A DNA stretch of 64,000 nt from Caballeronia sp. LZ062 (GTDB lineage: Bacteria; Pseudomonadota; Gammaproteobacteria; Burkholderiales; Burkholderiaceae): contig NZ_JARTWB010000002.1 in NCBI RefSeq assembly GCF_031450785.1, forward strand, positions 1,426,001 through 1,490,000, in the 5' to 3' direction. A program made the translations under genes and the position numbers. Positions 1-64,000 of the stretch are shown one piece after another; the stretch's first letter is position 1, and every line of letters begins with the position of its first letter. The notes under the pieces are model-generated. The model saw nothing but the letters and a program-made list of their open reading frames with translations. It was not told where the DNA came from and did no database searches.

Positions 1-216
1 AATCTGCTCGCAGCGTTGCAGATAACGCTCGCCCGCCTCGGTCAGCGCAATGCGGCGCGTCGTGCGATTCAAAAGGCGCGTGCGCAGATGCGCTTCCAGA
101 TCCGATACGGCCCGCGACGCGTAAGCCGTCGTCGTATTCAGATGCTGCGCCGCGCCAGTGAAGCTCCCGGCTTCGACCACGCGCACGAAAACGCGCATGT
201 TTTGGAGCGTGTCCAT
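1..216 (-). CDS. LysR-family transcriptional regulator, N-terminal part (cut by window edge)
   Basis: The first 72 codons of a LysR-type regulator are visible and the rest lies outside the window. The start is an ATG preceded by GAAGAGGTT, a good ribosome binding site. The protein begins MDTLQNMRVFVRVVEAGSFT, followed by the AAQHLNTTTAYASRAVSDLE helix-turn-helix and the LLNRTTRRIALTEAGERYL wing, the classical LysR DNA-binding domain at residues 3-62. It is transcribed away from the efflux operon starting at 383, so it probably regulates that operon in response to an aromatic acid or similar inducer, as AaeR does for aaeXAB. The family is certain; the ligand and target are inferred from position. 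Confidence 0.9.
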   Translation of the reverse strand, partial: MDTLQNMRVFVRVVEAGSFTGAAQHLNTTTAYASRAVSDLEAHLRTRLLNRTTRRIALTEAGERYLQRCEQI

Positions 217-318
217 AACCTCTTCGACCCTGATCTGTCTTTCTGCCCATGCATTTTTGCACGAGCTGCAAGATTCGACTTTCTCATGGATTGCAAGAAT
301 CCTTTGCGACAGCGCCGG

Positions 319-347
319 TTATTCGCGGATCGTTGCAAAAATATAAT
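319..347 (+). promoter_or_regulatory. Candidate sigma70 promoter of the efflux operon
   Basis: A perfect TATAAT lies at 342-347, with a weak -35 (TTATTC, 319-324) 17 bases upstream, in the 166-base divergent gap between the LysR gene and the efflux operon. The weak -35 fits an activator-dependent promoter. The sequence TTGCAAGAATCCTTTGCG at about 289-306 is a partly symmetric element where a LysR regulator might bind. Only the motif is seen; activity is inferred. Confidence 0.5.
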
Positions 348-382
348 CGCCGCTTGATCGACTCGAGGGTTGGGAGCGGAAC

Positions 383-1912
383 GTGCAAGGCCGGGGGTTC
401 AGAATCGCGAGTTGCGCCGCGTTGCTTACAACAATACTAACGATGGCGGGGTGCGCAAGCACCGGCAAGATCGCGCCGCAAGACTCGCTGAAAGACGCTT
501 CGACGCTCGATGCCGGCCGCTCGATCGAAGCCGCCATGCGCGCCGCGAACGCCGACGCCGCCTGGCCGGACGCGCAATGGTGGCGCGCCTATCGCGACCC
601 GCAACTGGACGCATGGATCGCGCGCGCGACGGCCGGCAATCCGTCGCTCGCCATCGCCGCAGCGCGCGTGCGCGAAGCGCGGGAACAAGCGGGCGTCGCG
701 CGCTCCGCGCTGCTTCCGCATGTCGACGGCACCATGAGCGTCACGCGCAAGGCGTGGCCGGACAACGCGTTCTACGGTCCCGGCCCCTACGCCGACGCCA
801 CAACGTGGGACAACACCGCCGGCCTCTCGCTTTCCTACGATCTCGACCTCTGGGGCCGCGACGAACACGCCGCCGAGCGCGCGCTCGATGTCGCCCATGT
901 GCGTGCCGCCGACGCGCGGGCCGCGCAACTCGAACTTGAAACGAACGTCGTGCGCGCCTACATCGGCTTTTCGCAGTCGTTCGCGCTGCTCGACATCGCG
1001 CAGCAAACGTTCGAGCAGCAGGAGCGTATAGCCGAACTCGCGCGTCGGCGGCTCAAAGGCGGGCTCGGCACGCAACTCGAAGTGAGTCAGGCCGAAGCGC
1101 CGCTGCCGGAGTACGAACGCCAGATCGATCTGTACAAGGAAGCGATACAGCTCGCGCGTCATCAACTGGCGGCGCTCGCCGGTGAAGGCCCCGGCGCGGG
1201 CGAAGCCCTGACGCGCCCGGCGCTGTCGCTCGCGACGCCGCTGCCGCTTCCCTCTTCCTTGCCGGCGGAACTGGTCGGGCATCGGCCGGATATGGTCGCG
1301 GCGCGCTGGATGGTGGCGGCACAGGCGCGCGGCATCGACGTCGCGAAGGCGCAGTTTTATCCGAACATCAATCTGGCGGCGTCCCTTACGCAGATGTTCG
1401 CGGGCGGCGCACTGCTCAGTTTCCTGACGAGCAAAGCGACCGGTTATGCCTTCGGGCCGGCAATCTCACTGCCGATCTTTGAAGGCGGACGGCTGCGCGC
1501 GCAGCTCGGCGCGGCGTCGGCGCAATACGATCAGGCGGTGGATCACTACAACGCGACGCTCGTCGCGGCGCTCAAGGATATCGCCGATCAGGTCGTGCGC
1601 GTGCAATCGCTGGATACGCAACTGGACGCGTCCGGCCGCTCGGTCGCCGCCGCGCGCAAGAACTACGACCTCGCCAACGAAGGCTACAAGCGCGGCCTGA
1701 CCGATTACGTCAACGTGCTGATTGCGCAATCGCAACTTCTGCGCGCGCAGGACGGCCAGGCGCGCGTACGGGCGCAACGGCTCGGCGCTTACGCGACGCT
1801 CACGGCGGCGCTCGGCGGCGGCATCGACGATCCCGCGAACGGGCCGGACGAAGCGACGCTCGCGCCGTCGAAGCACATCGGGCGGTTCGCCCGCGCCGGC
1901 GGCGAGAAGTAG
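383..1912 (+). CDS. NodT-family outer-membrane efflux lipoprotein
   Basis: This is a TolC/OprM-like outer-membrane channel of an export system. The 509-residue protein has a hydrophobic leader ending in a lipobox (MAGC, Cys about 23), so it is likely acylated. It contains two outer-membrane efflux repeats (about residues 75-270 and 290-480), with the usual conserved segments PSLAIAAARVREAREQ and FPNIN-like FYPNINLAASL. The start is GTG, preceded by GGGAGCGGA. It is the first gene of a four-gene operon, 11 bases before the FUSC pump gene. Having a dedicated outer-membrane factor makes this a self-sufficient tripartite exporter. The family is very likely; the substrate is unknown. Confidence 0.92.
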   Translation: MQGRGFRIASCAALLTTILTMAGCASTGKIAPQDSLKDASTLDAGRSIEAAMRAANADAAWPDAQWWRAYRDPQLDAWIARATAGNPSLAIAAARVREAREQAGVARSALLPHVDGTMSVTRKAWPDNAFYGPGPYADATTWDNTAGLSLSYDLDLWGRDEHAAERALDVAHVRAADARAAQLELETNVVRAYIGFSQSFALLDIAQQTFEQQERIAELARRRLKGGLGTQLEVSQAEAPLPEYERQIDLYKEAIQLARHQLAALAGEGPGAGEALTRPALSLATPLPLPSSLPAELVGHRPDMVAARWMVAAQARGIDVAKAQFYPNINLAASLTQMFAGGALLSFLTSKATGYAFGPAISLPIFEGGRLRAQLGAASAQYDQAVDHYNATLVAALKDIADQVVRVQSLDTQLDASGRSVAAARKNYDLANEGYKRGLTDYVNVLIAQSQLLRAQDGQARVRAQRLGAYATLTAALGGGIDDPANGPDEATLAPSKHIGRFARAGGEK

Positions 1913-1923
1913 AGGCAACGCGC

Positions 1924-4104
1924 ATGTCATCCTCCACAGCCAAGCCCGCGCGCATCACGCCGATGGCCGCGTTCGCCGACTGGGCACGCACCGACGGCCT
2001 CGCGTGGGTCTACATCTTCAAGGCCGTGCTCGCGGCGCTGCTCGCGCTCTGGATCGCCATGCGCCTCGACATGCAGCAGCCGCGCACCGCCATGACCACG
2101 GTCTTCGTCGTGATGCAGCCGCAAAGCGGCATGGTGCTCGCAAAGAGTTTCTATCGTTTCTGCGGCACGATGGTCGGGCTCGTCGTGATGCTCGCGCTGA
2201 TCGGCCTTTTCGCGCAGCAGCCCGTCCTTTTCTTGTCGGCGACGGCGCTGTGGGTCGGCATCTGCACGGCGGGCGCGGCGCGCAACCGCAATTTCCGCTC
2301 TTACGGCTTCGTGCTCGCGGGCTATACGGCGGCGCTCATCGGCATTCCGGCCGCGCAGCACGCGGACGGCGCGTATCTGTCGGCGCTCACGCGCGTGGGC
2401 GAAGTGACGCTCGGCATCGTCTGCGCGGGCGCGGTGAGCGCGCTCGTGTTTCCGCAGCACGCGGGCGAGCAGATTCGCGCGACCGTGCGCCGCCGCTTCA
2501 CGCAGTTCGTCGATTACGTGTGTCGCGCGATGTCCGGCCACATGGAGCGCGCGCAGATCGAGCGGGCGAATCTCGGCTTCGTCGCGGATATCGTCGGCTT
2601 CGAGGCGGCGCGCACTGTCGCCATGTTCGAGCACCCGGAATCGCGGCGTCGCGGCGGGCGGCTCGCGCGCCTCAATAGCGAATTCATGACGGCGTCGACG
2701 CGCTTCCACGCACTGCATCAGTTGATGAACCGCCTGCGCGACAGCGCGTCCGCGACGACCATCGCGGCGCTGACGCCGTTCATCCACGAAGTGCCGCCGC
2801 TTTTGCTCGACGCAGGCGTGCCCGTGCGCAACGCCGCAGAAGCCGCGCACGCCGCCGCGCGATTGCGCGACTTCAAGGCCGCGCTTCCGAAGCGCGTGCG
2901 TTCGGCGCGCGAGACGCGCACGAGCGATCCGGCGTTCGCGCCGCTCGAATTCGATACCGCGACCGAACTGCTGTATCGCTTCGTCGACGACATGCTGGCC
3001 TATGCGGAGACCTACGCATCGCTGGCTTCGCCGTCGCATGAACGGGAACGCTCGGCCGCGCGCTACGTGCCGAAGACCAACCTCGTCGCGGCTGCCATTG
3101 CCGGCGTGCGCGGCGCCATCGTGATGTTCGTGCTGAGCGCGTTCTGGATCGCGACCGCGTGGCCGAGCGGCGGCACCATGGTGCTGAACGCGGCGGCCGT
3201 CTGCGCGCTCGCGTCGTCGTCGGCGCGCCCGACGCTCATGTCGGCGCAAATGGCCATCGGCACCGCACTCGCCGCCGCGGTCGGCATGATCGTGGTGTTC
3301 GGCGTGTTTCCGCACATGGACGGCTTCGTGCTGATGTGCGTCGCGCTCGTGCCCGCGCTGCTGCTCGGCACGTTCCTGAGCACGCGGCGTCCGGTGGCCG
3401 GCGTGGGCATCGGCTATTGCATCTTTTTCTGTTTTCTCGCAGGACCGGACAACCTCGTTCACTACGATCCGACCGGCTTCATGAACGACGCCATTGCGCT
3501 CGTGCTGTCGATGATCGTGTCGGCCGTCGCGTTCGCGATCTTCCTGCCCACCGATGCGCCGTGGCTGCGGCGTCTCTTGCTCGCGGACCTGCGCCGCGAA
3601 GTCGTGCTCGCGCGACGCGGCCGGCTCGCGAGCGTGGCGACGCGCTTCGAAAGCCGCACGCGCGATGTTCTTTCGCAGATCGACGCGCTCGCCGCCGGAC
3701 GGCCCGCGCTGCAACGCGAAGCGCTGCAGTGGCTTTTCGCGGTGCTGGAGGTTGGGCGCGCGGTGATCGATTTGCGGCGTGAAATCGCGGCGCTGTCGGA
3801 TGCGCCGGATCACAGCGCCTCGCTGCCGTGGCGACGCGAGATCGACGCCACGCTCGATGCCGTCGCGCGCCTCTTCGACCGGCCCGGTGCCGCGCGCTTC
3901 GACGCCGCGCTCAAACAAGCCGGCACGGCCATCGCGCAAGTGCAGCGTCTCATCGCCGCGTCGGAGCATCCGCGCGAAGAGCGGCATCGGCTGCAACGCA
4001 TGCTCAGTCATCTGCATTTCATTCGCACGGCGCTGCTCGACCGCGAGTCGCCGTTCGCCACGCTCGAACCCGATTCACCCCAAGGAGCGCCCCATGCCGC
4101 GTGA
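1924..4104 (+). CDS. FUSC-family inner-membrane efflux protein (AaeB-like)
   Basis: This 726-residue inner-membrane pump matches the AaeB/FUSC architecture. There are two membrane blocks (about residues 25-180 and 385-530), each followed by a long soluble helical region. The N-terminal block carries the WVYIFKAVLAALLALWIAMRL and QPRTAMTTVFVVMQPQSG segments typical of the family, and the second block repeats the pattern (WPSGGTMVLNAAAVCALAS). Relatives export aromatic carboxylic acids such as p-hydroxybenzoate, or fusaric acid. The gene sits between the outer-membrane factor and a DUF1656/HlyD pair, the standard partners, and its end overlaps the next gene by 11 bases. The substrate is inferred only from family. 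Confidence 0.93.
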   Translation: MSSSTAKPARITPMAAFADWARTDGLAWVYIFKAVLAALLALWIAMRLDMQQPRTAMTTVFVVMQPQSGMVLAKSFYRFCGTMVGLVVMLALIGLFAQQPVLFLSATALWVGICTAGAARNRNFRSYGFVLAGYTAALIGIPAAQHADGAYLSALTRVGEVTLGIVCAGAVSALVFPQHAGEQIRATVRRRFTQFVDYVCRAMSGHMERAQIERANLGFVADIVGFEAARTVAMFEHPESRRRGGRLARLNSEFMTASTRFHALHQLMNRLRDSASATTIAALTPFIHEVPPLLLDAGVPVRNAAEAAHAAARLRDFKAALPKRVRSARETRTSDPAFAPLEFDTATELLYRFVDDMLAYAETYASLASPSHERERSAARYVPKTNLVAAAIAGVRGAIVMFVLSAFWIATAWPSGGTMVLNAAAVCALASSSARPTLMSAQMAIGTALAAAVGMIVVFGVFPHMDGFVLMCVALVPALLLGTFLSTRRPVAGVGIGYCIFFCFLAGPDNLVHYDPTGFMNDAIALVLSMIVSAVAFAIFLPTDAPWLRRLLLADLRREVVLARRGRLASVATRFESRTRDVLSQIDALAAGRPALQREALQWLFAVLEVGRAVIDLRREIAALSDAPDHSASLPWRREIDATLDAVARLFDRPGAARFDAALKQAGTAIAQVQRLIAASEHPREERHRLQRMLSHLHFIRTALLDRESPFATLEPDSPQGAPHAA

Positions 4105-4294
4105 CACCGCGATTCTCGAAGCCTATGTGCCGACGCTGCTCGTCCTCTTTGCCGCGGGCGCGCTCATCACCTGGGTGATCGACCGCGCGCTCGGGCTGAC
4201 GGGCATCTATCGCGTGGTCTGGCATCCGGCGCTGTTTCGCGCGAGCCTGCTCGTCTGCATTTGCGGCGCGCTCGGGCTCGCGGTGTATCGCTGA
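4094..4294 (+). CDS. DUF1656 small membrane protein (AaeX-like)
   Basis: A 66-residue protein with two predicted membrane helices (about residues 9-32 and 44-63) separated by the LTGIYRVVWHPALFR stretch characteristic of DUF1656/AaeX. The start ATG is preceded by AAGGAGCGCCCC inside the last codons of the FUSC gene, so the two are translationally coupled. DUF1656 genes nearly always accompany FUSC pumps and HlyD fusion proteins; their exact role is not established. Family assignment rests on length, topology and context. Confidence 0.88.
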   Translation: MPRDTAILEAYVPTLLVLFAAGALITWVIDRALGLTGIYRVVWHPALFRASLLVCICGALGLAVYR

Positions 4295-4335
4295 AACGCA
4301 GGCATTCGCTCACACACGTTTAGAAGAGTTGCATC

Positions 4336-5199
4336 ATGGTTCTCAGGAAAATCATCGGCTTCGTCATGACGATCGTCATTTTCGCGGCCGCGCTCGTCAT
4401 CGGTCGCATGCTGTGGGTGCATTACATGGACGAGCCGTGGACGCGCGATGGCCGCGTGCGCGCCGATGTCGTCAATGTCGCGCCGGACGTGTCGGGCGCG
4501 GTCGTGCAGATGCCCGTGCGCGACAACCAGTTCGTTGCGAAAGGCGATTTGCTGATGGAGATCGATCCGTCGCATTACCGGATCGCGGTCGAACAGGCCG
4601 AGGCGAACGTCGCGGCGCGCGCCGCCGAGTTGCGTATGCGCCGCTCGGACGCGGCGCGACGCGCGGACATGGACAGCCTCGTCGTCTCGAAGGAAGCGCA
4701 GGAAAACGCGATGCAGACGGCATCGACGGCGGCTGCGCAGCTTCAGCAGGCGCAGGCCGCGCTCGATGCGGCGAAGCTGAATCTGGAGCGTACGAAGGTC
4801 TATTCGCCGGTGGACGGCTATGTGACGAACCTGAACGTGTATCGCGGCGACTACGCGACGGCGGGCACGCCGAAGCTCGCCATCGTCGATAGTCATTCGT
4901 TCTGGGTCTACGGCTACTTCGAGGAAACGAAGCTGCCACATGTGCGCGTCGGCGACCGCGCGCAGATTCGCCTGATGAGCGGCGGCGAGCTGACCGGACA
5001 TGTCGAGAGCATCTCGCGCGGCATCTATGACCGCGACAATCCGCAAAGCCGCGAACTGCTTGCCGATGTGAACCCGACGTTCAATTGGGTGCGGCTCGCG
5101 CAGCGCGTGCCGGTGCGCGTGAGAATCGACGACGTGCCGCAAGGCGTCATGCTCGCGGCGGGGACGACGTGCACGGTGGTGATTGCGCCGTCGATGTGA
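4336..5199 (+). CDS. HlyD-family membrane fusion protein (AaeA-like)
   Basis: This is the periplasmic adaptor of the tripartite pump, 287 residues. A single N-terminal membrane anchor (about residues 5-28) is followed by the DGRVRADVVNVAPDVSG lipoyl/barrel-sandwich half (about 40-80), a short coiled coil (about 80-150) and the second half with YSPVDGYVTNLNVYRGDY. The beta-barrel region contains FWVYGYFEETKLPHVRVG, typical of AaeA/EmrA relatives. It lies 41 bases after the DUF1656 gene and completes the outer factor-pump-adaptor set. A terminator follows at 5215-5251. Confidence 0.93.
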   Translation: MVLRKIIGFVMTIVIFAAALVIGRMLWVHYMDEPWTRDGRVRADVVNVAPDVSGAVVQMPVRDNQFVAKGDLLMEIDPSHYRIAVEQAEANVAARAAELRMRRSDAARRADMDSLVVSKEAQENAMQTASTAAAQLQQAQAALDAAKLNLERTKVYSPVDGYVTNLNVYRGDYATAGTPKLAIVDSHSFWVYGYFEETKLPHVRVGDRAQIRLMSGGELTGHVESISRGIYDRDNPQSRELLADVNPTFNWVRLAQRVPVRVRIDDVPQGVMLAAGTTCTVVIAPSM

Positions 5200-5214
5200 G
5201 CGAAGGGAACATGC

Positions 5215-5251
5215 AAAAAAGCCCGCCCCGCCCAAAACCGAAGCGGGCTTT
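5215..5251. terminator. Bidirectional rho-independent terminator
   Basis: AAAAAAGCCCGC (5215-5226) pairs with GCGGGCTTT (5243-5251) across an A-rich loop. It has A and T tracts on both sides and lies between two convergent genes, so it can end both the efflux operon and the binding-protein gene. Confidence 0.8.
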
Positions 5252-5265
5252 CCCAACTCACGCCC

Positions 5266-6078
5266 TTACTTCAACACCACCTTCACATCGAAGTACTTCG
5301 CGGCGAGCCGGTCGAGCGAGCCGTCGTCCTTCAGTTCCTTCAGCGCGCGGTTGAGCGCATCCTTCAGTGCGTGGTCGTTCTTGCGCACGCCGAAGCCCAC
5401 ACCCGAGCCGAGCAGCTTGTCATCCGTCACTGCCGGACCCGCGAACGCAAACCCCGCGCCCTGCGGCTGCTTCAGGAAACCCTTCGACGCCGCCTCGGCA
5501 TCCTGAAACGCCGCATCCAGACGCCCGGAGCCGAGATCCGCGTAGATCTGATCCTGCGCCTGATACGACTCCACATCGATGCCCGCGGGCGCCCACTTGG
5601 CCTTCGCGTAGGTCTCCTGAATCGAACCCTGCAGCACGCCGACGCGCTTGCCCTTCAGTCCATCGACCGTCGGCAGGATCGCGCTGCCCTTCTTCGCGAT
5701 CAACTGATTCGGAATCGTGTAGATGGGATCGGTGAAGTCGATCGCGACCTTGCGCTTGTCGGTGATCGTCATATCCGAATTGATGCCGTCGAACTTACGC
5801 GCCTGCAAAGCCGGAATCAGCCCGTCGAACGAGTTTTCGACCCACACGCACTTCATCTTGAGCTTCGCGCAAACCGCGTTGCCGATGTCGATGTCGAAGC
5901 CCGTCAGTTCGCCTGCCGGCGTCTTCGACTCGAACGGCGCATACGACGCCTCGACGCCAAAGCGCAGTTCCTTCATGTTGTCGGCGGCGTGCGCGGTAAG
6001 CGACGCGGCGCCCGCTGCGGTCACGGCGCCGAGCACGGCGAACGCCGCGAGCTTGCGGTTGATCCATTGCGATTTCAT
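5266..6078 (-). CDS. argT: Periplasmic basic amino acid (Lys/Arg/Orn)-binding protein of an ABC transporter
   Basis: A 270-residue solute-binding protein of the HisJ/ArgT/AotJ family. A signal peptide (about residues 1-30, ending SLTAHAADN) is followed by ELRFGVEASYAPFESK and GELTGFDIDIGNAVCAKLKMKC, the typical opening of this family. The two lobes show NSDMTITDKRKVAIDFTDPIY and the RVGVLQGS hinge region. The ATG at 6078 has GGAG upstream and precedes the signal peptide exactly, so it is preferred over an in-frame start 17 codons earlier. It lies 262 bases beyond astE, at the opposite end of the arginine cluster from its permeases, and probably has its own promoter. Arginine/ornithine specificity is inferred from context. 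Confidence 0.92.
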   Translation of the reverse strand: MKSQWINRKLAAFAVLGAVTAAGAASLTAHAADNMKELRFGVEASYAPFESKTPAGELTGFDIDIGNAVCAKLKMKCVWVENSFDGLIPALQARKFDGINSDMTITDKRKVAIDFTDPIYTIPNQLIAKKGSAILPTVDGLKGKRVGVLQGSIQETYAKAKWAPAGIDVESYQAQDQIYADLGSGRLDAAFQDAEAASKGFLKQPQGAGFAFAGPAVTDDKLLGSGVGFGVRKNDHALKDALNRALKELKDDGSLDRLAAKYFDVKVVLK

Positions 6079-6303
6079 CTGCTGCCATCTCCTTCCAGTT
6101 GTTTCGTGATCTGTCGTCCGATGCGGCACAAGGCCGGCTACTTCAGCATCGCGGCGTCAATAAAAACGCTCAAACGACGCACAGACTTTTGATGCACCGC
6201 ATCAAGCACAGGGTCGCGATTGTAGCGCGCGTGCGCCGCGGCCCGAAGGCGGCGGCCCGTGGCCTTCGCTAGAAAAGAGTGGAATGAAAAGAGGCAAACG
6301 GAT

Positions 6304-6331
6304 GTCGCGCTCATGCAAGTTCGAGCGCGAC
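6304..6331 (-). terminator. Hairpin after astE, possible terminator
   Basis: A perfect 9-base inverted repeat, GTCGCGCTC/GAGCGCGAC with a 10-base loop, sits 9 bases beyond the astE stop codon. The T content after it on the minus strand is interrupted, so it is a weak terminator or an attenuating/stabilising stem between astE and argT. Confidence 0.4.
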
Positions 6332-6340
6332 GTGGAGACC

Positions 6341-7354
6341 TTATTGGAGCGAGGCGAGCGTCGCGTCCGTGGTATCGACGACCATGAGGCCGGCGCGCAG
6401 CCCGGGCTTCACCTTCGGATTCGGAAACACGATGCGCTCTTCATCGTGCGTCACGCGATAGGTGTAATCGCCGTCGCGCGCGAGTTCGGTGCCTTTCGGG
6501 AAGGCCGTGAAATTCGGCACGTCGGCGGCGACATTCAGCACAAATGCTTCGCTCTGCTTGTCGATCTGCGCGACGACGGAAAACACGCGCAGCGGCGTCT
6601 CTTCAACCGGCGCGCTGCCCGCGACGAGCCGCCGCAAAGCCGCATCCGATGCCGCGAAGCGCGCGAGATCGTTCTGACCGAACGGCCGCACCTTGCCCAG
6701 TTCCAGCGTGCAGGCGAGCGCGCCACACTGCTCGGCGGTGAAGTGCGTAAACGTGTTGCCCTTCTCCCGATGCAGCAGCACCGCTTCCAGACGCGCATCG
6801 CGCAGCCAGTCGAACATCGCGCGGGAAAGCGGCGCGCCGGTGTGCGGCAACAGCGCGAACTGCTCGAAGACGGACGCGCGAATGGCCGTGTGCATGTCGA
6901 TATGCCACCTGGCGTGCGCGACGCCATCGAAGAAGCTGCGCGCCGCGCGTTCGAGTTCGGCTGCGCGCGGCGCTTCGACGCTCGAAGGCAAGCTCGCATG
7001 ACGGCCGCCGAACAGGCGATTGAGGTCGTCGTCGGCATAGCGCACGCCCGCACGCATCGCGCCGATGTTGCCGAGAATCACCAGCACGCGCGCCGCCAGC
7101 GCCGCCGTTCCGGTCGCGATATCGGCGACAAGGCGCGACAGCATTTCGATCGGCGCGGTTTCGTCGCCGTGAATGCCGGCAGACGCGACCACACTATGCG
7201 TCGCGGGTTGAGCGGCCGGTTCCAGCAGCAAGGCGCCTTCGCCCTGCCACGTCCAGCGCACGCCGGATGCCGCCGTGCCGGACCGCGTCGAAGGCTCCTT
7301 GCCCGCGAGACAGAACGCGAGAAAGTCGTCGAGAAGCTCAGTGCTGGAAGTCAT
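6341..7354 (-). CDS. astE: Succinylglutamate desuccinylase
   Basis: Last step of the AST pathway: N-succinylglutamate is hydrolysed to glutamate and succinate. The 337-residue protein belongs to the zinc carboxypeptidase-like AstE/AspA family. Zinc ligands are visible as HGDE in [11 protein letters not shown] (about residue 62) and the His of HIDMHTAIR (about 152), and the catalytic Glu lies in [10 protein letters not shown] (about 215). The start overlaps the end of astB by 17 bases, implying translational coupling. It ends the aruCFGDBE-type run and its length is normal for the family. Confidence 0.95.
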
Positions 7355-8714
7355 AGATCGCGCCCAGTCCGAGAAGTGTCGTCAGTTCGTCGAGTGCCGT
7401 GCGCGATTGATCCAGCAATTGCGGATCGGCGAGATCGGCAGGCGCGAGTCGATCGCGATAATGCGTGTCGATCCACGCGTCGAGGCGGGCGAAAAGCGCG
7501 TCGTTCATCCACACGCCCGGGTTCACGGCCGCGCGCTCGGCACCGTTGAGCACGACGCGCAGCCGCAGGCACGCCGGGCCGCCGCCGTTTTTCATGCTCT
7601 CGCGCAGGTCGAAGACGAGCACTTCGTCGATAGGCGTTGCACGATTGGCGAGCGAATCCAGATACGCCGCCACGCGCTCGTTCTCGCGGCATTCCTGCGG
7701 CACGACGAGCACTTGCGTGCCGTCCGCGCGCGACAGCAACTGGCTGTTGAACAGATACGACGACACCGCATCCGCCACGCTCACTTCGCTCTGCGGCACT
7801 TCGAGCGCCGTGAACGCCGCGCCGTGCTGGGCGAGTTTCGCGGCGAGTTCGTCGTAGACCTTGTGCTGATCGACGAACGCGCGCTCGTGGCAGAAGAGCG
7901 TCGTGCGATTGCCGACCGCGATGACGTCGTTGTGGAACACGCCGGCGTCGATCACATCGGGGGATTGCTGTGCGAACACAGTCGATGCGTCCGACAGCCC
8001 GTGCAGGCGCGCGACCGCGCGGCTCGCCTCCAGCGTCTGCCGCGCGGGGAAGCGCTGCGGCTGCGGCCCCTGGCCGTATTCGCTGCGGCCATACACGAAG
8101 AACTCGACGCCCTTCTCGCCGTATTCCCGCGCGAACCGCGTGTGATTGGCGGCGCCTTCGTCGCCGAGCGCGGGCGTGCCCGGCAGCGCATGATGGATGC
8201 GAAAGCGCGCTTCGTCCGCGAAGATCGCTGAGAGCGAACGGCGCGTTTCGCCGTGCTCGATCGCGCGATGGAGCTTCGCCGCGAGATTCGCGGGCGTGAA
8301 GTGGACGCGCCCATCCGCCGTATCGGCCGACGGGCTCACGGTCGCAGCGTTGGCGGTCCACATCGCGGAGGCCGAACTCGCGGCGGCGAGCAGCTCCGGC
8401 GCTTCGCGGGCGGCGCGCTCGATCACGGCGGCGTCCGTTCCGCCGAAGCCGAGACTCTTCAAGAGCCGGATCGACGGACGTTCGAGCGGCGGCAGCACGC
8501 CCTGATGAAAGCCCAGGTCCGCAAGCCGCTTCATCTTGCGCAAGCCCTGCTTCGCGGCGGCCTTCGGATTCGCGACGGATTTCTCGTTATTGCGCGACGC
8601 CACGTTGCCGAACGAGAGCCCCGCATAGTTGTGCGTCGGGCCGACGAGCCCGTCGAAATTCGCTTCGCTCGCCGCGCGCGCGTCCTGGGTCAGATTGGCT
8701 TGCTGTGCCTGCAT
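7338..8714 (-). CDS. astB: N-succinylarginine dihydrolase
   Basis: Second step of arginine succinyltransferase catabolism: succinylarginine is converted to succinylornithine with release of two ammonia and CO2. It has 458 residues. The hallmark N-terminus [18 protein letters not shown] and [10 protein letters not shown] are present, as are the amidinotransferase-fold regions with [11 protein letters not shown] (catalytic His) and the nucleophilic Cys in [14 protein letters not shown] near the C-terminus. It starts 15 bases after astD and its end overlaps astE. A start a few codons further in is possible, because the first 17 residues are not conserved-looking. Confidence 0.96.
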
Positions 8715-8729
8715 GTCGGATTCCGGTGC

Positions 8730-10214
<1,485 letters not shown>

Positions 10215-11243
10215 TTATTTCGCGCGCTGCGAGGTCAGCACGCGCACGGTGTCGCCGTTCTGCACGCGCAATGCGGCGGCTTCGTCAGCGGTCAGCAGGA
10301 ACGTGCCGTCTTCGACAGCGCAGGTGGTTGCGCCGCAGCGGAAGTCGTCGAGCGAGGTGTTCGACACGAGGCTCTTCGCATCGCTCTGCGCGTCGTCGCG
10401 CTCGCCGACGCGCACCGTCGCGAGCACGCTTTCGCGCACCGTGCGCAAGTCCGCGATGTGGCATTCGAGCACCGGACCGGCGTCGAAAATATCGACGTGG
10501 TTCTCATAGCGCAGGCCTTCTGCTTCGAGCATCTTGCGCGCGGGCGCGGTGTCGCGGTGCGTGACGCCGACCGTCTGCTGCGCGGACTCCGGCAGCAAGT
10601 CCAGATACACCGGGTAACGCGGCATCAGTTCCGCGAGGAACGACTTCTTGCCGTGCGAGCTCAGGTAATCGGCTTCGTTGAAGTCGATCTGATAGAAGTG
10701 CGAGCCGACCGCGTTCCAGAACGGCGATTCGCCGTTGTCGTCGAAATGACCGCGCAATTCCGCGCACAGCCGCTGCGGAAAGCGTTCCCGGAACTGCGCG
10801 ATGAACATGAACCGCGAGCGCGACAACAACCCGCCCACGCCCGCCGTGCGATAACGCGGGCTCAGGAACAGCGAGCAGACTTCGGCATAGCCCGTGAGAT
10901 CGTGCGAGATGTTGAGCAGCGACATGCGCGTCCACACGCCCATGTCCTTGCTCGCATGCACGACCGTCGACACGCGATAGTTGTAGAACGGCTGTTCCAG
11001 GCCGACTTCCGTTTCGATGCCGCACACGCCCGCGACATCGCCCGTCGCGGTGTCTTCCATCACGAAGAAGTAGCCCGCTTCGAACGGCTCGGCGCCGCCC
11101 GCGAGCGTGCGGCGCGCGCGCTCGACGCGTGCCGCCAGCGCGGCGCGATCCGGCTTGAACGTGGTGAGCCCCGGGCCCGTTTCCAGTGCCAGCGCGACGA
11201 GCGCGTCGACATCTCCCGGCTGCACGCAGCGCACGACGATCAT
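10215..11243 (-). CDS. aruG: Arginine N-succinyltransferase, beta subunit (AruG/AstA)
   Basis: First pathway step: arginine plus succinyl-CoA gives succinylarginine. It is a 342-residue AstA-family acyltransferase with MIVVRCVQPGDVDALVALA at the start, the GLTTFKPDRAAL motif, and the conserved core EVCSLFLSPRYRTAGVGGLLSRSRF and HVDIFDAGPVLEC. The ATG at 11243 overlaps the stop of the alpha gene (ATGA), and a GGGAG site sits just upstream. The in-frame extension to 11318 lies inside the previous gene and is not used. As in Pseudomonas and Burkholderia, two paralogous subunits form the enzyme; this one is the more AstA-like and is assigned beta by order. Confidence 0.93.
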   Translation of the reverse strand: MIVVRCVQPGDVDALVALALETGPGLTTFKPDRAALAARVERARRTLAGGAEPFEAGYFFVMEDTATGDVAGVCGIETEVGLEQPFYNYRVSTVVHASKDMGVWTRMSLLNISHDLTGYAEVCSLFLSPRYRTAGVGGLLSRSRFMFIAQFRERFPQRLCAELRGHFDDNGESPFWNAVGSHFYQIDFNEADYLSSHGKKSFLAELMPRYPVYLDLLPESAQQTVGVTHRDTAPARKMLEAEGLRYENHVDIFDAGPVLECHIADLRTVRESVLATVRVGERDDAQSDAKSLVSNTSLDDFRCGATTCAVEDGTFLLTADEAAALRVQNGDTVRVLTSQRAK

Positions 11244-12286
11244 TGCAATTCTCCCGAGGCTTGATGCAGCGGCACGCAGCGCACCGTGTCTTTTTCCGCG
11301 ACGCCGAGCGCGCCGCACGCATCGGCGCTCAACGCCGCGCCGTCCGAGCGCGTGCCCGTCAGTTCCGCGACGATGCAGCGGAACTCGTGCGCCCCGCCCG
11401 CCGCGACGAGATACGCCGCGCCTTTCGTGTCCGTGCCTTCGCGCACCGCGCGCAGTTCGCCGGAACTCGCGGATGCGCTCTTGTCCACGGCGAGCGTCAG
11501 CACCGGTCCGGCGTCGAAAATATCGACGAAACGGTCCGGCTCGAAGCCTTCTTCGAGGTGAATGTCGTAGGCGAGCAGCGTACTTGCGTTCGGCTCGCCG
11601 AGCACGCGCTGCGCCTCGCCGGGCAGAAGCGGCACGTAGAGCGGATACGTCGGCATGACTTCCGCGATGAACGTGCGGCTGCGCCCGCCCGACTCCAGTT
11701 CAACCTGCTCGAAGTCGCGGCCGAAGAACTTGCGGCCGACGGCTTCCCAGAACGGCGACACGCCGGCGTTATCGGTGACGCCGAGCATCAGCGAGAACAC
11801 TTCGCTCGAAAAGCGCTTGCGGTTCGCCGCGATGTACATCATGCGGGCGCGCGAAAGCAGATGCGCGGTCGCTTCGCCCTCGGGCGTGCGCAGCGACGGA
11901 TCGATATAGAAGCCGGTGAGCCGGCTCTTGCCCGTCAGTTCGTGCGACATGGTGAGCGCGTGAATCTTGCGGTTCACCTTGAGTTCGCGCGATGCGTGGA
12001 TCAGCGCGTCGTTGCGAAACGTGTAGAACGGCTCGGAATAGCCCGCCGACGCGACGATGCTCGACGTGCCGTAGAGCTTGCCCGTGCGCGCGTCTTCCAG
12101 CACGAAGAGATAGAACTCTTCGCCGGGAAAATCGACTTCGGCGCGAAACGAATCCTCGGAGAGCGCGACGCGCGTTTCCAGCGCGCGCCGGTCGCGCGGC
12201 AACGAGTGCAGCACGGGCGCGGCCGAGCGCGCCATGCGCTCCAGCTCGTCGAGATCGGAGAGTCTTGCCGGACGAACGAATAGCAT
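11240..12286 (-). CDS. aruF: Arginine/ornithine N-succinyltransferase, alpha subunit (AruF)
   Basis: Paralogue of the next gene, 348 residues. It begins MLFVRPARLSDLDELERMA and carries FYIDPSLRTPEGEATAHLLSRARMM, ESGGRSRTFIAEVMPTYPLY and FVDIFDAGPVLTLAV, aligning along its whole length with the beta subunit. The ATG at 12286 has AGGAAACGGCG in front and is preferred to the in-frame start 9 codons earlier. It overlaps aruG by 4 bases and follows astC by 34 bases. In Pseudomonas aeruginosa the AruF-AruG complex also acts on ornithine; that activity is presumed here. Confidence 0.93.
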   Translation of the reverse strand: MLFVRPARLSDLDELERMARSAAPVLHSLPRDRRALETRVALSEDSFRAEVDFPGEEFYLFVLEDARTGKLYGTSSIVASAGYSEPFYTFRNDALIHASRELKVNRKIHALTMSHELTGKSRLTGFYIDPSLRTPEGEATAHLLSRARMMYIAANRKRFSSEVFSLMLGVTDNAGVSPFWEAVGRKFFGRDFEQVELESGGRSRTFIAEVMPTYPLYVPLLPGEAQRVLGEPNASTLLAYDIHLEEGFEPDRFVDIFDAGPVLTLAVDKSASASSGELRAVREGTDTKGAAYLVAAGGAHEFRCIVAELTGTRSDGAALSADACGALGVAEKDTVRCVPLHQASGELQ

Positions 12287-12320
12287 CGCCGTTTCCTGTA
12301 AAGCGGTGGTCAACGATGAA

Positions 12321-13550
12321 TCAGCGTGCGACGGCCGTCGCGCCCACGACCTGCTCGATCGCCTTCTCGATGCGCGCGAAGCCTTCGTCGAGATCGGCCA
12401 TCGGCATGATGAGCGACGGTGCGAAGCGCAGCACGTTCGGCCCGGCGATCAGCATGATGACGCCGTTGGCCGCCGCCGCGTTGAGCACGTCCTTGGCGCG
12501 GTCCTTGTAAGCGTCGGCGAGTTCCGCGCCGATCAAAAGACCGCGGCCGCGAATGTCCTTGAACAGGCCGAACCGCTCGTTGATGCGCGCGAGATGCGCC
12601 TTGATTGCTTCGCTGCGCACGCCGACGCCTTCGAGCAGTTTCGGATCGCTGATCAACTCGACCACTTTCTCCGCGATGGACGCGCCGAGCGGATTGCCGC
12701 CGTACGTCGTGCCGTGAACCCCGACCTTGAAGTGCTGCGCGATGGCATCGGTAGTCAGCATCGCGCCGATGGGAAAGCCGTTGCCGAGCGCCTTCGCGGT
12801 CGTGAGAATGTCGGGCGTGACGCCGTATTGCATGTACGCGTAGAAGGTGCCGGTGCGGCCGACGCCGGTTTGCACTTCGTCGAAAATCAACAAAGCGCCG
12901 TGCTTGTCGCACGCTTCGCGCAGGCCCTTCAGAAACGCGGGATCGGCGGGCAGCACGCCGCCTTCGCCCTGCACCGGCTCGACGATCACCGCGCACGTCT
13001 TGTCGCCGATGGCGGCGAGCGCCTGCGCAAGATCGTTATACGGCAGATGGCGAATGCCTTGCGGCTGCGGCCCGAAGCCTTCCGCATACTTCGGCTGGCC
13101 GCCGACGCTCACCGTGAAGAACGTGCGGCCGTGAAACGACTGCGTGAACGAGATGATCTCGATCTTCTCGGGACCGAACTTGTCGATGGCATAGCGGCGC
13201 GCGAGCTTCAACGCCGCTTCGTTCGCCTCCGCGCCCGAGTTCGCGAAGAACGCGCGATCCGCGAAAGTCAGGTCCGTCAGGCGTTTCGCGAGACGCAATA
13301 CCGGCGCGTTCGTATAGCCGTTGCCGATGTGCCAGAGCTTCTCGCCCTGCTCGTGCAGCACCTTCAGCAGTTCGGGATGGGCGTGGCCCAGCGCTGTGAC
13401 CGCGATGCCGCCGGCGAAGTCGATGTAATCGCGGCCTTCGGTGTCCCATACGCGCGAGCCGCGGCCTCTGTCCGGCACGAAACTGGCGGGCGAAAACACC
13501 GGAACCATTACTTCGTCGAACGTACCGCGATTCACATTGATGTCGGTCAT
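12321..13550 (-). CDS. astC: Succinylornithine/acetylornithine transaminase
   Basis: A class III PLP-dependent aminotransferase of 409 residues (AruC/AstC/ArgD family) that converts succinylornithine plus 2-oxoglutarate to succinylglutamate semialdehyde plus glutamate. Visible motifs are [18 protein letters not shown], the PLP-contacting [12 protein letters not shown], and the Schiff-base lysine in [15 protein letters not shown]. The ATG at 13550 follows GAGGAG, so the longer in-frame reading is rejected. It is first in the aru block, 132 bases after the AraC-type regulator; that gap probably holds a regulator-dependent promoter. It could also serve as acetylornithine aminotransferase. Confidence 0.95.
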
Positions 13551-13682
13551 GAGCCACTCCTCTACGGGTTCTTGCTGCAGTCGTATTGCAATGCTTTCGA
13601 TATTAGGCGCTTGCGTGCGTTCCGTCTTGCGCGTTCGCGACATGCTTTCATGCGCTTTCACGCTACGTTTCAGCGCGCCGCC

Positions 13683-14720
13683 TCAACGCGATTCGGGCGG
13701 CTCGATCAACGCCCCGCCGCGCGGTTCGTCGAGCGCGCCGCGCTGCTTTTCAATCCAATTGCGCCGCTCCTCTCGCGGCGTCACGCCGAAGCGGTCACGA
13801 TACGCATTGGAAAAATGCGCCGCCGAAGAAAACCCGCACGCGAGACTGATCTGCACCACGGACTTGCTCGTGCGCTGCAATTGCGTGCGCGCCTTCGTCA
13901 GACGCAGATTGAGGTAATACTTCGAGGGCATCGCGCCGAGATACTGACGGAAGAGCCGCTCCAATTGCCTGCGCGAGATACCGACGAGATTCGCGATGTC
14001 GTCCGTCGACAGCGGGTCTTCGATATTCGCTTCCATGAGTTGCAGCGCGTCGTTCAGGCGCGGATGCCGCTCGCCCGGCGCGGTCACGAACGGTATGCGC
14101 TGGCGCTCGGTGCCCGCTCGCAACGCGCCGACGCCGAGCGAATCCGCGATGCGCTCCGCCAGATCCTGACCGTGATCGCGAGCAATCATCGCGAGCATGA
14201 AGTCGATGCTCGCCTGACCGCCGGCGCAGGTCGCGCGGTCGCGGTCGATTTCGAAAATCTGCTGCGAGACGATCGCGCGCTCGAACTGCTCGGTGAACTG
14301 CTGGTACGTCTCCCAGTTCACGGCCACGCGATATTGCGCGAGTTGCCCGGCCATCGCGAGCCACCAGACGCCGTGATGGATGCCGGAGACGAGCGGCGTG
14401 CGCGGCGCGACGCGCGCGAGGCTCGCGAGAAAGAGCCGGTAGTCGGCGAACTGCTGGTAGCGCTCGGAGATAACGATCAGCCAGTCGCAATGAACGGCGT
14501 CGTTAAACGCGCAGTCGGCGGGAAGCTGCGCGCCGCCTGAAAGCGGCACCGGACGGCCGTCCCACGAACAGACGCGCCAGTCGTAGAGACGATGCCCGTC
14601 GATTTCGTTGGCGAGCGTGAGACTGTCGATGATCGGCGCGATGCCGCTCATCGACACTGGCGGCAGCGCCACGATCGCCACTTGCAGCGGCCCGCGCGCC
14701 GCGCCTGAAGCACTCGCCAC
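13683..14720 (-). CDS. argR: AraC-family regulator with DJ-1/PfpI-like domain (ArgR of the Pseudomonas type)
   Basis: A 345-residue GlxA-like regulator. The N-terminal class I amidotransferase-like sensing domain (about residues 10-190, with WLIVISERYQQ and SGIHHGVWWLAMAG) is followed by two helix-turn-helix motifs (about 230-325), including STDDIANLVGISRRQLERLF and ISLACGFSSAAHFSNAYRDRFG. It sits between the transporter ATPase gene and astC, as argR does between aot and aru in Pseudomonas, so it most likely activates uptake and catabolism in response to arginine. It is unrelated to the E. coli ArgR repressor. The start is GTG, one base after the hisP stop. Confidence 0.9.
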   Translation of the reverse strand: MASASGAARGPLQVAIVALPPVSMSGIAPIIDSLTLANEIDGHRLYDWRVCSWDGRPVPLSGGAQLPADCAFNDAVHCDWLIVISERYQQFADYRLFLASLARVAPRTPLVSGIHHGVWWLAMAGQLAQYRVAVNWETYQQFTEQFERAIVSQQIFEIDRDRATCAGGQASIDFMLAMIARDHGQDLAERIADSLGVGALRAGTERQRIPFVTAPGERHPRLNDALQLMEANIEDPLSTDDIANLVGISRRQLERLFRQYLGAMPSKYYLNLRLTKARTQLQRTSKSVVQISLACGFSSAAHFSNAYRDRFGVTPREERRNWIEKQRGALDEPRGGALIEPPESR

Positions 14721-14721
14721 G

Positions 14722-15537
14722 TTACTTGAGACTGCCCGACAGGAACTGCTTGAGGCGCTCGCTCTTCGGCGCGCTCAACACCTCGGACGGCGCGCCTTCT
14801 TCTTCCGTGCGCCCCTGATGCAGGAACATCACGTGATTCGACACGTTGCGCGCAAAGCCCATTTCGTGCGTCACGACGATCATCGTGCGGCCTTCTTCAG
14901 CCAGCCGCTGCATCACCTTCAGCACTTCGCCGACGAGTTCGGGATCGAGCGCGGACGTGGGTTCGTCGAAGAGCATGACGTCGGGATGCATCGCGAGCGC
15001 GCGTGCAATCGCGACGCGCTGCTGCTGCCCGCCCGAAAGATGCGACGGATACTGCTTTTCCACGCGCGGCGGCAGACCGACTTTCTCCAGATACTCGCGC
15101 GCGCGTTCCTCGGCTTCCTTCTTCGAGATGCCGAGCACGTGAATGGGCGCTTCCATCACGTTCTCGATGGCCGTCATGTGCGACCACAGATTGAAGTGCT
15201 GAAACACCATCGCGAGCTTCGTGCGCACGCGCTGAAGCTGCTTTTGATCGGCCACTTCGAGATTGCCGTTGCGGTCGGTCTTCCTGCGCACGGCTTCGCC
15301 ATCCACGACGATCTGCCCCGCGTTCGGCTTTTCCAGAAAGTTGATGCAGCGCAGAAACGTGCTCTTGCCCGAGCCGCTCGCGCCGATGATGCTGATGACA
15401 TCGCCCGCGCGCGCCGAGAGCGACACGCCCTTCAGCACTTCGTTGTCGCCGTAGCGTTTGTGGATGTCCTCGGCGACGAGCTTCGTCGCGACGTCTTTGG
15501 CTTTCGGCTCCAACGCAATCTCCTCGGGTGATGACAT
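14722..15537 (-). CDS. hisP: ATP-binding protein of basic amino acid ABC transporter (HisP/AotP)
   Basis: A cytoplasmic ATPase subunit of 271 residues. Walker [11 protein letters not shown]-loop [10 protein letters not shown], signature [15 protein letters not shown], Walker [13 protein letters not shown] and switch VTHEMGF are all intact. The insert [19 protein letters not shown] and the [10 protein letters not shown] segment are typical of HisP/OccP-type polar amino acid ATPases. The ATG at 15537 has GGAGA immediately upstream, better placed than the GTG four codons earlier. It is 33 bases after the permease gene hisM. Specificity for arginine/ornithine is inferred from the neighbouring AST genes. 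Confidence 0.94.
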
Positions 15538-15570
15538 GATTCTCCGCACGGCTTGGAATTTTACCGCTCG

Positions 15571-16284
15571 TCAGGCGCGCGACGGGCTCAGGTACGCGAG
15601 CCAGCGCCGTTCCGCGCGTCGAAACGCCGCGACGAGCGCGAACGAAATCGCCAGATACAGCAGCGCCGCGATGCCGAACGAGCCGAACGATTCATACGTG
15701 GCGGAATTCGCGTCGCGCGCAACCTTCAGAATGTCCGGCACCGTCGCCGTGAACGCGACGGTGGTCGCGTGCAGCATCAGGATCACTTCGTTGCTGTACA
15801 AAGGCAAGGCGCGGCGCAGCGCGGACGGCAGGATCACACGGCGATACATCGTGAACGTGCCCATGCCGTAGGCGCGCGCGGCTTCCACTTCGCCGTGCGG
15901 AATCGCGCGGATGGCGCCGGCGAAGATTTCGGTCGTGTAGGCGCATGTGTTCAGCGCGAACGCGAGCACCGCGCAGTTGAAGCCGCTGCGAAAGAACGCT
16001 TCGAGCAACGAATGCGTGCGCACGAATTCGAGGCTGTACATGCCCGTGTAAAGCAGCAGCAACTGTACGTAGAGCGGCGTTCCGCGAAACACATAGGTGT
16101 AGAGGCGCACGGGTGTGGAGAGCCAGCGGCGCTTCGAAACTCGCGCGCAGGCGAGCGGCACGGCCGCGCAGAAGCCGATGACAATGGACGCCGCGAGCAG
16201 CCACAGCGTCACGACGAGGCCCGAGGCGCGCATGCCATCGGAATACAGAAACGGACGCCAGTATTCGGCGAAGATCGAGATCAT
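15571..16284 (-). CDS. hisM: Basic amino acid ABC transporter permease (HisM/AotM)
   Basis: An inner-membrane permease of 237 residues with about five helices. It contains the TYVFRGTPLYVQLLLLYTG segment of polar amino acid permeases and the EAA loop GEVEAARAYGMGTFTMYRRVILPSALRRALP that contacts the ATPase. It pairs with HisQ (13 bases upstream) to form the heterodimeric channel and is followed by hisP. It belongs to the histidine/lysine/arginine/ornithine permease group. Confidence 0.93.
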   Translation of the reverse strand: MISIFAEYWRPFLYSDGMRASGLVVTLWLLAASIVIGFCAAVPLACARVSKRRWLSTPVRLYTYVFRGTPLYVQLLLLYTGMYSLEFVRTHSLLEAFFRSGFNCAVLAFALNTCAYTTEIFAGAIRAIPHGEVEAARAYGMGTFTMYRRVILPSALRRALPLYSNEVILMLHATTVAFTATVPDILKVARDANSATYESFGSFGIAALLYLAISFALVAAFRRAERRWLAYLSPSRA

Positions 16285-16297
16285 GTTCGGCTCCTGC

Positions 16298-16987
16298 TCA
16301 AAGATCGGCGTGACGCACGCCCGTCGAATAGCGTTGCTCCAGCGCCATCAGCACGAAGTTCGACGCCGTGGTGATCGCGAGATAGATGAGCGCGGCGATC
16401 AGAATGAAGAAGAACATGTTGAAGGTGCTCTTGCCCGCGTCTTGCGCGGCCTTGACGACATCCGCGAGGCCGATGATCGACACGAGCGCCGTCGCCTTCA
16501 CGAGCACTTGCCAGTTGTTGCCGATGCCCGGCAGCGCGAAACGCATCATCTGCGGAAACAAAATGCGGCCGAACACGCGCATGCCGCTCATGCCGTACGC
16601 AATGCCCGCCTCGAGCTGGCCGCGCGGTACTGCGAGAAACGCGCCGCGAAACGTCTCGGTGAAGTACGCGCCGTAGATGAAGCCGAGCGTGAGGACGCCC
16701 GCCGTGAACGGATCGATATCGAACTGCTCCCAGCCGAAGCTGTCGGTGACGTGGTTGATCGCGATCTGGATGCTGTAGAAGAGCAGCAGCATCAGCACGA
16801 GATCGGGCACCGAGCGGATGAGCGTGGTGTATGCGGTCGCGATGCCGCGCAAGAAGCCGTGCCGCGAGAGCTTCGCCGACGCGCCGATGAGCCCGAGCAC
16901 CACCGACACCGCGAGCGAAAGCAGCGCGAGCGCGAGCGTCTCTTTTGCGCCCGCCCAGAGCAGCGGACCGAAACCGTACAGCGACAT
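16298..16987 (-). CDS. hisQ: Basic amino acid ABC transporter permease (HisQ/AotQ)
   Basis: An inner-membrane permease of 229 residues. TLIRSVPDLVLMLLLFYSIQ and the EAA loop GQLEAGIAYGMSGMRVFGRILFPQMMRFALPG are present, and the FYSIQIAINHVTD stretch is typical of HisQ/ArtQ. It is the first gene of the co-directional set hisQ-hisM-hisP-argR-astC-aruF-aruG-astD-astB-astE. The binding protein, which usually precedes it in Pseudomonas aot, is missing here and lies instead at 5266-6078. Confidence 0.93.
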   Translation of the reverse strand: MSLYGFGPLLWAGAKETLALALLSLAVSVVLGLIGASAKLSRHGFLRGIATAYTTLIRSVPDLVLMLLLFYSIQIAINHVTDSFGWEQFDIDPFTAGVLTLGFIYGAYFTETFRGAFLAVPRGQLEAGIAYGMSGMRVFGRILFPQMMRFALPGIGNNWQVLVKATALVSIIGLADVVKAAQDAGKSTFNMFFFILIAALIYLAITTASNFVLMALEQRYSTGVRHADL

Positions 16988-17053
16988 GAGCGCCTCCCTT
17001 CGTCGATGAGAGGCGCCCGTCCTGCCGCTGCGTGCGCCTCTGAATTGGCGCGG

Positions 17054-17082
17054 ATAGTCGCAAGCGAAAAATAATCGCTCAA
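17054..17082 (-). promoter_or_regulatory. Possible promoter of the arginine uptake/catabolism cluster
   Basis: Reading leftwards, TTGAGC (17082-17077) is followed after 17 bases by GACTAT (17059-17054), an imperfect sigma70 pair about 70 bases before hisQ. Nothing else is recognised in the 275-base gap 16988-17262. The -10 is poor, which would suit an activated promoter. Confidence 0.28.
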
Positions 17083-17262
17083 AGAAGATGCGTCATTTTG
17101 CTGCGACGCAACATTCTGCACGCGGGCGCGGCGTGCTGTTCGTGCGCCCGCGCGGCAACGTCGCTGCTGTGCGACAGCCGTGAAAACCCGCATCGGTGTG
17201 ACGTGCGGAATTCGTGCTTTTGCGTCGCTTTTTCGATAGCGGCGATGCGCCGGCCGGCTATC

Positions 17263-17661
17263 TTAGGCCGAAGCCACGCCGCGCACAATCTGCACGACAT
17301 GGCCGTTGGCTACCGCGATGTCGGCGCTTTCCTGCAAGAGCGGCAGGAAGCGCTCGGCGAAGGCGGCGTCGCGCGTCTCGGCGCGGAACATCGCGATGAC
17401 CGCCTTCGCATGACCGACGCGCGCGTCGGACGTGGCTTCCTCGTCGTCCAGCACGTCGTCGAGGGCGGCGATGAGCGTCGACAGCGGCGAGAGCCAGCGA
17501 TACGCGCTGCCGTTGATCACGATCTGCAGGAATTCGCCGGGCGACACGGGTCCGGACTCGGACTCGTGCGCGTGACGAAGGTGCGCGAGCACCGCGCGAT
17601 GCAGCGCGAGCAGCGGATGCCGCACGTCGCGGAGAAAGGAAACGGCGGTTTGATCGTCCAT
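17263..17661 (-). CDS. Conserved-looking protein of unknown function next to an EAL gene
   Basis: A 132-residue cytoplasmic protein with no signal peptide or membrane helix, probably all-helical. The start is the ATG opening MDDQTAVSFLRDVRHPLLAL; the ribosome binding site is weak. Codon use and amino acid composition are those of a real gene in this GC-rich genome, whereas the much longer in-frame reading upstream is Arg/Ala-rich antisense noise over the EAL gene. It lies 32 bases after the EAL gene and is probably co-transcribed with it, so it might act with it in c-di-GMP signalling. I do not recognise a family. Confidence 0.65.
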   Translation of the reverse strand: MDDQTAVSFLRDVRHPLLALHRAVLAHLRHAHESESGPVSPGEFLQIVINGSAYRWLSPLSTLIAALDDVLDDEEATSDARVGHAKAVIAMFRAETRDAAFAERFLPLLQESADIAVANGHVVQIVRGVASA

Positions 17662-17693
17662 GTAGGTGTCCAGTTGGGCTAAACGGTGGCGGC

Positions 17694-19280
17694 TCAGCGG
17701 GCGCGCGTGCTGCCCGCGTAGCGGATGAATTCGGCGGCCGTGAGCGGCGGCGAAAAGAGCCAGCCTTGCCCGAACTGCGCGCCGCGTGCATGCAGATACG
17801 CCGCCTGCGCTTCGCGCTCGATGCCTTCGGCGATCACTTGGACGCCGAGCGTCGCGGCCATCTCGATGATATGCGAAGCGACACTGCTCGATGCCGCGTC
17901 CTGCCCCACCGTGTCGACGAAAGACTTGTCGATCTTCAGGCCGTCCACGCGAAACGTCTGCAAATGCGACAGGCTCGAATAGCCCGTGCCGAAGTCGTCG
18001 AGATAGACCGCGTGGCCCGCCGCGCGAAACGCGCTGATGACGTCCTTCGCGGCATCGGCGTCGAGAAAGCCGCGTTCGGTCGCCTCGATGCGTATCTGCT
18101 GCGGCCGCACGCCCTGCCGCGCGAGCGCCGGTTCCAGCACGCCGACAAAGCGATGCGTGGTCAGGTCCGGCGCGGACACATTCACGGAGATGTAATAGTC
18201 GGTGTAGCGGCGGAGAAAGTCGCCGAGTTCGAGCAGCACGGTATCGAGCACCTGATCGGTGATCGCCTGAATCAGGCCGCGATGCTCCGCGAGCGGAATG
18301 AAGTGGTCCGGCCGCACGATGCGGTCGTGGTGCTTCCAGCGCACCAGCGCCTCCGCGCCGACGCAGCGGCGCGTGGCGAGATCGACGATCGGCTGATACG
18401 CGACGATGAATTGATGGCGGCGCACGGCATCGCTCAACTGTCCGCGCGGCGACAGCCTGCGCACGATGAGATGCGCCGCCCAGCCCGCACACAAGAGGCC
18501 GGTCGCGATGCCCGTGAGCAGCCACGCCCACGGCAGCGTGCGAGCGCGCCTGCGCCACGTCTCGCGCGGCGTGCTGACGACGACTGCGAGCGGCATCGTC
18601 GCCGAGCGGCGCACGGCTACCGACGCGCAATCCAGCACCGACGGCGACGCCCGAAAGGCGGCGAGGACCGCGGACGCATCCGTGGCGGGCGTGCCGGCGA
18701 TCACGCGCCGCGCTTCGGTGTTGATGACGGCGACATCGCCTGCCCGCGCGATGCGCGCGTCGATGCCGCCCACGTAAAGCGACGGATCGGCGGCGATGTA
18801 GACACCGTCCCGACCCATGACGAGCGAGTCCTTGCCGCCGGGCAGCCGCGCGAGGCCGTACCACGCGCTGACGCCATCGCGCGAGCGCCAGTCGGGCGGC
18901 GGCAACGTGAGGCCGTCGGCCGCACCCGTCGACACCGCGCCGAGGAGCGACGAGCACTGCCACCGGCCGTTGCCGTCGTACGCACCGGCGTCGCGCAGTG
19001 GCGCACGCGCGAGCGAAATCTGGCGCAGCGCGCGCAGATACGACGTCGAACAAGGCGCGTCGCTCACCCTGACGATCTCGCCGAGCGCGCCTGAGAGACG
19101 GCGCGTCACCTCTTCGGCGCGGACGAGCGCGGCATCGGCTGTGCGGCCCAAACGCTCGACGCGCGCCTGCCGCTCGCTGCGAGCCGCCAGCGTCAAGCCG
19201 ATTCCCGCCGGCGCGAGCGCCGCAATCATCACGATGACGATCAGGAGCGCCGCCAGCGCCCCGCGTTGGAGTGTGTTCAT
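17694..19280 (-). CDS. Membrane-bound cyclic-di-GMP phosphodiesterase (CSS-motif sensor plus EAL domain)
   Basis: A 528-residue protein: transmembrane helix (about 8-30), periplasmic region (about 35-240) with the CSS-type APCSTSYL motif, second helix (about 245-265) and cytoplasmic EAL domain (about 280-520). Catalytic features look intact: EALVRW, the Asn of ISVNVSAPDL, the Glu of IRIEATERGFL, DDFGTGYSS, the Lys of LKIDKSFV and the Glu of VIAEGIER. No GGDEF domain is present, so it should degrade c-di-GMP. Periplasmic cysteines of the CSS domain respond to redox state in relatives; whether that applies here is inference. Confidence 0.93.
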   Translation of the reverse strand: MNTLQRGALAALLIVIVMIAALAPAGIGLTLAARSERQARVERLGRTADAALVRAEEVTRRLSGALGEIVRVSDAPCSTSYLRALRQISLARAPLRDAGAYDGNGRWQCSSLLGAVSTGAADGLTLPPPDWRSRDGVSAWYGLARLPGGKDSLVMGRDGVYIAADPSLYVGGIDARIARAGDVAVINTEARRVIAGTPATDASAVLAAFRASPSVLDCASVAVRRSATMPLAVVVSTPRETWRRRARTLPWAWLLTGIATGLLCAGWAAHLIVRRLSPRGQLSDAVRRHQFIVAYQPIVDLATRRCVGAEALVRWKHHDRIVRPDHFIPLAEHRGLIQAITDQVLDTVLLELGDFLRRYTDYYISVNVSAPDLTTHRFVGVLEPALARQGVRPQQIRIEATERGFLDADAAKDVISAFRAAGHAVYLDDFGTGYSSLSHLQTFRVDGLKIDKSFVDTVGQDAASSSVASHIIEMAATLGVQVIAEGIEREAQAAYLHARGAQFGQGWLFSPPLTAAEFIRYAGSTRAR

Positions 19281-19641
19281 TCCGTGTTGTGGTCGCGCGC
19301 CGCGAGGCAGGAGGCTCGGGCACGATGTTGCGCCAGGTTGCGCCGCGCATGGTGCTGACGCGGCTGCGTTGCGACGGCTGGCCGGAAGCGCGGCGAACCG
19401 GACCGTGAGAAGCAGCCTTGGCGCGTGCTGCCGCGAAACGGCGCGCGAACGCCGGCTCCTTCGACAGGCGCCTTAGTGTAGAGGGCGGCCATGACACGAC
19501 TCAATGCTTATTTAGTCGAAAAGTCGCCGCTAGAGTGGGCTGACGCACGGGCCGCACGCAATTTCTCCGGCGTGGCGCGGCGTGCGAGAATTCCCGCTTC
19601 GAAGCGCGCGCGCTTCCCACCGCCGCCCACCGGAAACCGCC
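19281..19641. other. Intergenic region, nothing clear
   Basis: This 361-base divergent gap between the EAL gene and the acetyltransferase gene should carry both promoters. The stretch around 19490-19545 is AT-richer than its surroundings, which fits a promoter region, but I could not pick a convincing -35/-10 pair. No coding sequence with good composition is seen. Confidence 0.5.
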
Positions 19642-20169
19642 ATGACATCGAGCCGCGCGCCAGCGCCTTTCATCCGCGACGCAGTTCCCGGCGACTTCGA
19701 CGCCATTGTGCGCATTTATTCGCACTACGTGCTTCAGGCGCTCGCGACCTTCGAGGAAACGCCGCCCACGGTCGACGACATGCGCGCGCGCCACGCCGCG
19801 ATTTCGGCGGCGGGCTTGCCCTATCTCGTGGCGGAACTGAACGGCGAGGTCGCGGGCTACGCGTATGCTTCGGTGTACCGCACGCGCTCGGCGTATCGCC
19901 ATACGATCGAAGATTCCGTTTATGTCGCCGACGGCTCCGGCGGACGCGGCATCGGACTCGCGCTGCTTTCGGCGCTCGTCGAGCGATGCGAGCGCGGCCC
20001 GTGGCGGCAGATGATCGCGGTGATCGGCGACAGTGGCAACGCCGGGTCCATCGCCCTCCATGCGCGGCTCGGCTTCGAGCATGTCGGCGTGCTGCGCGAC
20101 GTCGGCTTCAAGTTCGGCCGATGGGTAGATACCGTGCTCATGCAGCGCGCGCTGCGCACCGCCGCCTGA
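19642..20169 (+). CDS. GNAT N-acetyltransferase, phosphinothricin acetyltransferase-like
   Basis: A 175-residue GCN5-related acetyltransferase. IRDAVPGDFDAIVRIYSHYV at the start, FEETPPTVDDMRARHAAI, the acetyl-CoA loop GSGGRGIGLALLSAL and the closing LGFEHVGVLRDVGFKFGRWVD all match the Pat/YncA (MnaT) group. These acetylate primary amines such as phosphinothricin or methionine derivatives. The ATG at 19642 is chosen because the family alignment begins right after it; the 20 preceding in-frame codons are Arg/Pro-rich and not conserved-looking. The physiological substrate is unknown. Confidence 0.88.
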   Translation: MTSSRAPAPFIRDAVPGDFDAIVRIYSHYVLQALATFEETPPTVDDMRARHAAISAAGLPYLVAELNGEVAGYAYASVYRTRSAYRHTIEDSVYVADGSGGRGIGLALLSALVERCERGPWRQMIAVIGDSGNAGSIALHARLGFEHVGVLRDVGFKFGRWVDTVLMQRALRTAA

Positions 20170-20201
20170 TTTTCTCTTTGTTTTTGTAGACGCTGCCTGC
20201 C

Positions 20202-20795
20202 TTGCCCACTTACACGCTCGCCTCCTCCGTCAGCGCCGAAATCGACGTGCGCAAGAGCCGCTTCATCGCGCTCGCGATCCCGGTACCCGACCGCGACGCC
20301 GCCATGCACGAACTCGAACGCCTGCGCGCCGAGCATCCGGCAGCCACGCACGTGTGCTGGGCATTGCTCGCGGGCGGCCAGTCGGGCATGTCCGACGACG
20401 GCGAACCTTCCGGCACGGCGGGGCGTCCAATTCTGGAAGTGCTGCGCCATCACGAAGTGGACGGCGTGCTCGCGGCGGTCGTGCGCTACTACGGCGGCAT
20501 CAAGTTGGGCGCGGGCGGACTCGTGCGCGCGTACACCGACGCGATCGCCACCGCGATGCAGTCGGCCGAGCGCGTGGAGCGCATCGAGCGTGGCCTGCTC
20601 GGCATCGAGATCGACTACGCCGACGAAGCGCGCGTGCGCCGCTGGATCGAACAGCACGAAGCCGAGCTTGTCGACAGCGTGTACGGAATGACGGTGCGGC
20701 TCGTCGTGCGCATGGCCGCCGCCGCACGCGGACCGGCGACCGCCGAATTGCGCGATCTCACGCACGGTCGCGCGAACGTGGAGGTGCGCACGTGA
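20202..20795 (+). CDS. YigZ/IMPACT-family protein
   Basis: A 197-residue UPF0029/IMPACT domain protein. KSRFIALAIPVPDRDAA, ATHVCWAL, the hallmark SDDGEPSGTAGRPIL and VVRYYGGIKLGAGGLVRAY are all present, with the DUF1949 C-terminal domain. Relatives include E. coli YigZ and eukaryotic IMPACT, a translation regulator; the bacterial function is not settled. The start is TTG at 20202. Its stop overlaps the start of the ferredoxin gene (GTGA), so the two are coupled. Confidence 0.92.
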   Translation: MPTYTLASSVSAEIDVRKSRFIALAIPVPDRDAAMHELERLRAEHPAATHVCWALLAGGQSGMSDDGEPSGTAGRPILEVLRHHEVDGVLAAVVRYYGGIKLGAGGLVRAYTDAIATAMQSAERVERIERGLLGIEIDYADEARVRRWIEQHEAELVDSVYGMTVRLVVRMAAAARGPATAELRDLTHGRANVEVRT

Positions 20796-21124
20796 GCGAA
20801 CCGCGCGCTTACAGGATGACGGTCGAGCCGGCCGGCGATACCGTCGACGTTCAGCCGGGCGCGACGCTGCTCGAAGCGGCGTGGCGCGCGGGACTCTCGC
20901 TGCCCCGCTCGTGCCGCAACGGAACCTGCCGGACCTGCATGTGCCGGTTGACGTCCGGCGAGGTGGGTTATCGCGTCGAGTGGCCGGGGCTCACGGCCGA
21001 AGAAAAAGCCGACGGCTGGATTCTGCCGTGCGTGGCCCTCGCGCGCTCCGACGTGAAGATCCATCAACCGGAGGCGGCGCCACGCGAGCCGGAAGCCAGT
21101 CCGCGCCGCTCTCGCGGCTTCTGA
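20792..21124 (+). CDS. Small 2Fe-2S plant-type ferredoxin
   Basis: A 110-residue ferredoxin that begins at a GTG overlapping the previous stop codon, with GGAGG upstream. The cluster ligands are [13 protein letters not shown] (Cys-x4-Cys-x2-Cys) plus a fourth Cys in WILPCVALA, and [16 protein letters not shown] is the standard fold signature. The C-terminus is a Pro/Glu/Arg-rich tail. It could donate electrons to an oxygenase or a reductase; no redox partner is adjacent, and the coupled gene encodes a YigZ protein. Confidence 0.92.
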
Positions 21125-21246
21125 GCGAAAACGAGGCCGGGTTAGTCAGGATTTGTCGTCTCGATTCAACGACCTACGATGTGAGTCCCGAGCCGTGTCG
21201 CATGAATCCCAGTGCAAAGAGGATGCAGCGCGCCGCTCAAAAAGTG

Positions 21247-21252
21247 TACAAT
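21247..21252 (+). promoter_or_regulatory. Candidate -10 element for rpsU
   Basis: TACAAT lies 47 bases before the rpsU start codon, in an AT-richer patch. The -35 is unclear (TGCAGC at 21224-21229). This is consistent with a sigma70 promoter giving a short leader. Confidence 0.4.
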
Positions 21253-21299
21253 TGCGCTTTGCCCCAAATTCTGGCAGGGCCAGATCAACCGAGATTTCA

Positions 21300-21512
21300 A
21301 TGACTAAAGTACTGTTGAAAGAGAACGAGCCTTTCGACGTCGCCATGCGACGTTTTCGCCGTACCGTCGAACGCACGGGCCTGATTCAAGAACTCAAGTC
21401 GCGCATGGCATACGAAAAGCCGACGACCGAGCGCAAGCGCAAGAAAGCTGCTGCTGTCGCCCGTCTTCGCAAGCAGATCCGCCGCGCGCAACTGCCGAAG
21501 AAGTTTTATTGA
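21300..21512 (+). CDS. rpsU: 30S ribosomal protein S21
   Basis: Small-subunit protein S21, 70 residues, the usual length. It begins [19 protein letters not shown], has the [21 protein letters not shown] basic stretch and ends in [16 protein letters not shown]. It helps initiation by stabilising the Shine-Dalgarno interaction. Here it is not followed by the common dnaG-rpoD macromolecular synthesis genes but by a decayed region, so it may be one of several rpsU copies as in many Burkholderia. The ribosome binding site is a weak GAGA. Confidence 0.97.
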
Positions 21513-21700
21513 TCGATGCGCGCGGCCATCGACGCTGGGTTCGATGCCCGCGTCTGCTGGTATAGCGTGTTCGGTCGGACGGTCGAGGTCGAACGGGTCG
21601 CGGTTTCGCTGAATTGGCGGTAAGCACGCCAGGCGCGAAAGCTCGCGGATAGCACGTCTAGCGCGTGCGCCCGGTCGGCCAGCAGCCGAGAGATTCGCAG

Positions 21701-21735
21701 AAAGCCTGCATGAGTGAATGCTCATGCAGGCTTTT
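21701..21735 (+). terminator. Strong rho-independent terminator about 190 bases after rpsU
   Basis: AAAGCCTGCATGAG (21701-21714) pairs perfectly with CTCATGCAGGCTTT (21721-21734) around a 6-base loop, with T residues following. It is the first terminator after rpsU, which would give an unusually long 3' region. Confidence 0.85.
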
Positions 21736-21792
21736 CGTGTTTGGGATTGGGCTCGTGCGCTGCGCCGGGGAAGTAGGGGGTGACTTTTTGCG

Positions 21793-21930
21793 GTGACGGC
21801 GAAGCGATGTGCCATCGTCATGGTCGACCTCGATCGCTTCAAGCAAGTCAACGACACGTTCGGTCATCCCACGGGCGACGACATCCTCGTGCGCATCGCG
21901 CAGCGATTGCAGGCGATCGACGGCGAAGAG
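21793..21930 (+). pseudogene. Fragment of a GGDEF-domain (diguanylate cyclase) gene
   Basis: About 45 codons encode CAIVMVDLDRFKQVNDTFGH, then PTGDDILVRIAQRLQAIDGE, the conserved first third of a GGDEF domain including the Mg-binding Asp and the substrate-binding Asn/Asp. The GGDEF signature and everything after it are missing, and stop codons lie just before it. The frame continues to 22227 but without recognisable sequence. It is a remnant, not a functional cyclase. Confidence 0.8.
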
Positions 21931-22383
21931 CGTGAGCTTTGGAACGCGGGCGTGGCCAGTTTTGTCGACAAATGCGTTGAAACTCGACTGCTAGGCGCTT
22001 TGCAGCTGCGCTGTGGGTACTGCGCTGCTTTCCCCGTCGTCAGCTTGGCCATGACGCTGACAAAATGGATTTTGACGGCCAGTGTTTTGCGTGCAAAGAA
22101 CAGGTTGGAAATTGCGTCCGAAATCAGCGCTGCCTTCGAGCAACCGACGATATGCAGAGCGCGTCAGGCCGCACCGAACAGTCACTCCGTGCGGTTAGCG
22201 CGCGGGTGGCATGGCGCAGGCACCTAGGCCGAGCGATTCGACGGTGCTTGCGGCACGAAGAGTGTCTGCGACGTTTGTGCGCTCGGCAGTGACCTCAGTC
22301 AGCCCGCACCAGACGTCATGGCTAACGCGATAGCAGCGCGGTACCTCCGACGCCTAGCGAGCCATCGCGCCGCTCTTCTGCGA

Positions 22384-22726
22384 CATGCACTCACGTGCCG
22401 GAGCGGCGCTGCATCGCTTGCTGATAGACGACAGCGACCGCGGCGCAGCCAAGCACGCGAAGGCGCAATTCGACGCGCTCACGACGGAAATGGACAACTG
22501 AGTCAGGCCATCGCCGAACTTGGCATGGCTCCCGCGCTCATCGAGCGGTTCAAGCGCACGCGAGGCGTTACAACGAAGCTTGGCAAACAGGAGAATAGGT
22601 AACGAACACTACGCGAAGAGTGCGCAGCGCGTGCGTCGGAGAACCGCTGAACTGAAGGAGGTGCTAGCTGGACAATCAGGAGGAATCCGGCGAACTATCG
22701 CCACCCTGTTCGGGTCATCACCGTAG
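22384..22726 (+). pseudogene. Possible remnant of a large serine recombinase C-terminus
   Basis: Pieces in two frames read LHRLLIDD, AKAQFDALTTEMDN, MAPALIERFKRT, then after a frame change AREALQRSLANRR and NEHYAKSAQRVRRR. This order resembles the C-terminal coiled-coil and PALIERF..REAL region of large serine recombinases found in Paraburkholderia. Internal stops and frame changes rule out function. The similarity is weak and judged by eye. Confidence 0.3.
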
Positions 22727-22762
22727 TCAAATGTGATGGGCTTATTACGCTAGCTTCTGCGA

Positions 22763-22800
22763 CATTCCCGAGCGGCTAATAGCGTCAACCGCCGGGAATG
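22763..22800. repeat. Inverted repeat beside tRNA-fMet
   Basis: CATTCCCGAGCGG (22763-22775) is complementary, apart from one extra base, to CCGCCGGGAATG (22789-22800), with a 13-base spacer. No T tract follows on either strand. It could be a 3'-end stem of the tRNA transcript or the end of a lost element. Confidence 0.55.
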
Positions 22801-22812
22801 TGCAACTGAATG

Positions 22813-22889
<77 letters not shown>

Positions 22890-22945
22890 TCTGAAGAAAA
22901 AGATTATAGACCGTACCGCTTCGCGCAGTCAAACATTGTTTTTGC

Positions 22946-24475
22946 TTACGATACCGAAACCGGCTGCATCCGCTCGGCATCATCCACCTTCGCACCCGCC
23001 CTCGCCGCGCGATGATGCGCCCGCGACAGCTTGCCCAGCAGCGGCAACAGCACCAGCGCGATCACCGCGCCGCCTGTGGCCAGCCAGCCGAGCGACACGA
23101 AAAGATGCGTGTACAGCGGCAAGGACTGCATCGGATCGAGATGGCCGGGCGGCACGCGCGCATAGTTCGCCACGACCGTGCCGAGATATTGCGACACCCC
23201 TGTCGCCACGAAGTACGCGCCCATCATGAAGCCGCTCATGCGCGCCGGCACGTAGCGCGCGATCATCGCGAGGCCGAGTCCGGAAACCAGCAGTTCGCCG
23301 AGCGAATAGAGGCCGTAGCCCGCCACCATGAACCACGACGACACACGCCCCTCCACCGCGTAGCGTCCGCTCACGCCGAACACGAAGAAGCCCACCGCCA
23401 CCACCACGAAACCGAGCGCGTATTTCGCCGCCACCGAGACATCGCGGCCGCGGCGTGCGAGCCCCGCGTATCCGACGGCAAGGACCGGACTCAGAATCAT
23501 GATCCAGATCGGGTTGAGCGCCTGAAACTGCGCCGCGCTCCACGAGAAGAGCCGCACGCCTGCAATCGAAAACGCGGGATCGACATTGCGCAGCGCGAAG
23601 AGCGTGAGCGACGTCGACATCTGCTGATAAAAGACGAAGAACAGGATGACCTGCAGCGTCAGAATCAGCGCCGCCAGAAGGCCCGCGCGCTCGCTGCGAT
23701 CGCATCGGGCGAGCATGTAGCCGAAGATCGCCAGAATGCCAAGCGCGGCGGCCCAGACGCAGCCTCTGGCCACCGTCTGGTGCTGAAGGATGAACACTGT
23801 CGCCGCCGCGAATGCCGCGCCGCCCGCCGCGACCGCGAGCAAGCGGCCCCAGCGGATCGGCTGCTCGTCCGGCGCCGAGCCGACATGCGCGAGCGTGCGG
23901 CGCATGATCGCGAAATTCAGCATACCGAGCAACATGCCGCCGCAGCACACGGCGAACGCCGCATGCCAGCCCCAATGGTCTTTGATCCACGGCGTCGCGA
24001 GCATCGAGAATGTCGACCCGATATTCACCGCCATGTAATAGATCGTGAATGCGCTGTCGATTCGGGCGTCATCGCCTTCGTAAATGCGCCGTACGAGATT
24101 CGCCGCGTTCGATTTGAAAAGCCCGTTGCCCACCACGATCACGCCGAGCGACGCATACATGAAGCCGAGCGCATCGCAGGGAAGCGCCAGCATGAAGTAA
24201 CCGAGCGACAGCACGAGCGAGCCGAATGCCATCGTGCGCCGCGCGCCGAGGATCTTGTCGCCGATCCAGCCGCCAATCGACGGCGCCGAGAAAACGAGCG
24301 CGGAAAATGCGCCCCACGTGAGATTAGCGTAGTCGTCGGCGAAACCGGCTTTGTCGATCATAAACAGCACGAGCAGCGCGGCCATGCCGTAATAACCGAA
24401 ACGCTCCCACATTTCGATCAGGAAGACGGTCGCAAACGCGCGCGTCTGCGACGTGGCGGGCGATTGATTATTCAT
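22946..24475 (-). CDS. Proton-dependent oligopeptide transporter (POT/PTR family)
   Basis: A 509-residue major-facilitator peptide importer with about 14 helices. The POT signature ExxER is present as EMWERFGYYGM (about residues 22-32), followed by FSAPSIGGWIGDKILGARRTM and the GNGLFKSNAANLV and FTIYYMAVNIGS signatures. Such proteins import di- and tripeptides with protons (DtpA/DtpB type). The ATG at 24475 follows AAGGATTTTCC and is better than the start six codons upstream. It stands alone, downstream of its own promoter region, with tRNA-fMet after it. Confidence 0.94.
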   Translation of the reverse strand: MNNQSPATSQTRAFATVFLIEMWERFGYYGMAALLVLFMIDKAGFADDYANLTWGAFSALVFSAPSIGGWIGDKILGARRTMAFGSLVLSLGYFMLALPCDALGFMYASLGVIVVGNGLFKSNAANLVRRIYEGDDARIDSAFTIYYMAVNIGSTFSMLATPWIKDHWGWHAAFAVCCGGMLLGMLNFAIMRRTLAHVGSAPDEQPIRWGRLLAVAAGGAAFAAATVFILQHQTVARGCVWAAALGILAIFGYMLARCDRSERAGLLAALILTLQVILFFVFYQQMSTSLTLFALRNVDPAFSIAGVRLFSWSAAQFQALNPIWIMILSPVLAVGYAGLARRGRDVSVAAKYALGFVVVAVGFFVFGVSGRYAVEGRVSSWFMVAGYGLYSLGELLVSGLGLAMIARYVPARMSGFMMGAYFVATGVSQYLGTVVANYARVPPGHLDPMQSLPLYTHLFVSLGWLATGGAVIALVLLPLLGKLSRAHHRAARAGAKVDDAERMQPVSVS

Positions 24476-24698
24476 GGAAAATCCTTCAACCACAAAAGCG
24501 ATACAGCGCTTTCTGAAACGGGTAGAGATTGAAACGAACTCGTCCTAAAAAGGACGGCGACTGTGCGAAAAGCACGTGATTATCGCTTATCGACGGTCGA
24601 CAAGGCGTGCATAAGCCGCAACGACTTATTCCGAATCAAAGCGCGAGCCGTTTCGCGCACGAGTGCGGCCACAGGAAAGTGCAAAAGACGCGCGCGTG

Positions 24699-25325
24699 TC
24701 AGGCCGCCGGACGCCGCACAAGAGCGAGCATCACGCCGAAGCCGATCATCAGCGCCCCGCTCACGCGATTGAACCACGTGAAGCCGCGCGCGCCGCGCGA
24801 AAGCGACCGGAGCCGCGCGCCGAGCGCCGCGTAGATCACGATCGCGATCAATTCGAACAACAGAAAAATGGCGCCGAGCAAAGCGAAGCTCGTCGCATAG
24901 GCGCTGCGGTCGACGAATTGCGGAAAGAAAGCGGTGAAAACGAGAATCGCCTTCGGATTGCCGGCCGCGACGAAAAACTCCTGCTTCGTCAGCTGCGCGA
25001 GTCCGGCAGGCGCCGCGCCCGACTCGCCCGTCACGAATTGCGGTCCCGAGCGAATCAGCTTGATGCCGATCCACACGAGATAAGCGGCACCCACGAGCTT
25101 GATCGCTGTGAAGAGCGTCTGCGAGGCGAGCAGCAACGCGCCCAGTCCGAGCCCGGCAATCGCAATCATCACGGCGAACGCGGCGAGCCGCCCGAACGAC
25201 GCGAGCACCGACGCCCGCACGCCTTGTCGCGCGCCGTTCGACAGCGAAAGCATGTTGTTGGGGCCGAACGCCATATTGATGGCGAAGCACGCGGGCACGA
25301 ACACCGCAAAAGTCTGAATGGACAT
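24699..25325 (-). CDS. LysE/RhtB-family amino acid exporter
   Basis: A 208-residue inner-membrane exporter with about six helices. The N-terminal FAINMAFGPNNMLSLSNGARQG is the family signature, with the Pro-Asn-Asn variant of GP(G/N). LVGAAYLVWIGIKLIRS, AAGNPKAILVFTAFFPQFV and FGVMLAL at the end fit the RhtB group. Substrates in relatives are lysine, threonine, homoserine or cysteine; here it is unknown. The ATG at 25325 follows GAAGGTG. It lies 47 bases downstream of... the porin stop is on the same strand just upstream of its start, so joint transcription is possible but not shown. Confidence 0.9.
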   Translation of the reverse strand: MSIQTFAVFVPACFAINMAFGPNNMLSLSNGARQGVRASVLASFGRLAAFAVMIAIAGLGLGALLLASQTLFTAIKLVGAAYLVWIGIKLIRSGPQFVTGESGAAPAGLAQLTKQEFFVAAGNPKAILVFTAFFPQFVDRSAYATSFALLGAIFLLFELIAIVIYAALGARLRSLSRGARGFTWFNRVSGALMIGFGVMLALVRRPAA

Positions 25326-25372
25326 GGGACACCTTCTAGGCAAGCGACCAGAATATCGCCAAATCACCAGGC

Positions 25373-26563
25373 TCAGAAGCGGTGGCGAATGCCCGTCGTG
25401 AGCATCAACTGATTGCGGCCGCTCGACGGATCGTTCGTGTTGATGATCGCCGGCGCGTCCGACGAGGCGCGCTGGTAGATGGATTCGACGTACACGTCGG
25501 TCCGCTTGCCCAGCAGATAATCGACCTGCAACGCGCCTTCGTGCCAGTGCGCGCCGCCGCCGTTGGTGTACACATACATGCCCGCGAGCACGATGGCGGG
25601 CGTCAGCTTGTAGATGCCGTTGATTTCGTAGTTGTTGAGCGCGAGCGATGGCAGCGCATCGCCGGTATCGGCGGCGCTCGCGCCGCTGCTGATCGAGCGG
25701 GAGAACGCGCCGGCAAGCTGAAAATCGCCGATGCCGTAGCTCATCGCGACACCGAACGTGTTTTGCCGCTGCACATTGGCCGCGATCACCGCGCCTGCCG
25801 CGTTGCCGGGCAGCGCGAGGGCGTCGTAGGCGCCGCCCGTCGTGTTACCGCGTCCGTTGTTATGCAGATAGGCCGCGCCCGCGCTGAACGAGCCCAACGT
25901 ATAGTTCGCGCCGAAGCTGTACGCGCGATTGTCGGCGAACCCGCCCGCCTCGTTCGAAAACGCGTAGAGGCCGCCGAAGCTGAAGCCGCCGTACGTCGCG
26001 CTCGTGTATTTCACGGAATTCGCCGCGAGGAACGAGTTGTTCGCGTTGTCGTTGTCGAGCACGTGCGCGAACGCCGTGCCGCCCATGCCGCCCGTCAGCG
26101 TGAAGGGGGCGAAATAGTCATGGATGGAGTCGTACTGGCGGCCGAGCGTGATCGTGCCGAGTTCGTCGGTGCCGAGGCCGACGTACATCGGATGATCGTT
26201 GAGGCCTTGCCCCGTCGACACCGCATAGCCGCGTTCGAGCCGGAAGATGGCCCGCGCGCCGCCGCCGAGGTCCTCGCTGCCTTGCAGACCCCAGTAACTG
26301 CCGTCGATGGTGCCGGTCGTCAGCCGGTACTGCGAATGGCCGCCGACATTGCTGACATACGCGACGCCGGCATCGAGTTCGCCGTACAGCTGCACGGAGC
26401 TTTGCGCCCACGCCGCGCCCGGCACGCCGATAAAGGCGATGCACGCCGCGAGCGCCGCCGCGACGTTCGGCCGGGCAGCTCTGTGCGTGGCGGCGTGCGT
26501 GGCCAGGTGCGTGGCATCGGCGGCGGACGGCGCGAGCTTGAGTGCGGTTGGACGGACGGACAT
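25373..26563 (-). CDS. General outer-membrane porin (Burkholderia trimeric type)
   Basis: A 396-residue 16-stranded porin. After a long leader (about 52 residues, Ala/His/Thr-rich before the hydrophobic AALAACIAFIGVPGAAWA signal) the mature protein starts QSSVQLYGELDAGVAYVSN. It carries the family motifs GSYWGLQGSEDLGGGARAIF, TLGRQYDS and the terminal strand NQLMLTTGIRHRF ending in Phe, required for barrel assembly. The ATG at 26563 has GGAG upstream. A start nearer the hydrophobic core would give a more usual signal length, so the N-terminus is the least certain part. Confidence 0.92.
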   Translation of the reverse strand: MSVRPTALKLAPSAADATHLATHAATHRAARPNVAAALAACIAFIGVPGAAWAQSSVQLYGELDAGVAYVSNVGGHSQYRLTTGTIDGSYWGLQGSEDLGGGARAIFRLERGYAVSTGQGLNDHPMYVGLGTDELGTITLGRQYDSIHDYFAPFTLTGGMGGTAFAHVLDNDNANNSFLAANSVKYTSATYGGFSFGGLYAFSNEAGGFADNRAYSFGANYTLGSFSAGAAYLHNNGRGNTTGGAYDALALPGNAAGAVIAANVQRQNTFGVAMSYGIGDFQLAGAFSRSISSGASAADTGDALPSLALNNYEINGIYKLTPAIVLAGMYVYTNGGGAHWHEGALQVDYLLGKRTDVYVESIYQRASSDAPAIINTNDPSSGRNQLMLTTGIRHRF

Positions 26564-26795
26564 AGGGAGACTCCAGATTCGATTTCGCGGCTGACGATTG
26601 TCGATTCTGCTGGCCATCTTGTCAGTTAAAAAAGCGGCCGGCGCGCGTGTGTGACCCAATACCAACGAATATCGGCGGATGCGCGCCAGCCCCTTCCCAA
26701 GTGACGAATTCGGCGCTATTGAGGCGCGGCACGCGTCGCGCGGCGCCTGCCGCTAGAATCGGACCACACCGACTCCTTCGCTCCCGGACCTTCCC

Positions 26796-27539
26796 ATGTC
26801 ACAGAAGACTCTCGCCATCGTCACCGGCCACACGCGCGGCCTCGGTGCAGCGCTGGCCGACGCGCTGCTTTCGCGCGGCGCCGACATTCTCGCGATCTCG
26901 CGCAAACGCAACGCCGGGCTCGCGGCGAGCTGTTCCGGCCGCCTGCACGAAGTCGAACTCGATCTCGCCGATCTGCCCGCGCTCGACGCGTGGCTCGCCG
27001 ACGGCGCGCTCGGCCGATTTATCGCCGGCGCGGACCGGGTGCTGCTCGTCAACAATGCGGGGATGCTCGCGCCGGTCGGGCCGCTGGCGCATCAGGACGC
27101 GAGTGCGGTTGCGCGCGCCGTGAGCGTGAACGTCGCGGCTCCGCTGATGCTGACCGCGGCCTTCGCCGCCGCGAGCGCGGACGCGGCGGACCGGCGCGTC
27201 GTCCACATCTCCAGCGGCGCGGCGCGCAACGCATATCCCGGTTGGAGCATTTACTGCGCGACGAAGGCCGCGCTCGATCATCACGCGCGGGCCGTCGCGC
27301 TCGACGATAACGGCGGCTTGCGAATCTGCAGCGTCGCGCCGGGCGTCGTCGATACGGACATGCAGGCCGAAATTCGCGGCACCGGGCTGGACCGCTTCCC
27401 GTTGCGCGAGCGTTTCGACGCGCTCAAGCGCGAAGGTCAACTCGCGACGCCGGAGCAGTCGGCACGCAAGCTCGTCGATTATGTGCTGAGCGACGCATTC
27501 GGCAGCGCGCCGACTGCGGATATCCGCGAACTCGGCTGA
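26796..27539 (+). CDS. Short-chain dehydrogenase/reductase
   Basis: A 247-residue SDR enzyme with a Rossmann fold. NAD(P)-binding TGHTRGLG (residues 10-17), NNAG (about 86), catalytic Ser in HISSGAA and Tyr-x3-Lys in YCATKAAL are all present. ISRKRNAG after the second strand carries basic residues, suggesting NADP preference. It resembles sepiapterin reductase/benzil reductase-like SDRs, but the substrate cannot be told. It is convergent with the RNase HI-like gene, with only 3 bases between the stops. Confidence 0.92.
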   Translation: MSQKTLAIVTGHTRGLGAALADALLSRGADILAISRKRNAGLAASCSGRLHEVELDLADLPALDAWLADGALGRFIAGADRVLLVNNAGMLAPVGPLAHQDASAVARAVSVNVAAPLMLTAAFAAASADAADRRVVHISSGAARNAYPGWSIYCATKAALDHHARAVALDDNGGLRICSVAPGVVDTDMQAEIRGTGLDRFPLRERFDALKREGQLATPEQSARKLVDYVLSDAFGSAPTADIRELG

Positions 27540-27542
27540 CCC

Positions 27543-28235
27543 TCAGGCCGCCGATACCGCGCAGTCCGGCGCCGCCGCCACGGCGAGCGCCTGGCGGGAG
27601 AGCCGGTCGGCGTGCGCATTGCGGGCGCGCGGAATCCATTGCAGCCGGACCTCGCCGATTTGCGCGATCAGCTCGCGCACCCGCGCCGCGTGGTGCGCGA
27701 GCGCGCGGATGCAGGCGCCATCGGCCGCGTGAACGTCGTCGATGACGACGCGGCTGTCGCCATGAACCGTCAGACTGGAAGCGCCTTCGCGCTGCGCTGC
27801 CTCGAGAAGCGCAGTGAGGGCGAGATACTCGGCGGCGCTGCTGTCGCCGTGTCCGGCGCTCGCGGTGATCTCGAGCGTTGCGCCGTTGGGGCTTTTGAGG
27901 ACCGCGCCGATGCCGATGCGCCCCGGATTCGGCAGCGCGGAGCCGTCGAACCAGCCGATCCACGCGTGCGGGTGCTCCGCACGAGGCTCCGACGGCGGGC
28001 GCTGCGCCGGCCGGTTCGCACGCTGGAGCTTGCGCACGCGCTCGGCATCGGCGGCTCTCGCGTGCGCGGCGCGCCGTGCATCGACCAATTCCCGCAGGGA
28101 CTGCCCGCCCGCCGCTTTCTCCAGCGTTCTAACCAGCGCCGCATGCTCGGAAAACGCCGCGCTCCTCACGAGCCGGCGGCTTTGCATGCGTTCCTTCTTG
28201 TACGCGACAGCGAGCAATTCATCGAATTCGATCAT
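27543..28235 (-). CDS. RNase HI-like protein with N-terminal extension
   Basis: A 230-residue protein. The C-terminal half (about 92-215) is an RNase HI fold with the four catalytic acidic residues: FDGSALPNPG, AAEYLAL, HGDSRVV and RNAHADRLS. It belongs to the group lacking the basic protrusion of E. coli RNase HI. The first 90 residues are an Arg/Ala-rich helical segment (KKERMQSRRLVRS, VRTLEKAAGGQSLRELVDARR) that may replace the substrate-binding role. It could cleave RNA-DNA hybrids; in vivo function is not established. No good ribosome binding site is seen. Confidence 0.88.
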   Translation of the reverse strand: MIEFDELLAVAYKKERMQSRRLVRSAAFSEHAALVRTLEKAAGGQSLRELVDARRAAHARAADAERVRKLQRANRPAQRPPSEPRAEHPHAWIGWFDGSALPNPGRIGIGAVLKSPNGATLEITASAGHGDSSAAEYLALTALLEAAQREGASSLTVHGDSRVVIDDVHAADGACIRALAHHAARVRELIAQIGEVRLQWIPRARNAHADRLSRQALAVAAAPDCAVSAA

Positions 28236-28403
28236 GGCGGCGTGCGGGATGAACGAGCCCGCAGCTTAGCAGAAGCACGTCCGCTCACGGGTACGGGTCT
28301 TGCTCGACCCCAAGCGCCCCGACAAGAAGAACAAATCAGGCACTCATGCGCAGTCTGCCGATCAGTCAGCCAGCAGACGCCTGTAACCATCAAGGAGCAG
28401 ATC

Positions 28404-28913
28404 ATGAACCGACCGATGGAGTCATCTTCCGGTGGCGCGAACATCATCGGCAAGGGTGCCGCGACGGCTGCGGGCCCGGGCCCCGACGTCATGGCGGCAA
28501 GCACGCTGGATGGCAATTCGGTGCTGAGCAGCGACGGACACGACGTCGGCTCGCTCAAGGAAATCATGCTGGATGTGACGAGCGGCCGCGTGGCGTATGC
28601 GGTGTTGTCGAGCGGCGGGTTTCTCGGCATCGGCGACAAGCTGCTGGCCGTGCCGTGGAGCGCGCTGACGCTCGACACCGACAACCGGTGTTTTCGCCTC
28701 GCCGCGACGGCCGATCAGGTGCGCAATTCGCCGGGGTTCGGCAAGGACGCGTGGCCGTCCATGGCCGATCCCGTCTGGGCCACCTCGGTGCACCAGCACT
28801 ACGGCCGCGAGCCGTACTGGTCGAACGCCCCGGCGACGAGCGACGTCAGCGCGACCGGCGCGATTCCGCCCGGCGGCGTCGACGCCCCGGAAGCGGGCGG
28901 CGTAAAGCTGTAG
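28404..28913 (+). CDS. PRC-barrel domain protein
   Basis: A 169-residue protein with one PRC-barrel (about residues 35-110): STLDGNSVLSSDGHDVGSLKEIMLDVTSGRVAYAVLSSGGFLGIGDKLLAVPWSAL is the typical segment, starting at about residue 33. The tail is Gly/Pro/Ala-rich. The ATG follows AAGGAGCAGATC, a strong site. PRC-barrel proteins of this stand-alone kind are often stress-induced; binding partners are unknown. It is convergent with the next small gene. Confidence 0.9.
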   Translation: MNRPMESSSGGANIIGKGAATAAGPGPDVMAASTLDGNSVLSSDGHDVGSLKEIMLDVTSGRVAYAVLSSGGFLGIGDKLLAVPWSALTLDTDNRCFRLAATADQVRNSPGFGKDAWPSMADPVWATSVHQHYGREPYWSNAPATSDVSATGAIPPGGVDAPEAGGVKL

Positions 28914-28916
28914 CAA

Positions 28917-28937
28917 ACGGGCGCCGCACGCGCCCGT
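28917..28937. terminator. GC-rich hairpin between convergent genes
   Basis: ACGGGCGC pairs with GCGCCCGT around a 5-base loop directly after the PRC-barrel stop codon. There is no T tract, so termination is only possible, not certain. Confidence 0.4.
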
Positions 28938-28947
28938 GCAGCGGAGA

Positions 28948-29193
28948 TCAGTCGAGCGGGCGCTCGCCGAGCGGCACGTCGACGTCTTGTGCGTCGTCGC
29001 CCATGAGGACGCGAAGGACATCGGTCGCGAACTCTTCGACGGCGAAATGCCATTCGAGCGAGCCGACCGGAAAGTCGTTCGGACTGCACTTGCCCTGCGC
29101 GCGACGAATCGCGCCGACGGACAGGCTCAGCGCGCGTGCGTGCTGGAAGTGCGGATCATCCGAATCGAGAAACGGCAGTTGTTCTTTATCCAT
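28948..29193 (-). CDS. Small protein of unknown function
   Basis: An 81-residue acidic, soluble protein beginning MDKEQLPFLDSDDPHFQHAR and ending in a run of acidic residues and Pro (DDAQDVDVPLGERPLD). The start has AGAAGGGTGTC upstream, a good site. No membrane segment, cysteine pair or known motif is evident. Composition supports a real gene. Confidence 0.7.
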   Translation of the reverse strand: MDKEQLPFLDSDDPHFQHARALSLSVGAIRRAQGKCSPNDFPVGSLEWHFAVEEFATDVLRVLMGDDAQDVDVPLGERPLD

Positions 29194-29321
29194 GACACCC
29201 TTCTGGCCCCGGCCGCTGGTATATGACAACGATATCGGCCGGGACCGGACAATCTTTAGTACCGGCTATGTTAAAAATTTTGCCGCCCGCCCCAGCGGCA
29301 GGAGCGTGCGGAGAAACGTTG

Positions 29322-29558
29322 ATGCAGACCTATCGAAACGTCGCAGGAAATTCCGGCGTGTCGGCGTTCGAGATCCTGCGCGATGGCATTCGCGTGCGCT
29401 TCGCGGACGGGCGGACGTATCTCTACAACTATCGCCAATCCGGGCGCGCACACGTCGAGCAAATCAAACAGCGCGCCCGCGCCGGCCGCGGGCTCAGCAG
29501 CTACATTTCGCAGACTCGCGTCCCATACGCCGACAAGCAGGACCCGAGGGACGACTGA
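29322..29558 (+). CDS. KTSC-like domain small protein
   Basis: A 78-residue protein. NSGVSAFEILRDGIRVRFADGRTYLYNY followed by GLSSYISQ resembles the KTSC domain, which often has a Lys-Thr-Ser-Cys-like core in phage and bacterial small proteins; the assignment is by eye. The start ATG follows GGAGAAACGTTG, a good site. An in-frame extension to 29223 lacks such a site and is rejected. Confidence 0.75.
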   Translation: MQTYRNVAGNSGVSAFEILRDGIRVRFADGRTYLYNYRQSGRAHVEQIKQRARAGRGLSSYISQTRVPYADKQDPRDD

Positions 29559-29610
29559 CGAACGATCCGACGGCGCCAAGTCACCTCGGCATCCGCCCCG
29601 CCCTTCGTCC

Positions 29611-30348
29611 TCAACGCGCCGATGGCAGATGCGGCACGTTTTCGTTGCTGGTCGCGGTGAGCTGGTGCATTTGTCGTTGCAACTTGTTCAGTTGCGCCTG
29701 CGCGGCGACGCGACGCGACTCCAGTTGCGCGAGATCCTTGCGCACCTCCTGCCTGAGGGCCACTTCCTGGTCCTGCGCACTGCCGCGTTGCAGATCGACG
29801 CGGGACCGCTCCACCTGCGCCTCGGACTCGGCAATCAGCCGTGCGAACTGCTCGTTCTGCGCCTGCAAGTGCGCGCGCCGCAACTCGGCTTCGGCGAGCC
29901 GCGCCGCCTGCTCGACGAAATGGCGGAACGCGGGTTCTGCCGCATCGACATCACCTGCTTTCAGCACGCGCCATACCGCGTCTTCGTGGTAAAGCACGGC
30001 ATAGTAAGTGAGATCGCGCGGATAGAAAAGCAGGCTCGCACTATACGCGAAACTCTGAAAAGTACGGAAAACGGCGAGCGCGGATTGCTGGATCAGCCAC
30101 TCCACTTCCGCGATCTGCGCCGCCTGCAAAGCGTTTGCGGCGGATTGCGTCGACGCGCTCATTGGACGCAGCGGCGTGACGCGCGTCGCGGGCGCCGCAG
30201 TCGTGCGGGGCTCGGAATCCTCTGAGGATTCCTGCTCGTCGGGTTTGTTTTGGGCAGCGAAGCGAACCGGAGCATTCGCCTTCTGGCGGAGAAGAAACGA
30301 CGGCGCGTTTTCCAGCAATGTACCCCGTCTGCTCAGCAGGCTTTTCAC
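29611..30348 (-). CDS. DUF2968 coiled-coil protein
   Basis: A 245-residue protein. The middle part FRTFQSFAYSASLLFYPRDL and TYYAVLYHEDAVWRVLKAGD, followed by a long coiled coil (about 140-235, rich in Ala/Gln/Glu/Arg), matches the DUF2968 family of Burkholderiaceae. The N-terminus is basic and Pro/Thr-rich with no clear signal peptide, unlike several relatives that are secreted. The start is GTG with GGAGG six bases upstream. Function unknown; a periplasmic or envelope scaffold is possible. Confidence 0.82.
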   Translation of the reverse strand: MKSLLSRRGTLLENAPSFLLRQKANAPVRFAAQNKPDEQESSEDSEPRTTAAPATRVTPLRPMSASTQSAANALQAAQIAEVEWLIQQSALAVFRTFQSFAYSASLLFYPRDLTYYAVLYHEDAVWRVLKAGDVDAAEPAFRHFVEQAARLAEAELRRAHLQAQNEQFARLIAESEAQVERSRVDLQRGSAQDQEVALRQEVRKDLAQLESRRVAAQAQLNKLQRQMHQLTATSNENVPHLPSAR

Positions 30349-30617
30349 GATGCCTCCATATTGATTTACGGCTACGCCTGTTTCCGAAACGAGTCAGCGC
30401 CGCGTTATTCGCAATCGTTTTCTTGAATTCCCGCTTCGATTATTCTGCATGCCGAAGGAGCGGCTATCCGTATCGAGCGAAATTTCGGCTGACGAATTTG
30501 AGTATAGGCGAGCGATTTTTAGATGCAATCGCGGCGGTGAAGCGATCGAAACGCGCGGCGCGTCAAATGGGCGAATTCTGCTTCGCCGGGATCATTTGCT
30601 TCGCGCACCACAAATAT

Positions 30618-31199
30618 TTACATATGGCGATAGACCGCCTGTAAACCGCTCAGTCTTAGATGGGCGAGTTGCGCGGAACGGGCTTTCGACATCAGCGCTA
30701 CCATCCTCATGATTCGAATACCCTGAATGCCGCACGGAATGCCGGGTGTATCGGCGAGCCGCGTTTCGAGGTTTCGCATCCGTCCATAAAGGTCGACGAT
30801 GGGCTCGCCGGGCGTCAGGCGCACGCTCGTGTAGACCGCCTCGCCGTTCGGGAGCGCCGGCGTCAGCAGCCGCTCCGGACCTGCTTGCCCGTCGACGGAC
30901 GAATCGGCGAGAATCTCGGGCGCTTCGAAATGTAAGCGCCCTTCATTGCGATCCAGAAAATATTCATATACGGCTTCCAGATGCGCGGCAGAAGTTTGTT
31001 CGACGCGACGCGCCGTTGCCGCACAGCGATGCAGCTTCCAGTTTTCTCGCTGACTGACGGACGCAATCAGATCGGCAATGCCCGATCTCAGTTCTGCTTG
31101 GCGTTTCTCGATGAGTGCATCGAGCATTTTCGCTTCGTCGCTATTGCGATTCGGCAGGCTCTCGCTCCATGCCAATAAATCGTTCAGTGTGATCGACAT
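30618..31199 (-). CDS. Hypothetical protein
   Basis: A 193-residue soluble protein beginning MSITLNDLLAWSESLPNRNS, start preceded by GGAG. The first half looks helical (MLDALIEKRQAELRSGIADLI) and the second contains PGEPIVDLYGRMRNLETRLAD. No family is recognised. Its GC content and that of its flanks (30349-31414) are lower than the average of the window, and it is flanked by 215-270-base gaps without other genes, hinting at acquired or fast-evolving DNA. Confidence 0.7.
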   Translation of the reverse strand: MSITLNDLLAWSESLPNRNSDEAKMLDALIEKRQAELRSGIADLIASVSQRENWKLHRCAATARRVEQTSAAHLEAVYEYFLDRNEGRLHFEAPEILADSSVDGQAGPERLLTPALPNGEAVYTSVRLTPGEPIVDLYGRMRNLETRLADTPGIPCGIQGIRIMRMVALMSKARSAQLAHLRLSGLQAVYRHM

Positions 31200-31414
31200 G
31201 AAACACTCCGTTGCATTGGGCCCATTGAATCGAATCCGGGCGGCTCAAGTTCGTTTGGAGCGCGAATTGTAATGAATCGGCAACCGATTCGGTGCGCGCG
31301 TATTTATCGTAGTCTGTTTTGAGACACAAGCGGCATTTCGTCTGGAGAGCACGGCATAGCCGATGCTACATCGTGTGCAGCGGCGCAACTCGCGCCCGAT
31401 ACCAGGAGACAGCC

Positions 31415-31690
31415 ATGAAAGCGACCGCAGCGATTGCAGGCGCCGTTCTCGCGCTTGCCAGCACCGCCCCTTTCGCGCAGGAAATGACGCGCGATCAGAT
31501 GAATCAACGCCCGCAGACGCAGGAACAAAGCGCGTCGCCCGGTGGCTCGAACGATGCCTCGCAGGGCGGCGCACCGTCGGGAACGTCCGGCAGCGGCACG
31601 CTGATGCAAAAGCGCGAGCAAGGCATGTCGCCGGATACGTCGCAAGCGCCGGCGCATGGTTCCAAGTCGACCGGAACGATGAAGCAGTAA
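31415..31690 (+). CDS. Small secreted hydrophilic protein
   Basis: A 91-residue protein with a clear signal peptide (MKATAAIAGAVLALASTAPF, cleavage after AQ or FAQ) followed by a disordered Gln/Ser/Gly/Thr-rich chain without cysteines. The start has CAGGAGACAGCC upstream, a strong site. Such low-complexity periplasmic proteins are common in Burkholderiaceae and have no assigned role. Confidence 0.75.
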   Translation: MKATAAIAGAVLALASTAPFAQEMTRDQMNQRPQTQEQSASPGGSNDASQGGAPSGTSGSGTLMQKREQGMSPDTSQAPAHGSKSTGTMKQ

Positions 31691-31893
31691 GTTGGCGCCT
31701 GACGAGGCCGCGATGCCGTGCCGGGTGGAGGTCCGGCGCGGCATCGCGCGTCTCGCAATCAAAGCCGAATCTCTGACACATCGACGGAAAACGTAAAGGA
31801 TCGTTGCCGACGGCGCGAATAGGAAAAGTCCTGCTGCATTTTGTTGGGCCACCCGATTAAATGCCGCATTGTCCTATTCACCGAGGCTCATCC

Positions 31894-32268
31894 ATGAAAG
31901 ACCTGCACATTTCCGTCGACGCAAACGGCCGCGCAACGATGTCGCATTCCATGCACATCAAAGAGCATTGCCTGAACCGCGCGCGCCTGTTGACGTCGCT
32001 CGTCAACATCGTGGCCGCGCCTGGCGGCTTCGAACATTTCTCGTCGTATCCCGAGTCCATGCGCCGCGACATTCTCAGCCTTCTGCACTCGGTCGCCGAG
32101 GAACAAATTCCGCTGATTTCAGCGCTGGAAGAGCACACCGCGCGGGCGTCGTACGATCGCGGCGTGCAGGCCGCGCGCGAATTCCTCGTGCAGGAACAGG
32201 CGGCCAATTCGGCGCTGCATTTCGACGCCGAAACGCCCCAGCCGGAACAATTGGTCATCGCGCACTGA
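31894..32268 (+). CDS. Hypothetical protein
   Basis: A 124-residue soluble protein, mainly helical, beginning MKDLHISVDANGRATMSHSM, with GAGG upstream of the ATG. The His-rich start and the GGFEHFSSYPESMRRDILSLL region are distinctive but not recognised. The longer in-frame reading begins 11 codons earlier without a ribosome binding site. No membrane segment is seen. Confidence 0.7.
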   Translation: MKDLHISVDANGRATMSHSMHIKEHCLNRARLLTSLVNIVAAPGGFEHFSSYPESMRRDILSLLHSVAEEQIPLISALEEHTARASYDRGVQAAREFLVQEQAANSALHFDAETPQPEQLVIAH

Positions 32269-32393
32269 GCGACGCTCTCGTCCCTTGCATCGGTAAGGCG
32301 CGACGCCGCAGTGGCGAGGCGCGTGAGACGTTCACAGCCTCGCCGCCTGACCTTTGCATCTCGCGCTCAAGAACTCAAGACAAGAAGAATCTC

Positions 32394-32699
32394 ATGCTCG
32401 TAAGAATGGCCCGCTTTGCAATTCCGCTCTCCTTCGCGTTCCTGACGCTGACCACGCCCGCCTTCGCAAAGTACACCGAAGAATGGCTTGGGGGCGGGAA
32501 TGTCACGCGCGCGCAGACGATTCCGCACGCAAGCGAAAAGGCGAACGCGGTGGCGAGCCCCACGGTCACGCATGCGCCTCCGCAGCCGAGACATGAGTCG
32601 CTGAGCAACTCCCCGTTCGACAAGGACCCGATTGCCGCTTTCGCCGACGATCCGATCGCCCAATTCGCACGTCGTCAGCCCAAGCGGAACCGTCTCTGA
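32394..32699 (+). CDS. Small secreted protein of unknown function
   Basis: A 101-residue protein with signal peptide MLVRMARFAIPLSFAFLTLT and cleavage near AFA-KY. The mature chain is polar with the pattern FDKDPIAAFADDPIAQFARR at the end. The ribosome binding site (AAGAAG) is weak and translation could start at the Met four codons later. It follows the previous hypothetical gene by 125 bases on the same strand. Confidence 0.65.
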   Translation: MLVRMARFAIPLSFAFLTLTTPAFAKYTEEWLGGGNVTRAQTIPHASEKANAVASPTVTHAPPQPRHESLSNSPFDKDPIAAFADDPIAQFARRQPKRNRL

Positions 32700-32928
32700 T
32701 CTTTCGCCGAAGCGCGCTGCGATAAGAAAACGCGAATCGTCCGATTCCTCGAAGCGCCGCACCGGGCTATTCTGACGCCCTGTCGCAGGAGGCGGTTCGC
32801 AATCACTTCGCCCTGCCATGTGCGCGCTGTATCGCGCATTATCAGAGGCGCGGTTCTGCGGATACGCGCTCCTCTTGCGACGCCCTCTTTCGCGCCGCCG
32901 TCTCTTCACACCCTTGCGCGCAAATGAA

Positions 32929-32968
32929 AAAGCCCGCGACCAGCAATGACATGCTGGTCGCGGGCTTT
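32929..32968 (-). terminator. Strong terminator after the DUF3597 gene
   Basis: AAAGCCCGCGACCAGCA (32929-32945) and TGCTGGTCGCGGGCTTT (32952-32968) form a perfect 17-base stem; on the minus strand it is followed by TTTCATTTG. It lies 18 bases beyond the DUF3597 stop codon and may also act on the plus strand. Confidence 0.85.
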
Positions 32969-32986
32969 GCGTTCGTACAGAGACGC

Positions 32987-33379
32987 TTAGCCGATCAGAT
33001 CGCCGGGCAGCTTGCCGCCGTTTGCGGCGAGTGCCTGCATCAGTTGCTTGTGCAACCAGATGTTCATCGACGCCGAGTCGTTCATGTCGCCGCCGTACTT
33101 GAGTTCCGTGGCGAGTTGCTTGCGGTGTTCGAGACTGCTGTCCACACCGAGCAGCTTCATCATGTCGACAATGGAGACGCGCCAGTTCAGTTGCTGGCTG
33201 CTTTCGCTCGCCAGTTGGTCCATTACGGCGGTCACGTCAATGTCGGACAGCGGCGCGGGTGCGGCCGCAGCCACGTCTACCGCAGCGGCCGGTGCCGGGT
33301 CCGGCTCGGCGACCGGTGCCGGCTCGGCGGGTTTAGCCTTGTGGAAGATCTTGCCCACGATGTCACCGAAGATGCTCAT
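32987..33379 (-). CDS. DUF3597 domain protein
   Basis: A 130-residue protein. It begins MSIFGDIVGKIFHKAKP, has an Ala/Pro-rich linker (about 18-45), then the DUF3597 domain DVTAVMDQLASESSQQLNWR, SIVDMMKLLGVDSSLEHRKQ and NDSASMNIWLHKQLMQALAANGG, with conserved Trp and the closing Gly-Gly-Lys-Leu-Pro. The domain superficially resembles LysM-associated modules. Function unknown; common as a monocistronic gene in Burkholderiaceae. Confidence 0.9.
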   Translation of the reverse strand: MSIFGDIVGKIFHKAKPAEPAPVAEPDPAPAAAVDVAAAAPAPLSDIDVTAVMDQLASESSQQLNWRVSIVDMMKLLGVDSSLEHRKQLATELKYGGDMNDSASMNIWLHKQLMQALAANGGKLPGDLIG

Positions 33380-33679
33380 ACTTCTGTCCTTTTGAGTTGA
33401 CTACGGAAGGTGCAGGCTCGCCGATCTGGTCAGCGACAGAAGCGGCGATAAGCCGCCGGACTTTAACGCCAAGTCGGCCGGGGATCGGTCGCATCGGACA
33501 AAACGAGGCGGATTTCGATGAATATTTGCAGTGGTGGTTAGGAGTCCGGTGCCTCGCGGGGTAGACTGTCGCTTCTGGCAGACGTGGCCGTCGCGCGTTG
33601 GCGACTAAGGCCGAGGCAACGCGTCGATGAGCACATGAGCGTGGCCGCGCCGCTCGCTGGAATGATGAACCAAAACAAA
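33380..33679. other. Intergenic region, nothing clear
   Basis: This 300-base stretch is upstream of the DUF3597 gene and downstream of tRNA-Ser. I see no gene of good composition. The AT-richer part around 33495-33540 is a plausible promoter area for the DUF3597 gene. Confidence 0.4.
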
Positions 33680-33712
33680 AATCCCGCAAGCCGGCGGCGG
33701 CTTTGCGGGATT
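33680..33712 (-). terminator. Terminator of tRNA-Ser
   Basis: AATCCCGCAAGCC (33680-33692) pairs with GGCTTTGCGGGATT (33699-33712) with one bulged base; the minus strand continues with TTTTTGTTTTGG. It follows the tRNA by 13 bases. Confidence 0.85.
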
Positions 33713-33725
33713 CTGAGGATGGTTC

Positions 33726-33815
33726 TGGCGGAGAGAGGGGGATTCGAACCCCCGATAGGTTTTACCCTATACACGCTTTCCAGGCGTGCGACTTAAACCA
33801 CTCATCCATCTCTCC
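33726..33815 (-). tRNA. tRNA-Ser (GGA)
   Basis: A 90-base class II tRNA with a long variable arm, anticodon GGA in the loop CTGGAAA, acceptor GGAGAGA paired with TCTCTCC, T arm GGGGGTTCGAATCCCCC, and an encoded CCA end. Confidence 0.96.
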
Positions 33816-33858
33816 GGAAGACAGCGATTATACCAAGTTCCCGCCGCCCGCCTAGTCC

Positions 33859-35883
33859 CTACGGGTGACGAATGTAGTCGACGAGTGCGCGCGTGTAATC
33901 GTCCGGCTTGCGATCGAGAAGGCTGACCGCGATCGCAACCACGAATCCCGCCGGGACGCCGAATACGCCAGAACTGATCGGCTCGATGCCGAACCACCGC
34001 CGCCCGTCGAAGCCCGTGAGATGCGTGAAGAACGGATACGTCGACACGATGTAGTACACGCACACGATCAGCCCCGCGATCATTCCCGCCACGACGCCCC
34101 GCTGCGTCGTGCGCTTCCAGAACACGCCGAGCACCAGCGCCGGAAAGAGGCTCGACGCCGCGAGCGAAAACGCCGCACCCACCAGAAAGAGAATGTTGCC
34201 CGCATTGAGCGACGCCACATATGACGCGAGCAGCGCAACGCCGAGCAGCAGTATTTTCGAAATCGTGACGCGGCGCTGGCTCGTCGCGCGGCGATCCACC
34301 ATGCAGTAGTAGACGTCGTGCGACAACGCGTTCGCGATGGTCAGCAAGAGACCATCGGCCGTCGAAAGCGCCGCGGCCAGCGCGCCCGCCGCAATCAGCC
34401 CGGAAATCACGTACGGCAAACCCGCGATCTCCGGCGCCGCGAGCACCACCATGTCCGGCTGCATCTGAATGCCGGCCCAGCGCACGACGCCATCGCCGTT
34501 GATATCGCCGATTCGGATCAGATACGGCTCGATGTGCCGCCATTGCGTCACCCACTGCGGCAGCTCGGAAAAGCGATGCCCGACGATCCCCGTCAGAATC
34601 TCATGCTTGATCAGCACCGCGAGCACCGGCACCGTCAGATAGAACAGCGCGACGAAGAAGAGCGTCCAGCCGACGGACCGCCGCGCCGAGGCCACCGAGG
34701 TCGTCGTGTTATAGCGCGTGAGAATGTGCGGCAGGCTCGCCGTCCCGATCGACAAACAAAGAATCAGCGAGAGAAAGTTCAGCCGATGCGCGCCCGCGTT
34801 TCCAGCCTCCGCGACGTCGGGCGCTAACGCGTCGGTCATCGGCACGGGGGCGGCGACGCGCTCGCTCAACGCATCGCGTTCGCGTGACCATCTCGCCTGC
34901 GCATCGGCGGGATCGCGTGGGAACGACGCGAGTTCGCGCTCGCGTTCGCTGATCTCGCGTAGCGGCCCGTTATGCCGCCGCAAATCGGCGATTTCGGCAA
35001 CCAGACGCGCGTGTTCATCGAAGAACGACTGCGGCAGCGCATCGATGCGTTGCTGCGCGCGCCCCGCCTGCCGCGCGAGATCGGCGCGGGCGCGCGCTTC
35101 GTCGGGCGAGACGGCGAGCGCCCGTTCGAGCGTCTCCACACGCTGCATCACGCGGCCATAGTTGAACTGCGGGAACCAGCCGAGCCCTTCACGATGGGCG
35201 ATCATCGACACCGGAATCAGCATCGCGCTGATCAGGATGATGTACTGCGCAACCTGCGTCCACGTCACCGCGCGCATGCCGCCGAGAAACGAGCACACGA
35301 GGATGCCCGCGAGCCCGCAGAAGATGCCGATTGAAAACTCGATGCCGATGAAGCGCGAAGCAATCAGCCCGATGCCCTGAATCTGCGCGACCAGATAGAC
35401 GAACGAGCACAGAATCGCCGCGACGGCGGCGAGTCCGCGCACGAGGTTGCTCGAGAAGCGCGTGCCGAGAAAATCCGGAATGGTGTAGCGCGCGAGCTTG
35501 CGCACATAAGGCGCGAGCAGAAACGCGACGAGGCAATAGCCGCCGGTCCAGCCCATCATGTAAGCAAGGCCGTCGTAGCCGCTCGCGTAGATGGACCCCG
35601 CGAGTCCGATGAACGACGCCGCCGACAGCCAGTCCGCCGCCGTCGCCATGCCGTTGAATGCGGACGGCACGCGCCGCCCGGCCACGTAATATTCGACGAG
35701 ATCCGACGTGCGCGAAAGCAGCCCGATCACCGCATAGACCGCAATCGGCACGAACAGGAACACGTAGCCGACCCACATGCCCGCGCCGGCCGTGCGCTCG
35801 ATGCGCTCCATCACGAAGATGAAGAGCAGGAAGCCGAGCGTATAGAGCGCGTAGGTGACGATCAGCCGATTGGTGAGCTTCAT
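33859..35883 (-). CDS. Sodium/solute symporter, VC_2705 type (acetate permease-like)
   Basis: A 674-residue SSSF-family transporter with about 13 helices. AGRRVPSAFNGMATAADWLSAASFIGLAG and YTIPDFLGTRF are family signatures. Between helices 6 and 7 lies a roughly 130-residue soluble insert (about 235-365) rich in Arg/Ala/Glu, predicted coiled coil, a known feature of the VC_2705 subfamily rather than of ActP. It follows the DUF4212 gene with ATGA overlap and the acs gene, so acetate or another short monocarboxylate is the probable substrate. Confidence 0.92.
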   Translation of the reverse strand: MKLTNRLIVTYALYTLGFLLFIFVMERIERTAGAGMWVGYVFLFVPIAVYAVIGLLSRTSDLVEYYVAGRRVPSAFNGMATAADWLSAASFIGLAGSIYASGYDGLAYMMGWTGGYCLVAFLLAPYVRKLARYTIPDFLGTRFSSNLVRGLAAVAAILCSFVYLVAQIQGIGLIASRFIGIEFSIGIFCGLAGILVCSFLGGMRAVTWTQVAQYIILISAMLIPVSMIAHREGLGWFPQFNYGRVMQRVETLERALAVSPDEARARADLARQAGRAQQRIDALPQSFFDEHARLVAEIADLRRHNGPLREISERERELASFPRDPADAQARWSRERDALSERVAAPVPMTDALAPDVAEAGNAGAHRLNFLSLILCLSIGTASLPHILTRYNTTTSVASARRSVGWTLFFVALFYLTVPVLAVLIKHEILTGIVGHRFSELPQWVTQWRHIEPYLIRIGDINGDGVVRWAGIQMQPDMVVLAAPEIAGLPYVISGLIAAGALAAALSTADGLLLTIANALSHDVYYCMVDRRATSQRRVTISKILLLGVALLASYVASLNAGNILFLVGAAFSLAASSLFPALVLGVFWKRTTQRGVVAGMIAGLIVCVYYIVSTYPFFTHLTGFDGRRWFGIEPISSGVFGVPAGFVVAIAVSLLDRKPDDYTRALVDYIRHP

Positions 35884-36224
35884 CGTTGGCCGTCGTCACT
35901 CGCTTGGGCGTCTCCGACGGCGCGCACGAGCCGCGCATCGGCGATCTGCATCAACACGATATAGACGGCGATCAGCGTCACATAGACGAGAATCGCGCCC
36001 TGCGCGCCGAAGAAGAAAGGCAGCGGAAAGCCGGCGATGCGCACGTGCTGCAGGCGCTCCGCGAAGAGCGGCACGCCGAACGAGACCACGAACCCGACCG
36101 CTAGCAGCACCGCGATCAGCGCGACATTGAAGCGCCAGTACGCGCGATGCGCACGCGCCGCTGCCGCCGAGACGCGCGGCGGCGAGGCAAGCGTGGAAGC
36201 AGGTGGATCGGCAGGCGTGACCAT
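35880..36224 (-). CDS. DUF4212 small subunit of the sodium/solute symporter
   Basis: A 114-residue membrane protein with two helices (about 36-57 and 73-98). AHRAYWRFNVALIAVLLAVGFVVSFGVPLFAERL contains the family signature starting near residue 25, and FPLPFFFGAQGAILVYVTLI follows. It is the partner of VC_2705 symporters, analogous to YjcH for ActP. The ATG at 36224 is chosen over an in-frame TTG five codons earlier; the ribosome binding site is poor for both. The stop overlaps the symporter start. Confidence 0.9.
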   Translation of the reverse strand: MVTPADPPASTLASPPRVSAAAARAHRAYWRFNVALIAVLLAVGFVVSFGVPLFAERLQHVRIAGFPLPFFFGAQGAILVYVTLIAVYIVLMQIADARLVRAVGDAQASDDGQR

Positions 36225-36304
36225 GCGGTTATGTACCAAAACCGCGTGGCATCGGCAATCGGGATCGACCGCCGCTTATCGGGCGGCGGTCGCTTAGAAC
36301 AGCT

Positions 36305-38287
<1,983 letters not shown>

Positions 38288-38671
38288 CGACAACCCCCTC
38301 CGATGGTGATTCTAAAAGCCGGCGGCGCACTCGACGCTTGAGGCGGGCACGCCGCATGTTGTTGAGGTTCGAAAGCGTCACGCGCACGGGCGTTCTCGCC
38401 GAACCCTGTCTCCTGTCGACCGGCTCCGCCGTCTGGCGGATTGCCGGCCGCTTGCAACCTTGCCAGCGCGCTTCGTTTGCGAAACGCGCTTGCCGACTCA
38501 TTGCAGCCTGCATGAAGATCAAGATAGGCCGCGCAACTTACCCGCTTCTTACGCGACCGCGTGCTGCGGCACGGGGTATACACGGAGTCTGCGCGGCTTC
38601 TACAATGCGTCCCCACAATCCTAACTGAACTCGCCGCGCGCTTGTCATGCGCTCGCCGCCGAAATCACAGC
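38288..38671. other. Divergent intergenic region of acs
   Basis: A 384-base gap between acs and the DMT transporter gene. It contains the palindrome at 38465-38490, 178 bases before acs, and presumably both promoters. No gene of good composition is visible. Confidence 0.45.
38465..38490. repeat. Palindrome in the acs/DMT divergent region
   Basis: AGCGCGCTTCG (38465-38475) and CGAAACGCGCT (38480-38490) form an 11-base inverted repeat with one mismatch around TTTG. It has no T tract and sits in a divergent promoter region, so an operator or a structured leader are both possible. Confidence 0.5.
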
Positions 38672-39595
38672 TTGAATCGCTACGCCCTCTATCTCATCGC
38701 GTCGATGCTGCTCGTCGGAAGCAATGTCGGCATCGGCAAGTCGATCGTCGCGTTCGTGCCGGTGCCGCTGTTCGCGCTGCTGCGCTTCGTCATCGCGCTG
38801 GCGGTGCTCTGGCCGCTGCTGCGTCCGTCGAAGATGAAGCGCGTGGCGCGCGCCGAGTGGATCAACCTCTTCCTGCAAGCGCTTTTCGGCACGTTCGGCT
38901 TCACGCTGCTGATGTTGAACGGCGTCGCGCGCACGAGCGCGGTCGCGGCGGGCGTCATCACGAGCACGATGCCCGCCGTCGTTGCGCTGTTCGCGTGGAT
39001 CTTCCTCAAAGAGAAGCCGGGCGGACGGGCGTTCGCTTCGATCGCGCTGGCAGTGGTCGGCGTCGTGGTGATCAACGTCGCGCAAACGGGCGGTGGCGGC
39101 GGCAGCGGCGGCGGCGGCTCGCTCGCGGGCAATCTGATGGTGGTCGGCGCGGTGTGCTGCGAATCGCTCTACGTGATTCTGTCGCGGCGTCTGACGCAGA
39201 CATTGCCCGCCATCGACATCTGCGCGTACACGCACGGCTTAGGCTTTCTGCTGATGCTGCCGCTCGGCCTGCCGACCGCGCTCGCGTTCGACTGGCGCGG
39301 CGTCGGCTGGGCCACGTGGGCGCTCGTCGGATGGTATGCGCTGTCGGCGAGCGTCTTCTCGTTCTGGCTCTGGATGAAGGGCATCCGCCACGTGGCCGGC
39401 AGCCTCGCGGGCGTGTTCTCGGCCGTCTTGCCGATTGCCGCGGCGTTCTACGGCATCGCTTTCCTCGGGGAGCGGCCGACGCTCGCGCATGGCGTCGCGC
39501 TCGCGTGCGTGATGGCGGGCATCGTCCTGGCGAGCCTGAGGCGCCGCACGCCCGTGGCACGCGACGAGCGCGGGAACCGCGAAAGCGGCGCGTAG
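38672..39595 (+). CDS. DMT-superfamily (EamA) transporter with a glycine/serine linker
   Basis: An inner-membrane transporter of about 307 residues with ten helices and two EamA repeats (first about 5-135, second about 155-290). ALFGTFGFTLLMLNGVARTS and STMPAVVALFAWIFLKEKP are the typical first-repeat segments, and LAGVFSAVLPIAAAFYGIAFLGERP closes the second. Between the repeats is a run of nine glycines interrupted by two serines (TGGGGGSGGGGS). The start is uncertain: TTG at 38672 (LNRYALYLIASMLL) fits the family, while the longer frame back to 38561 does not. Substrate unknown. Confidence 0.85.
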   Translation: MNRYALYLIASMLLVGSNVGIGKSIVAFVPVPLFALLRFVIALAVLWPLLRPSKMKRVARAEWINLFLQALFGTFGFTLLMLNGVARTSAVAAGVITSTMPAVVALFAWIFLKEKPGGRAFASIALAVVGVVVINVAQTGGGGGSGGGGSLAGNLMVVGAVCCESLYVILSRRLTQTLPAIDICAYTHGLGFLLMLPLGLPTALAFDWRGVGWATWALVGWYALSASVFSFWLWMKGIRHVAGSLAGVFSAVLPIAAAFYGIAFLGERPTLAHGVALACVMAGIVLASLRRRTPVARDERGNRESGA

Positions 39596-39782
39596 CTGCG
39601 CATTCCATTCAATTGGCACAAAAGTGCTTGTCGCTGCGTTCAGGCAGGCTCGCGCGGCGACACGCTACAATATCGGGCTTTCCCGTCCGGGCACGGTTTC
39701 CGCGCCCGCCAGACGCCGCGCACAGTCCGTTCCGCGCTTTTGACGCATTTCTCCGCCGACCGTCCGACCCGACACGCCGCCC

Positions 39783-40370
39783 ATGCCCGCTCCGAAGCAC
39801 TTCCCCGATTCGCCCGTGCAATCCGGCCCGATGAAGGCGCTGCCTAGATTGATCTTCATGAGTCGCTGGCTGCAGGTGCCGCTTTATCTGGGACTGATCG
39901 TCGCTCAGGGCGTGTATGTGGTGCTGTTCCTAAAGGAAGTCTGGCACCTCGTCACGCACGCGATGACGCTCGACGAAACCAACGTCATGCTGGTCGTGCT
40001 CGGCCTGATCGACGTGGTGATGATCTCGAACCTGCTCATCATGGTGATCGTCGGCGGATACGAAACGTTCGTGTCGCGTCTCGGCGTGGAAGGCCATCCC
40101 GACGAGCCCGAGTGGCTCGATCACGTCAACGCGGGCGTGCTGAAAGTGAAGCTCTCGATGGCGCTCATCAGCATCTCGTCGATTCATCTGTTGAAGACGT
40201 TCATCAATCCGGATCAGCACACGTTTCATACCGTGCTGTGGCAAGTCGTGATCCACGTGGCGTTTCTCGTGTCCGCGCTCGTCATGGCGTATGTCGACCG
40301 GCTGACCACGCACACGCATCCGCGGCACTTTCACAGCGAGACAGCAACACCCCGAAGCGCACTCGACTAG
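39783..40370 (+). CDS. UPF0114/YqhA-family membrane protein
   Basis: A 195-residue protein with about four helices. [20 protein letters not shown] and the long [28 protein letters not shown] segment are diagnostic of TIGR00645/YqhA. It ends in a His-rich tail ([11 protein letters not shown]). Relatives are uncharacterised inner-membrane proteins. It precedes fumA by 48 bases on the same strand and may be co-transcribed. Confidence 0.93.
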
Positions 40371-40418
40371 AGCGTCACAGAGAACGCACGCAGTCTTTCG
40401 TCCCCCAGAGCCCAAGCC

Positions 40419-41942
40419 ATGACCGTCATCAAGCAAGAAGACCTGATTCAGAGCATCGCCGATTCTCTGCAGTACATCAGCTACTACCATCCGCTCGACT
40501 ATATTCAGGCGCTCGGCCGCGCCTACGAGCTGGAGGAAAGCCCCGCTGCGAAAGACGCCATCGCGCAGATCCTGACCAACAGCCGCATGTGCGCCGAAGG
40601 CAAGCGGCCGATCTGTCAGGACACGGGAATCGTGACGGTGTTCGTGAAGGTGGGCATGGATGTGCGTTGGGACGGCGCGACGATGTCCGTCACCGACATG
40701 ATCAACGAAGGCGTGCGCCGCGGCTATCTGAATCCGGACAACGTGCTGCGCGCCTCGATCGTGAGCCCGCCCGAAGGCGCGCGCAAGAACACGAAGGACA
40801 ACACGCCGGCCGTGATCCATTACGAGATCGTGCCCGGCGACAAGGTCGACGTGCAGGTCGCGGCAAAGGGCGGCGGCTCGGAGAACAAGTCGAAGTTCGC
40901 GATGCTCAATCCGTCGGATTCGATCGTCGACTGGGTGCTGAAGACCGTGCCGACGATGGGCGCCGGGTGGTGCCCGCCGGGTATGCTCGGCATCGGCATC
41001 GGCGGCACGGCCGAAAAGGCGATGGTGATGGCGAAGGAATCGCTGATGGACCCCATCGACATTCAGGACATCATCGCGCGCGGGCCGCAGGACTGGATCG
41101 AGGAATTGCGCGTCGAACTGCATGAGAAGGTCAACGCGCTCGGCATCGGCGCGCAGGGTCTCGGCGGCTTGTCGACCGTGCTCGACGTCAAGATCATGGC
41201 CGCGCCGACGCACGCGGCTTCGAAGCCCATTGCGATCATCCCGAACTGCGCGGCGACCCGCCACGCGCACTTCACGCTCGACGGCTCGGGCGCCGCCAAG
41301 CTCGACGCGCCGCCGCTCGACGCATGGCCGAAGGTCACGTGGCAGCCGAACACGGAGACGAGCAAGCGCGTCGATCTGAACACGCTGACGCCGGAAGAAG
41401 TCGCCTCGTGGAAGCCGGGCCAGACGCTCTTGCTCTCGGGCAAGATGCTGACGGGGCGCGACGCCGCGCACAAGCGCATCGCCGACATGCTCGCCAAGGG
41501 CGAAAAGCTGCCGGTCGATTTCACGAATCGCGTGATTTACTACGTCGGCCCGGTCGATCCGGTGCGCGACGAAGCCGTCGGCCCGGCAGGCCCGACCACG
41601 GCCACACGCATGGACAAGTTCACCGAGACGATGCTCGCGCAAACCGGCCTCATCTCGATGATCGGCAAGGCCGAGCGCGGCCCCGTCGCCATCGAGGCGA
41701 TCAAGAAGCACAAGGCCGCGTATCTGATGGCAGTCGGCGGCGCGGCGTATCTCGTCTCGAAGGCGATCCGCGAGGCGAAGGTGCTCGCGTTCGAAGACCT
41801 CGGCATGGAAGCCATCTACGAGTTCGACGTGAAGGACATGCCCGTCACGGTGGCCGTCGATCCGAACGGCACCTCGGTTCACAAGACCGGCCCCGCCGAA
41901 TGGCAGGCGAAGATCGGCAAGATTCCGGTCGCGACGGCGTAA
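40419..41942 (+). CDS. fumA: Fumarate hydratase class I (iron-sulfur)
   Basis: TCA-cycle enzyme converting fumarate to malate, 507 residues. It is the heterodomain form with the alpha part (about 10-290) and beta part (about 330-500) fused. Likely [4Fe-4S] ligands are the cysteines in KRPICQDTG, GAGWCPPGM and NCAATRHAHF. AVGGAAYLVSKAIREAKVLAFEDLGMEAIYEF, starting near residue 437, is the conserved closing segment. Because it needs iron, it fits the iron-rich neighbourhood that follows. A terminator at 41981-42017 separates it from bfr. Confidence 0.95.
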   Translation: MTVIKQEDLIQSIADSLQYISYYHPLDYIQALGRAYELEESPAAKDAIAQILTNSRMCAEGKRPICQDTGIVTVFVKVGMDVRWDGATMSVTDMINEGVRRGYLNPDNVLRASIVSPPEGARKNTKDNTPAVIHYEIVPGDKVDVQVAAKGGGSENKSKFAMLNPSDSIVDWVLKTVPTMGAGWCPPGMLGIGIGGTAEKAMVMAKESLMDPIDIQDIIARGPQDWIEELRVELHEKVNALGIGAQGLGGLSTVLDVKIMAAPTHAASKPIAIIPNCAATRHAHFTLDGSGAAKLDAPPLDAWPKVTWQPNTETSKRVDLNTLTPEEVASWKPGQTLLLSGKMLTGRDAAHKRIADMLAKGEKLPVDFTNRVIYYVGPVDPVRDEAVGPAGPTTATRMDKFTETMLAQTGLISMIGKAERGPVAIEAIKKHKAAYLMAVGGAAYLVSKAIREAKVLAFEDLGMEAIYEFDVKDMPVTVAVDPNGTSVHKTGPAEWQAKIGKIPVATA

Positions 41943-41980
41943 GCATCAGACGCGGAGCGCATCGCGCATGACCTGCGCGG

Positions 41981-42017
41981 CGCGGCCGGAAGGCCGGGCC
42001 GCGCGCCCGGTTTTTTC
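41981..42017 (+). terminator. Rho-independent terminator after fumA
   Basis: GCGCGGC (41981-41987) pairs with GCCGCGC (41999-42005), with an inner GGCC/GGCC pairing possible, followed by CCGGTTTTTTC. It lies 39 bases after the stop codon. Confidence 0.75.
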
Positions 42018-42154
42018 TATGCAAGCCGCATCGCCGATAAAGTGTTCCATTCTCATCTTCGGCCGCGACAAAAATTTCCTTCTCAACCTTGGCAGGCCCC
42101 AGTCCCAAGGTTTATCTTTTCCCCCATGCTCACACGCCCGGAACAAGGACACCT

Positions 42155-42628
42155 ATGCAAGGCGACGCGAAAGTCATCGAATATCTGAACGCGCAGTTGA
42201 AGAACGAGCTGACTGCGATCAATCAATACTTCCTGCACGCCCGGATGTACAAGCACTGGGGCCTCGAACAACTGAACAAGCACGAATACGACGAGTCCAT
42301 CGGAGAAATGAAGCACGCCGACTGGCTGATTCAGCGCGTGTTCATGCTCGACGGCCTGCCGAATCTGCAAGACCTGCACAAGCTGCTGATCGGCGAAGAG
42401 ACCAAGGAAATCATCGAGTGCGATCTGAAGCTCGAACAGATTTCGCAGTCCACGTGCAAGGAAGCCATCGCGTATTGCGAGTCGGTGCGCGATTACGTTT
42501 CCCGCGACATCTTCGACAAGATTCTGAACGACACTGAAGAACACATCGACTGGCTGGAAACGCAACTGGATCTGATCGACAAGGTCGGCATTCAGAACTA
42601 CCAGCAAAGCATGATGGGCGAGCAATAA
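42155..42628 (+). CDS. bfr: Bacterioferritin
   Basis: Iron-storage protein of 157 residues that forms 24-mer cages. Ferroxidase residues Glu18, Tyr25, Glu51, His54, Glu94 and the Glu/His pair of EEHIDWLE are present, and Met52, the haem ligand, is conserved in GEMKHADW. The ATG follows CAAGGACACCT; the in-frame stretch back to 42089 is not conserved-looking. The partner ferredoxin bfd lies 1 kb downstream, with murI between them. murI starts 14 bases after bfr. Confidence 0.96.
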
Positions 42629-42642
42629 GCCAGTAGGCGATC

Positions 42643-43509
42643 ATGTCGGCTGTTGTCGCATCTTTCGGGCAGTCGGGCGCGCGCGCGCCCGTCGGAATTT
42701 TCGATTCCGGTCTGGGCGGGCTCTCCGTGCTGCGCGCGGTCCGCGCCGTGCTGCCGCACGAGCGGCTGATCTACGTGGCGGACTCGCTGCACGCGCCCTA
42801 TGGCGAGCGCGATGACGCGTTCATCACCGGGCGCACCATAGCCATCGGCGAATGGCTCGTCGCGCAGGGAGCGAAGGCGCTCGTCGTCGCGTGCAACACG
42901 GCGACGGCGCAGTCCATTGCTCACGTGCGCGAGCGGCTGGCTATCCCGCTTGTCGGCGTCGAGCCCGGCGTGAAGCCGGCGGCGGCGGTGTCGAAGACCG
43001 GCGTGGTCGGCGTGCTGGCCACGCAGGCGACGCTGCGCAGCGCGCGCTTTCAGTCCCTGCTCGACCGTTACGCCGGTAATTGCCGCTTTATCTGCCAGCC
43101 GGGGCACGGCCTGGTTCAGGCGGTGGAACGGTGCGACACCTCGTCGCCCGAACTCATGGCGCTGCTCGAAGGCTATCTGAAGCCGATGCTCGACGCCGGC
43201 GCGGACACGCTCGTGCTCGGCTGCACGCACTACCCTTTTCTCGACCGCGCGATCCGCGAGATCGCGGGCGAACGCCTGCGTATCGTCGACACGAGCGTCG
43301 CCGTGGCGCGGCAGCTCGAGCGTCTGCTCGACGCAAGCGGTTTGCGCAACACGGACGCATCGGTGGAACCCACGCCGCGCTTTTACTCGACCGCTGACGG
43401 CGAATCGCAGCGCCAGCTCGCGGCGTCGCTGCTGCGAATCGAAGCCAACGTACACCACGTCGATATTCCGACGGCGCATTCGCGCACTGCCGAGAACCCC
43501 AGCGCATAA
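42643..43509 (+). CDS. murI: Glutamate racemase
   Basis: Makes D-glutamate for peptidoglycan, 288 residues. The substrate loop IFDSGLGGLSVLRA, the two catalytic cysteines at about 84 (VVACNTAT) and 194 (LVLGCTHYPF), and the catalytic Asp of GIFDSG are all there. It starts 14 bases after bfr without an evident promoter, so it is probably read from the bfr transcript. The conserved sequence begins around residue 14, so a later start is possible. Confidence 0.95.
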   Translation: MSAVVASFGQSGARAPVGIFDSGLGGLSVLRAVRAVLPHERLIYVADSLHAPYGERDDAFITGRTIAIGEWLVAQGAKALVVACNTATAQSIAHVRERLAIPLVGVEPGVKPAAAVSKTGVVGVLATQATLRSARFQSLLDRYAGNCRFICQPGHGLVQAVERCDTSSPELMALLEGYLKPMLDAGADTLVLGCTHYPFLDRAIREIAGERLRIVDTSVAVARQLERLLDASGLRNTDASVEPTPRFYSTADGESQRQLAASLLRIEANVHHVDIPTAHSRTAENPSA

Positions 43510-43613
43510 AGGGCTCTCCCCCGAACGGCGACACGCGCCGCTTCCCCCCTCGCCTGACCCCAGCACCCTGTTACAAAAAACTCCAGCCCTCGCTTGCAAA
43601 CCTCGCGGCAGTG

Positions 43614-43632
43614 AATGATAATAATTCGCATT
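43614..43632 (+). promoter_or_regulatory. Putative Fur box before bfd
   Basis: AATGATAATAATTCGCATT has seven of nine symmetric pairs of a 19-base Fur palindrome and keeps the GATAAT/ATTC pattern. It lies 23 bases before the bfd start codon, overlapping the likely promoter, so iron-replete Fur should repress bfd and perhaps tonB-exbBD. Confidence 0.72.
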
Positions 43633-43655
43633 AACAGAAGCTATCGCGAACCATC

Positions 43656-43880
43656 ATGATCGTCTGTGTCTGCAAGTCAGTGTCCGACCGGAAGATTCGC
43701 GCCGCCATCGCGGACGGCGTCGACACCTTTGATGAACTTCAGTTCGAACTCGGCGTCGCCATGTGCTGCGGGAAGTGCGAAGAAAGCGTGCGTGACGTGA
43801 TGGCGCAAAGCGGCGTCTGCGCCTCGCGTTGCGGCGTGCAGGCGGCGCCCGTCACGTTCTACGAGCGGCAAGCGGCCTGA
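43656..43880 (+). CDS. bfd: Bacterioferritin-associated ferredoxin
   Basis: A 74-residue [2Fe-2S] protein that reduces the ferric core of bacterioferritin to release iron. The cluster motif is Cys4-x-Cys6 and Cys38-x2-Cys41 (MIVCVCKSVSD, CCGKC), the standard BFD-like fold. Its C-terminus is longer than E. coli Bfd and contains two more cysteines (GVCASRCGVQ). The gene is preceded by a Fur box and followed by a very small open frame and tonB-exbB-exbD. Confidence 0.92.
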   Translation: MIVCVCKSVSDRKIRAAIADGVDTFDELQFELGVAMCCGKCEESVRDVMAQSGVCASRCGVQAAPVTFYERQAA

Positions 43881-43966
43881 CGCATTGGCGCCAGTCGGCC
43901 GCGCCGCGTCGCCAATCAGCCGCAGTACCTTCTGCAAGCCTTTCAGCCGCGCTCAAAGGAGAAGAA

Positions 43967-44029
43967 ATGGAATTGCTGATTGGTTTCGTGGCTACCCTTT
44001 TTATTTCGCTGCTGATATTTCGTAGGTGA
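43967..44029 (+). CDS. Possible 20-residue membrane peptide between bfd and tonB
   Basis: An ATG preceded by AAAGGAGAAGAA, one of the best ribosome binding sites in the window, opens a 20-codon frame ending in TGA. The peptide starts MELLIGF, has one hydrophobic span of about 17 residues and ends in Arg-Arg, the topology of small single-pass membrane proteins. The frame is AT-rich compared with its neighbours. It may be a real microprotein in the Fur-controlled operon or a leader peptide affecting tonB. No homologue is recognised by eye. Confidence 0.5.
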   Translation: MELLIGFVATLFISLLIFRR

Positions 44030-44119
44030 CTTTGCTTTGTCACTGTCGTAAGCCAGCTTTTGGTCGGGATGTCAGTGACATTGGCCGTCAGGCAAGCAGA
44101 GTTCAGAATAACTTCAAGC

Positions 44120-44869
44120 ATGCAGTCCTCGACCCCGTCTCCCGCCGCTTTTCAGTCAGCGCCGTCATCGAGCGTCCATCCTCGGCTACTCGCCGCGTGC
44201 GCTCTTGTCCTCGCGATACATGCGGCGCTGCTCGGCGTCGCGCTGACGATGCGTCATGAAGCACCGCCGCGCCCCGTCGAAGCGAAAGCCATCACCGCGC
44301 AATTGATCAGCGAGACGCCCCAACCCGCGCCGCAGCCGGTTGCCGTCCAGTCACCGCCCACGCCTCAGCCGCCGAAACCCGTTCCGAAGCCGCAGCCCAA
44401 GCCGCAGCCGAAGCCGAAGGTCACACCCAAGGTCGAGCCGAAACCCGCGCCGATGCCGGTCGCGCAAGCACCGTCGCAAATTGCCGCGCCCGCGCCCGAG
44501 CCGACGCCCCCTGCTCCGCCCGCCCCGCCGCCGGCCGCGCCTGCGCCCGCCGCGCCCGCCATCGGAAAGCCGACGATGGACCTCGCCGCGCCGAAGAACG
44601 TCGCGCACCTGTCGTGCAATATCGCGCAGCCGGACTATCCGGCGATGTCACGCCGCCGTGGGGAAACCGGTACGGCGCTGGTCAAGCTGACGGTCGGCCT
44701 CACGGGCAAGATCGACACCGTGACGCTGCAAAAAAGTAGCGGCTCCTCGCGCCTCGACGACGCCGCGCTCGACGCCGTTAGGTCGAGCACCTGCACGCCG
44801 TACAAGGAGAATGGCGAGGCGATCCGCGCCACGGCCACCGTCCCGTTCGTATTCAGCCTGAACGACTAG
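44120..44869 (+). CDS. tonB: TonB energy-transducing protein
   Basis: A 249-residue periplasm-spanning protein. Cytoplasmic Ser/Pro-rich start, one membrane anchor (about 22-42), a long Pro-Lys/Pro-Ala rod (about 55-160) with repeated KPQPKPQPKP, then the TonB C-terminal domain LSCNIAQPDYPAMSRRRGETG and SSGSSRLDDAALDAVRSS. Two cysteines in the C-terminal domain (LSCN, SSTCTPY) could pair. It energises outer-membrane siderophore and haem receptors. The ATG at 44120 is preferred by topology although its ribosome binding site is weak. Confidence 0.92.
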   Translation: MQSSTPSPAAFQSAPSSSVHPRLLAACALVLAIHAALLGVALTMRHEAPPRPVEAKAITAQLISETPQPAPQPVAVQSPPTPQPPKPVPKPQPKPQPKPKVTPKVEPKPAPMPVAQAPSQIAAPAPEPTPPAPPAPPPAAPAPAAPAIGKPTMDLAAPKNVAHLSCNIAQPDYPAMSRRRGETGTALVKLTVGLTGKIDTVTLQKSSGSSRLDDAALDAVRSSTCTPYKENGEAIRATATVPFVFSLND

Positions 44870-44897
44870 CCGGTTTTTTGGAAACAAGGAAACAGCA

Positions 44898-45644
44898 ATG
44901 CAAAACTACGGAATTGCGCACGTCTGGGCGCAAGGCGATTTCGTGACGCGCGGCATCGCGCTCGCGCTCGTCATCATGTCGGTGCTTTCTTGGACGGTGA
45001 TCGTCGTGAAAGCGTGGAACGTCGTGCGGCTCAAGCGCTTGACGAAGAACGCGGAACAGGCGTTCTGGCATTCCGACGACTTCAACGACGGCATCAACAA
45101 GCTGGGCGGCCAGTCGTCGAGCGCGGCGGACAACCCGTTTCTCGCGCTCGCGCTCGCCGGGCAGGAAGCCGCGGACCATCATCACCAGACGCAGCCGCAT
45201 CTGCACGACCGCATGGATGTCTCGGACTGGATCACGCGCTGCCTGAAAGACGTCATGGACGAAAGCGTCGGCCGTATGCAGGCGGGGCTTGCGGTGCTGG
45301 CGTCGATCGGCAGTACGGCGCCGTTCGTCGGACTCTTCGGCACCGTGTGGGGCATCTATCACGCGCTCCTGACCATCGGCGCGACGGGCCAGACTTCGAT
45401 CGATCAGGTCGCGGGTCCGGTCGGCGAGTCGCTCATCATGACCGCGTTCGGCCTCTTTGTCGCGATTCCGGCGGTGCTCGGCTACAACGCGCTGACTCGC
45501 GGGAACAAGAGCATCGTGACGAAGCTCAACCGCTTCGCGCACGGCCTGCACGCATTTTTCGTCACCGGGTCAAAACTGTCGTCGAGCAAGCGCGCGACCA
45601 ATGCGCAATCCGACAGCCTGCGTCTTGCGACGCGCGCCAGCTAA
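44898..45644 (+). CDS. exbB: ExbB proton channel subunit
   Basis: A 248-residue MotA/TolQ/ExbB-family protein with three helices. The cytoplasmic DRMDVSDWITRCLKDVMDES region, then ASIGSTAPFVGLFGTVWGIYHAL and TAFGLFVAIPAVLGYNAL, contain the conserved Thr and Pro of the proton path. A His-rich patch (DHHHQTQPHLHD) at about 94-105 is noteworthy. It follows tonB by 28 bases, and CAAGGAAACAGC precedes the ATG. Confidence 0.94.
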   Translation: MQNYGIAHVWAQGDFVTRGIALALVIMSVLSWTVIVVKAWNVVRLKRLTKNAEQAFWHSDDFNDGINKLGGQSSSAADNPFLALALAGQEAADHHHQTQPHLHDRMDVSDWITRCLKDVMDESVGRMQAGLAVLASIGSTAPFVGLFGTVWGIYHALLTIGATGQTSIDQVAGPVGESLIMTAFGLFVAIPAVLGYNALTRGNKSIVTKLNRFAHGLHAFFVTGSKLSSSKRATNAQSDSLRLATRAS

Positions 45645-45656
45645 GCGGAGGTTCGC

Positions 45657-46079
45657 ATGGCCATGAGCCCATTCGCCGGCGATGAAGACGACGGCATGAT
45701 GAGCGAAATCAACATGACGCCGCTCGTCGACGTCATGCTCGTTCTCCTGATCATTTTTCTGGTGACGATTCCCGCGATGCATCACGCGGTGAAGATCGAT
45801 TTGCCGCACGCGAGCAGTCAGCCGCAGGACGAAAAGCCCGCGCACGTGGACGTCGCGATTCAGGCCGACGGCACCATTCTCTGGAACGACCAGAAGATCG
45901 ACGATGCGGCGCTCGACGCGCGCATCGCGCAGGCCTCGCAGGAGTCGCCGCAGCCGGAACTGCACTTGCGTGCGGATCGCAAGGTGCCGTATGAGCGCGT
46001 GGCCGACGTGATGTCGGCGGCGCAGGCAGGCGGTTTGTCGAAGATCGGTTTCGTGACGCAGCCGAAGGCAGGGAAATAG
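45657..46079 (+). CDS. exbD: ExbD proton channel subunit
   Basis: A 140-residue TolR/ExbD-family protein. ISEINMTPLVDVMLVLLIIFLVT-like sequence (MSEINMTPLVDVMLVLLI) supplies the single helix with the essential Asp. The C-terminal periplasmic domain ends YERVADVMSAAQAGGLSKIG, typical of ExbD. It lies 12 bases after exbB and completes the TonB complex; a terminator follows. Confidence 0.95.
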   Translation: MAMSPFAGDEDDGMMSEINMTPLVDVMLVLLIIFLVTIPAMHHAVKIDLPHASSQPQDEKPAHVDVAIQADGTILWNDQKIDDAALDARIAQASQESPQPELHLRADRKVPYERVADVMSAAQAGGLSKIGFVTQPKAGK

Positions 46080-46103
46080 GCGTCGAAGAAGAGCGGCAAA
46101 GTA

Positions 46104-46136
46104 AAAGGCCTTCATCGTCGGATGAAGGCCTTTTTT
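46104..46136 (+). terminator. Terminator of the tonB-exbBD operon
   Basis: AAAGGCCTTCATC and GATGAAGGCCTTT form a perfect 13-base stem around GTCG, followed by six T residues, 25 bases after exbD. Confidence 0.9.
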
Positions 46137-46167
46137 CTTGCGCGCTCGGCGCATTCGGGCGAGGCGA

Positions 46168-46287
46168 TTACTTGGGGCTCGAATAGCCTGAGCCGCCAGA
46201 ACCGTCACATGCAGCAGCCGTGGTCGACACGGACAGCGCGATCAGCCCTATCAGGCTAACTATCAGAGTAGCCGTCAATTTCCGCAT
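46168..46287 (-). CDS. 39-residue exported peptide
   Basis: The start ATG has TAAGGAGCTT directly in front, a near-perfect ribosome binding site. The peptide is MRKLTATLIVSLIGLIALSV followed by TTAAACDGSGGSGYSSPK: a signal sequence and a short Gly/Ser tail with one cysteine. The cysteine follows AAA, so the alternatives are secretion of an about 14-residue peptide after signal peptidase I or, less likely, lipidation. Function unknown. Codon use is not GC-biased, unlike neighbours. Confidence 0.6.
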   Translation of the reverse strand: MRKLTATLIVSLIGLIALSVSTTAAACDGSGGSGYSSPK

Positions 46288-46422
46288 AAGAAGCTCCTTA
46301 GCGAAAGAGACTTCAATATAGACCTGCCGATTTTCCCGTACAAGATTCGCGCGATTGAATCTGTCCATCGCAAATGCACGCTTCAATGTCTGAAGCGATG
46401 CCCCGCTCGCGCTCGCAGGCGG

Positions 46423-47385
46423 TCAGACCGTTTCCTGCTCGGGATGCTCGATCACGGGACATTCGCCCGGAAAGCGTTTGCCACCGTCGATGCACTCTAC
46501 GAGAAAGTCGACGAACGCGCGAATGGCCGGCACCATGCCCTGCCGCGACAGGAACACTGCGTAGAGCTGCGGCGTCGGGAACGTCCAGCCGGGCATGACC
46601 GGCGACAACTGCCCGCTTCGAAGCGGCGCGCCGTACATCATTTCGGGCAACGCGGCAATGCCGACGCCGCGCATCACGGCTTCGCGAATCATCGAGAGAT
46701 CGGCGGTGACGAGCCGCGGCTCGTGCTCGAACTCATAGCGCGTGCCATCGGGCGCGATCAGCCGATACACGTGCCGGCCATCCGCCGACGGCGTGTCGAG
46801 CGTGTCGTATTGCGCGAGATCGGCGACGGTCATCGGCGGCGCGTTCGGCTTCAGCAGCGAAGGCGCGGCGACGAGCATTTGCTGCGTGCGCCATAGCGGC
46901 CGCGCGACGACGTTGGAACTGGCGGGCGGCTCGGAGCGCACGCGCAGCGCGACGTCGATCGCGTCCTCGAACAGGTCCACGACGCGGTTCGTCACCCGCA
47001 GCACGACGCGCACTTCCGGATAGCGATGCATGAAGTCGGGCATCACGGCCGCGAGAAACGTCTGCGCGATGGTCACGGGCACGCTTACGCGCACCGTGCC
47101 GCGCGGCGAATCACGCAGGCTCTGCACCACGTTGACGGCGGCCTGCGCCTCGGCGAGCATCGCCTGGCAATGCTGGTAGAACAGTTGCCCCGCCTCGGTC
47201 AGGGCGAGCTTGCGCGTGGAGCGCTGCAACAGCCGCACGCCGAGCGATGCCTCCAATTCCGACACTCGCCGCGACAGCCGCGACTTCGAGATGCCCAGCA
47301 CGCGCTCGGCGGCGGAAAAGCCGCCGTGTTCGACGACGTGCGAGAAGTACATCAGGTCGTTGAGATCGTGCGAGTCGGCTGTCAT
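46423..47385 (-). CDS. LysR-family transcriptional regulator
   Basis: A 320-residue regulator. The helix-turn-helix (residues 8-66: DLMYFSHVVEHGGFSAAERV, ISKSRLSRRVSELEASLGVRLL) is followed by the substrate-binding domain (about 92-300). It is divergent from the pirin gene with a 166-base gap, the common arrangement for LysR/pirin pairs, and probably controls pirin in response to an unknown signal. RSTRKLALTEAGQLFYQHC closes the DNA-binding part. Confidence 0.93.
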   Translation of the reverse strand: MTADSHDLNDLMYFSHVVEHGGFSAAERVLGISKSRLSRRVSELEASLGVRLLQRSTRKLALTEAGQLFYQHCQAMLAEAQAAVNVVQSLRDSPRGTVRVSVPVTIAQTFLAAVMPDFMHRYPEVRVVLRVTNRVVDLFEDAIDVALRVRSEPPASSNVVARPLWRTQQMLVAAPSLLKPNAPPMTVADLAQYDTLDTPSADGRHVYRLIAPDGTRYEFEHEPRLVTADLSMIREAVMRGVGIAALPEMMYGAPLRSGQLSPVMPGWTFPTPQLYAVFLSRQGMVPAIRAFVDFLVECIDGGKRFPGECPVIEHPEQETV

Positions 47386-47551
47386 GTCGTGTCCGGATTG
47401 GCCGTTGTCCCCGGCGCGCGGCCGGTTTGTTTATCGCAGCAGGACAATCCATTGCGCTGCCGCGTCTATTACCCTCAAATACGGCCCATATAATAGCTTC
47501 GTGTTCTACATTTATCGCTATTCCCCTAATGGCGACGCGAGGCAAACCATC

Positions 47552-48418
47552 ATGAGCCGGACCATTTCGAGCATCATTCCCGCCATGCGCACTGTCGAAG
47601 GTGGCGGATTCGTCGTGCATCGCCCGTTTCCGACGCGTCTTCTGATGGACTTCGATCCGTTCCTGCTGCTGGACGAAATGGGCCCGGTCGACTACGCGCC
47701 CGGCGAGGCGAAAGGCGCGCCGGATCATCCGCATCGCGGTTTCGAAACGGTCACGTACGTCCTGGAGGGCGAATTCGGCCACAAGGATTCCGCTGGGCAC
47801 TCCGGCACCATGCGCCCGGGCGACGTCCAGTGGATGACGGCCGGCGCGGGCGTCGTGCATAGCGAAATGCCGGGCGAGGCCTTTACGCAGCGCGGCGGGC
47901 GCGTTCACGGCATCCAGTTGTGGGTGAACCTGCCGAAGCGCGACAAGATGATCGCGCCGCATTATCAGGAGATTCCATCGGAGCGGATTCCCGTCGCGAC
48001 GAGCGAAGACGGCAAGGTGCGCGTGAAGGTGATCGCGGGCGAGGCTCTCGGCGTGAAGGCCGCGATCGAAACACGTACGCCGATTCTCTATCAGCACTTC
48101 TCGCTGCAGCCGGGCGGGATGATCGAGCAACGCGTGCCGCGTGATTTTCGCGTGTTCGCCTACAGCTTGTCGGGCACCGCGCTGTACGGTCCGCAGAGCC
48201 AGCCCGTCCGCGCGCAACAGATGGTCATCTTCCGCGACGATGCCGACACCATCACACTCGCCGCCGGCGATGAACCGGCCGAGATCCTGCTGTTGGGCGG
48301 CGTGCCGCTGAAGGAACCGGTCGTGCGCTATGGTCCCTTCGTGATGAACACGGAAGACGAGATCCGCCAGGCCGTCATCGACTATCAGGCGGGACGCATG
48401 GGCGCGATCACGCACTGA
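47552..48418 (+). CDS. Pirin-family bicupin protein
   Basis: A 288-residue protein with two cupin domains. The N-terminal metal site is visible as HPHRGFETVTYVLEGEFGH plus the His of GVVHSE, as in YhhW-type pirins that have quercetinase activity. Start ATG preceded by GAGGCAAACCATC. The LysR gene upstream is divergent. The substrate in this organism is unknown; redox or flavonoid response roles are suggested for relatives. Confidence 0.93.
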   Translation: MSRTISSIIPAMRTVEGGGFVVHRPFPTRLLMDFDPFLLLDEMGPVDYAPGEAKGAPDHPHRGFETVTYVLEGEFGHKDSAGHSGTMRPGDVQWMTAGAGVVHSEMPGEAFTQRGGRVHGIQLWVNLPKRDKMIAPHYQEIPSERIPVATSEDGKVRVKVIAGEALGVKAAIETRTPILYQHFSLQPGGMIEQRVPRDFRVFAYSLSGTALYGPQSQPVRAQQMVIFRDDADTITLAAGDEPAEILLLGGVPLKEPVVRYGPFVMNTEDEIRQAVIDYQAGRMGAITH

Positions 48419-48564
48419 GCGGTTGATTCGTCAGTTCGAAACAAGCGAAACGGCGCGGCAAGAACGGGGACATTGCGTCACAATGACCGTTCGGCCGGCG
48501 CCGTTTTTCGCGTCCGTCCGCCGTTACGTTATCTCTCGTCATCGACCGAACCGAGGAAACGCGC

Positions 48565-48972
48565 ATGTCCGCTCCTGTCGTGACCGCCACCATCGGCGGC
48601 GCCGATTATCAGACTCGCCTCGAAGACGGCACCCATACATGGTTTGCCGACGAGCCAGCCAGCCTCGGCGGCGCGGACTCGGCGCCGCAGCCGTCTGCGT
48701 TGCTGCTGTCGAGCCTCGGCGCCTGCACGTCCATCACGCTGCGAATGTACGCGAAACGCAAGGGCTGGCCGCTGGAAGCACTGCGAGTCGAACTGTCGAT
48801 GCAAACCACGGCGGACGGCACCCTGATCGATCGCCGTATCTCGCTTGACGGTCCGCTCGACGACGAGCAACGGGAACGCCTTTTGCAAATTGCCAATGCC
48901 TGCCCGATGCACAAAGTTCTGGCCGGTGCCATCCGCATCGAATCGGGGCTCGTTCCCGCCGAACCGTTGTGA
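48565..48972 (+). CDS. OsmC-family peroxide-reducing protein
   Basis: A 135-residue OsmC/Ohr-fold protein. The two redox cysteines are Cys54 (SLGACTSITLRMYAKRKGW) and Cys113 (NACPMHKVL), the pattern of the YhfA-like OsmC subgroup. It should reduce organic hydroperoxides or act in sulfur metabolism. GAGGAAACGCGC precedes the start. The next gene, a SRPBCC protein, follows after 33 bases. Confidence 0.93.
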   Translation: MSAPVVTATIGGADYQTRLEDGTHTWFADEPASLGGADSAPQPSALLLSSLGACTSITLRMYAKRKGWPLEALRVELSMQTTADGTLIDRRISLDGPLDDEQRERLLQIANACPMHKVLAGAIRIESGLVPAEPL

Positions 48973-49005
48973 CCGGGCGTCACGAACGTCCAAGGAAACG
49001 TCGTT

Positions 49006-49494
49006 TTGAATTTCGAACATCTGATCCAAATCAACGATCCGCAGAACCCGCTCGTCGACTCGCTCACGCGCGAGCAGTTGTGGGAGGGCCTCGTCCTGCG
49101 CGCGGAACAGCCGCAGCTTTTCGTGCTGGGGCTCGATAGCTGCGCCATTCTCTCTCGCGAAGGCGACGTGATGGAGCGCGAGCTTCACTACGGCCAGGCC
49201 GTCGTGCGCGATCGCGTGACGCTCGATCCGAACAACAGCGTGCGCTACGACATTCTGCCGACCGCAGAGCACGTGGGCGGCTCGCTGACGATGGCCATCG
49301 AGCAGCCCGACGCCATGCAGCTCTTTCTGCGCTTCACCTACAGCACGACGCTGCCGGAAACCGATGACTCCACGCCTGACGAACGGCAGACGCGGGAAAT
49401 CGTGAAGTCGGCGTATCGCGAATCGGATATCGACACCGTGCGGCTGATTCGTCAGTACGCGCATGGGCGCACCGGCGAAAGTCCGCTGCACTGA
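49006..49494 (+). CDS. SRPBCC-family protein (AtaL-like)
   Basis: A 162-residue START/Bet v1-fold protein beginning (TTG start) with MNFEHLIQINDPQNPLVDSL, then LTREQLWEGLVLRAEQPQLF and DRVTLDPNNSVRYDI, typical of the AtaL-like/DUF1857 SRPBCC group. The fold binds hydrophobic ligands; activity is unknown. CAAGGAAACGTCGT precedes the TTG start. It is likely co-transcribed with the OsmC gene. Confidence 0.87.
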   Translation: MNFEHLIQINDPQNPLVDSLTREQLWEGLVLRAEQPQLFVLGLDSCAILSREGDVMERELHYGQAVVRDRVTLDPNNSVRYDILPTAEHVGGSLTMAIEQPDAMQLFLRFTYSTTLPETDDSTPDERQTREIVKSAYRESDIDTVRLIRQYAHGRTGESPLH

Positions 49495-49557
49495 GACCGT
49501 GGGAGATGAAGCGCGGCTATCGGAAGCTGCGTCTTCATCGGAACGTCTTAGTTGCAA

Positions 49558-49580
49558 ATAGGAATAATTATCATTACGAT
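49558..49580 (+). promoter_or_regulatory. Putative Fur box before hemP
   Basis: ATAGGAATAATTATCATTAC matches the Fur repeat pattern (GATAAT-like hexamers, ATTATCATT), and lies about 40 bases before hemP. Its presence fits iron-repressed expression of a haem uptake regulator. Confidence 0.65.
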
Positions 49581-49617
49581 AGAACCATCGAATCAACGAC
49601 GGCACTCACCGACCGAC

Positions 49618-49869
49618 ATGTCCGACACGCTGCGATCCTCCACGCTCAGGCTGCGCCGCCCGGTTGTCCGCGACGCGGCTATCACCCGCCCGAAGGCTTC
49701 GGCCGAGGCAATAAAAACGGAGCGCGTGTCGGCGAGCGATGCCAACGGCGAACGCAGCGTGCGCAGCGACGCGCTGCTGCAAGGCCGCAGCCACGTCGCC
49801 ATCGTGCATAACGGGGAGACCTATCAGTTGCGCGCGACGCGTCTGGGTAAGCTGATCCTGACGAAGTAG
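49618..49869 (+). CDS. hemP: Hemin uptake protein HemP/HmuP
   Basis: An 83-residue protein. The conserved C-terminal half DALLQGRSHVAIVHNGETYQ, then LRATRLGKLILTK, is the HemP domain. In Burkholderia HmuP is a small regulator required for haem receptor expression. The ATG at 49618 is chosen because the domain starts well after it; an in-frame start 22 codons earlier lies in the Fur box. No haem receptor or hmu genes are adjacent, so this copy acts in trans or is isolated. Confidence 0.9.
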   Translation: MSDTLRSSTLRLRRPVVRDAAITRPKASAEAIKTERVSASDANGERSVRSDALLQGRSHVAIVHNGETYQLRATRLGKLILTK

Positions 49870-50042
49870 CGCGAAAGAACAGCAGTAGTACCGTGTATTG
49901 TGGGGACCACCTCGCCAAGAGGTGTTTGGCCTTAGCCAGCAAGGACGACTTGCACGCGAGAATTTAGACCCCTTCGTGCAAACACCAGCCAGTCGTCGGT
50001 AGCCAGCGAAGCCGTTTTTTTGCCGCACACCTACGCTCAAAC

Positions 50043-50079
50043 AAACGGCGCGATCTCTGGCGAGACCGCGCCGTTTTTC
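50043..50079. terminator. Bidirectional terminator
   Basis: AAACGGCGCGATCTC and GAGACCGCGCCGTTT form a 15-base stem with one mismatch around TGGC, with A/T tracts on both sides. It separates convergent hemP and the GlcG/HbpS-like gene. Confidence 0.85.
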
Positions 50080-50100
50080 TATCTGCGACTGCCCGCCGAC

Positions 50101-50514
50101 TCAGACGTTTTCGATTCCCAGCGCGGCGATGCCTGCGCGCGCGATCTGCGCATCCTGATCCGATTTCACGCCCGACACGCCCACCGCCCCGACGATATCC
50201 GTGCCGACGAAGATCGGCACGCCGCCTTCGAGCATCGCGGTCATGGGCGCGGACAGAAACGCGGTGCGCCCTTGCTTGATGGTGTCTTCGTAGACCTTCG
50301 TCTCGCGGCGCCCCAGCACGGCCGTGCGCGCCTTGCCCGTGGCCATTTCCACCGTGCTCGCGCCCGCGCCTTCCAGCCGATGCAAATGCAGCAGATGCCC
50401 GCCGTCATCGACGATGGCGATGGTCACGTTCCAGTTGTGGTTCTTCGCGTGCGCCTCGGCGGCGGCGGCCATGGCTAACACGTCATCGTCGGTCAGTGCG
50501 GGTTTCGTTCTCAC
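50101..50514 (-). CDS. GlcG/HbpS-family haem-binding-like protein
   Basis: A 137-residue protein of the GlcG/HbpS family. WNVTIAIVDDGGHLLHLHRLEGA, GKARTAVLGRRETKVYED and GGVPIFVGTDIVGAVGVSG are the conserved segments. There is no signal peptide, so it is cytoplasmic as read; HbpS in Streptomyces binds haem and iron outside the cell. The start is GTG. It follows ftrD by 24 bases on the same strand, which makes it a probable fifth gene of the ferrous iron operon. Confidence 0.88.
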   Translation of the reverse strand: MRTKPALTDDDVLAMAAAAEAHAKNHNWNVTIAIVDDGGHLLHLHRLEGAGASTVEMATGKARTAVLGRRETKVYEDTIKQGRTAFLSAPMTAMLEGGVPIFVGTDIVGAVGVSGVKSDQDAQIARAGIAALGIENV

Positions 50515-50538
50515 TTGGCGCTCGCTCGTGTGCTGACG

Positions 50539-51966
50539 TTATCGGGAAAAGCCCCAGAACATCAGGTACCAGGCGCTGTCCACCACGGCCAGCGCAGCGA
50601 TCAACCATAGCATCGAAATGAGCCGGGGACCAAGCGCCGACGCATAGCGTCCGGTCACGCGCCACGCGAGCCAGGCGCTCCACACGTTGGCAATTGCCAG
50701 CAGCGCGATGCGCAGGTCCGCGACCCACCACAGCGCCACGTGCTCGGCGCGCAGCAGCGAAACCGTCGTCGCCGAAAGTCCGAGGAACACGCCGACGCCC
50801 GCAATCGGAATCAGCGCGAGCGTGAGGTGATGCACGCGCGTCGCGCTCAATCTTCCGAGCATACGCGCGCCCATTGCGATCAGCGCGAGCAGCGTCGTGC
50901 CGTAGACCAGCGCCGTCGCGAGGATATAGCCGACGACCATTGTGCCGTCGAGCCACGAGAAGACGTCGTTCTGCTCCGGATAATGCGTGAACAGGAACCA
51001 CGGCGCGTTGGTATCGAGCGGCCAGAGAATGTTGTGATCGATCAGCCAGCCCGCGAAAAACTGCTTGAGATCGACGAACCACGTGCTGACCGTCCAGTGA
51101 AACGCGCCGATAGCGATGCCGAGCAGGCCGTAGAGAATCAGCGCCGTGTCCCACGGATTCGCCGCCTTGTCGCCGAGCTTCACGACTTCCTCTGCGGGCG
51201 AGCGCCAGCTCAGCGCGATCGCGTCGCGGTGACCGCTGCAGCGCCCGCACATGTGGCAGTCCGCCGCGCCCTTCATGTTGCGCAGCGGCACGAGTGGCGC
51301 GCAGTTGATCGGAATGACGCGATGTCCGTGCTCGCCCTGCTTGTACGACCGGCGCCACGCGTCTTCGCTGACCTTGTAGTGAAACGGCGCGAGACGCGCG
51401 AGCAGCGAGAACACGCCGTTGACCGGGCACAGGTACTTGCACCACACGCGCTTTTCGCGGCCGTACAGCAGGCCGATGATCATCGCCGCGACGGTCGAGC
51501 CGCCGAGCACCAGCAGCACCGCCTTCGGATACTGATAGACGCTGACCATCTGGCCGTAGATGGTCGTCAAACCGAACGCGACGAACGGCCAGCCGCCCCA
51601 GCGCATCCAGCGCGGAATGGCGCGCCCGCGCCCGAAGCGGCTCGCGAACTCGGTCAGCGCGCCTTCCGGACACAGCACGCCGCACCAGACGCGGCCGAGC
51701 ATGACCATCGACAGCAGCACGAACGGCCACCAGATGCCCCAGAACACGAACTGCGCCGCGAGCGTCAGGTTGTTCCAGAGATGCGCGGACCCGTCGGGCA
51801 GCGGCAGCACCGCAGGAACGATGATCAGAAACGCATACACGGCAACGACGACCCATTGAATCCCGCGGATCGTGCTGCCGTGCCGTTGCATCCAGTGACC
51901 GGCTTGCTGAAGCCGGCTCTGGCCTTGCATGCGTGGTTGCACGCTGTCTTGCATCGAGGAGCTCAT
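50539..51966 (-). CDS. ftrD: 4Fe-4S polyferredoxin-like membrane protein of ferrous iron transport (FtrD)
   Basis: A 475-residue inner-membrane protein with about ten helices and three cysteine motifs: VWCGVLCPEGALTEF, VWCKYLCPVNGVFSL (both Cys-x3-Cys-Pro) and CHMCGRCSG. This matches the NapH/FixG-like FtrD of Bordetella and Burkholderia FtrABCD, which probably shuttles electrons for iron oxidation state control. Its ATG overlaps the end of ftrC (ATGA). Position and architecture make the assignment likely. Confidence 0.9.
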   Translation of the reverse strand: MSSSMQDSVQPRMQGQSRLQQAGHWMQRHGSTIRGIQWVVVAVYAFLIIVPAVLPLPDGSAHLWNNLTLAAQFVFWGIWWPFVLLSMVMLGRVWCGVLCPEGALTEFASRFGRGRAIPRWMRWGGWPFVAFGLTTIYGQMVSVYQYPKAVLLVLGGSTVAAMIIGLLYGREKRVWCKYLCPVNGVFSLLARLAPFHYKVSEDAWRRSYKQGEHGHRVIPINCAPLVPLRNMKGAADCHMCGRCSGHRDAIALSWRSPAEEVVKLGDKAANPWDTALILYGLLGIAIGAFHWTVSTWFVDLKQFFAGWLIDHNILWPLDTNAPWFLFTHYPEQNDVFSWLDGTMVVGYILATALVYGTTLLALIAMGARMLGRLSATRVHHLTLALIPIAGVGVFLGLSATTVSLLRAEHVALWWVADLRIALLAIANVWSAWLAWRVTGRYASALGPRLISMLWLIAALAVVDSAWYLMFWGFSR

Positions 51967-52814
51967 GCTGGGCGCCCGGCCGCCTTCTGTTTCTGCGCCA
52001 TCTGGCTATTCGAACGGCGCAACAAGAGATAGATCACGATCCAGTACACCGCATAGGCGACGAGATTCATCCCCGCCGGATGCGCGCGATACCCCGTCAG
52101 CGTCGCGACGAGCGAGCCGAAGGTGCTGGAGTCGTCGAGGATCGCGGACGTGCTCCACACCTGATTCACGATGACGGGCAGCACTTCCATGTCGATTAGC
52201 TTGTCGACGCCCGTCTCGAAAAGTCCCGCCGCGAGAAACAGCAGCATGATTTCGGTCACGCGGAAGAACGCGCGCCACGAGAACACCTTGCCGCCGAGCT
52301 GGAGCACGTAAAAGGTCAGGAGCGCGAGCCCGAAGCCGATGATGATCGCCGCGTACTGCGAAGCCGCGACGTGCCCGGACTGCCCGAAGCCGACGCCATA
52401 CAGGAAGACGGCCGTTTCGCTGCCTTCACGCGCAATCGCGAGCGCGACCAGCAGCGCGATGCCCCACCAATGGCCGTCCTGCGTGGTCTTTTTGAGCGAA
52501 GTCTCCATGTCGCGCTTGAGCGTGCGGCCGTGGCGCTTCATCCACAGCACCATCTGCACGATCAGCAGGCACGCGACGAGCACCATCGCCGTCTGGAAGT
52601 AATCCTGTGCATTGCCGGACAGGACTTCGGTGAAGCCGATGAGGGCGGCGCCGAGGCCGACGGCCGCGAGCAAGCCCGCCGCCACGCCGAACCACAGATA
52701 AGGCAGGCCGCGACGCGCCTGATGATCGCCGTTCTTGAGCCACGCATGCAGAATGCCGACGACCAGAAGCGCCTCGACGCTTTCCCGCCAAACGATGAAA
52801 AGTACCTGCCCCAT
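51963..52814 (-). CDS. ftrC: FTR1-family iron permease (FtrC)
   Basis: A 283-residue permease with seven helices and the two iron-channel motifs RESVE (residues 10-14) and REGSE (129-133). It imports iron, delivered by the periplasmic partners FtrA and FtrB. A GGGAGTTCGATA site precedes the ATG. It is followed by ftrD with overlap and preceded by ftrB after 70 bases. Confidence 0.94.
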   Translation of the reverse strand: MGQVLFIVWRESVEALLVVGILHAWLKNGDHQARRGLPYLWFGVAAGLLAAVGLGAALIGFTEVLSGNAQDYFQTAMVLVACLLIVQMVLWMKRHGRTLKRDMETSLKKTTQDGHWWGIALLVALAIAREGSETAVFLYGVGFGQSGHVAASQYAAIIIGFGLALLTFYVLQLGGKVFSWRAFFRVTEIMLLFLAAGLFETGVDKLIDMEVLPVIVNQVWSTSAILDDSSTFGSLVATLTGYRAHPAGMNLVAYAVYWIVIYLLLRRSNSQMAQKQKAAGRPA

Positions 52815-52884
52815 TATCGAACTCCCTGCCCGTTCTGCTGTATCGGCCGCGCTTCGCCCGTGAACGCGCCGCGCGGCTCAAACA

Positions 52885-53217
52885 TCACTTTGCGACGATC
52901 ACGCCCTGCGCCGTCTGGTGAAAATCGTCGAAGAACTTGTACTCGCCCGGATCGAGCGGCGCGATCACCACGAACGAATCGGCGCCCGGCGCGAGCACCT
53001 TCTCCTTGCGCAACTGCACGCTTTCGAATTCCGCCGCGCCCTTGCCAACGTTATGCACTTCGATCTTGATGCGCTGCCCCGCCGGCACTTCGATGCGCGC
53101 CGGATTCAGCTTGCCGTCGTTCATTTCGAGCTTGAACGTCGGCAGATCGGCTGCGCTCGCCGTAGCGACAAACATCGCGGACACCATGAGCGCAAGCACC
53201 TGAATTTTCGATTTCAT
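52885..53217 (-). CDS. ftrB: Periplasmic cupredoxin-like iron-uptake protein (FtrB)
   Basis: A 110-residue protein: signal peptide (about 1-23, ATASAADLP), then a cupredoxin fold with FKLEMNDGKLNPARIEVPAG and APLDPGEYKFFDDFHQTAQG, where the His may bind metal. Probably oxidises or passes iron between FtrA and FtrC. The ATG at 53217 follows AAAGGACGA; the 20-codon in-frame extension is rejected. Same strand, 69 bases after ftrA. Confidence 0.9.
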   Translation of the reverse strand: MKSKIQVLALMVSAMFVATASAADLPTFKLEMNDGKLNPARIEVPAGQRIKIEVHNVGKGAAEFESVQLRKEKVLAPGADSFVVIAPLDPGEYKFFDDFHQTAQGVIVAK

Positions 53218-53286
53218 TCGTCCTTTCCGAAGATGCACGCGCCCGCCAGCCGATGAAACTCCGGGCGCGCAAATCAAGCGACCTGC

Positions 53287-53832
53287 TTAGTAGCCGCCCT
53301 TCTTGCCGATGCCCGCGAACGGGAAGTCGTACTCGATGGTGAACGGCTTGAACCACGCACCGACGCCCGTTTCCTTGTCCGTGTGACGGCCGAACGCCAT
53401 GTGGCCCATTTCCGACGGCGGCGAGACATGCAGCTTCAGGTGATACTTGCCCGGGCCGAAGAGCTTGACGTTGTCGCCGTAGTGCGGGCCGTCGCTGGCC
53501 ACCATCGGCATCAGATCGCCCTTGATAGTCTGCGTCGTGCCGACCTTGCTCAACTCGTACGTGACGTTGAGGTAAGGCATCCAGTCGCCTTCGGCGAAAC
53601 CGGTCGGATTGTTCTTGACCGCGTGAATATCCGCTTCCAGGTGGATGTCCGAATCCGACGCCTTGCGCATCATGCCTTCAGGCGCCATCGTGATCGGCTG
53701 AAGGTAGACGGCCCCCGTTTCCATGCCGCCTTCGATATGCTGTTTGCCGATCGGATATTCGGCAGCCGAGGCCGCCATCATCGCCGTGAGACCAGCGGCG
53801 GCGACGAGGCCGCGCATCAACGTTGAAACCAT
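53287..53832 (-). CDS. ftrA: Periplasmic P19-type ferrous iron-binding protein (FtrA)
   Basis: A 181-residue protein of the P19/FetP/Tp34 family. A signal peptide (about 1-24) precedes EYPIGKQHIEGGMETGAVYL, with metal ligands His/Met/Glu in HIEGGMETG, HLEADIHAV and the closing HVSPPSEMGHMAFGRHTD. FETP-type proteins bind copper and iron at a Met/His site. The start chosen at 53832 lies 10 bases after AAGGAG. It is first in the operon, downstream of a Fur box. Confidence 0.9.
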   Translation of the reverse strand: MVSTLMRGLVAAAGLTAMMAASAAEYPIGKQHIEGGMETGAVYLQPITMAPEGMMRKASDSDIHLEADIHAVKNNPTGFAEGDWMPYLNVTYELSKVGTTQTIKGDLMPMVASDGPHYGDNVKLFGPGKYHLKLHVSPPSEMGHMAFGRHTDKETGVGAWFKPFTIEYDFPFAGIGKKGGY

Positions 53833-53947
53833 CAAACACACTCCTTCTTGTTATCGGTCGGCGCGTGCGGCGTTGCTTCGCGCTGCCATGCCACGAGACA
53901 GTCGCATCGGCGTTTTCCGTGAACCCGCTGGGTCACGGCGTAACGTT

Positions 53948-53966
53948 AATGCGAACCATTCTCAAT
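53948..53966 (-). promoter_or_regulatory. Putative Fur box of the ftr operon
   Basis: AATGCGAACCATTCTCAAT (plus-strand reading) is close to the betaproteobacterial Fur consensus, with six of nine symmetric pairs, about 115 bases before ftrA. It probably represses the operon when iron is sufficient. Confidence 0.72.
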
Positions 53967-54111
53967 GTTTGTCAGTTTAGCATCGTTTGATGCGGCGAAC
54001 AATTTGACGGAGTGAATGGGACTAACGCTGGTAAGGGTTTTCGGCTGTCGGGCGGCTTTCACGGACGGTGATGAACGGCGGCGACTTTCCCGTCCGCCGC
54101 CTTCCGCACGG

Positions 54112-56208
<2,097 letters not shown>

Positions 56209-56617
56209 GGGAAACGGAGTCTTCGCCGGGACAAACACTTATTCTAGCGGCTGCCGGAAAACCGGCGCTGCGCCCGGACGGGTGCGGAATCGGGCGTCGG
56301 GATGACGCGCATGGAAAAACACATTGGGTTCGCGCGGCCTATCTCAAGCGCCATTTGCGGCGCAGTCGCCGTCCCTCTCAGGCGAACCGGTAAAAAGCAC
56401 GCGCGTGCAAGCAATGGCGTGTGATCGCACGCCGAAAAAATGCGACGGATTCGATACAATGTGCGACTGGGCCGAACGCCACGCGAGGGTTTCAATCCAC
56501 GCCGCGCCATCGAAGCCCGCGCGCCGCGCCGCTTTTCGTCACCGGGGCGCGACCAAGCTCCGCACGTTAGCCGTCCGCTTTTGCCGCAGCCTGTCCTTTC
56601 AACACTGCCGATAGATC
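56209..56617. other. Divergent intergenic region between uvrB and the aminotransferase gene
   Basis: A 409-base gap that must carry both promoters. A TACAAT at 56455-56460 is a possible -10 for the aminotransferase gene, but its -35 is not recognisable. No gene of good composition, LexA site or terminator is visible. Confidence 0.45.
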
Positions 56618-57817
56618 ATGTCCCTATTCTCTGCCGTCGAACTCGCCCCCCGCGACCCGATTCTGGGCCTCAACGAAGCCTTCAACGCCGATCCGCGCCC
56701 GACCAAGGTCAATCTCGGCGTCGGCGTCTACACGAATGAAGAAGGCAAGATTCCGCTGCTGCGCGCCGTGCGCGAAGCGGAAAAAGCTCGCGTTGAGGCT
56801 GCGCTGCCGCGTGGTTATCTGCCGATCGACGGCATCGCCGCCTATGACGCCGCCGTGCAGTCGCTCCTGCTCGGCAAGGAATCGCCGCTCGTGGCCGCCG
56901 GCCGCGTCGTCACGGCGCAGGCGCTCGGCGGCACGGGCGCGCTCAAGATCGGCGCGGACTTCCTGAAGCGCGTGAACCCGAACGCGGTCGTCGCGATCAG
57001 CGATCCGAGCTGGGAAAACCATCGCGCGCTGTTCGAAGGCGCGGGCTTCGAGGTCGTCAACTATCCGTACTACGATGCCGCGACGCACGGTGTGAATTTC
57101 GAAGGCATGCTGGCCGCGCTGAACGGCTACGCGGCGGGCACGGTCGTCGTCCTGCACGCGTGCTGTCACAACCCGACCGGCGTGGACCTGACGGATGCGC
57201 AATGGGCGCAGGTCGTCGAAGTCGTGAAATCGCGCAACCTGGTGCCGTTCCTCGACATCGCCTATCAGGGTTTCGGCGAGAGCATCGAGGCCGACGCCGC
57301 TGCCGTGCGCCTTTTCGCCGCGGCCGATCTGAACGTGTTCGTGTCGTCGTCGTTCTCGAAGTCGTTTTCGCTCTACGGCGAGCGCGTCGGCGCATTGACG
57401 ATCATCACGGCGAGCAAGGAAGAGTCGGCGCGCGTACTGTCGCAACTCAAGCGCGTGATCCGCACGAATTACTCGAACCCGCCGACGCACGGTGGCTCGA
57501 TCGTCGCAGCGGTGCTGGCGTCGCCCGAATTGCGCGCGACGTGGGAGCAGGAACTCGGCGAAATGCGCGACCGCATCCGCGCGATGCGCAATGGCCTCGT
57601 GCAGCGTCTGAAGTCAGCGGGCGTCGACCGTGATTTCTCTTTCGTCGACAAGCAGCGCGGCATGTTCTCCTACTCGGGCCTGACCGCCGCTCAGGTCGAC
57701 CGCCTGCGTGAAGAGTTCGGCATCTATGCGGTGAGCACGGGCCGTATCTGCGTGGCTGCGCTCAACACGCGCAATCTGGATGTCGTGGCAAATGCTGTCG
57801 CGAGCGTGCTGAAGTAA
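56618..57817 (+). CDS. tyrB: Aromatic/aspartate aminotransferase (class I)
   Basis: A PLP enzyme of 399 residues. PLP and substrate residues are in place: SWENH (Trp), HNPTGVD (Asn), DIAYQGFG (Asp and Tyr), the Schiff-base lysine in SSFSKSFSLYGERVG and the substrate-carboxylate Arg of STGRICVAALN. It is the AspC/TyrB (Ib) group; the sequence does not decide between aspartate and aromatic preference. A terminator follows at 57852-57886. Confidence 0.93.
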   Translation: MSLFSAVELAPRDPILGLNEAFNADPRPTKVNLGVGVYTNEEGKIPLLRAVREAEKARVEAALPRGYLPIDGIAAYDAAVQSLLLGKESPLVAAGRVVTAQALGGTGALKIGADFLKRVNPNAVVAISDPSWENHRALFEGAGFEVVNYPYYDAATHGVNFEGMLAALNGYAAGTVVVLHACCHNPTGVDLTDAQWAQVVEVVKSRNLVPFLDIAYQGFGESIEADAAAVRLFAAADLNVFVSSSFSKSFSLYGERVGALTIITASKEESARVLSQLKRVIRTNYSNPPTHGGSIVAAVLASPELRATWEQELGEMRDRIRAMRNGLVQRLKSAGVDRDFSFVDKQRGMFSYSGLTAAQVDRLREEFGIYAVSTGRICVAALNTRNLDVVANAVASVLK

Positions 57818-57851
57818 GCGTAAGACGTACTCGCGCGCATCTCTGCAAATG

Positions 57852-57886
57852 AAAATGGCGTCTTTCGGCTGAAAGACGCCATTTTT
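57852..57886. terminator. Strong terminator after the aminotransferase gene
   Basis: AAAATGGCGTCTTTC and GAAAGACGCCATTTT form a perfect 15-base stem around GGCT, with T residues after it and A residues before it. It can also end the small minus-strand gene at 57916. Confidence 0.9.
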
Positions 57887-57915
57887 CTTGTGCGCAAGTT
57901 TGCTGCTGCGGACGA

Positions 57916-58134
57916 CTACAGCGCGCGGGACGCGGTTCCCACGACAGGCGCGCCCTCGTCCGATTCGACGAGACCATAGGAAATCGCACGCGCCAATTCG
58001 GCGCTCACGCTCGCGACGCCCGTCTCTTTATGACGGACGGCAGCGGATTCTCGCTCCTTCGCATGCATGCAGAAGGTCAGCGCGGCCAGCAGTAGGACCG
58101 CGAGAGGCCAGTAGGTCGATATTTTGTTTCTCAT
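57916..58134 (-). CDS. Small membrane-anchored protein of unknown function
   Basis: A 72-residue protein. Its single N-terminal hydrophobic segment (about 7-22, YWPLAVLLLAALTFCMHA) resembles an anchor or signal peptide; the rest is polar. The ATG at 58134 follows GAAGGTAGTCCC. The 14-codon in-frame extension upstream has no ribosome binding site. Not recognised. Confidence 0.6.
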   Translation of the reverse strand: MRNKISTYWPLAVLLLAALTFCMHAKERESAAVRHKETGVASVSAELARAISYGLVESDEGAPVVGTASRAL

Positions 58135-58392
58135 GGGACTACCTTCGTTGGACGCCGGAGCAAGCGGATCGCCCACTTGTCGACACTCGGGATGTTACGG
58201 AATCGGCCATCTCTTAAAAAGCCGCCTGCAAGCGAAAGTCCGTTGCGCAGAGAACAACAAGCAAGGCGCCGGCCTGACTCAAACGCCGACTGAAATTGTG
58301 ACGGCGGTCATAAAACCTTACAAACTTCTTGGGGACATTGACGTCAAGCTGATGTCTCATGAAACATGCTTGCAACGAAACGCCCAACTGTC

Positions 58393-58893
58393 ATGAAAGT
58401 CGCTGGATTGCTCGTTTTCTCCTCTGCGTTGCTGCTCGGCGGCTGCGCAGCCTATCCCGATGGACCCGCATACGGCGGCTATCCCGCGCCCTACGGCGAA
58501 CCTGGTTACGACGCTTATGGCTATGGCGGTCCGGTGATGCAGCCGGGCGTCGTGATCCAGGGCGGCTACTACGGCGGCGGCGGATACTACCCCGGTCCTG
58601 GGCGTTACTGGGACGATGGTCCCGGCTGGCGCCACGCGCCTCCTCGCGGATGGAACGAGGGCCGCCGCGGCGGACCTCCGCCCGGTCATGACGGAGACGG
58701 TGGCCGGCCGCAGCATGGCGGAGGGGGAAATCCGCAGGCCGGCGGCCCGCCGCACGGCGGTGGCGGCGGACCGCTGCCACAAGCGGTCGGCGGCGCGCGG
58801 CCGCGGCCGCCACAGGCGGCGCCTGCGGGCGGCCACGGCGAAGGCGGTCACGGGGGCGATCAACGGGGCTTTCTCGGGCGCACCGGCGGTTAA
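58393..58893 (+). CDS. Glycine/proline/tyrosine-rich lipoprotein
   Basis: A 166-residue exported lipoprotein with lipobox LLLGGC (Cys about 18). The mature chain is extremely rich in Gly, Pro, Tyr and His, with YGGYPAPYGEPGYDAYGYGG at the start and repeated GGxPxGGGG further on. Such proteins are often disordered surface or envelope components. The downstream terminator at 58923 closes the gene. Homologues are common in Burkholderia as hypothetical lipoproteins. Confidence 0.75.
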   Translation: MKVAGLLVFSSALLLGGCAAYPDGPAYGGYPAPYGEPGYDAYGYGGPVMQPGVVIQGGYYGGGGYYPGPGRYWDDGPGWRHAPPRGWNEGRRGGPPPGHDGDGGRPQHGGGGNPQAGGPPHGGGGGPLPQAVGGARPRPPQAAPAGGHGEGGHGGDQRGFLGRTGG

Positions 58894-58922
58894 CGCGCAC
58901 GCATTCGAATCACGCTGTATCG

Positions 58923-58964
58923 AAAAGGCCGCGCCGGATCACGCGATCCGGCGCGGCCTTTTTT
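58923..58964. terminator. Strong bidirectional terminator
   Basis: AAAAGGCCGCGCCGGATC pairs perfectly with GATCCGGCGCGGCCTTTT around ACGC, followed by T residues. It lies between the lipoprotein gene and convergent lutB. Confidence 0.9.
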
Positions 58965-58982
58965 CGTTTCGCAGGCGATCGA

Positions 58983-60395
58983 TCAGCCGATGTGCGACTG
59001 CTGCGCCTTATACAGTTCCCGGAACGTGCGCCCAACCGGCGCCGGCATATCGCGCGTGGCGGTCCATCCCGAGCCGAACGGTAGCCGCGAGATCGCTTTC
59101 CGATCGCCGCCCGCCCGCTCCAGCACCCGCACCGCCAGCTTGGTCAACAGCGCGTAGGCTGCGGGCCGCATCGCCAGATAGCCCCAGGCGGCGAGCGCCG
59201 CCCGCTCCGTCCAAGGCCGCAGGCGCCGCTCCATTTGCTTCTCTCGCAGCTTCCGAAGCAGGTCGGAAATGGGAATCCCGACTGGGCAGACGCTGTTGCA
59301 TTCGCCGCAGAGCGTCGCGGCCTGCGGCAGATCGAGCGCCTTGTCGATACCGACATACGCCGGCGTGAGCACCGATCCCATCGGTCCTGGGTACACCCAG
59401 CCGTACGCATGTCCGCCGATCTTCTGATAGACGGGGCAATGATTCATGCACGCGCCGCAGCGGATGCAGCGCAGCATCTCCTGAAAGTCGCCGCCGATCA
59501 GCCCGGTTCGCCCGCCATCGACGAGCACGAAGTACATGTGTTCCGGCCCGTCCGTCTCGCCGGGCGCACGCGGGCCGGTGAGCAGCGAGAAATAGTTCGA
59601 GATGGTCTGGCCGGTCGCGGAACGCGGCAGAAGGCGCATGGCGGTGGCGAGATCCTCCAGCGTGGGCAGGATCTTTTCGATGCCCGTCACCGCCACGTGC
59701 ACGCGCGGCATGACGGTGCACATGCCTTCGTTGCCTTCGTTCGTCACGACGGCGACCGATCCCGTCTCCGCGATCAGGAAGTTGCCGCCCGTCACGCCCA
59801 TGTCCGCGGTCATGAAGTGCGGACGCAGGACTTCGCGGGCTTCACGCGTCATCGCGGGAATCTCAGTCAGGCGCGGCTTGCCGTGCGTCTTCGCGAACAG
59901 GTCGGCGATCTCGTCCTTATCCTTGTGCACCACCGGCGCGATGATGTGGCTCGGCGGCTCGTTGTCGTTGATTTGCAGAATGTATTCGCCGAGATCCGTC
60001 TCGATGGACTGCACGCCCATCTCGCCGAGCACGCGGTTCAACTGCATTTCCTCCGAGACCATCGACTTCGTCTTGATGACCTTCTTCACGCCGTGCTCAC
60101 GCGCAATCTCGGCGACCAGGCGCGCCGCGTCCTGCGTCGATTCGGCGTAGAGGACGGTCGCACCGCGCCGCGCCGCCTCGCGCTCGAAGGTTTCGAGCCA
60201 CACGTCGAGGTTCTCCAGCGCGCGGTTGCGCCGTTCCTTGAGCGCCGCTCGCGTGGCGTCGAAGTCGATGTCGCGCACCGCGCTCGCCCGCGCGCTGACG
60301 AACTTCGTCGAGAGCTTGGTGAGGTTCTGCTGGAGCCGCTCGTCGGCGAGCTTGCTGCCGGCGCGCGCCTTGAAGTGCATCGTCTGGACTTGCAT
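58983..60395 (-). CDS. lutB: L-lactate utilisation iron-sulfur protein LutB
   Basis: A 470-residue protein with an N-terminal LUD domain (about 70-290: RREAAR, KTKSMVSEEMQLNRVLGEMG, ETDLGEYILQINDNEPPSHI) and a C-terminal ferredoxin part with CIRCGACMNHCPVYQ and CGECNSVCPVGIP. With LutA it oxidises L-lactate to pyruvate and feeds electrons to the respiratory chain. It follows lutA by 31 bases. A separate lutC gene is absent from the usual position. Confidence 0.93.
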   Translation of the reverse strand: MQVQTMHFKARAGSKLADERLQQNLTKLSTKFVSARASAVRDIDFDATRAALKERRNRALENLDVWLETFEREAARRGATVLYAESTQDAARLVAEIAREHGVKKVIKTKSMVSEEMQLNRVLGEMGVQSIETDLGEYILQINDNEPPSHIIAPVVHKDKDEIADLFAKTHGKPRLTEIPAMTREAREVLRPHFMTADMGVTGGNFLIAETGSVAVVTNEGNEGMCTVMPRVHVAVTGIEKILPTLEDLATAMRLLPRSATGQTISNYFSLLTGPRAPGETDGPEHMYFVLVDGGRTGLIGGDFQEMLRCIRCGACMNHCPVYQKIGGHAYGWVYPGPMGSVLTPAYVGIDKALDLPQAATLCGECNSVCPVGIPISDLLRKLREKQMERRLRPWTERAALAAWGYLAMRPAAYALLTKLAVRVLERAGGDRKAISRLPFGSGWTATRDMPAPVGRTFRELYKAQQSHIG

Positions 60396-60426
60396 GGCTT
60401 CGTCTCGTGGTTGCGTCGCGTGCGGA

Positions 60427-61161
60427 TCAGGTGCGGCGCTGCGAATCGCCAGCGAGCACCTGCGCGATATGCAGCACGCGCGTCGTCGTGTCGCCTGTGC
60501 GGCGCAGACGCCCTTCGATATTCAACATGCAGCCGAGATCGCCGAGCACGACCGCGTTCGCGCCGCTCGCCTTGATATTCGCGCATTTCTCGTCGACGAT
60601 CGCCGTCGAAATAACGCCGTACTTCACCGCGAACGTGCCGCCAAAGCCGCAACAATGCTCGCAGCCGGGCATCTCCGTGACCGGCACGCCCGCCTGCGCG
60701 AGCAGTTCGCGCGGCTGCGACTTCACGCCCAGTTCGCGCAGGCCCGAGCAGGCGTCGTGGTAGGTGACGAGACCGTCGAACACGCCGGGTTCCATGCGCG
60801 CTTTCGCGACGGTGACGAGAAAATCGGTCAGTTCGAAGACGCGCGGCTGCATGCGCGAATAGCGGTTCATGAGTTCGGGATCGTCGCGAAACAGATCGCC
60901 GTAATGGGCGCGGATCGTGCCGCCGCACGAACCCGACGGCACGACGACATAGTCGAACTGCTCGAATTCACGCAGTGTTTTCTCGGCAAGATCGCGTGCG
61001 AGCCGCCGGTCGCCGGAGTTGTACGCAGGCTGGCCGCAGCACGTCTGGGCAGGCGGCACGCTCACCTGAAAGCCGGCGCGTTCGATCAGCTTGATGACCG
61101 AGAAGCCGATCTCCGGTCGCATCGTGTCGATGAGACACGTGACAAATAAGCCGACTCGCAT
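60427..61161 (-). CDS. lutA: L-lactate utilisation protein LutA
   Basis: A 244-residue (Fe-S) protein of the CCG family. Two CCG motifs are visible, in QTCCGQPAYNSGD and EHCCGFGGTFAVKYG, each expected to bind a 4Fe-4S cluster. MRVGLFVTCLIDTMRPEIG is the family start. The ATG at 61161 follows GAGGGAACGCC, so the long in-frame extension to 61326 is rejected. Divergent from the IclR regulator gene. Confidence 0.93.
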   Translation of the reverse strand: MRVGLFVTCLIDTMRPEIGFSVIKLIERAGFQVSVPPAQTCCGQPAYNSGDRRLARDLAEKTLREFEQFDYVVVPSGSCGGTIRAHYGDLFRDDPELMNRYSRMQPRVFELTDFLVTVAKARMEPGVFDGLVTYHDACSGLRELGVKSQPRELLAQAGVPVTEMPGCEHCCGFGGTFAVKYGVISTAIVDEKCANIKASGANAVVLGDLGCMLNIEGRLRRTGDTTTRVLHIAQVLAGDSQRRT

Positions 61162-61295
61162 GGCGTTCCCTCGTTGTTGTTTGTGCGGAGCGCGTCGATT
61201 ATCCGCCAAAGCGGAGCCGTTTCGAATGCGCCGGCTTTTCACATTATGAGATACAATCGCCATTCCGCTGTTTGACGCATCAACCGATTCAGACG

Positions 61296-62087
61296 ATGAG
61301 CGATACGAACCCGGAATCAAAGACATCCATTCAGGTCATCGAGCGCATGATGAGTCTGCTCGACGCCCTCGCCGATCACACCGATCCGGTCAGCCTGAAA
61401 GAACTCTCGCACAATACCGGTCTGCACCCTTCCACCGCGCACCGCATCCTGAACGACATGGTGCTGTGCCGCCTCGTGGATCGCTCGGACCCGGGCACGT
61501 ACCGGCTCGGTATGCGTCTACTCGAACTCGGCAATCTCGTGAAAGCGCGGCTGTCGGTGCGAGAAGCGGCAATGTCGCCGATGCGCGAGTTGCACCGCCA
61601 GACCGGGCAGACGGTGAATCTTTCCGTCCGTCAGGGCGATGAAATCGTGTATATCGAGCGCGCCTATTCGGAACGCTCGGGCATGCAGGTCGTGCGGGCC
61701 ATCGGCGGGCGCGCGCCGCTGCATCTCACATCGGTCGGCAAATTGTTTCTCGCCGCCGACGAAGCGGCCCGCGTGCGCGCCTACGCCATGCGGACGGGTC
61801 TCTCGGGCCACACGCAGAACAGCATCACCGATCTCGCCAAGCTCGAACGGGAGCTGGCGTTCGTGCGCCAGCAGTCGTGCGCCCGTGACAACGAGGAACT
61901 GGAGTTGGGCGTGCGCTGCATCGCGGCAGGCATTTACGACGACACCGGGCGGCTCGTCGCGGGTCTGTCGCTTTCCGCGCCGGCCGACCGGCTGCAGGAC
62001 GCCTGGCTCAAGCAATTGAGCCATACCGCGCTGGAGATTTCGCGTTCGCTCGGCTATCACGAAGAACAGCCGAACGGGGCGCATTAG
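61296..62087 (+). CDS. IclR-family transcriptional regulator
   Basis: A 263-residue regulator. The winged helix-turn-helix (about 10-72: SIQVIERMMSLLDALADHTD, LKELSHNTGLHPSTAHRILN) is followed by the ligand domain with the IGGRAPLHLTSVGKLFLAAD and GVRCIAAGIYDDTGRLVAGLSLS signatures. It is divergent from lutA with a 134-base gap, so it probably regulates the lut genes, perhaps in response to lactate; that is an inference. Start ATG at 61296 chosen over an in-frame TTG at 61272. Confidence 0.92.
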   Translation: MSDTNPESKTSIQVIERMMSLLDALADHTDPVSLKELSHNTGLHPSTAHRILNDMVLCRLVDRSDPGTYRLGMRLLELGNLVKARLSVREAAMSPMRELHRQTGQTVNLSVRQGDEIVYIERAYSERSGMQVVRAIGGRAPLHLTSVGKLFLAADEAARVRAYAMRTGLSGHTQNSITDLAKLERELAFVRQQSCARDNEELELGVRCIAAGIYDDTGRLVAGLSLSAPADRLQDAWLKQLSHTALEISRSLGYHEEQPNGAH

Positions 62088-62112
62088 CCGCAACGTTGAG
62101 GGCGCAAAACGA

Positions 62113-62148
62113 AAAAGCCGGATTCGTCGCTCGACGAATCCGGCTTTT
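62113..62148. terminator. Bidirectional terminator
   Basis: AAAAGCCGGATTCGTCG and CGACGAATCCGGCTTTT form a perfect 17-base stem with a two-base apex, with an A tract before and T residues after. It separates the convergent iclR and endopeptidase genes. Confidence 0.9.
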
Positions 62149-62174
62149 GCTTGCCGGCAACTTCGGGAAGGCGG

Positions 62175-63353
62175 TTACGGGTTCGCGCCGCCGCCCATGT
62201 CGGCGCTCATGATGCGCGGCTCGCCGAGCGTATCGAGATACGTGCGCAGGCGGGTTGCATCCGCGAAACGCGAGTACTTCCCGTACGAATCCAGCAGCAC
62301 GATGATGACCGGCCGGCCATGCACGTTCGCCTGCATCACGAGGCATTCGCCCGCTTCGTTGATGAAACCCGTCTTTTGCAAGCCGATATCCCACGATGCG
62401 TTGCGCACCAGCGCATTCGTGCTGTTGTAGGCGAGCGTGCGCTTGCCCGTGAACACGTCGTAGCTGCGGTCGGTGGAGAACTTGCGGATCAGCGGATACT
62501 GATACGCCGCGTTCACCATCTTCACGAGATCACGCGCGCTCGACACGTTGAGGCTCGTGAGTCCGGTCGAATTCTCGAAGTGCGTGTCGGTCATGCCGAG
62601 CGCCTTCGCCTTCGCATTCATCGCGGCGATGAACGCGGGGCGGCCGCCGGGGTAATAGCGCGACAGCGCGGCCGCGGCGCGGTTCTCCGATGCCATCAGC
62701 GCGATATGCAGCATGTCTTCGCGATTCAGCACCGAGCCGACGGAGAGGCGCGAGCCCGTGTACTTCTCGTAGTCGCGGTCTTCGTCCGTCACCGCGATTT
62801 CATCGGTGAGCGGCATGTGCGAGTCGAGCACGACCATGGCCGTCATCAGCTTCGTGATGGACGCGATCGGCACGACGGCGCGCGAATTCTTGTCGAAGAG
62901 CGTCTCGGACGTGTCCTGATCGACCACATACGCGACGCTCGAACGCAGCGCGAGGCTGTCCGCGGTCTCATGCAGGCCGAACGCCTGACCGACCGATGTG
63001 GCGCGCGGCTGATACGCCACCGCGTGCACCGCCGCGCGACGCGCGTGCGGATCCATCCGGTAGTTCACTCGACGCTTACGCGACGCCTTCGGTGCGTCTT
63101 CGTCGTCGGCGGCTGCGGCCACTTTGGCCGGGCGAGCCGCTTTGCCGGCCTTCGCGACGCGAGCAGGCCTGGCGCTCTTCTCTTCGGTATCGGACTTCTT
63201 GGCGTGTTTGGTGACGGTGGCGGTTTTGGCAAGGGCTTCAGCCGGAGCCGCTGCAAACGACGTCGCTACAGCCAGTGATACGGCGAAGGACAAAGCCGAG
63301 CGCAATGCCACGCCGTGCACCAGCTTTAGCGACGAAAACATTTCGGTTTTCAT
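62175..63353 (-). CDS. pbpG: D-alanyl-D-alanine endopeptidase (PBP7/PbpG type)
   Basis: A 392-residue low-molecular-mass penicillin-binding protein. Signal peptide (about 1-45) and an Ala/Lys/Arg-rich, disordered stretch (about 46-100) precede the peptidase. The three active-site motifs are SITK (Ser-x-x-Lys), SEN, and KTG in GLQKTGFINEAGEC. It cleaves D-Ala-meso-DAP crosslinks in peptidoglycan. The basic linker is longer than in E. coli PbpG and typical of Burkholderia. The ATG at 63353 has only a weak ribosome binding site. Confidence 0.93.
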   Translation of the reverse strand: MKTEMFSSLKLVHGVALRSALSFAVSLAVATSFAAAPAEALAKTATVTKHAKKSDTEEKSARPARVAKAGKAARPAKVAAAADDEDAPKASRKRRVNYRMDPHARRAAVHAVAYQPRATSVGQAFGLHETADSLALRSSVAYVVDQDTSETLFDKNSRAVVPIASITKLMTAMVVLDSHMPLTDEIAVTDEDRDYEKYTGSRLSVGSVLNREDMLHIALMASENRAAAALSRYYPGGRPAFIAAMNAKAKALGMTDTHFENSTGLTSLNVSSARDLVKMVNAAYQYPLIRKFSTDRSYDVFTGKRTLAYNSTNALVRNASWDIGLQKTGFINEAGECLVMQANVHGRPVIIVLLDSYGKYSRFADATRLRTYLDTLGEPRIMSADMGGGANP

Positions 63354-63920
63354 TAGTGTTCTATTGGGCGGCTGGAGTACCGCCAAGTGTAGTGAAGCTA
63401 CGAAATTTAAGCAATATTAAGCACTTATCGGCGCTCGTTAAACCGAGTTGTAAGCGTCGATTGGTTGTTTCTGACATGCTGTGCGCAACGATCGGAAAAA
63501 ACGATCGCTTTTCCGCAGACGGAACGCCGCCGACGGCGCGCTTTTGTACGACACGACTCACGCGTTGTCGGCAAAAAGTTCTGGAACTTAAGTGCTGACT
63601 GAAAAAGAGCGAACGTGGCAGTCGCCGCATCGGCCGGGAAAACCGCCGAGCGTCGCGGCGCTGATTGAGTGTGCGTCGGATCAACAGTCGAAATGTTAAC
63701 GGTTCTTCAACAATTTGGTGTACGGCGATGTCCGAAAAATAGGACGGCCGCAAGAATCGTCCTAATGCGTCACAGTCCGAACGCAGCTTCTTGCGGGCCG
63801 CACCATGACTGGACTGCGCTAAACGTCGCGATCCACACCGGTGCAAAGCAACTCATCCCAATGCTTGGGACCGATGCGCTCGATTACTTAAGCCCATGAT
63901 TAATCGAGCTTTCCAGTTCA
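63354..63920. other. Intergenic region upstream of pbpG, nothing clear
   Basis: A 567-base stretch with lower GC than average, followed by the operator and promoter at the right edge. An open frame at 63669-63899 on the plus strand has no recognisable product and poor start context. Promoters for pbpG are expected in it but not identified. Confidence 0.4.
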
Positions 63921-63935
63921 TTGTGCAATGCACAA
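63921..63935 (+). promoter_or_regulatory. Palindromic operator candidate TTGTGCA-A-TGCACAA
   Basis: TTGTGCAATGCACAA is a perfect inverted repeat of two 7-base half-sites around a single A, placed 7 bases upstream of the -35 of a strong promoter. TGCA-rich palindromes of this kind bind PhaR-type repressors before phasin genes in betaproteobacteria, but that identity is a guess. Confidence 0.6.
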
Positions 63936-63942
63936 AAACTGC

Positions 63943-63970
63943 TTGACATCACTAAGAATCTCTCTAAAAT
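63943..63970 (+). promoter_or_regulatory. Near-consensus sigma70 promoter at the right edge
   Basis: TTGACA (63943-63948), 16-base spacer, TAAAAT (63965-63970): the best promoter match in the window. It points rightwards to a gene outside the window; about 30 transcribed bases are visible. Confidence 0.75.
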
Positions 63971-64000
63971 GGGCTTCATGTTGCGACGCACCAATAGAAG

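Follow-up and report, generated by a model that had tools for sequence, protein, structure and literature searches.

Bacteria rely on the TonB system to drive scarce nutrients, iron-siderophore complexes among them, across the outer membrane. The working parts are generally taken to be TonB, ExbB and ExbD, of which TonB and ExbD are themselves single-span proteins. We know of no fourth small subunit of TonB-ExbB-ExbD, and none is announced in the titles and opening abstract lines of the open papers found on the subject. KdpF is an operon-encoded single-span small membrane subunit. CydX (PMC4325964) and AcrZ (PMC7267776) are likewise very short, operon-encoded and built of a single hydrophobic helix. 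Short genes before metal-uptake genes can also be translated leaders. CruR is reported to sense copper via a CXXC motif and to undergo arrest on RAPP, and its operon encodes a TonB-dependent transporter (PMC9426467). CutF is reported to use an exported chain with a C-terminal stalling-like motif and a stem-loop in the mRNA (PMC9973294).

We analyzed a 20-codon frame and its surroundings in Caballeronia sp. LZ062. The window, by which we mean the whole stretch of 64,000 nucleotides, covers 1.426-1.490 Mb of contig 2 in a genome of 5.06 Mb. The gene order on the + strand is bfr (a ferritin-family gene), murI, bfd, the 20-codon frame, tonB, exbB and exbD, with the following features:

43611..43629, + strand: Fur-box-like sequence upstream of bfd, overlapping a -10-like GATAAT (43617-43622)
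43656..43880, + strand: bfd, bacterioferritin-associated ferredoxin (Pfam PF04324)
43881..43954, + strand: bfd-to-microprotein spacer, where related loci have AGCCAGC motifs
43955..43961, + strand: Shine-Dalgarno sequence AAAGGAG of the microprotein, pairing at -8.7 kcal/mol in the window
43967..44029, + strand: 20-codon microprotein gene, with ATG at 43967 and stop TGA at 44027-44029
44120..44869, + strand: tonB (Pfam PF03544), with no recognisable Shine-Dalgarno sequence at its start
44898..45644, + strand: exbB (Pfam PF01618)
45657..46079, + strand: exbD (Pfam PF02472)

The stop codon of the frame is separated from the tonB ATG (44120) by 90 bases. The original prediction had placed the frame in a Fur-boxed bfd-tonB-exbB-exbD operon. 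Pfam agrees for Bfd, TonB, ExbB and ExbD. As for the Fur box, a Fur-box-like sequence does lie upstream of bfd at 43611-43629, matching by eye 14 of the 19 positions of a Fur-box consensus, and a consensus promoter scan gave a promoter-like match of 9/12 at the GATAAT. On Bfd identity, Caballeronia sp. GAFFF1 (97%) and Burkholderia sp. 8Y (96%) come closest among named relatives. Two further elements were seen beyond exbD. A terminator-like hairpin with a T run (about 46103-46138) was recognized by eye and is unlisted by the promoter scan. A second short frame, 46168-46287 on the - strand, encodes 39 signal-peptide-like residues (MRKLTATLIVSLIGLIALSVSTTAAACDGSGGSGYSSPK) behind an AAGGAG site and is nested in a longer listed frame.

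The product of the frame at 43967-44029 is MELLIGFVATLFISLLIFRR, 20 residues in length. A first sample, comprising the window and 111 Bfd-encoding loci (the window's own genome included), was examined for a matching frame; with 38 loci from distant genera added and L001 removed, the final table held 149 bfd loci, L160 and L177 having been excluded earlier as lacking bfd. The frame was intact in 129 of the 149 loci, intact being defined as an ATG, 20 codons, a stop and a consensus score of 60 or more, a cut-off that favours conserved frames. The loci are non-independent (some occur under both a G handle and a name, and the window entered as both L002 and WIN), and the 95 distinct DNA sequences, encoding 47 distinct peptides, are a fairer count than the 129 loci. 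Over 44 independent pairs there were 180 synonymous and 60 non-synonymous differences, with a pN/pS of 0.125, compared to 1.14 and 3.77 for the other two frames in the same pairs. The non-synonymous fraction was 0.25, against 0.68 under neutral simulation, where the minimum of 1000 runs was 0.59. The coding type of this evolution excludes a chance frame, and we are nearly certain that 43967-44029 is a real protein-coding gene. The distances around the frame are free to vary: bfd lies 11-254 nt before it among the loci listed, and the gap to tonB spans about 30-191 nt, as measured to automatically chosen tonB starts; in some loci, including that of the window, the choice fell on an in-frame ATG further upstream.

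The 20 loci without an intact frame fall into altered and frameless ones. In L005 and L033, which represent one strain (Burkholderia sp. 8Y), the frame is broken; L010 and L054 carry a 16-residue form, L058 an in-frame TAG, and L076 a GTG start with the rest intact. The ATG is lost in L079 (Candidatus Burkholderia pumila), the frame is rearranged in L176, and L089 (Candidatus Burkholderia brachyanthoides) and L178 have a 24-residue form. The remaining ten loci, all from distant genomes (L147, L153-L159, L161 and L180), showed no frame.

Pairing to the anti-Shine-Dalgarno sequence was calculated for as many as 86 distinct loci, with the tonB starts chosen automatically. The median for the frame was -8.4 kcal/mol, with 99% of the 86 distinct loci at or below -5, whereas tonB gave -0.8 kcal/mol with 1% at or below -5; the values for exbB, bfd and random positions were -5.6, +0.3 and -2.2 kcal/mol, respectively. 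Across related loci, tonB and bfd thus start nearly without a Shine-Dalgarno sequence, and the microprotein and exbB are well served. The contrast does not imply coupling, since tonB lacks a strong site also in L200 and L201, in which the frame is not its neighbour, and in two of four frameless loci checked, L155 and L157; in the other two, L156 and L180, tonB has a strong one.

These results bear out most of what had been predicted for the frame itself. The 20 codons, the strong ribosome binding site and its contrast with the weak tonB site are common to related loci, and the reading as a microprotein gains support from both the intact copies and the pN/pS. The original prediction had named a conserved frame rich in synonymous change as the sign of a gene, and frameshifts, loss of the ATG or ribosome binding site, or mere nucleotide drift in relatives as signs against one; the former was found, and the search for the latter turned up some lineage-specific losses, with the frame otherwise preserved. 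The two-arginine ending holds for the window's own lineage, but only R19 is widely conserved (92 of the 95 distinct sequences), position 20 being K, T, R, S, P, A, Y, Q or E.

Of 200 genomes sampled from the family, 107 were matched in a search with the peptide, and these represent 9 of 25 genera. We count eight genera as carrying the frame, because the match in g12 is a chance one: its hits (G094 and G050) have no ATG start and none of bfd, murI, bfr, fumarase, exbB or exbD nearby, and were rejected. In 106 of the 107 genomes hit, no more than about 0.5 kb separates the best match from that to Bfd, as compared by eye. Every one of 144 genomes of a neighbouring genus (g20) was matched, as were 53 of 58 in the window's genus, altered copies in G139, G160, G179 and G640 included; four of the five misses (G167, G619, G623 and G628) also have no bfd match, and the fifth, G116, is Burkholderia sp. 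8Y. The named loci belong to Burkholderia, Paraburkholderia, Caballeronia and Trinickia. An order-wide search gave matches in 15 of 300 genomes at E <= 3, ten of them outside the family. These ten look like chance, since none has an E value better than 0.28 and the 3 kb around each is devoid of matches to bfd, murI, bfr, fumarase, exbB and exbD; they were rejected. A tblastn search of plasmids with the peptide gave no match.

Ten peptide variants were compared with known families. Pfam returned no family, and NCBIfam one unrelated model for one variant (E 0.026), so that no match ties the peptide to CydX, KdpF or AcrZ; one PDB chain was hit at E 0.74, and the PHROG matches were weak (best E 0.021). 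Judged by titles and abstract openings, none of the open PMC papers listed (for one query the first 20 of 161) appeared to describe the peptide, and the string MELLIGFV found no match there; the text of PMC10903887 names neither TonB nor Burkholderia. The hydrophobic span covers residues 3-18, flanked by E2 on its N-terminal and R19 on its C-terminal side, and the 15-residue hydropathy maximum is 2.8 in the window peptide. By the positive-inside rule, this arrangement would put the C-terminus inside. Conservation is concentrated on one helix face (L3, F7, T10, S14 and I17) with a permutation p of 0.007, which is only a guide as the 47 peptides are related, and it fits the packing of the helix on a partner. 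A small-residue face, GxxxTxxxS, was also considered and was not significant (p 0.34). A nascent chain needs about 30 residues to reach out of the ribosome; 20 residues are too short to emerge during synthesis, which favours a finished peptide over an exported sensor chain.

We then considered which neighbour the frame follows. With the window entered a single time, 126 of 128 intact loci encode a TonB C-terminus within 1.5 kb downstream, the exceptions being L072, at a contig end, and L173, from G143. Among the loci listed, exbB-exbD come next in most. Four g25 loci (L152, L162, L163 and L166) carry bfd, an intact frame and tonB with no exbBD in the 3.7-5.3 kb examined, and their genomes hold only more distant ExbD relatives elsewhere (best 42-52%). 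The persistence of the frame in these four loci supports TonB better than ExbBD as the partner. In Burkholderia sp. 8Y (G116; L202 and L205), a rearrangement has split tonB into pieces about 104 kb apart, residues 1-116 beside bfd and residues 152-249 with exbB-exbD. There the frame is broken and bfd (96%), exbB (98%) and exbD (97%) are well kept; this is a single event.

The reverse case is offered by two species, G143 and G493, in which a tonB-exbB-exbD set stands elsewhere (L200 and L201; ExbB 83%) without such a frame, and the frame is kept behind bfd with only an exbD-like remnant (L199) left. Between the two species, 1 of 63 bases of the frame differs, synonymously, compared to 55 of 298 after the stop (Fisher p 1.9e-4). 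The frame is as well kept as bfd (17/252; p 0.14), and the spacer before it differs at 3 of 86 positions (p 2.6e-4 against the same 55/298). In their ancestor the peptide had already changed at five positions from the consensus. The frame need not act in cis, as it is kept here without an adjoining tonB, and such natural separations point to action in trans.

The TonB system does not need the microprotein everywhere, as close ExbB relatives (61-76% identity) turned up in 17 of the 18 genomes examined for them, and several of these belong to genera that lack the frame. In g15 and g7 (L155, L156, L157 and L180), bfd-tonB-exbBD is present and the frame absent, and in L058 and L079 a TonB frame lies beside the broken copy. 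Linkage to bfd is as tight as that to tonB. In three g18 loci, 11-13 nt separate bfd from the start of the frame. The frame is absent from L147, L153, L154, L158, L159 and L161, where bfd is not followed by tonB, and in G619 exbBD lies beside a short, diverged TonB C-terminal match with bfd and frame both missing.

The RNA around the frame was also analyzed. The folding z averaged 0.01 for 92 distinct frame-to-tonB spacers, 22% of which lay below -1; the control means were -0.13 within bfd and +0.52 ahead of the frame, and no structure before tonB was conserved across genera in these 92. Rfam gave no match in 43500-44950, a search that a new RNA family would escape. In many Paraburkholderia loci (e.g. 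L068, L077, L097, L107 and L109) a GC-rich hairpin lies some 12-14 nt upstream of the tonB start, with changes that look compensatory by eye; it is not common to other genera, and we rejected it as a general element. Three g10 loci (L150, L151 and L181) carry, between the frame and tonB, a hairpin that resembles an intrinsic terminator and runs into TTTTCC; it would part bfd and the microprotein from tonB. Of 86 distinct spacers ahead of the frame, 92% contain AGCCAGC, compared to 1.3% of shuffles, and a second non-coding motif, CAGCAAGCC, in 64% of bfd-to-microprotein spacers (e.g. L030, L077 and L107; 75 nt before the frame). Both motifs are partly decayed in the window's own lineage; they might be a small-RNA or protein site.

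Conservation, coding-type evolution, a strong Shine-Dalgarno sequence, linkage to bfd and tonB, and persistence without tonB in cis were all observed. The reading that we prefer, at a probability of roughly one half, is that the frame encodes an inner-membrane microprotein with a single span, which works in trans in iron uptake, likeliest as an accessory of TonB; its translation, location and partner are predicted from sequence. The frame would share a transcript and a Fur-controlled promoter with bfd, and in most cases also with tonB-exbB-exbD, and we propose from this control that the microprotein is made under iron scarcity. The helix would insert in the inner membrane with R19 probably cytoplasmic, and the face formed by L3, F7, T10, S14 and I17, with G6 nearby, may pack against a transmembrane helix of the iron-uptake machinery. 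The likeliest partner would be TonB, the assembly, stability or energisation of which could be tuned. The original prediction had suggested a partner of TonB/ExbB; its TonB side remains the best reading, and ExbBD is less supported in view of the four loci that keep the frame without exbBD.

A trans-acting membrane microprotein might instead serve Bfd and iron release from bacterioferritin, or another membrane target (e.g. as an anchor or a transporter regulator), and precede tonB only by way of the bfd transcript. This is rather unlikely in our estimate, even though the near-constant neighbourhood of bfd, the g18 loci, the terminator-like hairpin in g10, the retention of the frame with bfd in G143 and G493, and G619 with exbBD but neither bfd match nor frame all suit it. 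Bfd is soluble, the intact bfd of sp. 8Y accompanies a broken frame, and the six loci in which tonB does not follow bfd have no frame. We find it less probable still that the frame is a cis-acting leader peptide (uORF) controlling tonB by coupling, attenuation or nascent-chain arrest. A tonB nearly devoid of a Shine-Dalgarno sequence behind a frame with a strong one is what a leader might look like, a stable hairpin in some Paraburkholderia spacers and a terminator-like one in g10 could be read in the same way, and leaders before metal-uptake genes exist, namely CruR (PMC9426467) and CutF (PMC9973294). The 1/63 against 55/298 substitutions without an adjoining tonB argue against it, as do the folding z of 0.01, a gap to tonB of about 30-190 nt and the weak tonB site in L200, L201, L155 and L157 (L156 and L180 having a strong one); simple coupling, moreover, needs no conserved peptide. 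The suggestion of a translated leader controlling tonB, made in the original prediction, is weakened on the same grounds: conservation of the frame in G143 and G493, the variable gap, the lack of cross-genus structure in the 92 spacers, and the tonB sites.

The 3' end of bfd might also be released as a small regulatory RNA that encodes the peptide in addition, and the well-kept spacer in G143 and G493, the frequency of AGCCAGC and the terminator-like hairpin after the frame in g10 are compatible with such a dual-function RNA. The region 43500-44950 has no Rfam match, however, the mean z of +0.52 before the frame shows no excess of structure, and the pattern within the frame is a coding one; we regard this explanation as improbable. 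At the lowest end, it is very improbable that the frame is a small hydrophobic toxin of a type I toxin-antitoxin system or a chance frame. Type I toxins are similar in size and hydrophobicity, but here one copy sits in a fixed place in nearly all genomes hit (second hits being weak or a split copy), no Rfam antitoxin was found in 43500-44950 and no match on plasmids, and chance is excluded by the coding-type evolution.

Within the preferred reading of a TonB accessory, we tentatively suggest a more specific role, which we hold to be possible but not probable: a fourth component of TonB-ExbB-ExbD, namely a trans-acting helix that would dock on TonB via L3-F7-T10-S14-I17 and tune energisation under iron starvation. 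As part of the same tentative suggestion, the microprotein may be near-universal in Burkholderia and close relatives and among the shortest conserved bacterial protein-coding genes known. Twenty codons are below the usual annotation limits, and the microprotein is a clean test case for very short genes. If true, a conserved extra helix would change the picture of the TonB machine in a large group of soil, symbiotic and opportunistic bacteria.

Compared with the leaders, the microprotein gene is likewise a short gene before a metal-homeostasis gene, as are CruR (PMC9426467) and CutF (PMC9973294). Unlike CruR and CutF, it has at most one proline (at position 20, in few variants) and no cross-genus stem-loop; CXXC and RAPP are absent from all 47 distinct peptides and, in contrast to the cis leader class, the frame is conserved without tonB in cis (G143 and G493). 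It resembles CydX, KdpF and AcrZ in that it is a conserved short coding frame with one hydrophobic span, located in the predicted operon of a membrane complex (TonB in 126 of 128 loci). It differs from them in size (20 residues, compared to 37 aa for CydX; PMC4325964), in having no sequence relation that we could find to CydX, AcrZ or KdpF, and in its complex, which would be the TonB system. With TonB-ExbB-ExbD itself, the microprotein shares the same predicted operon in most loci.
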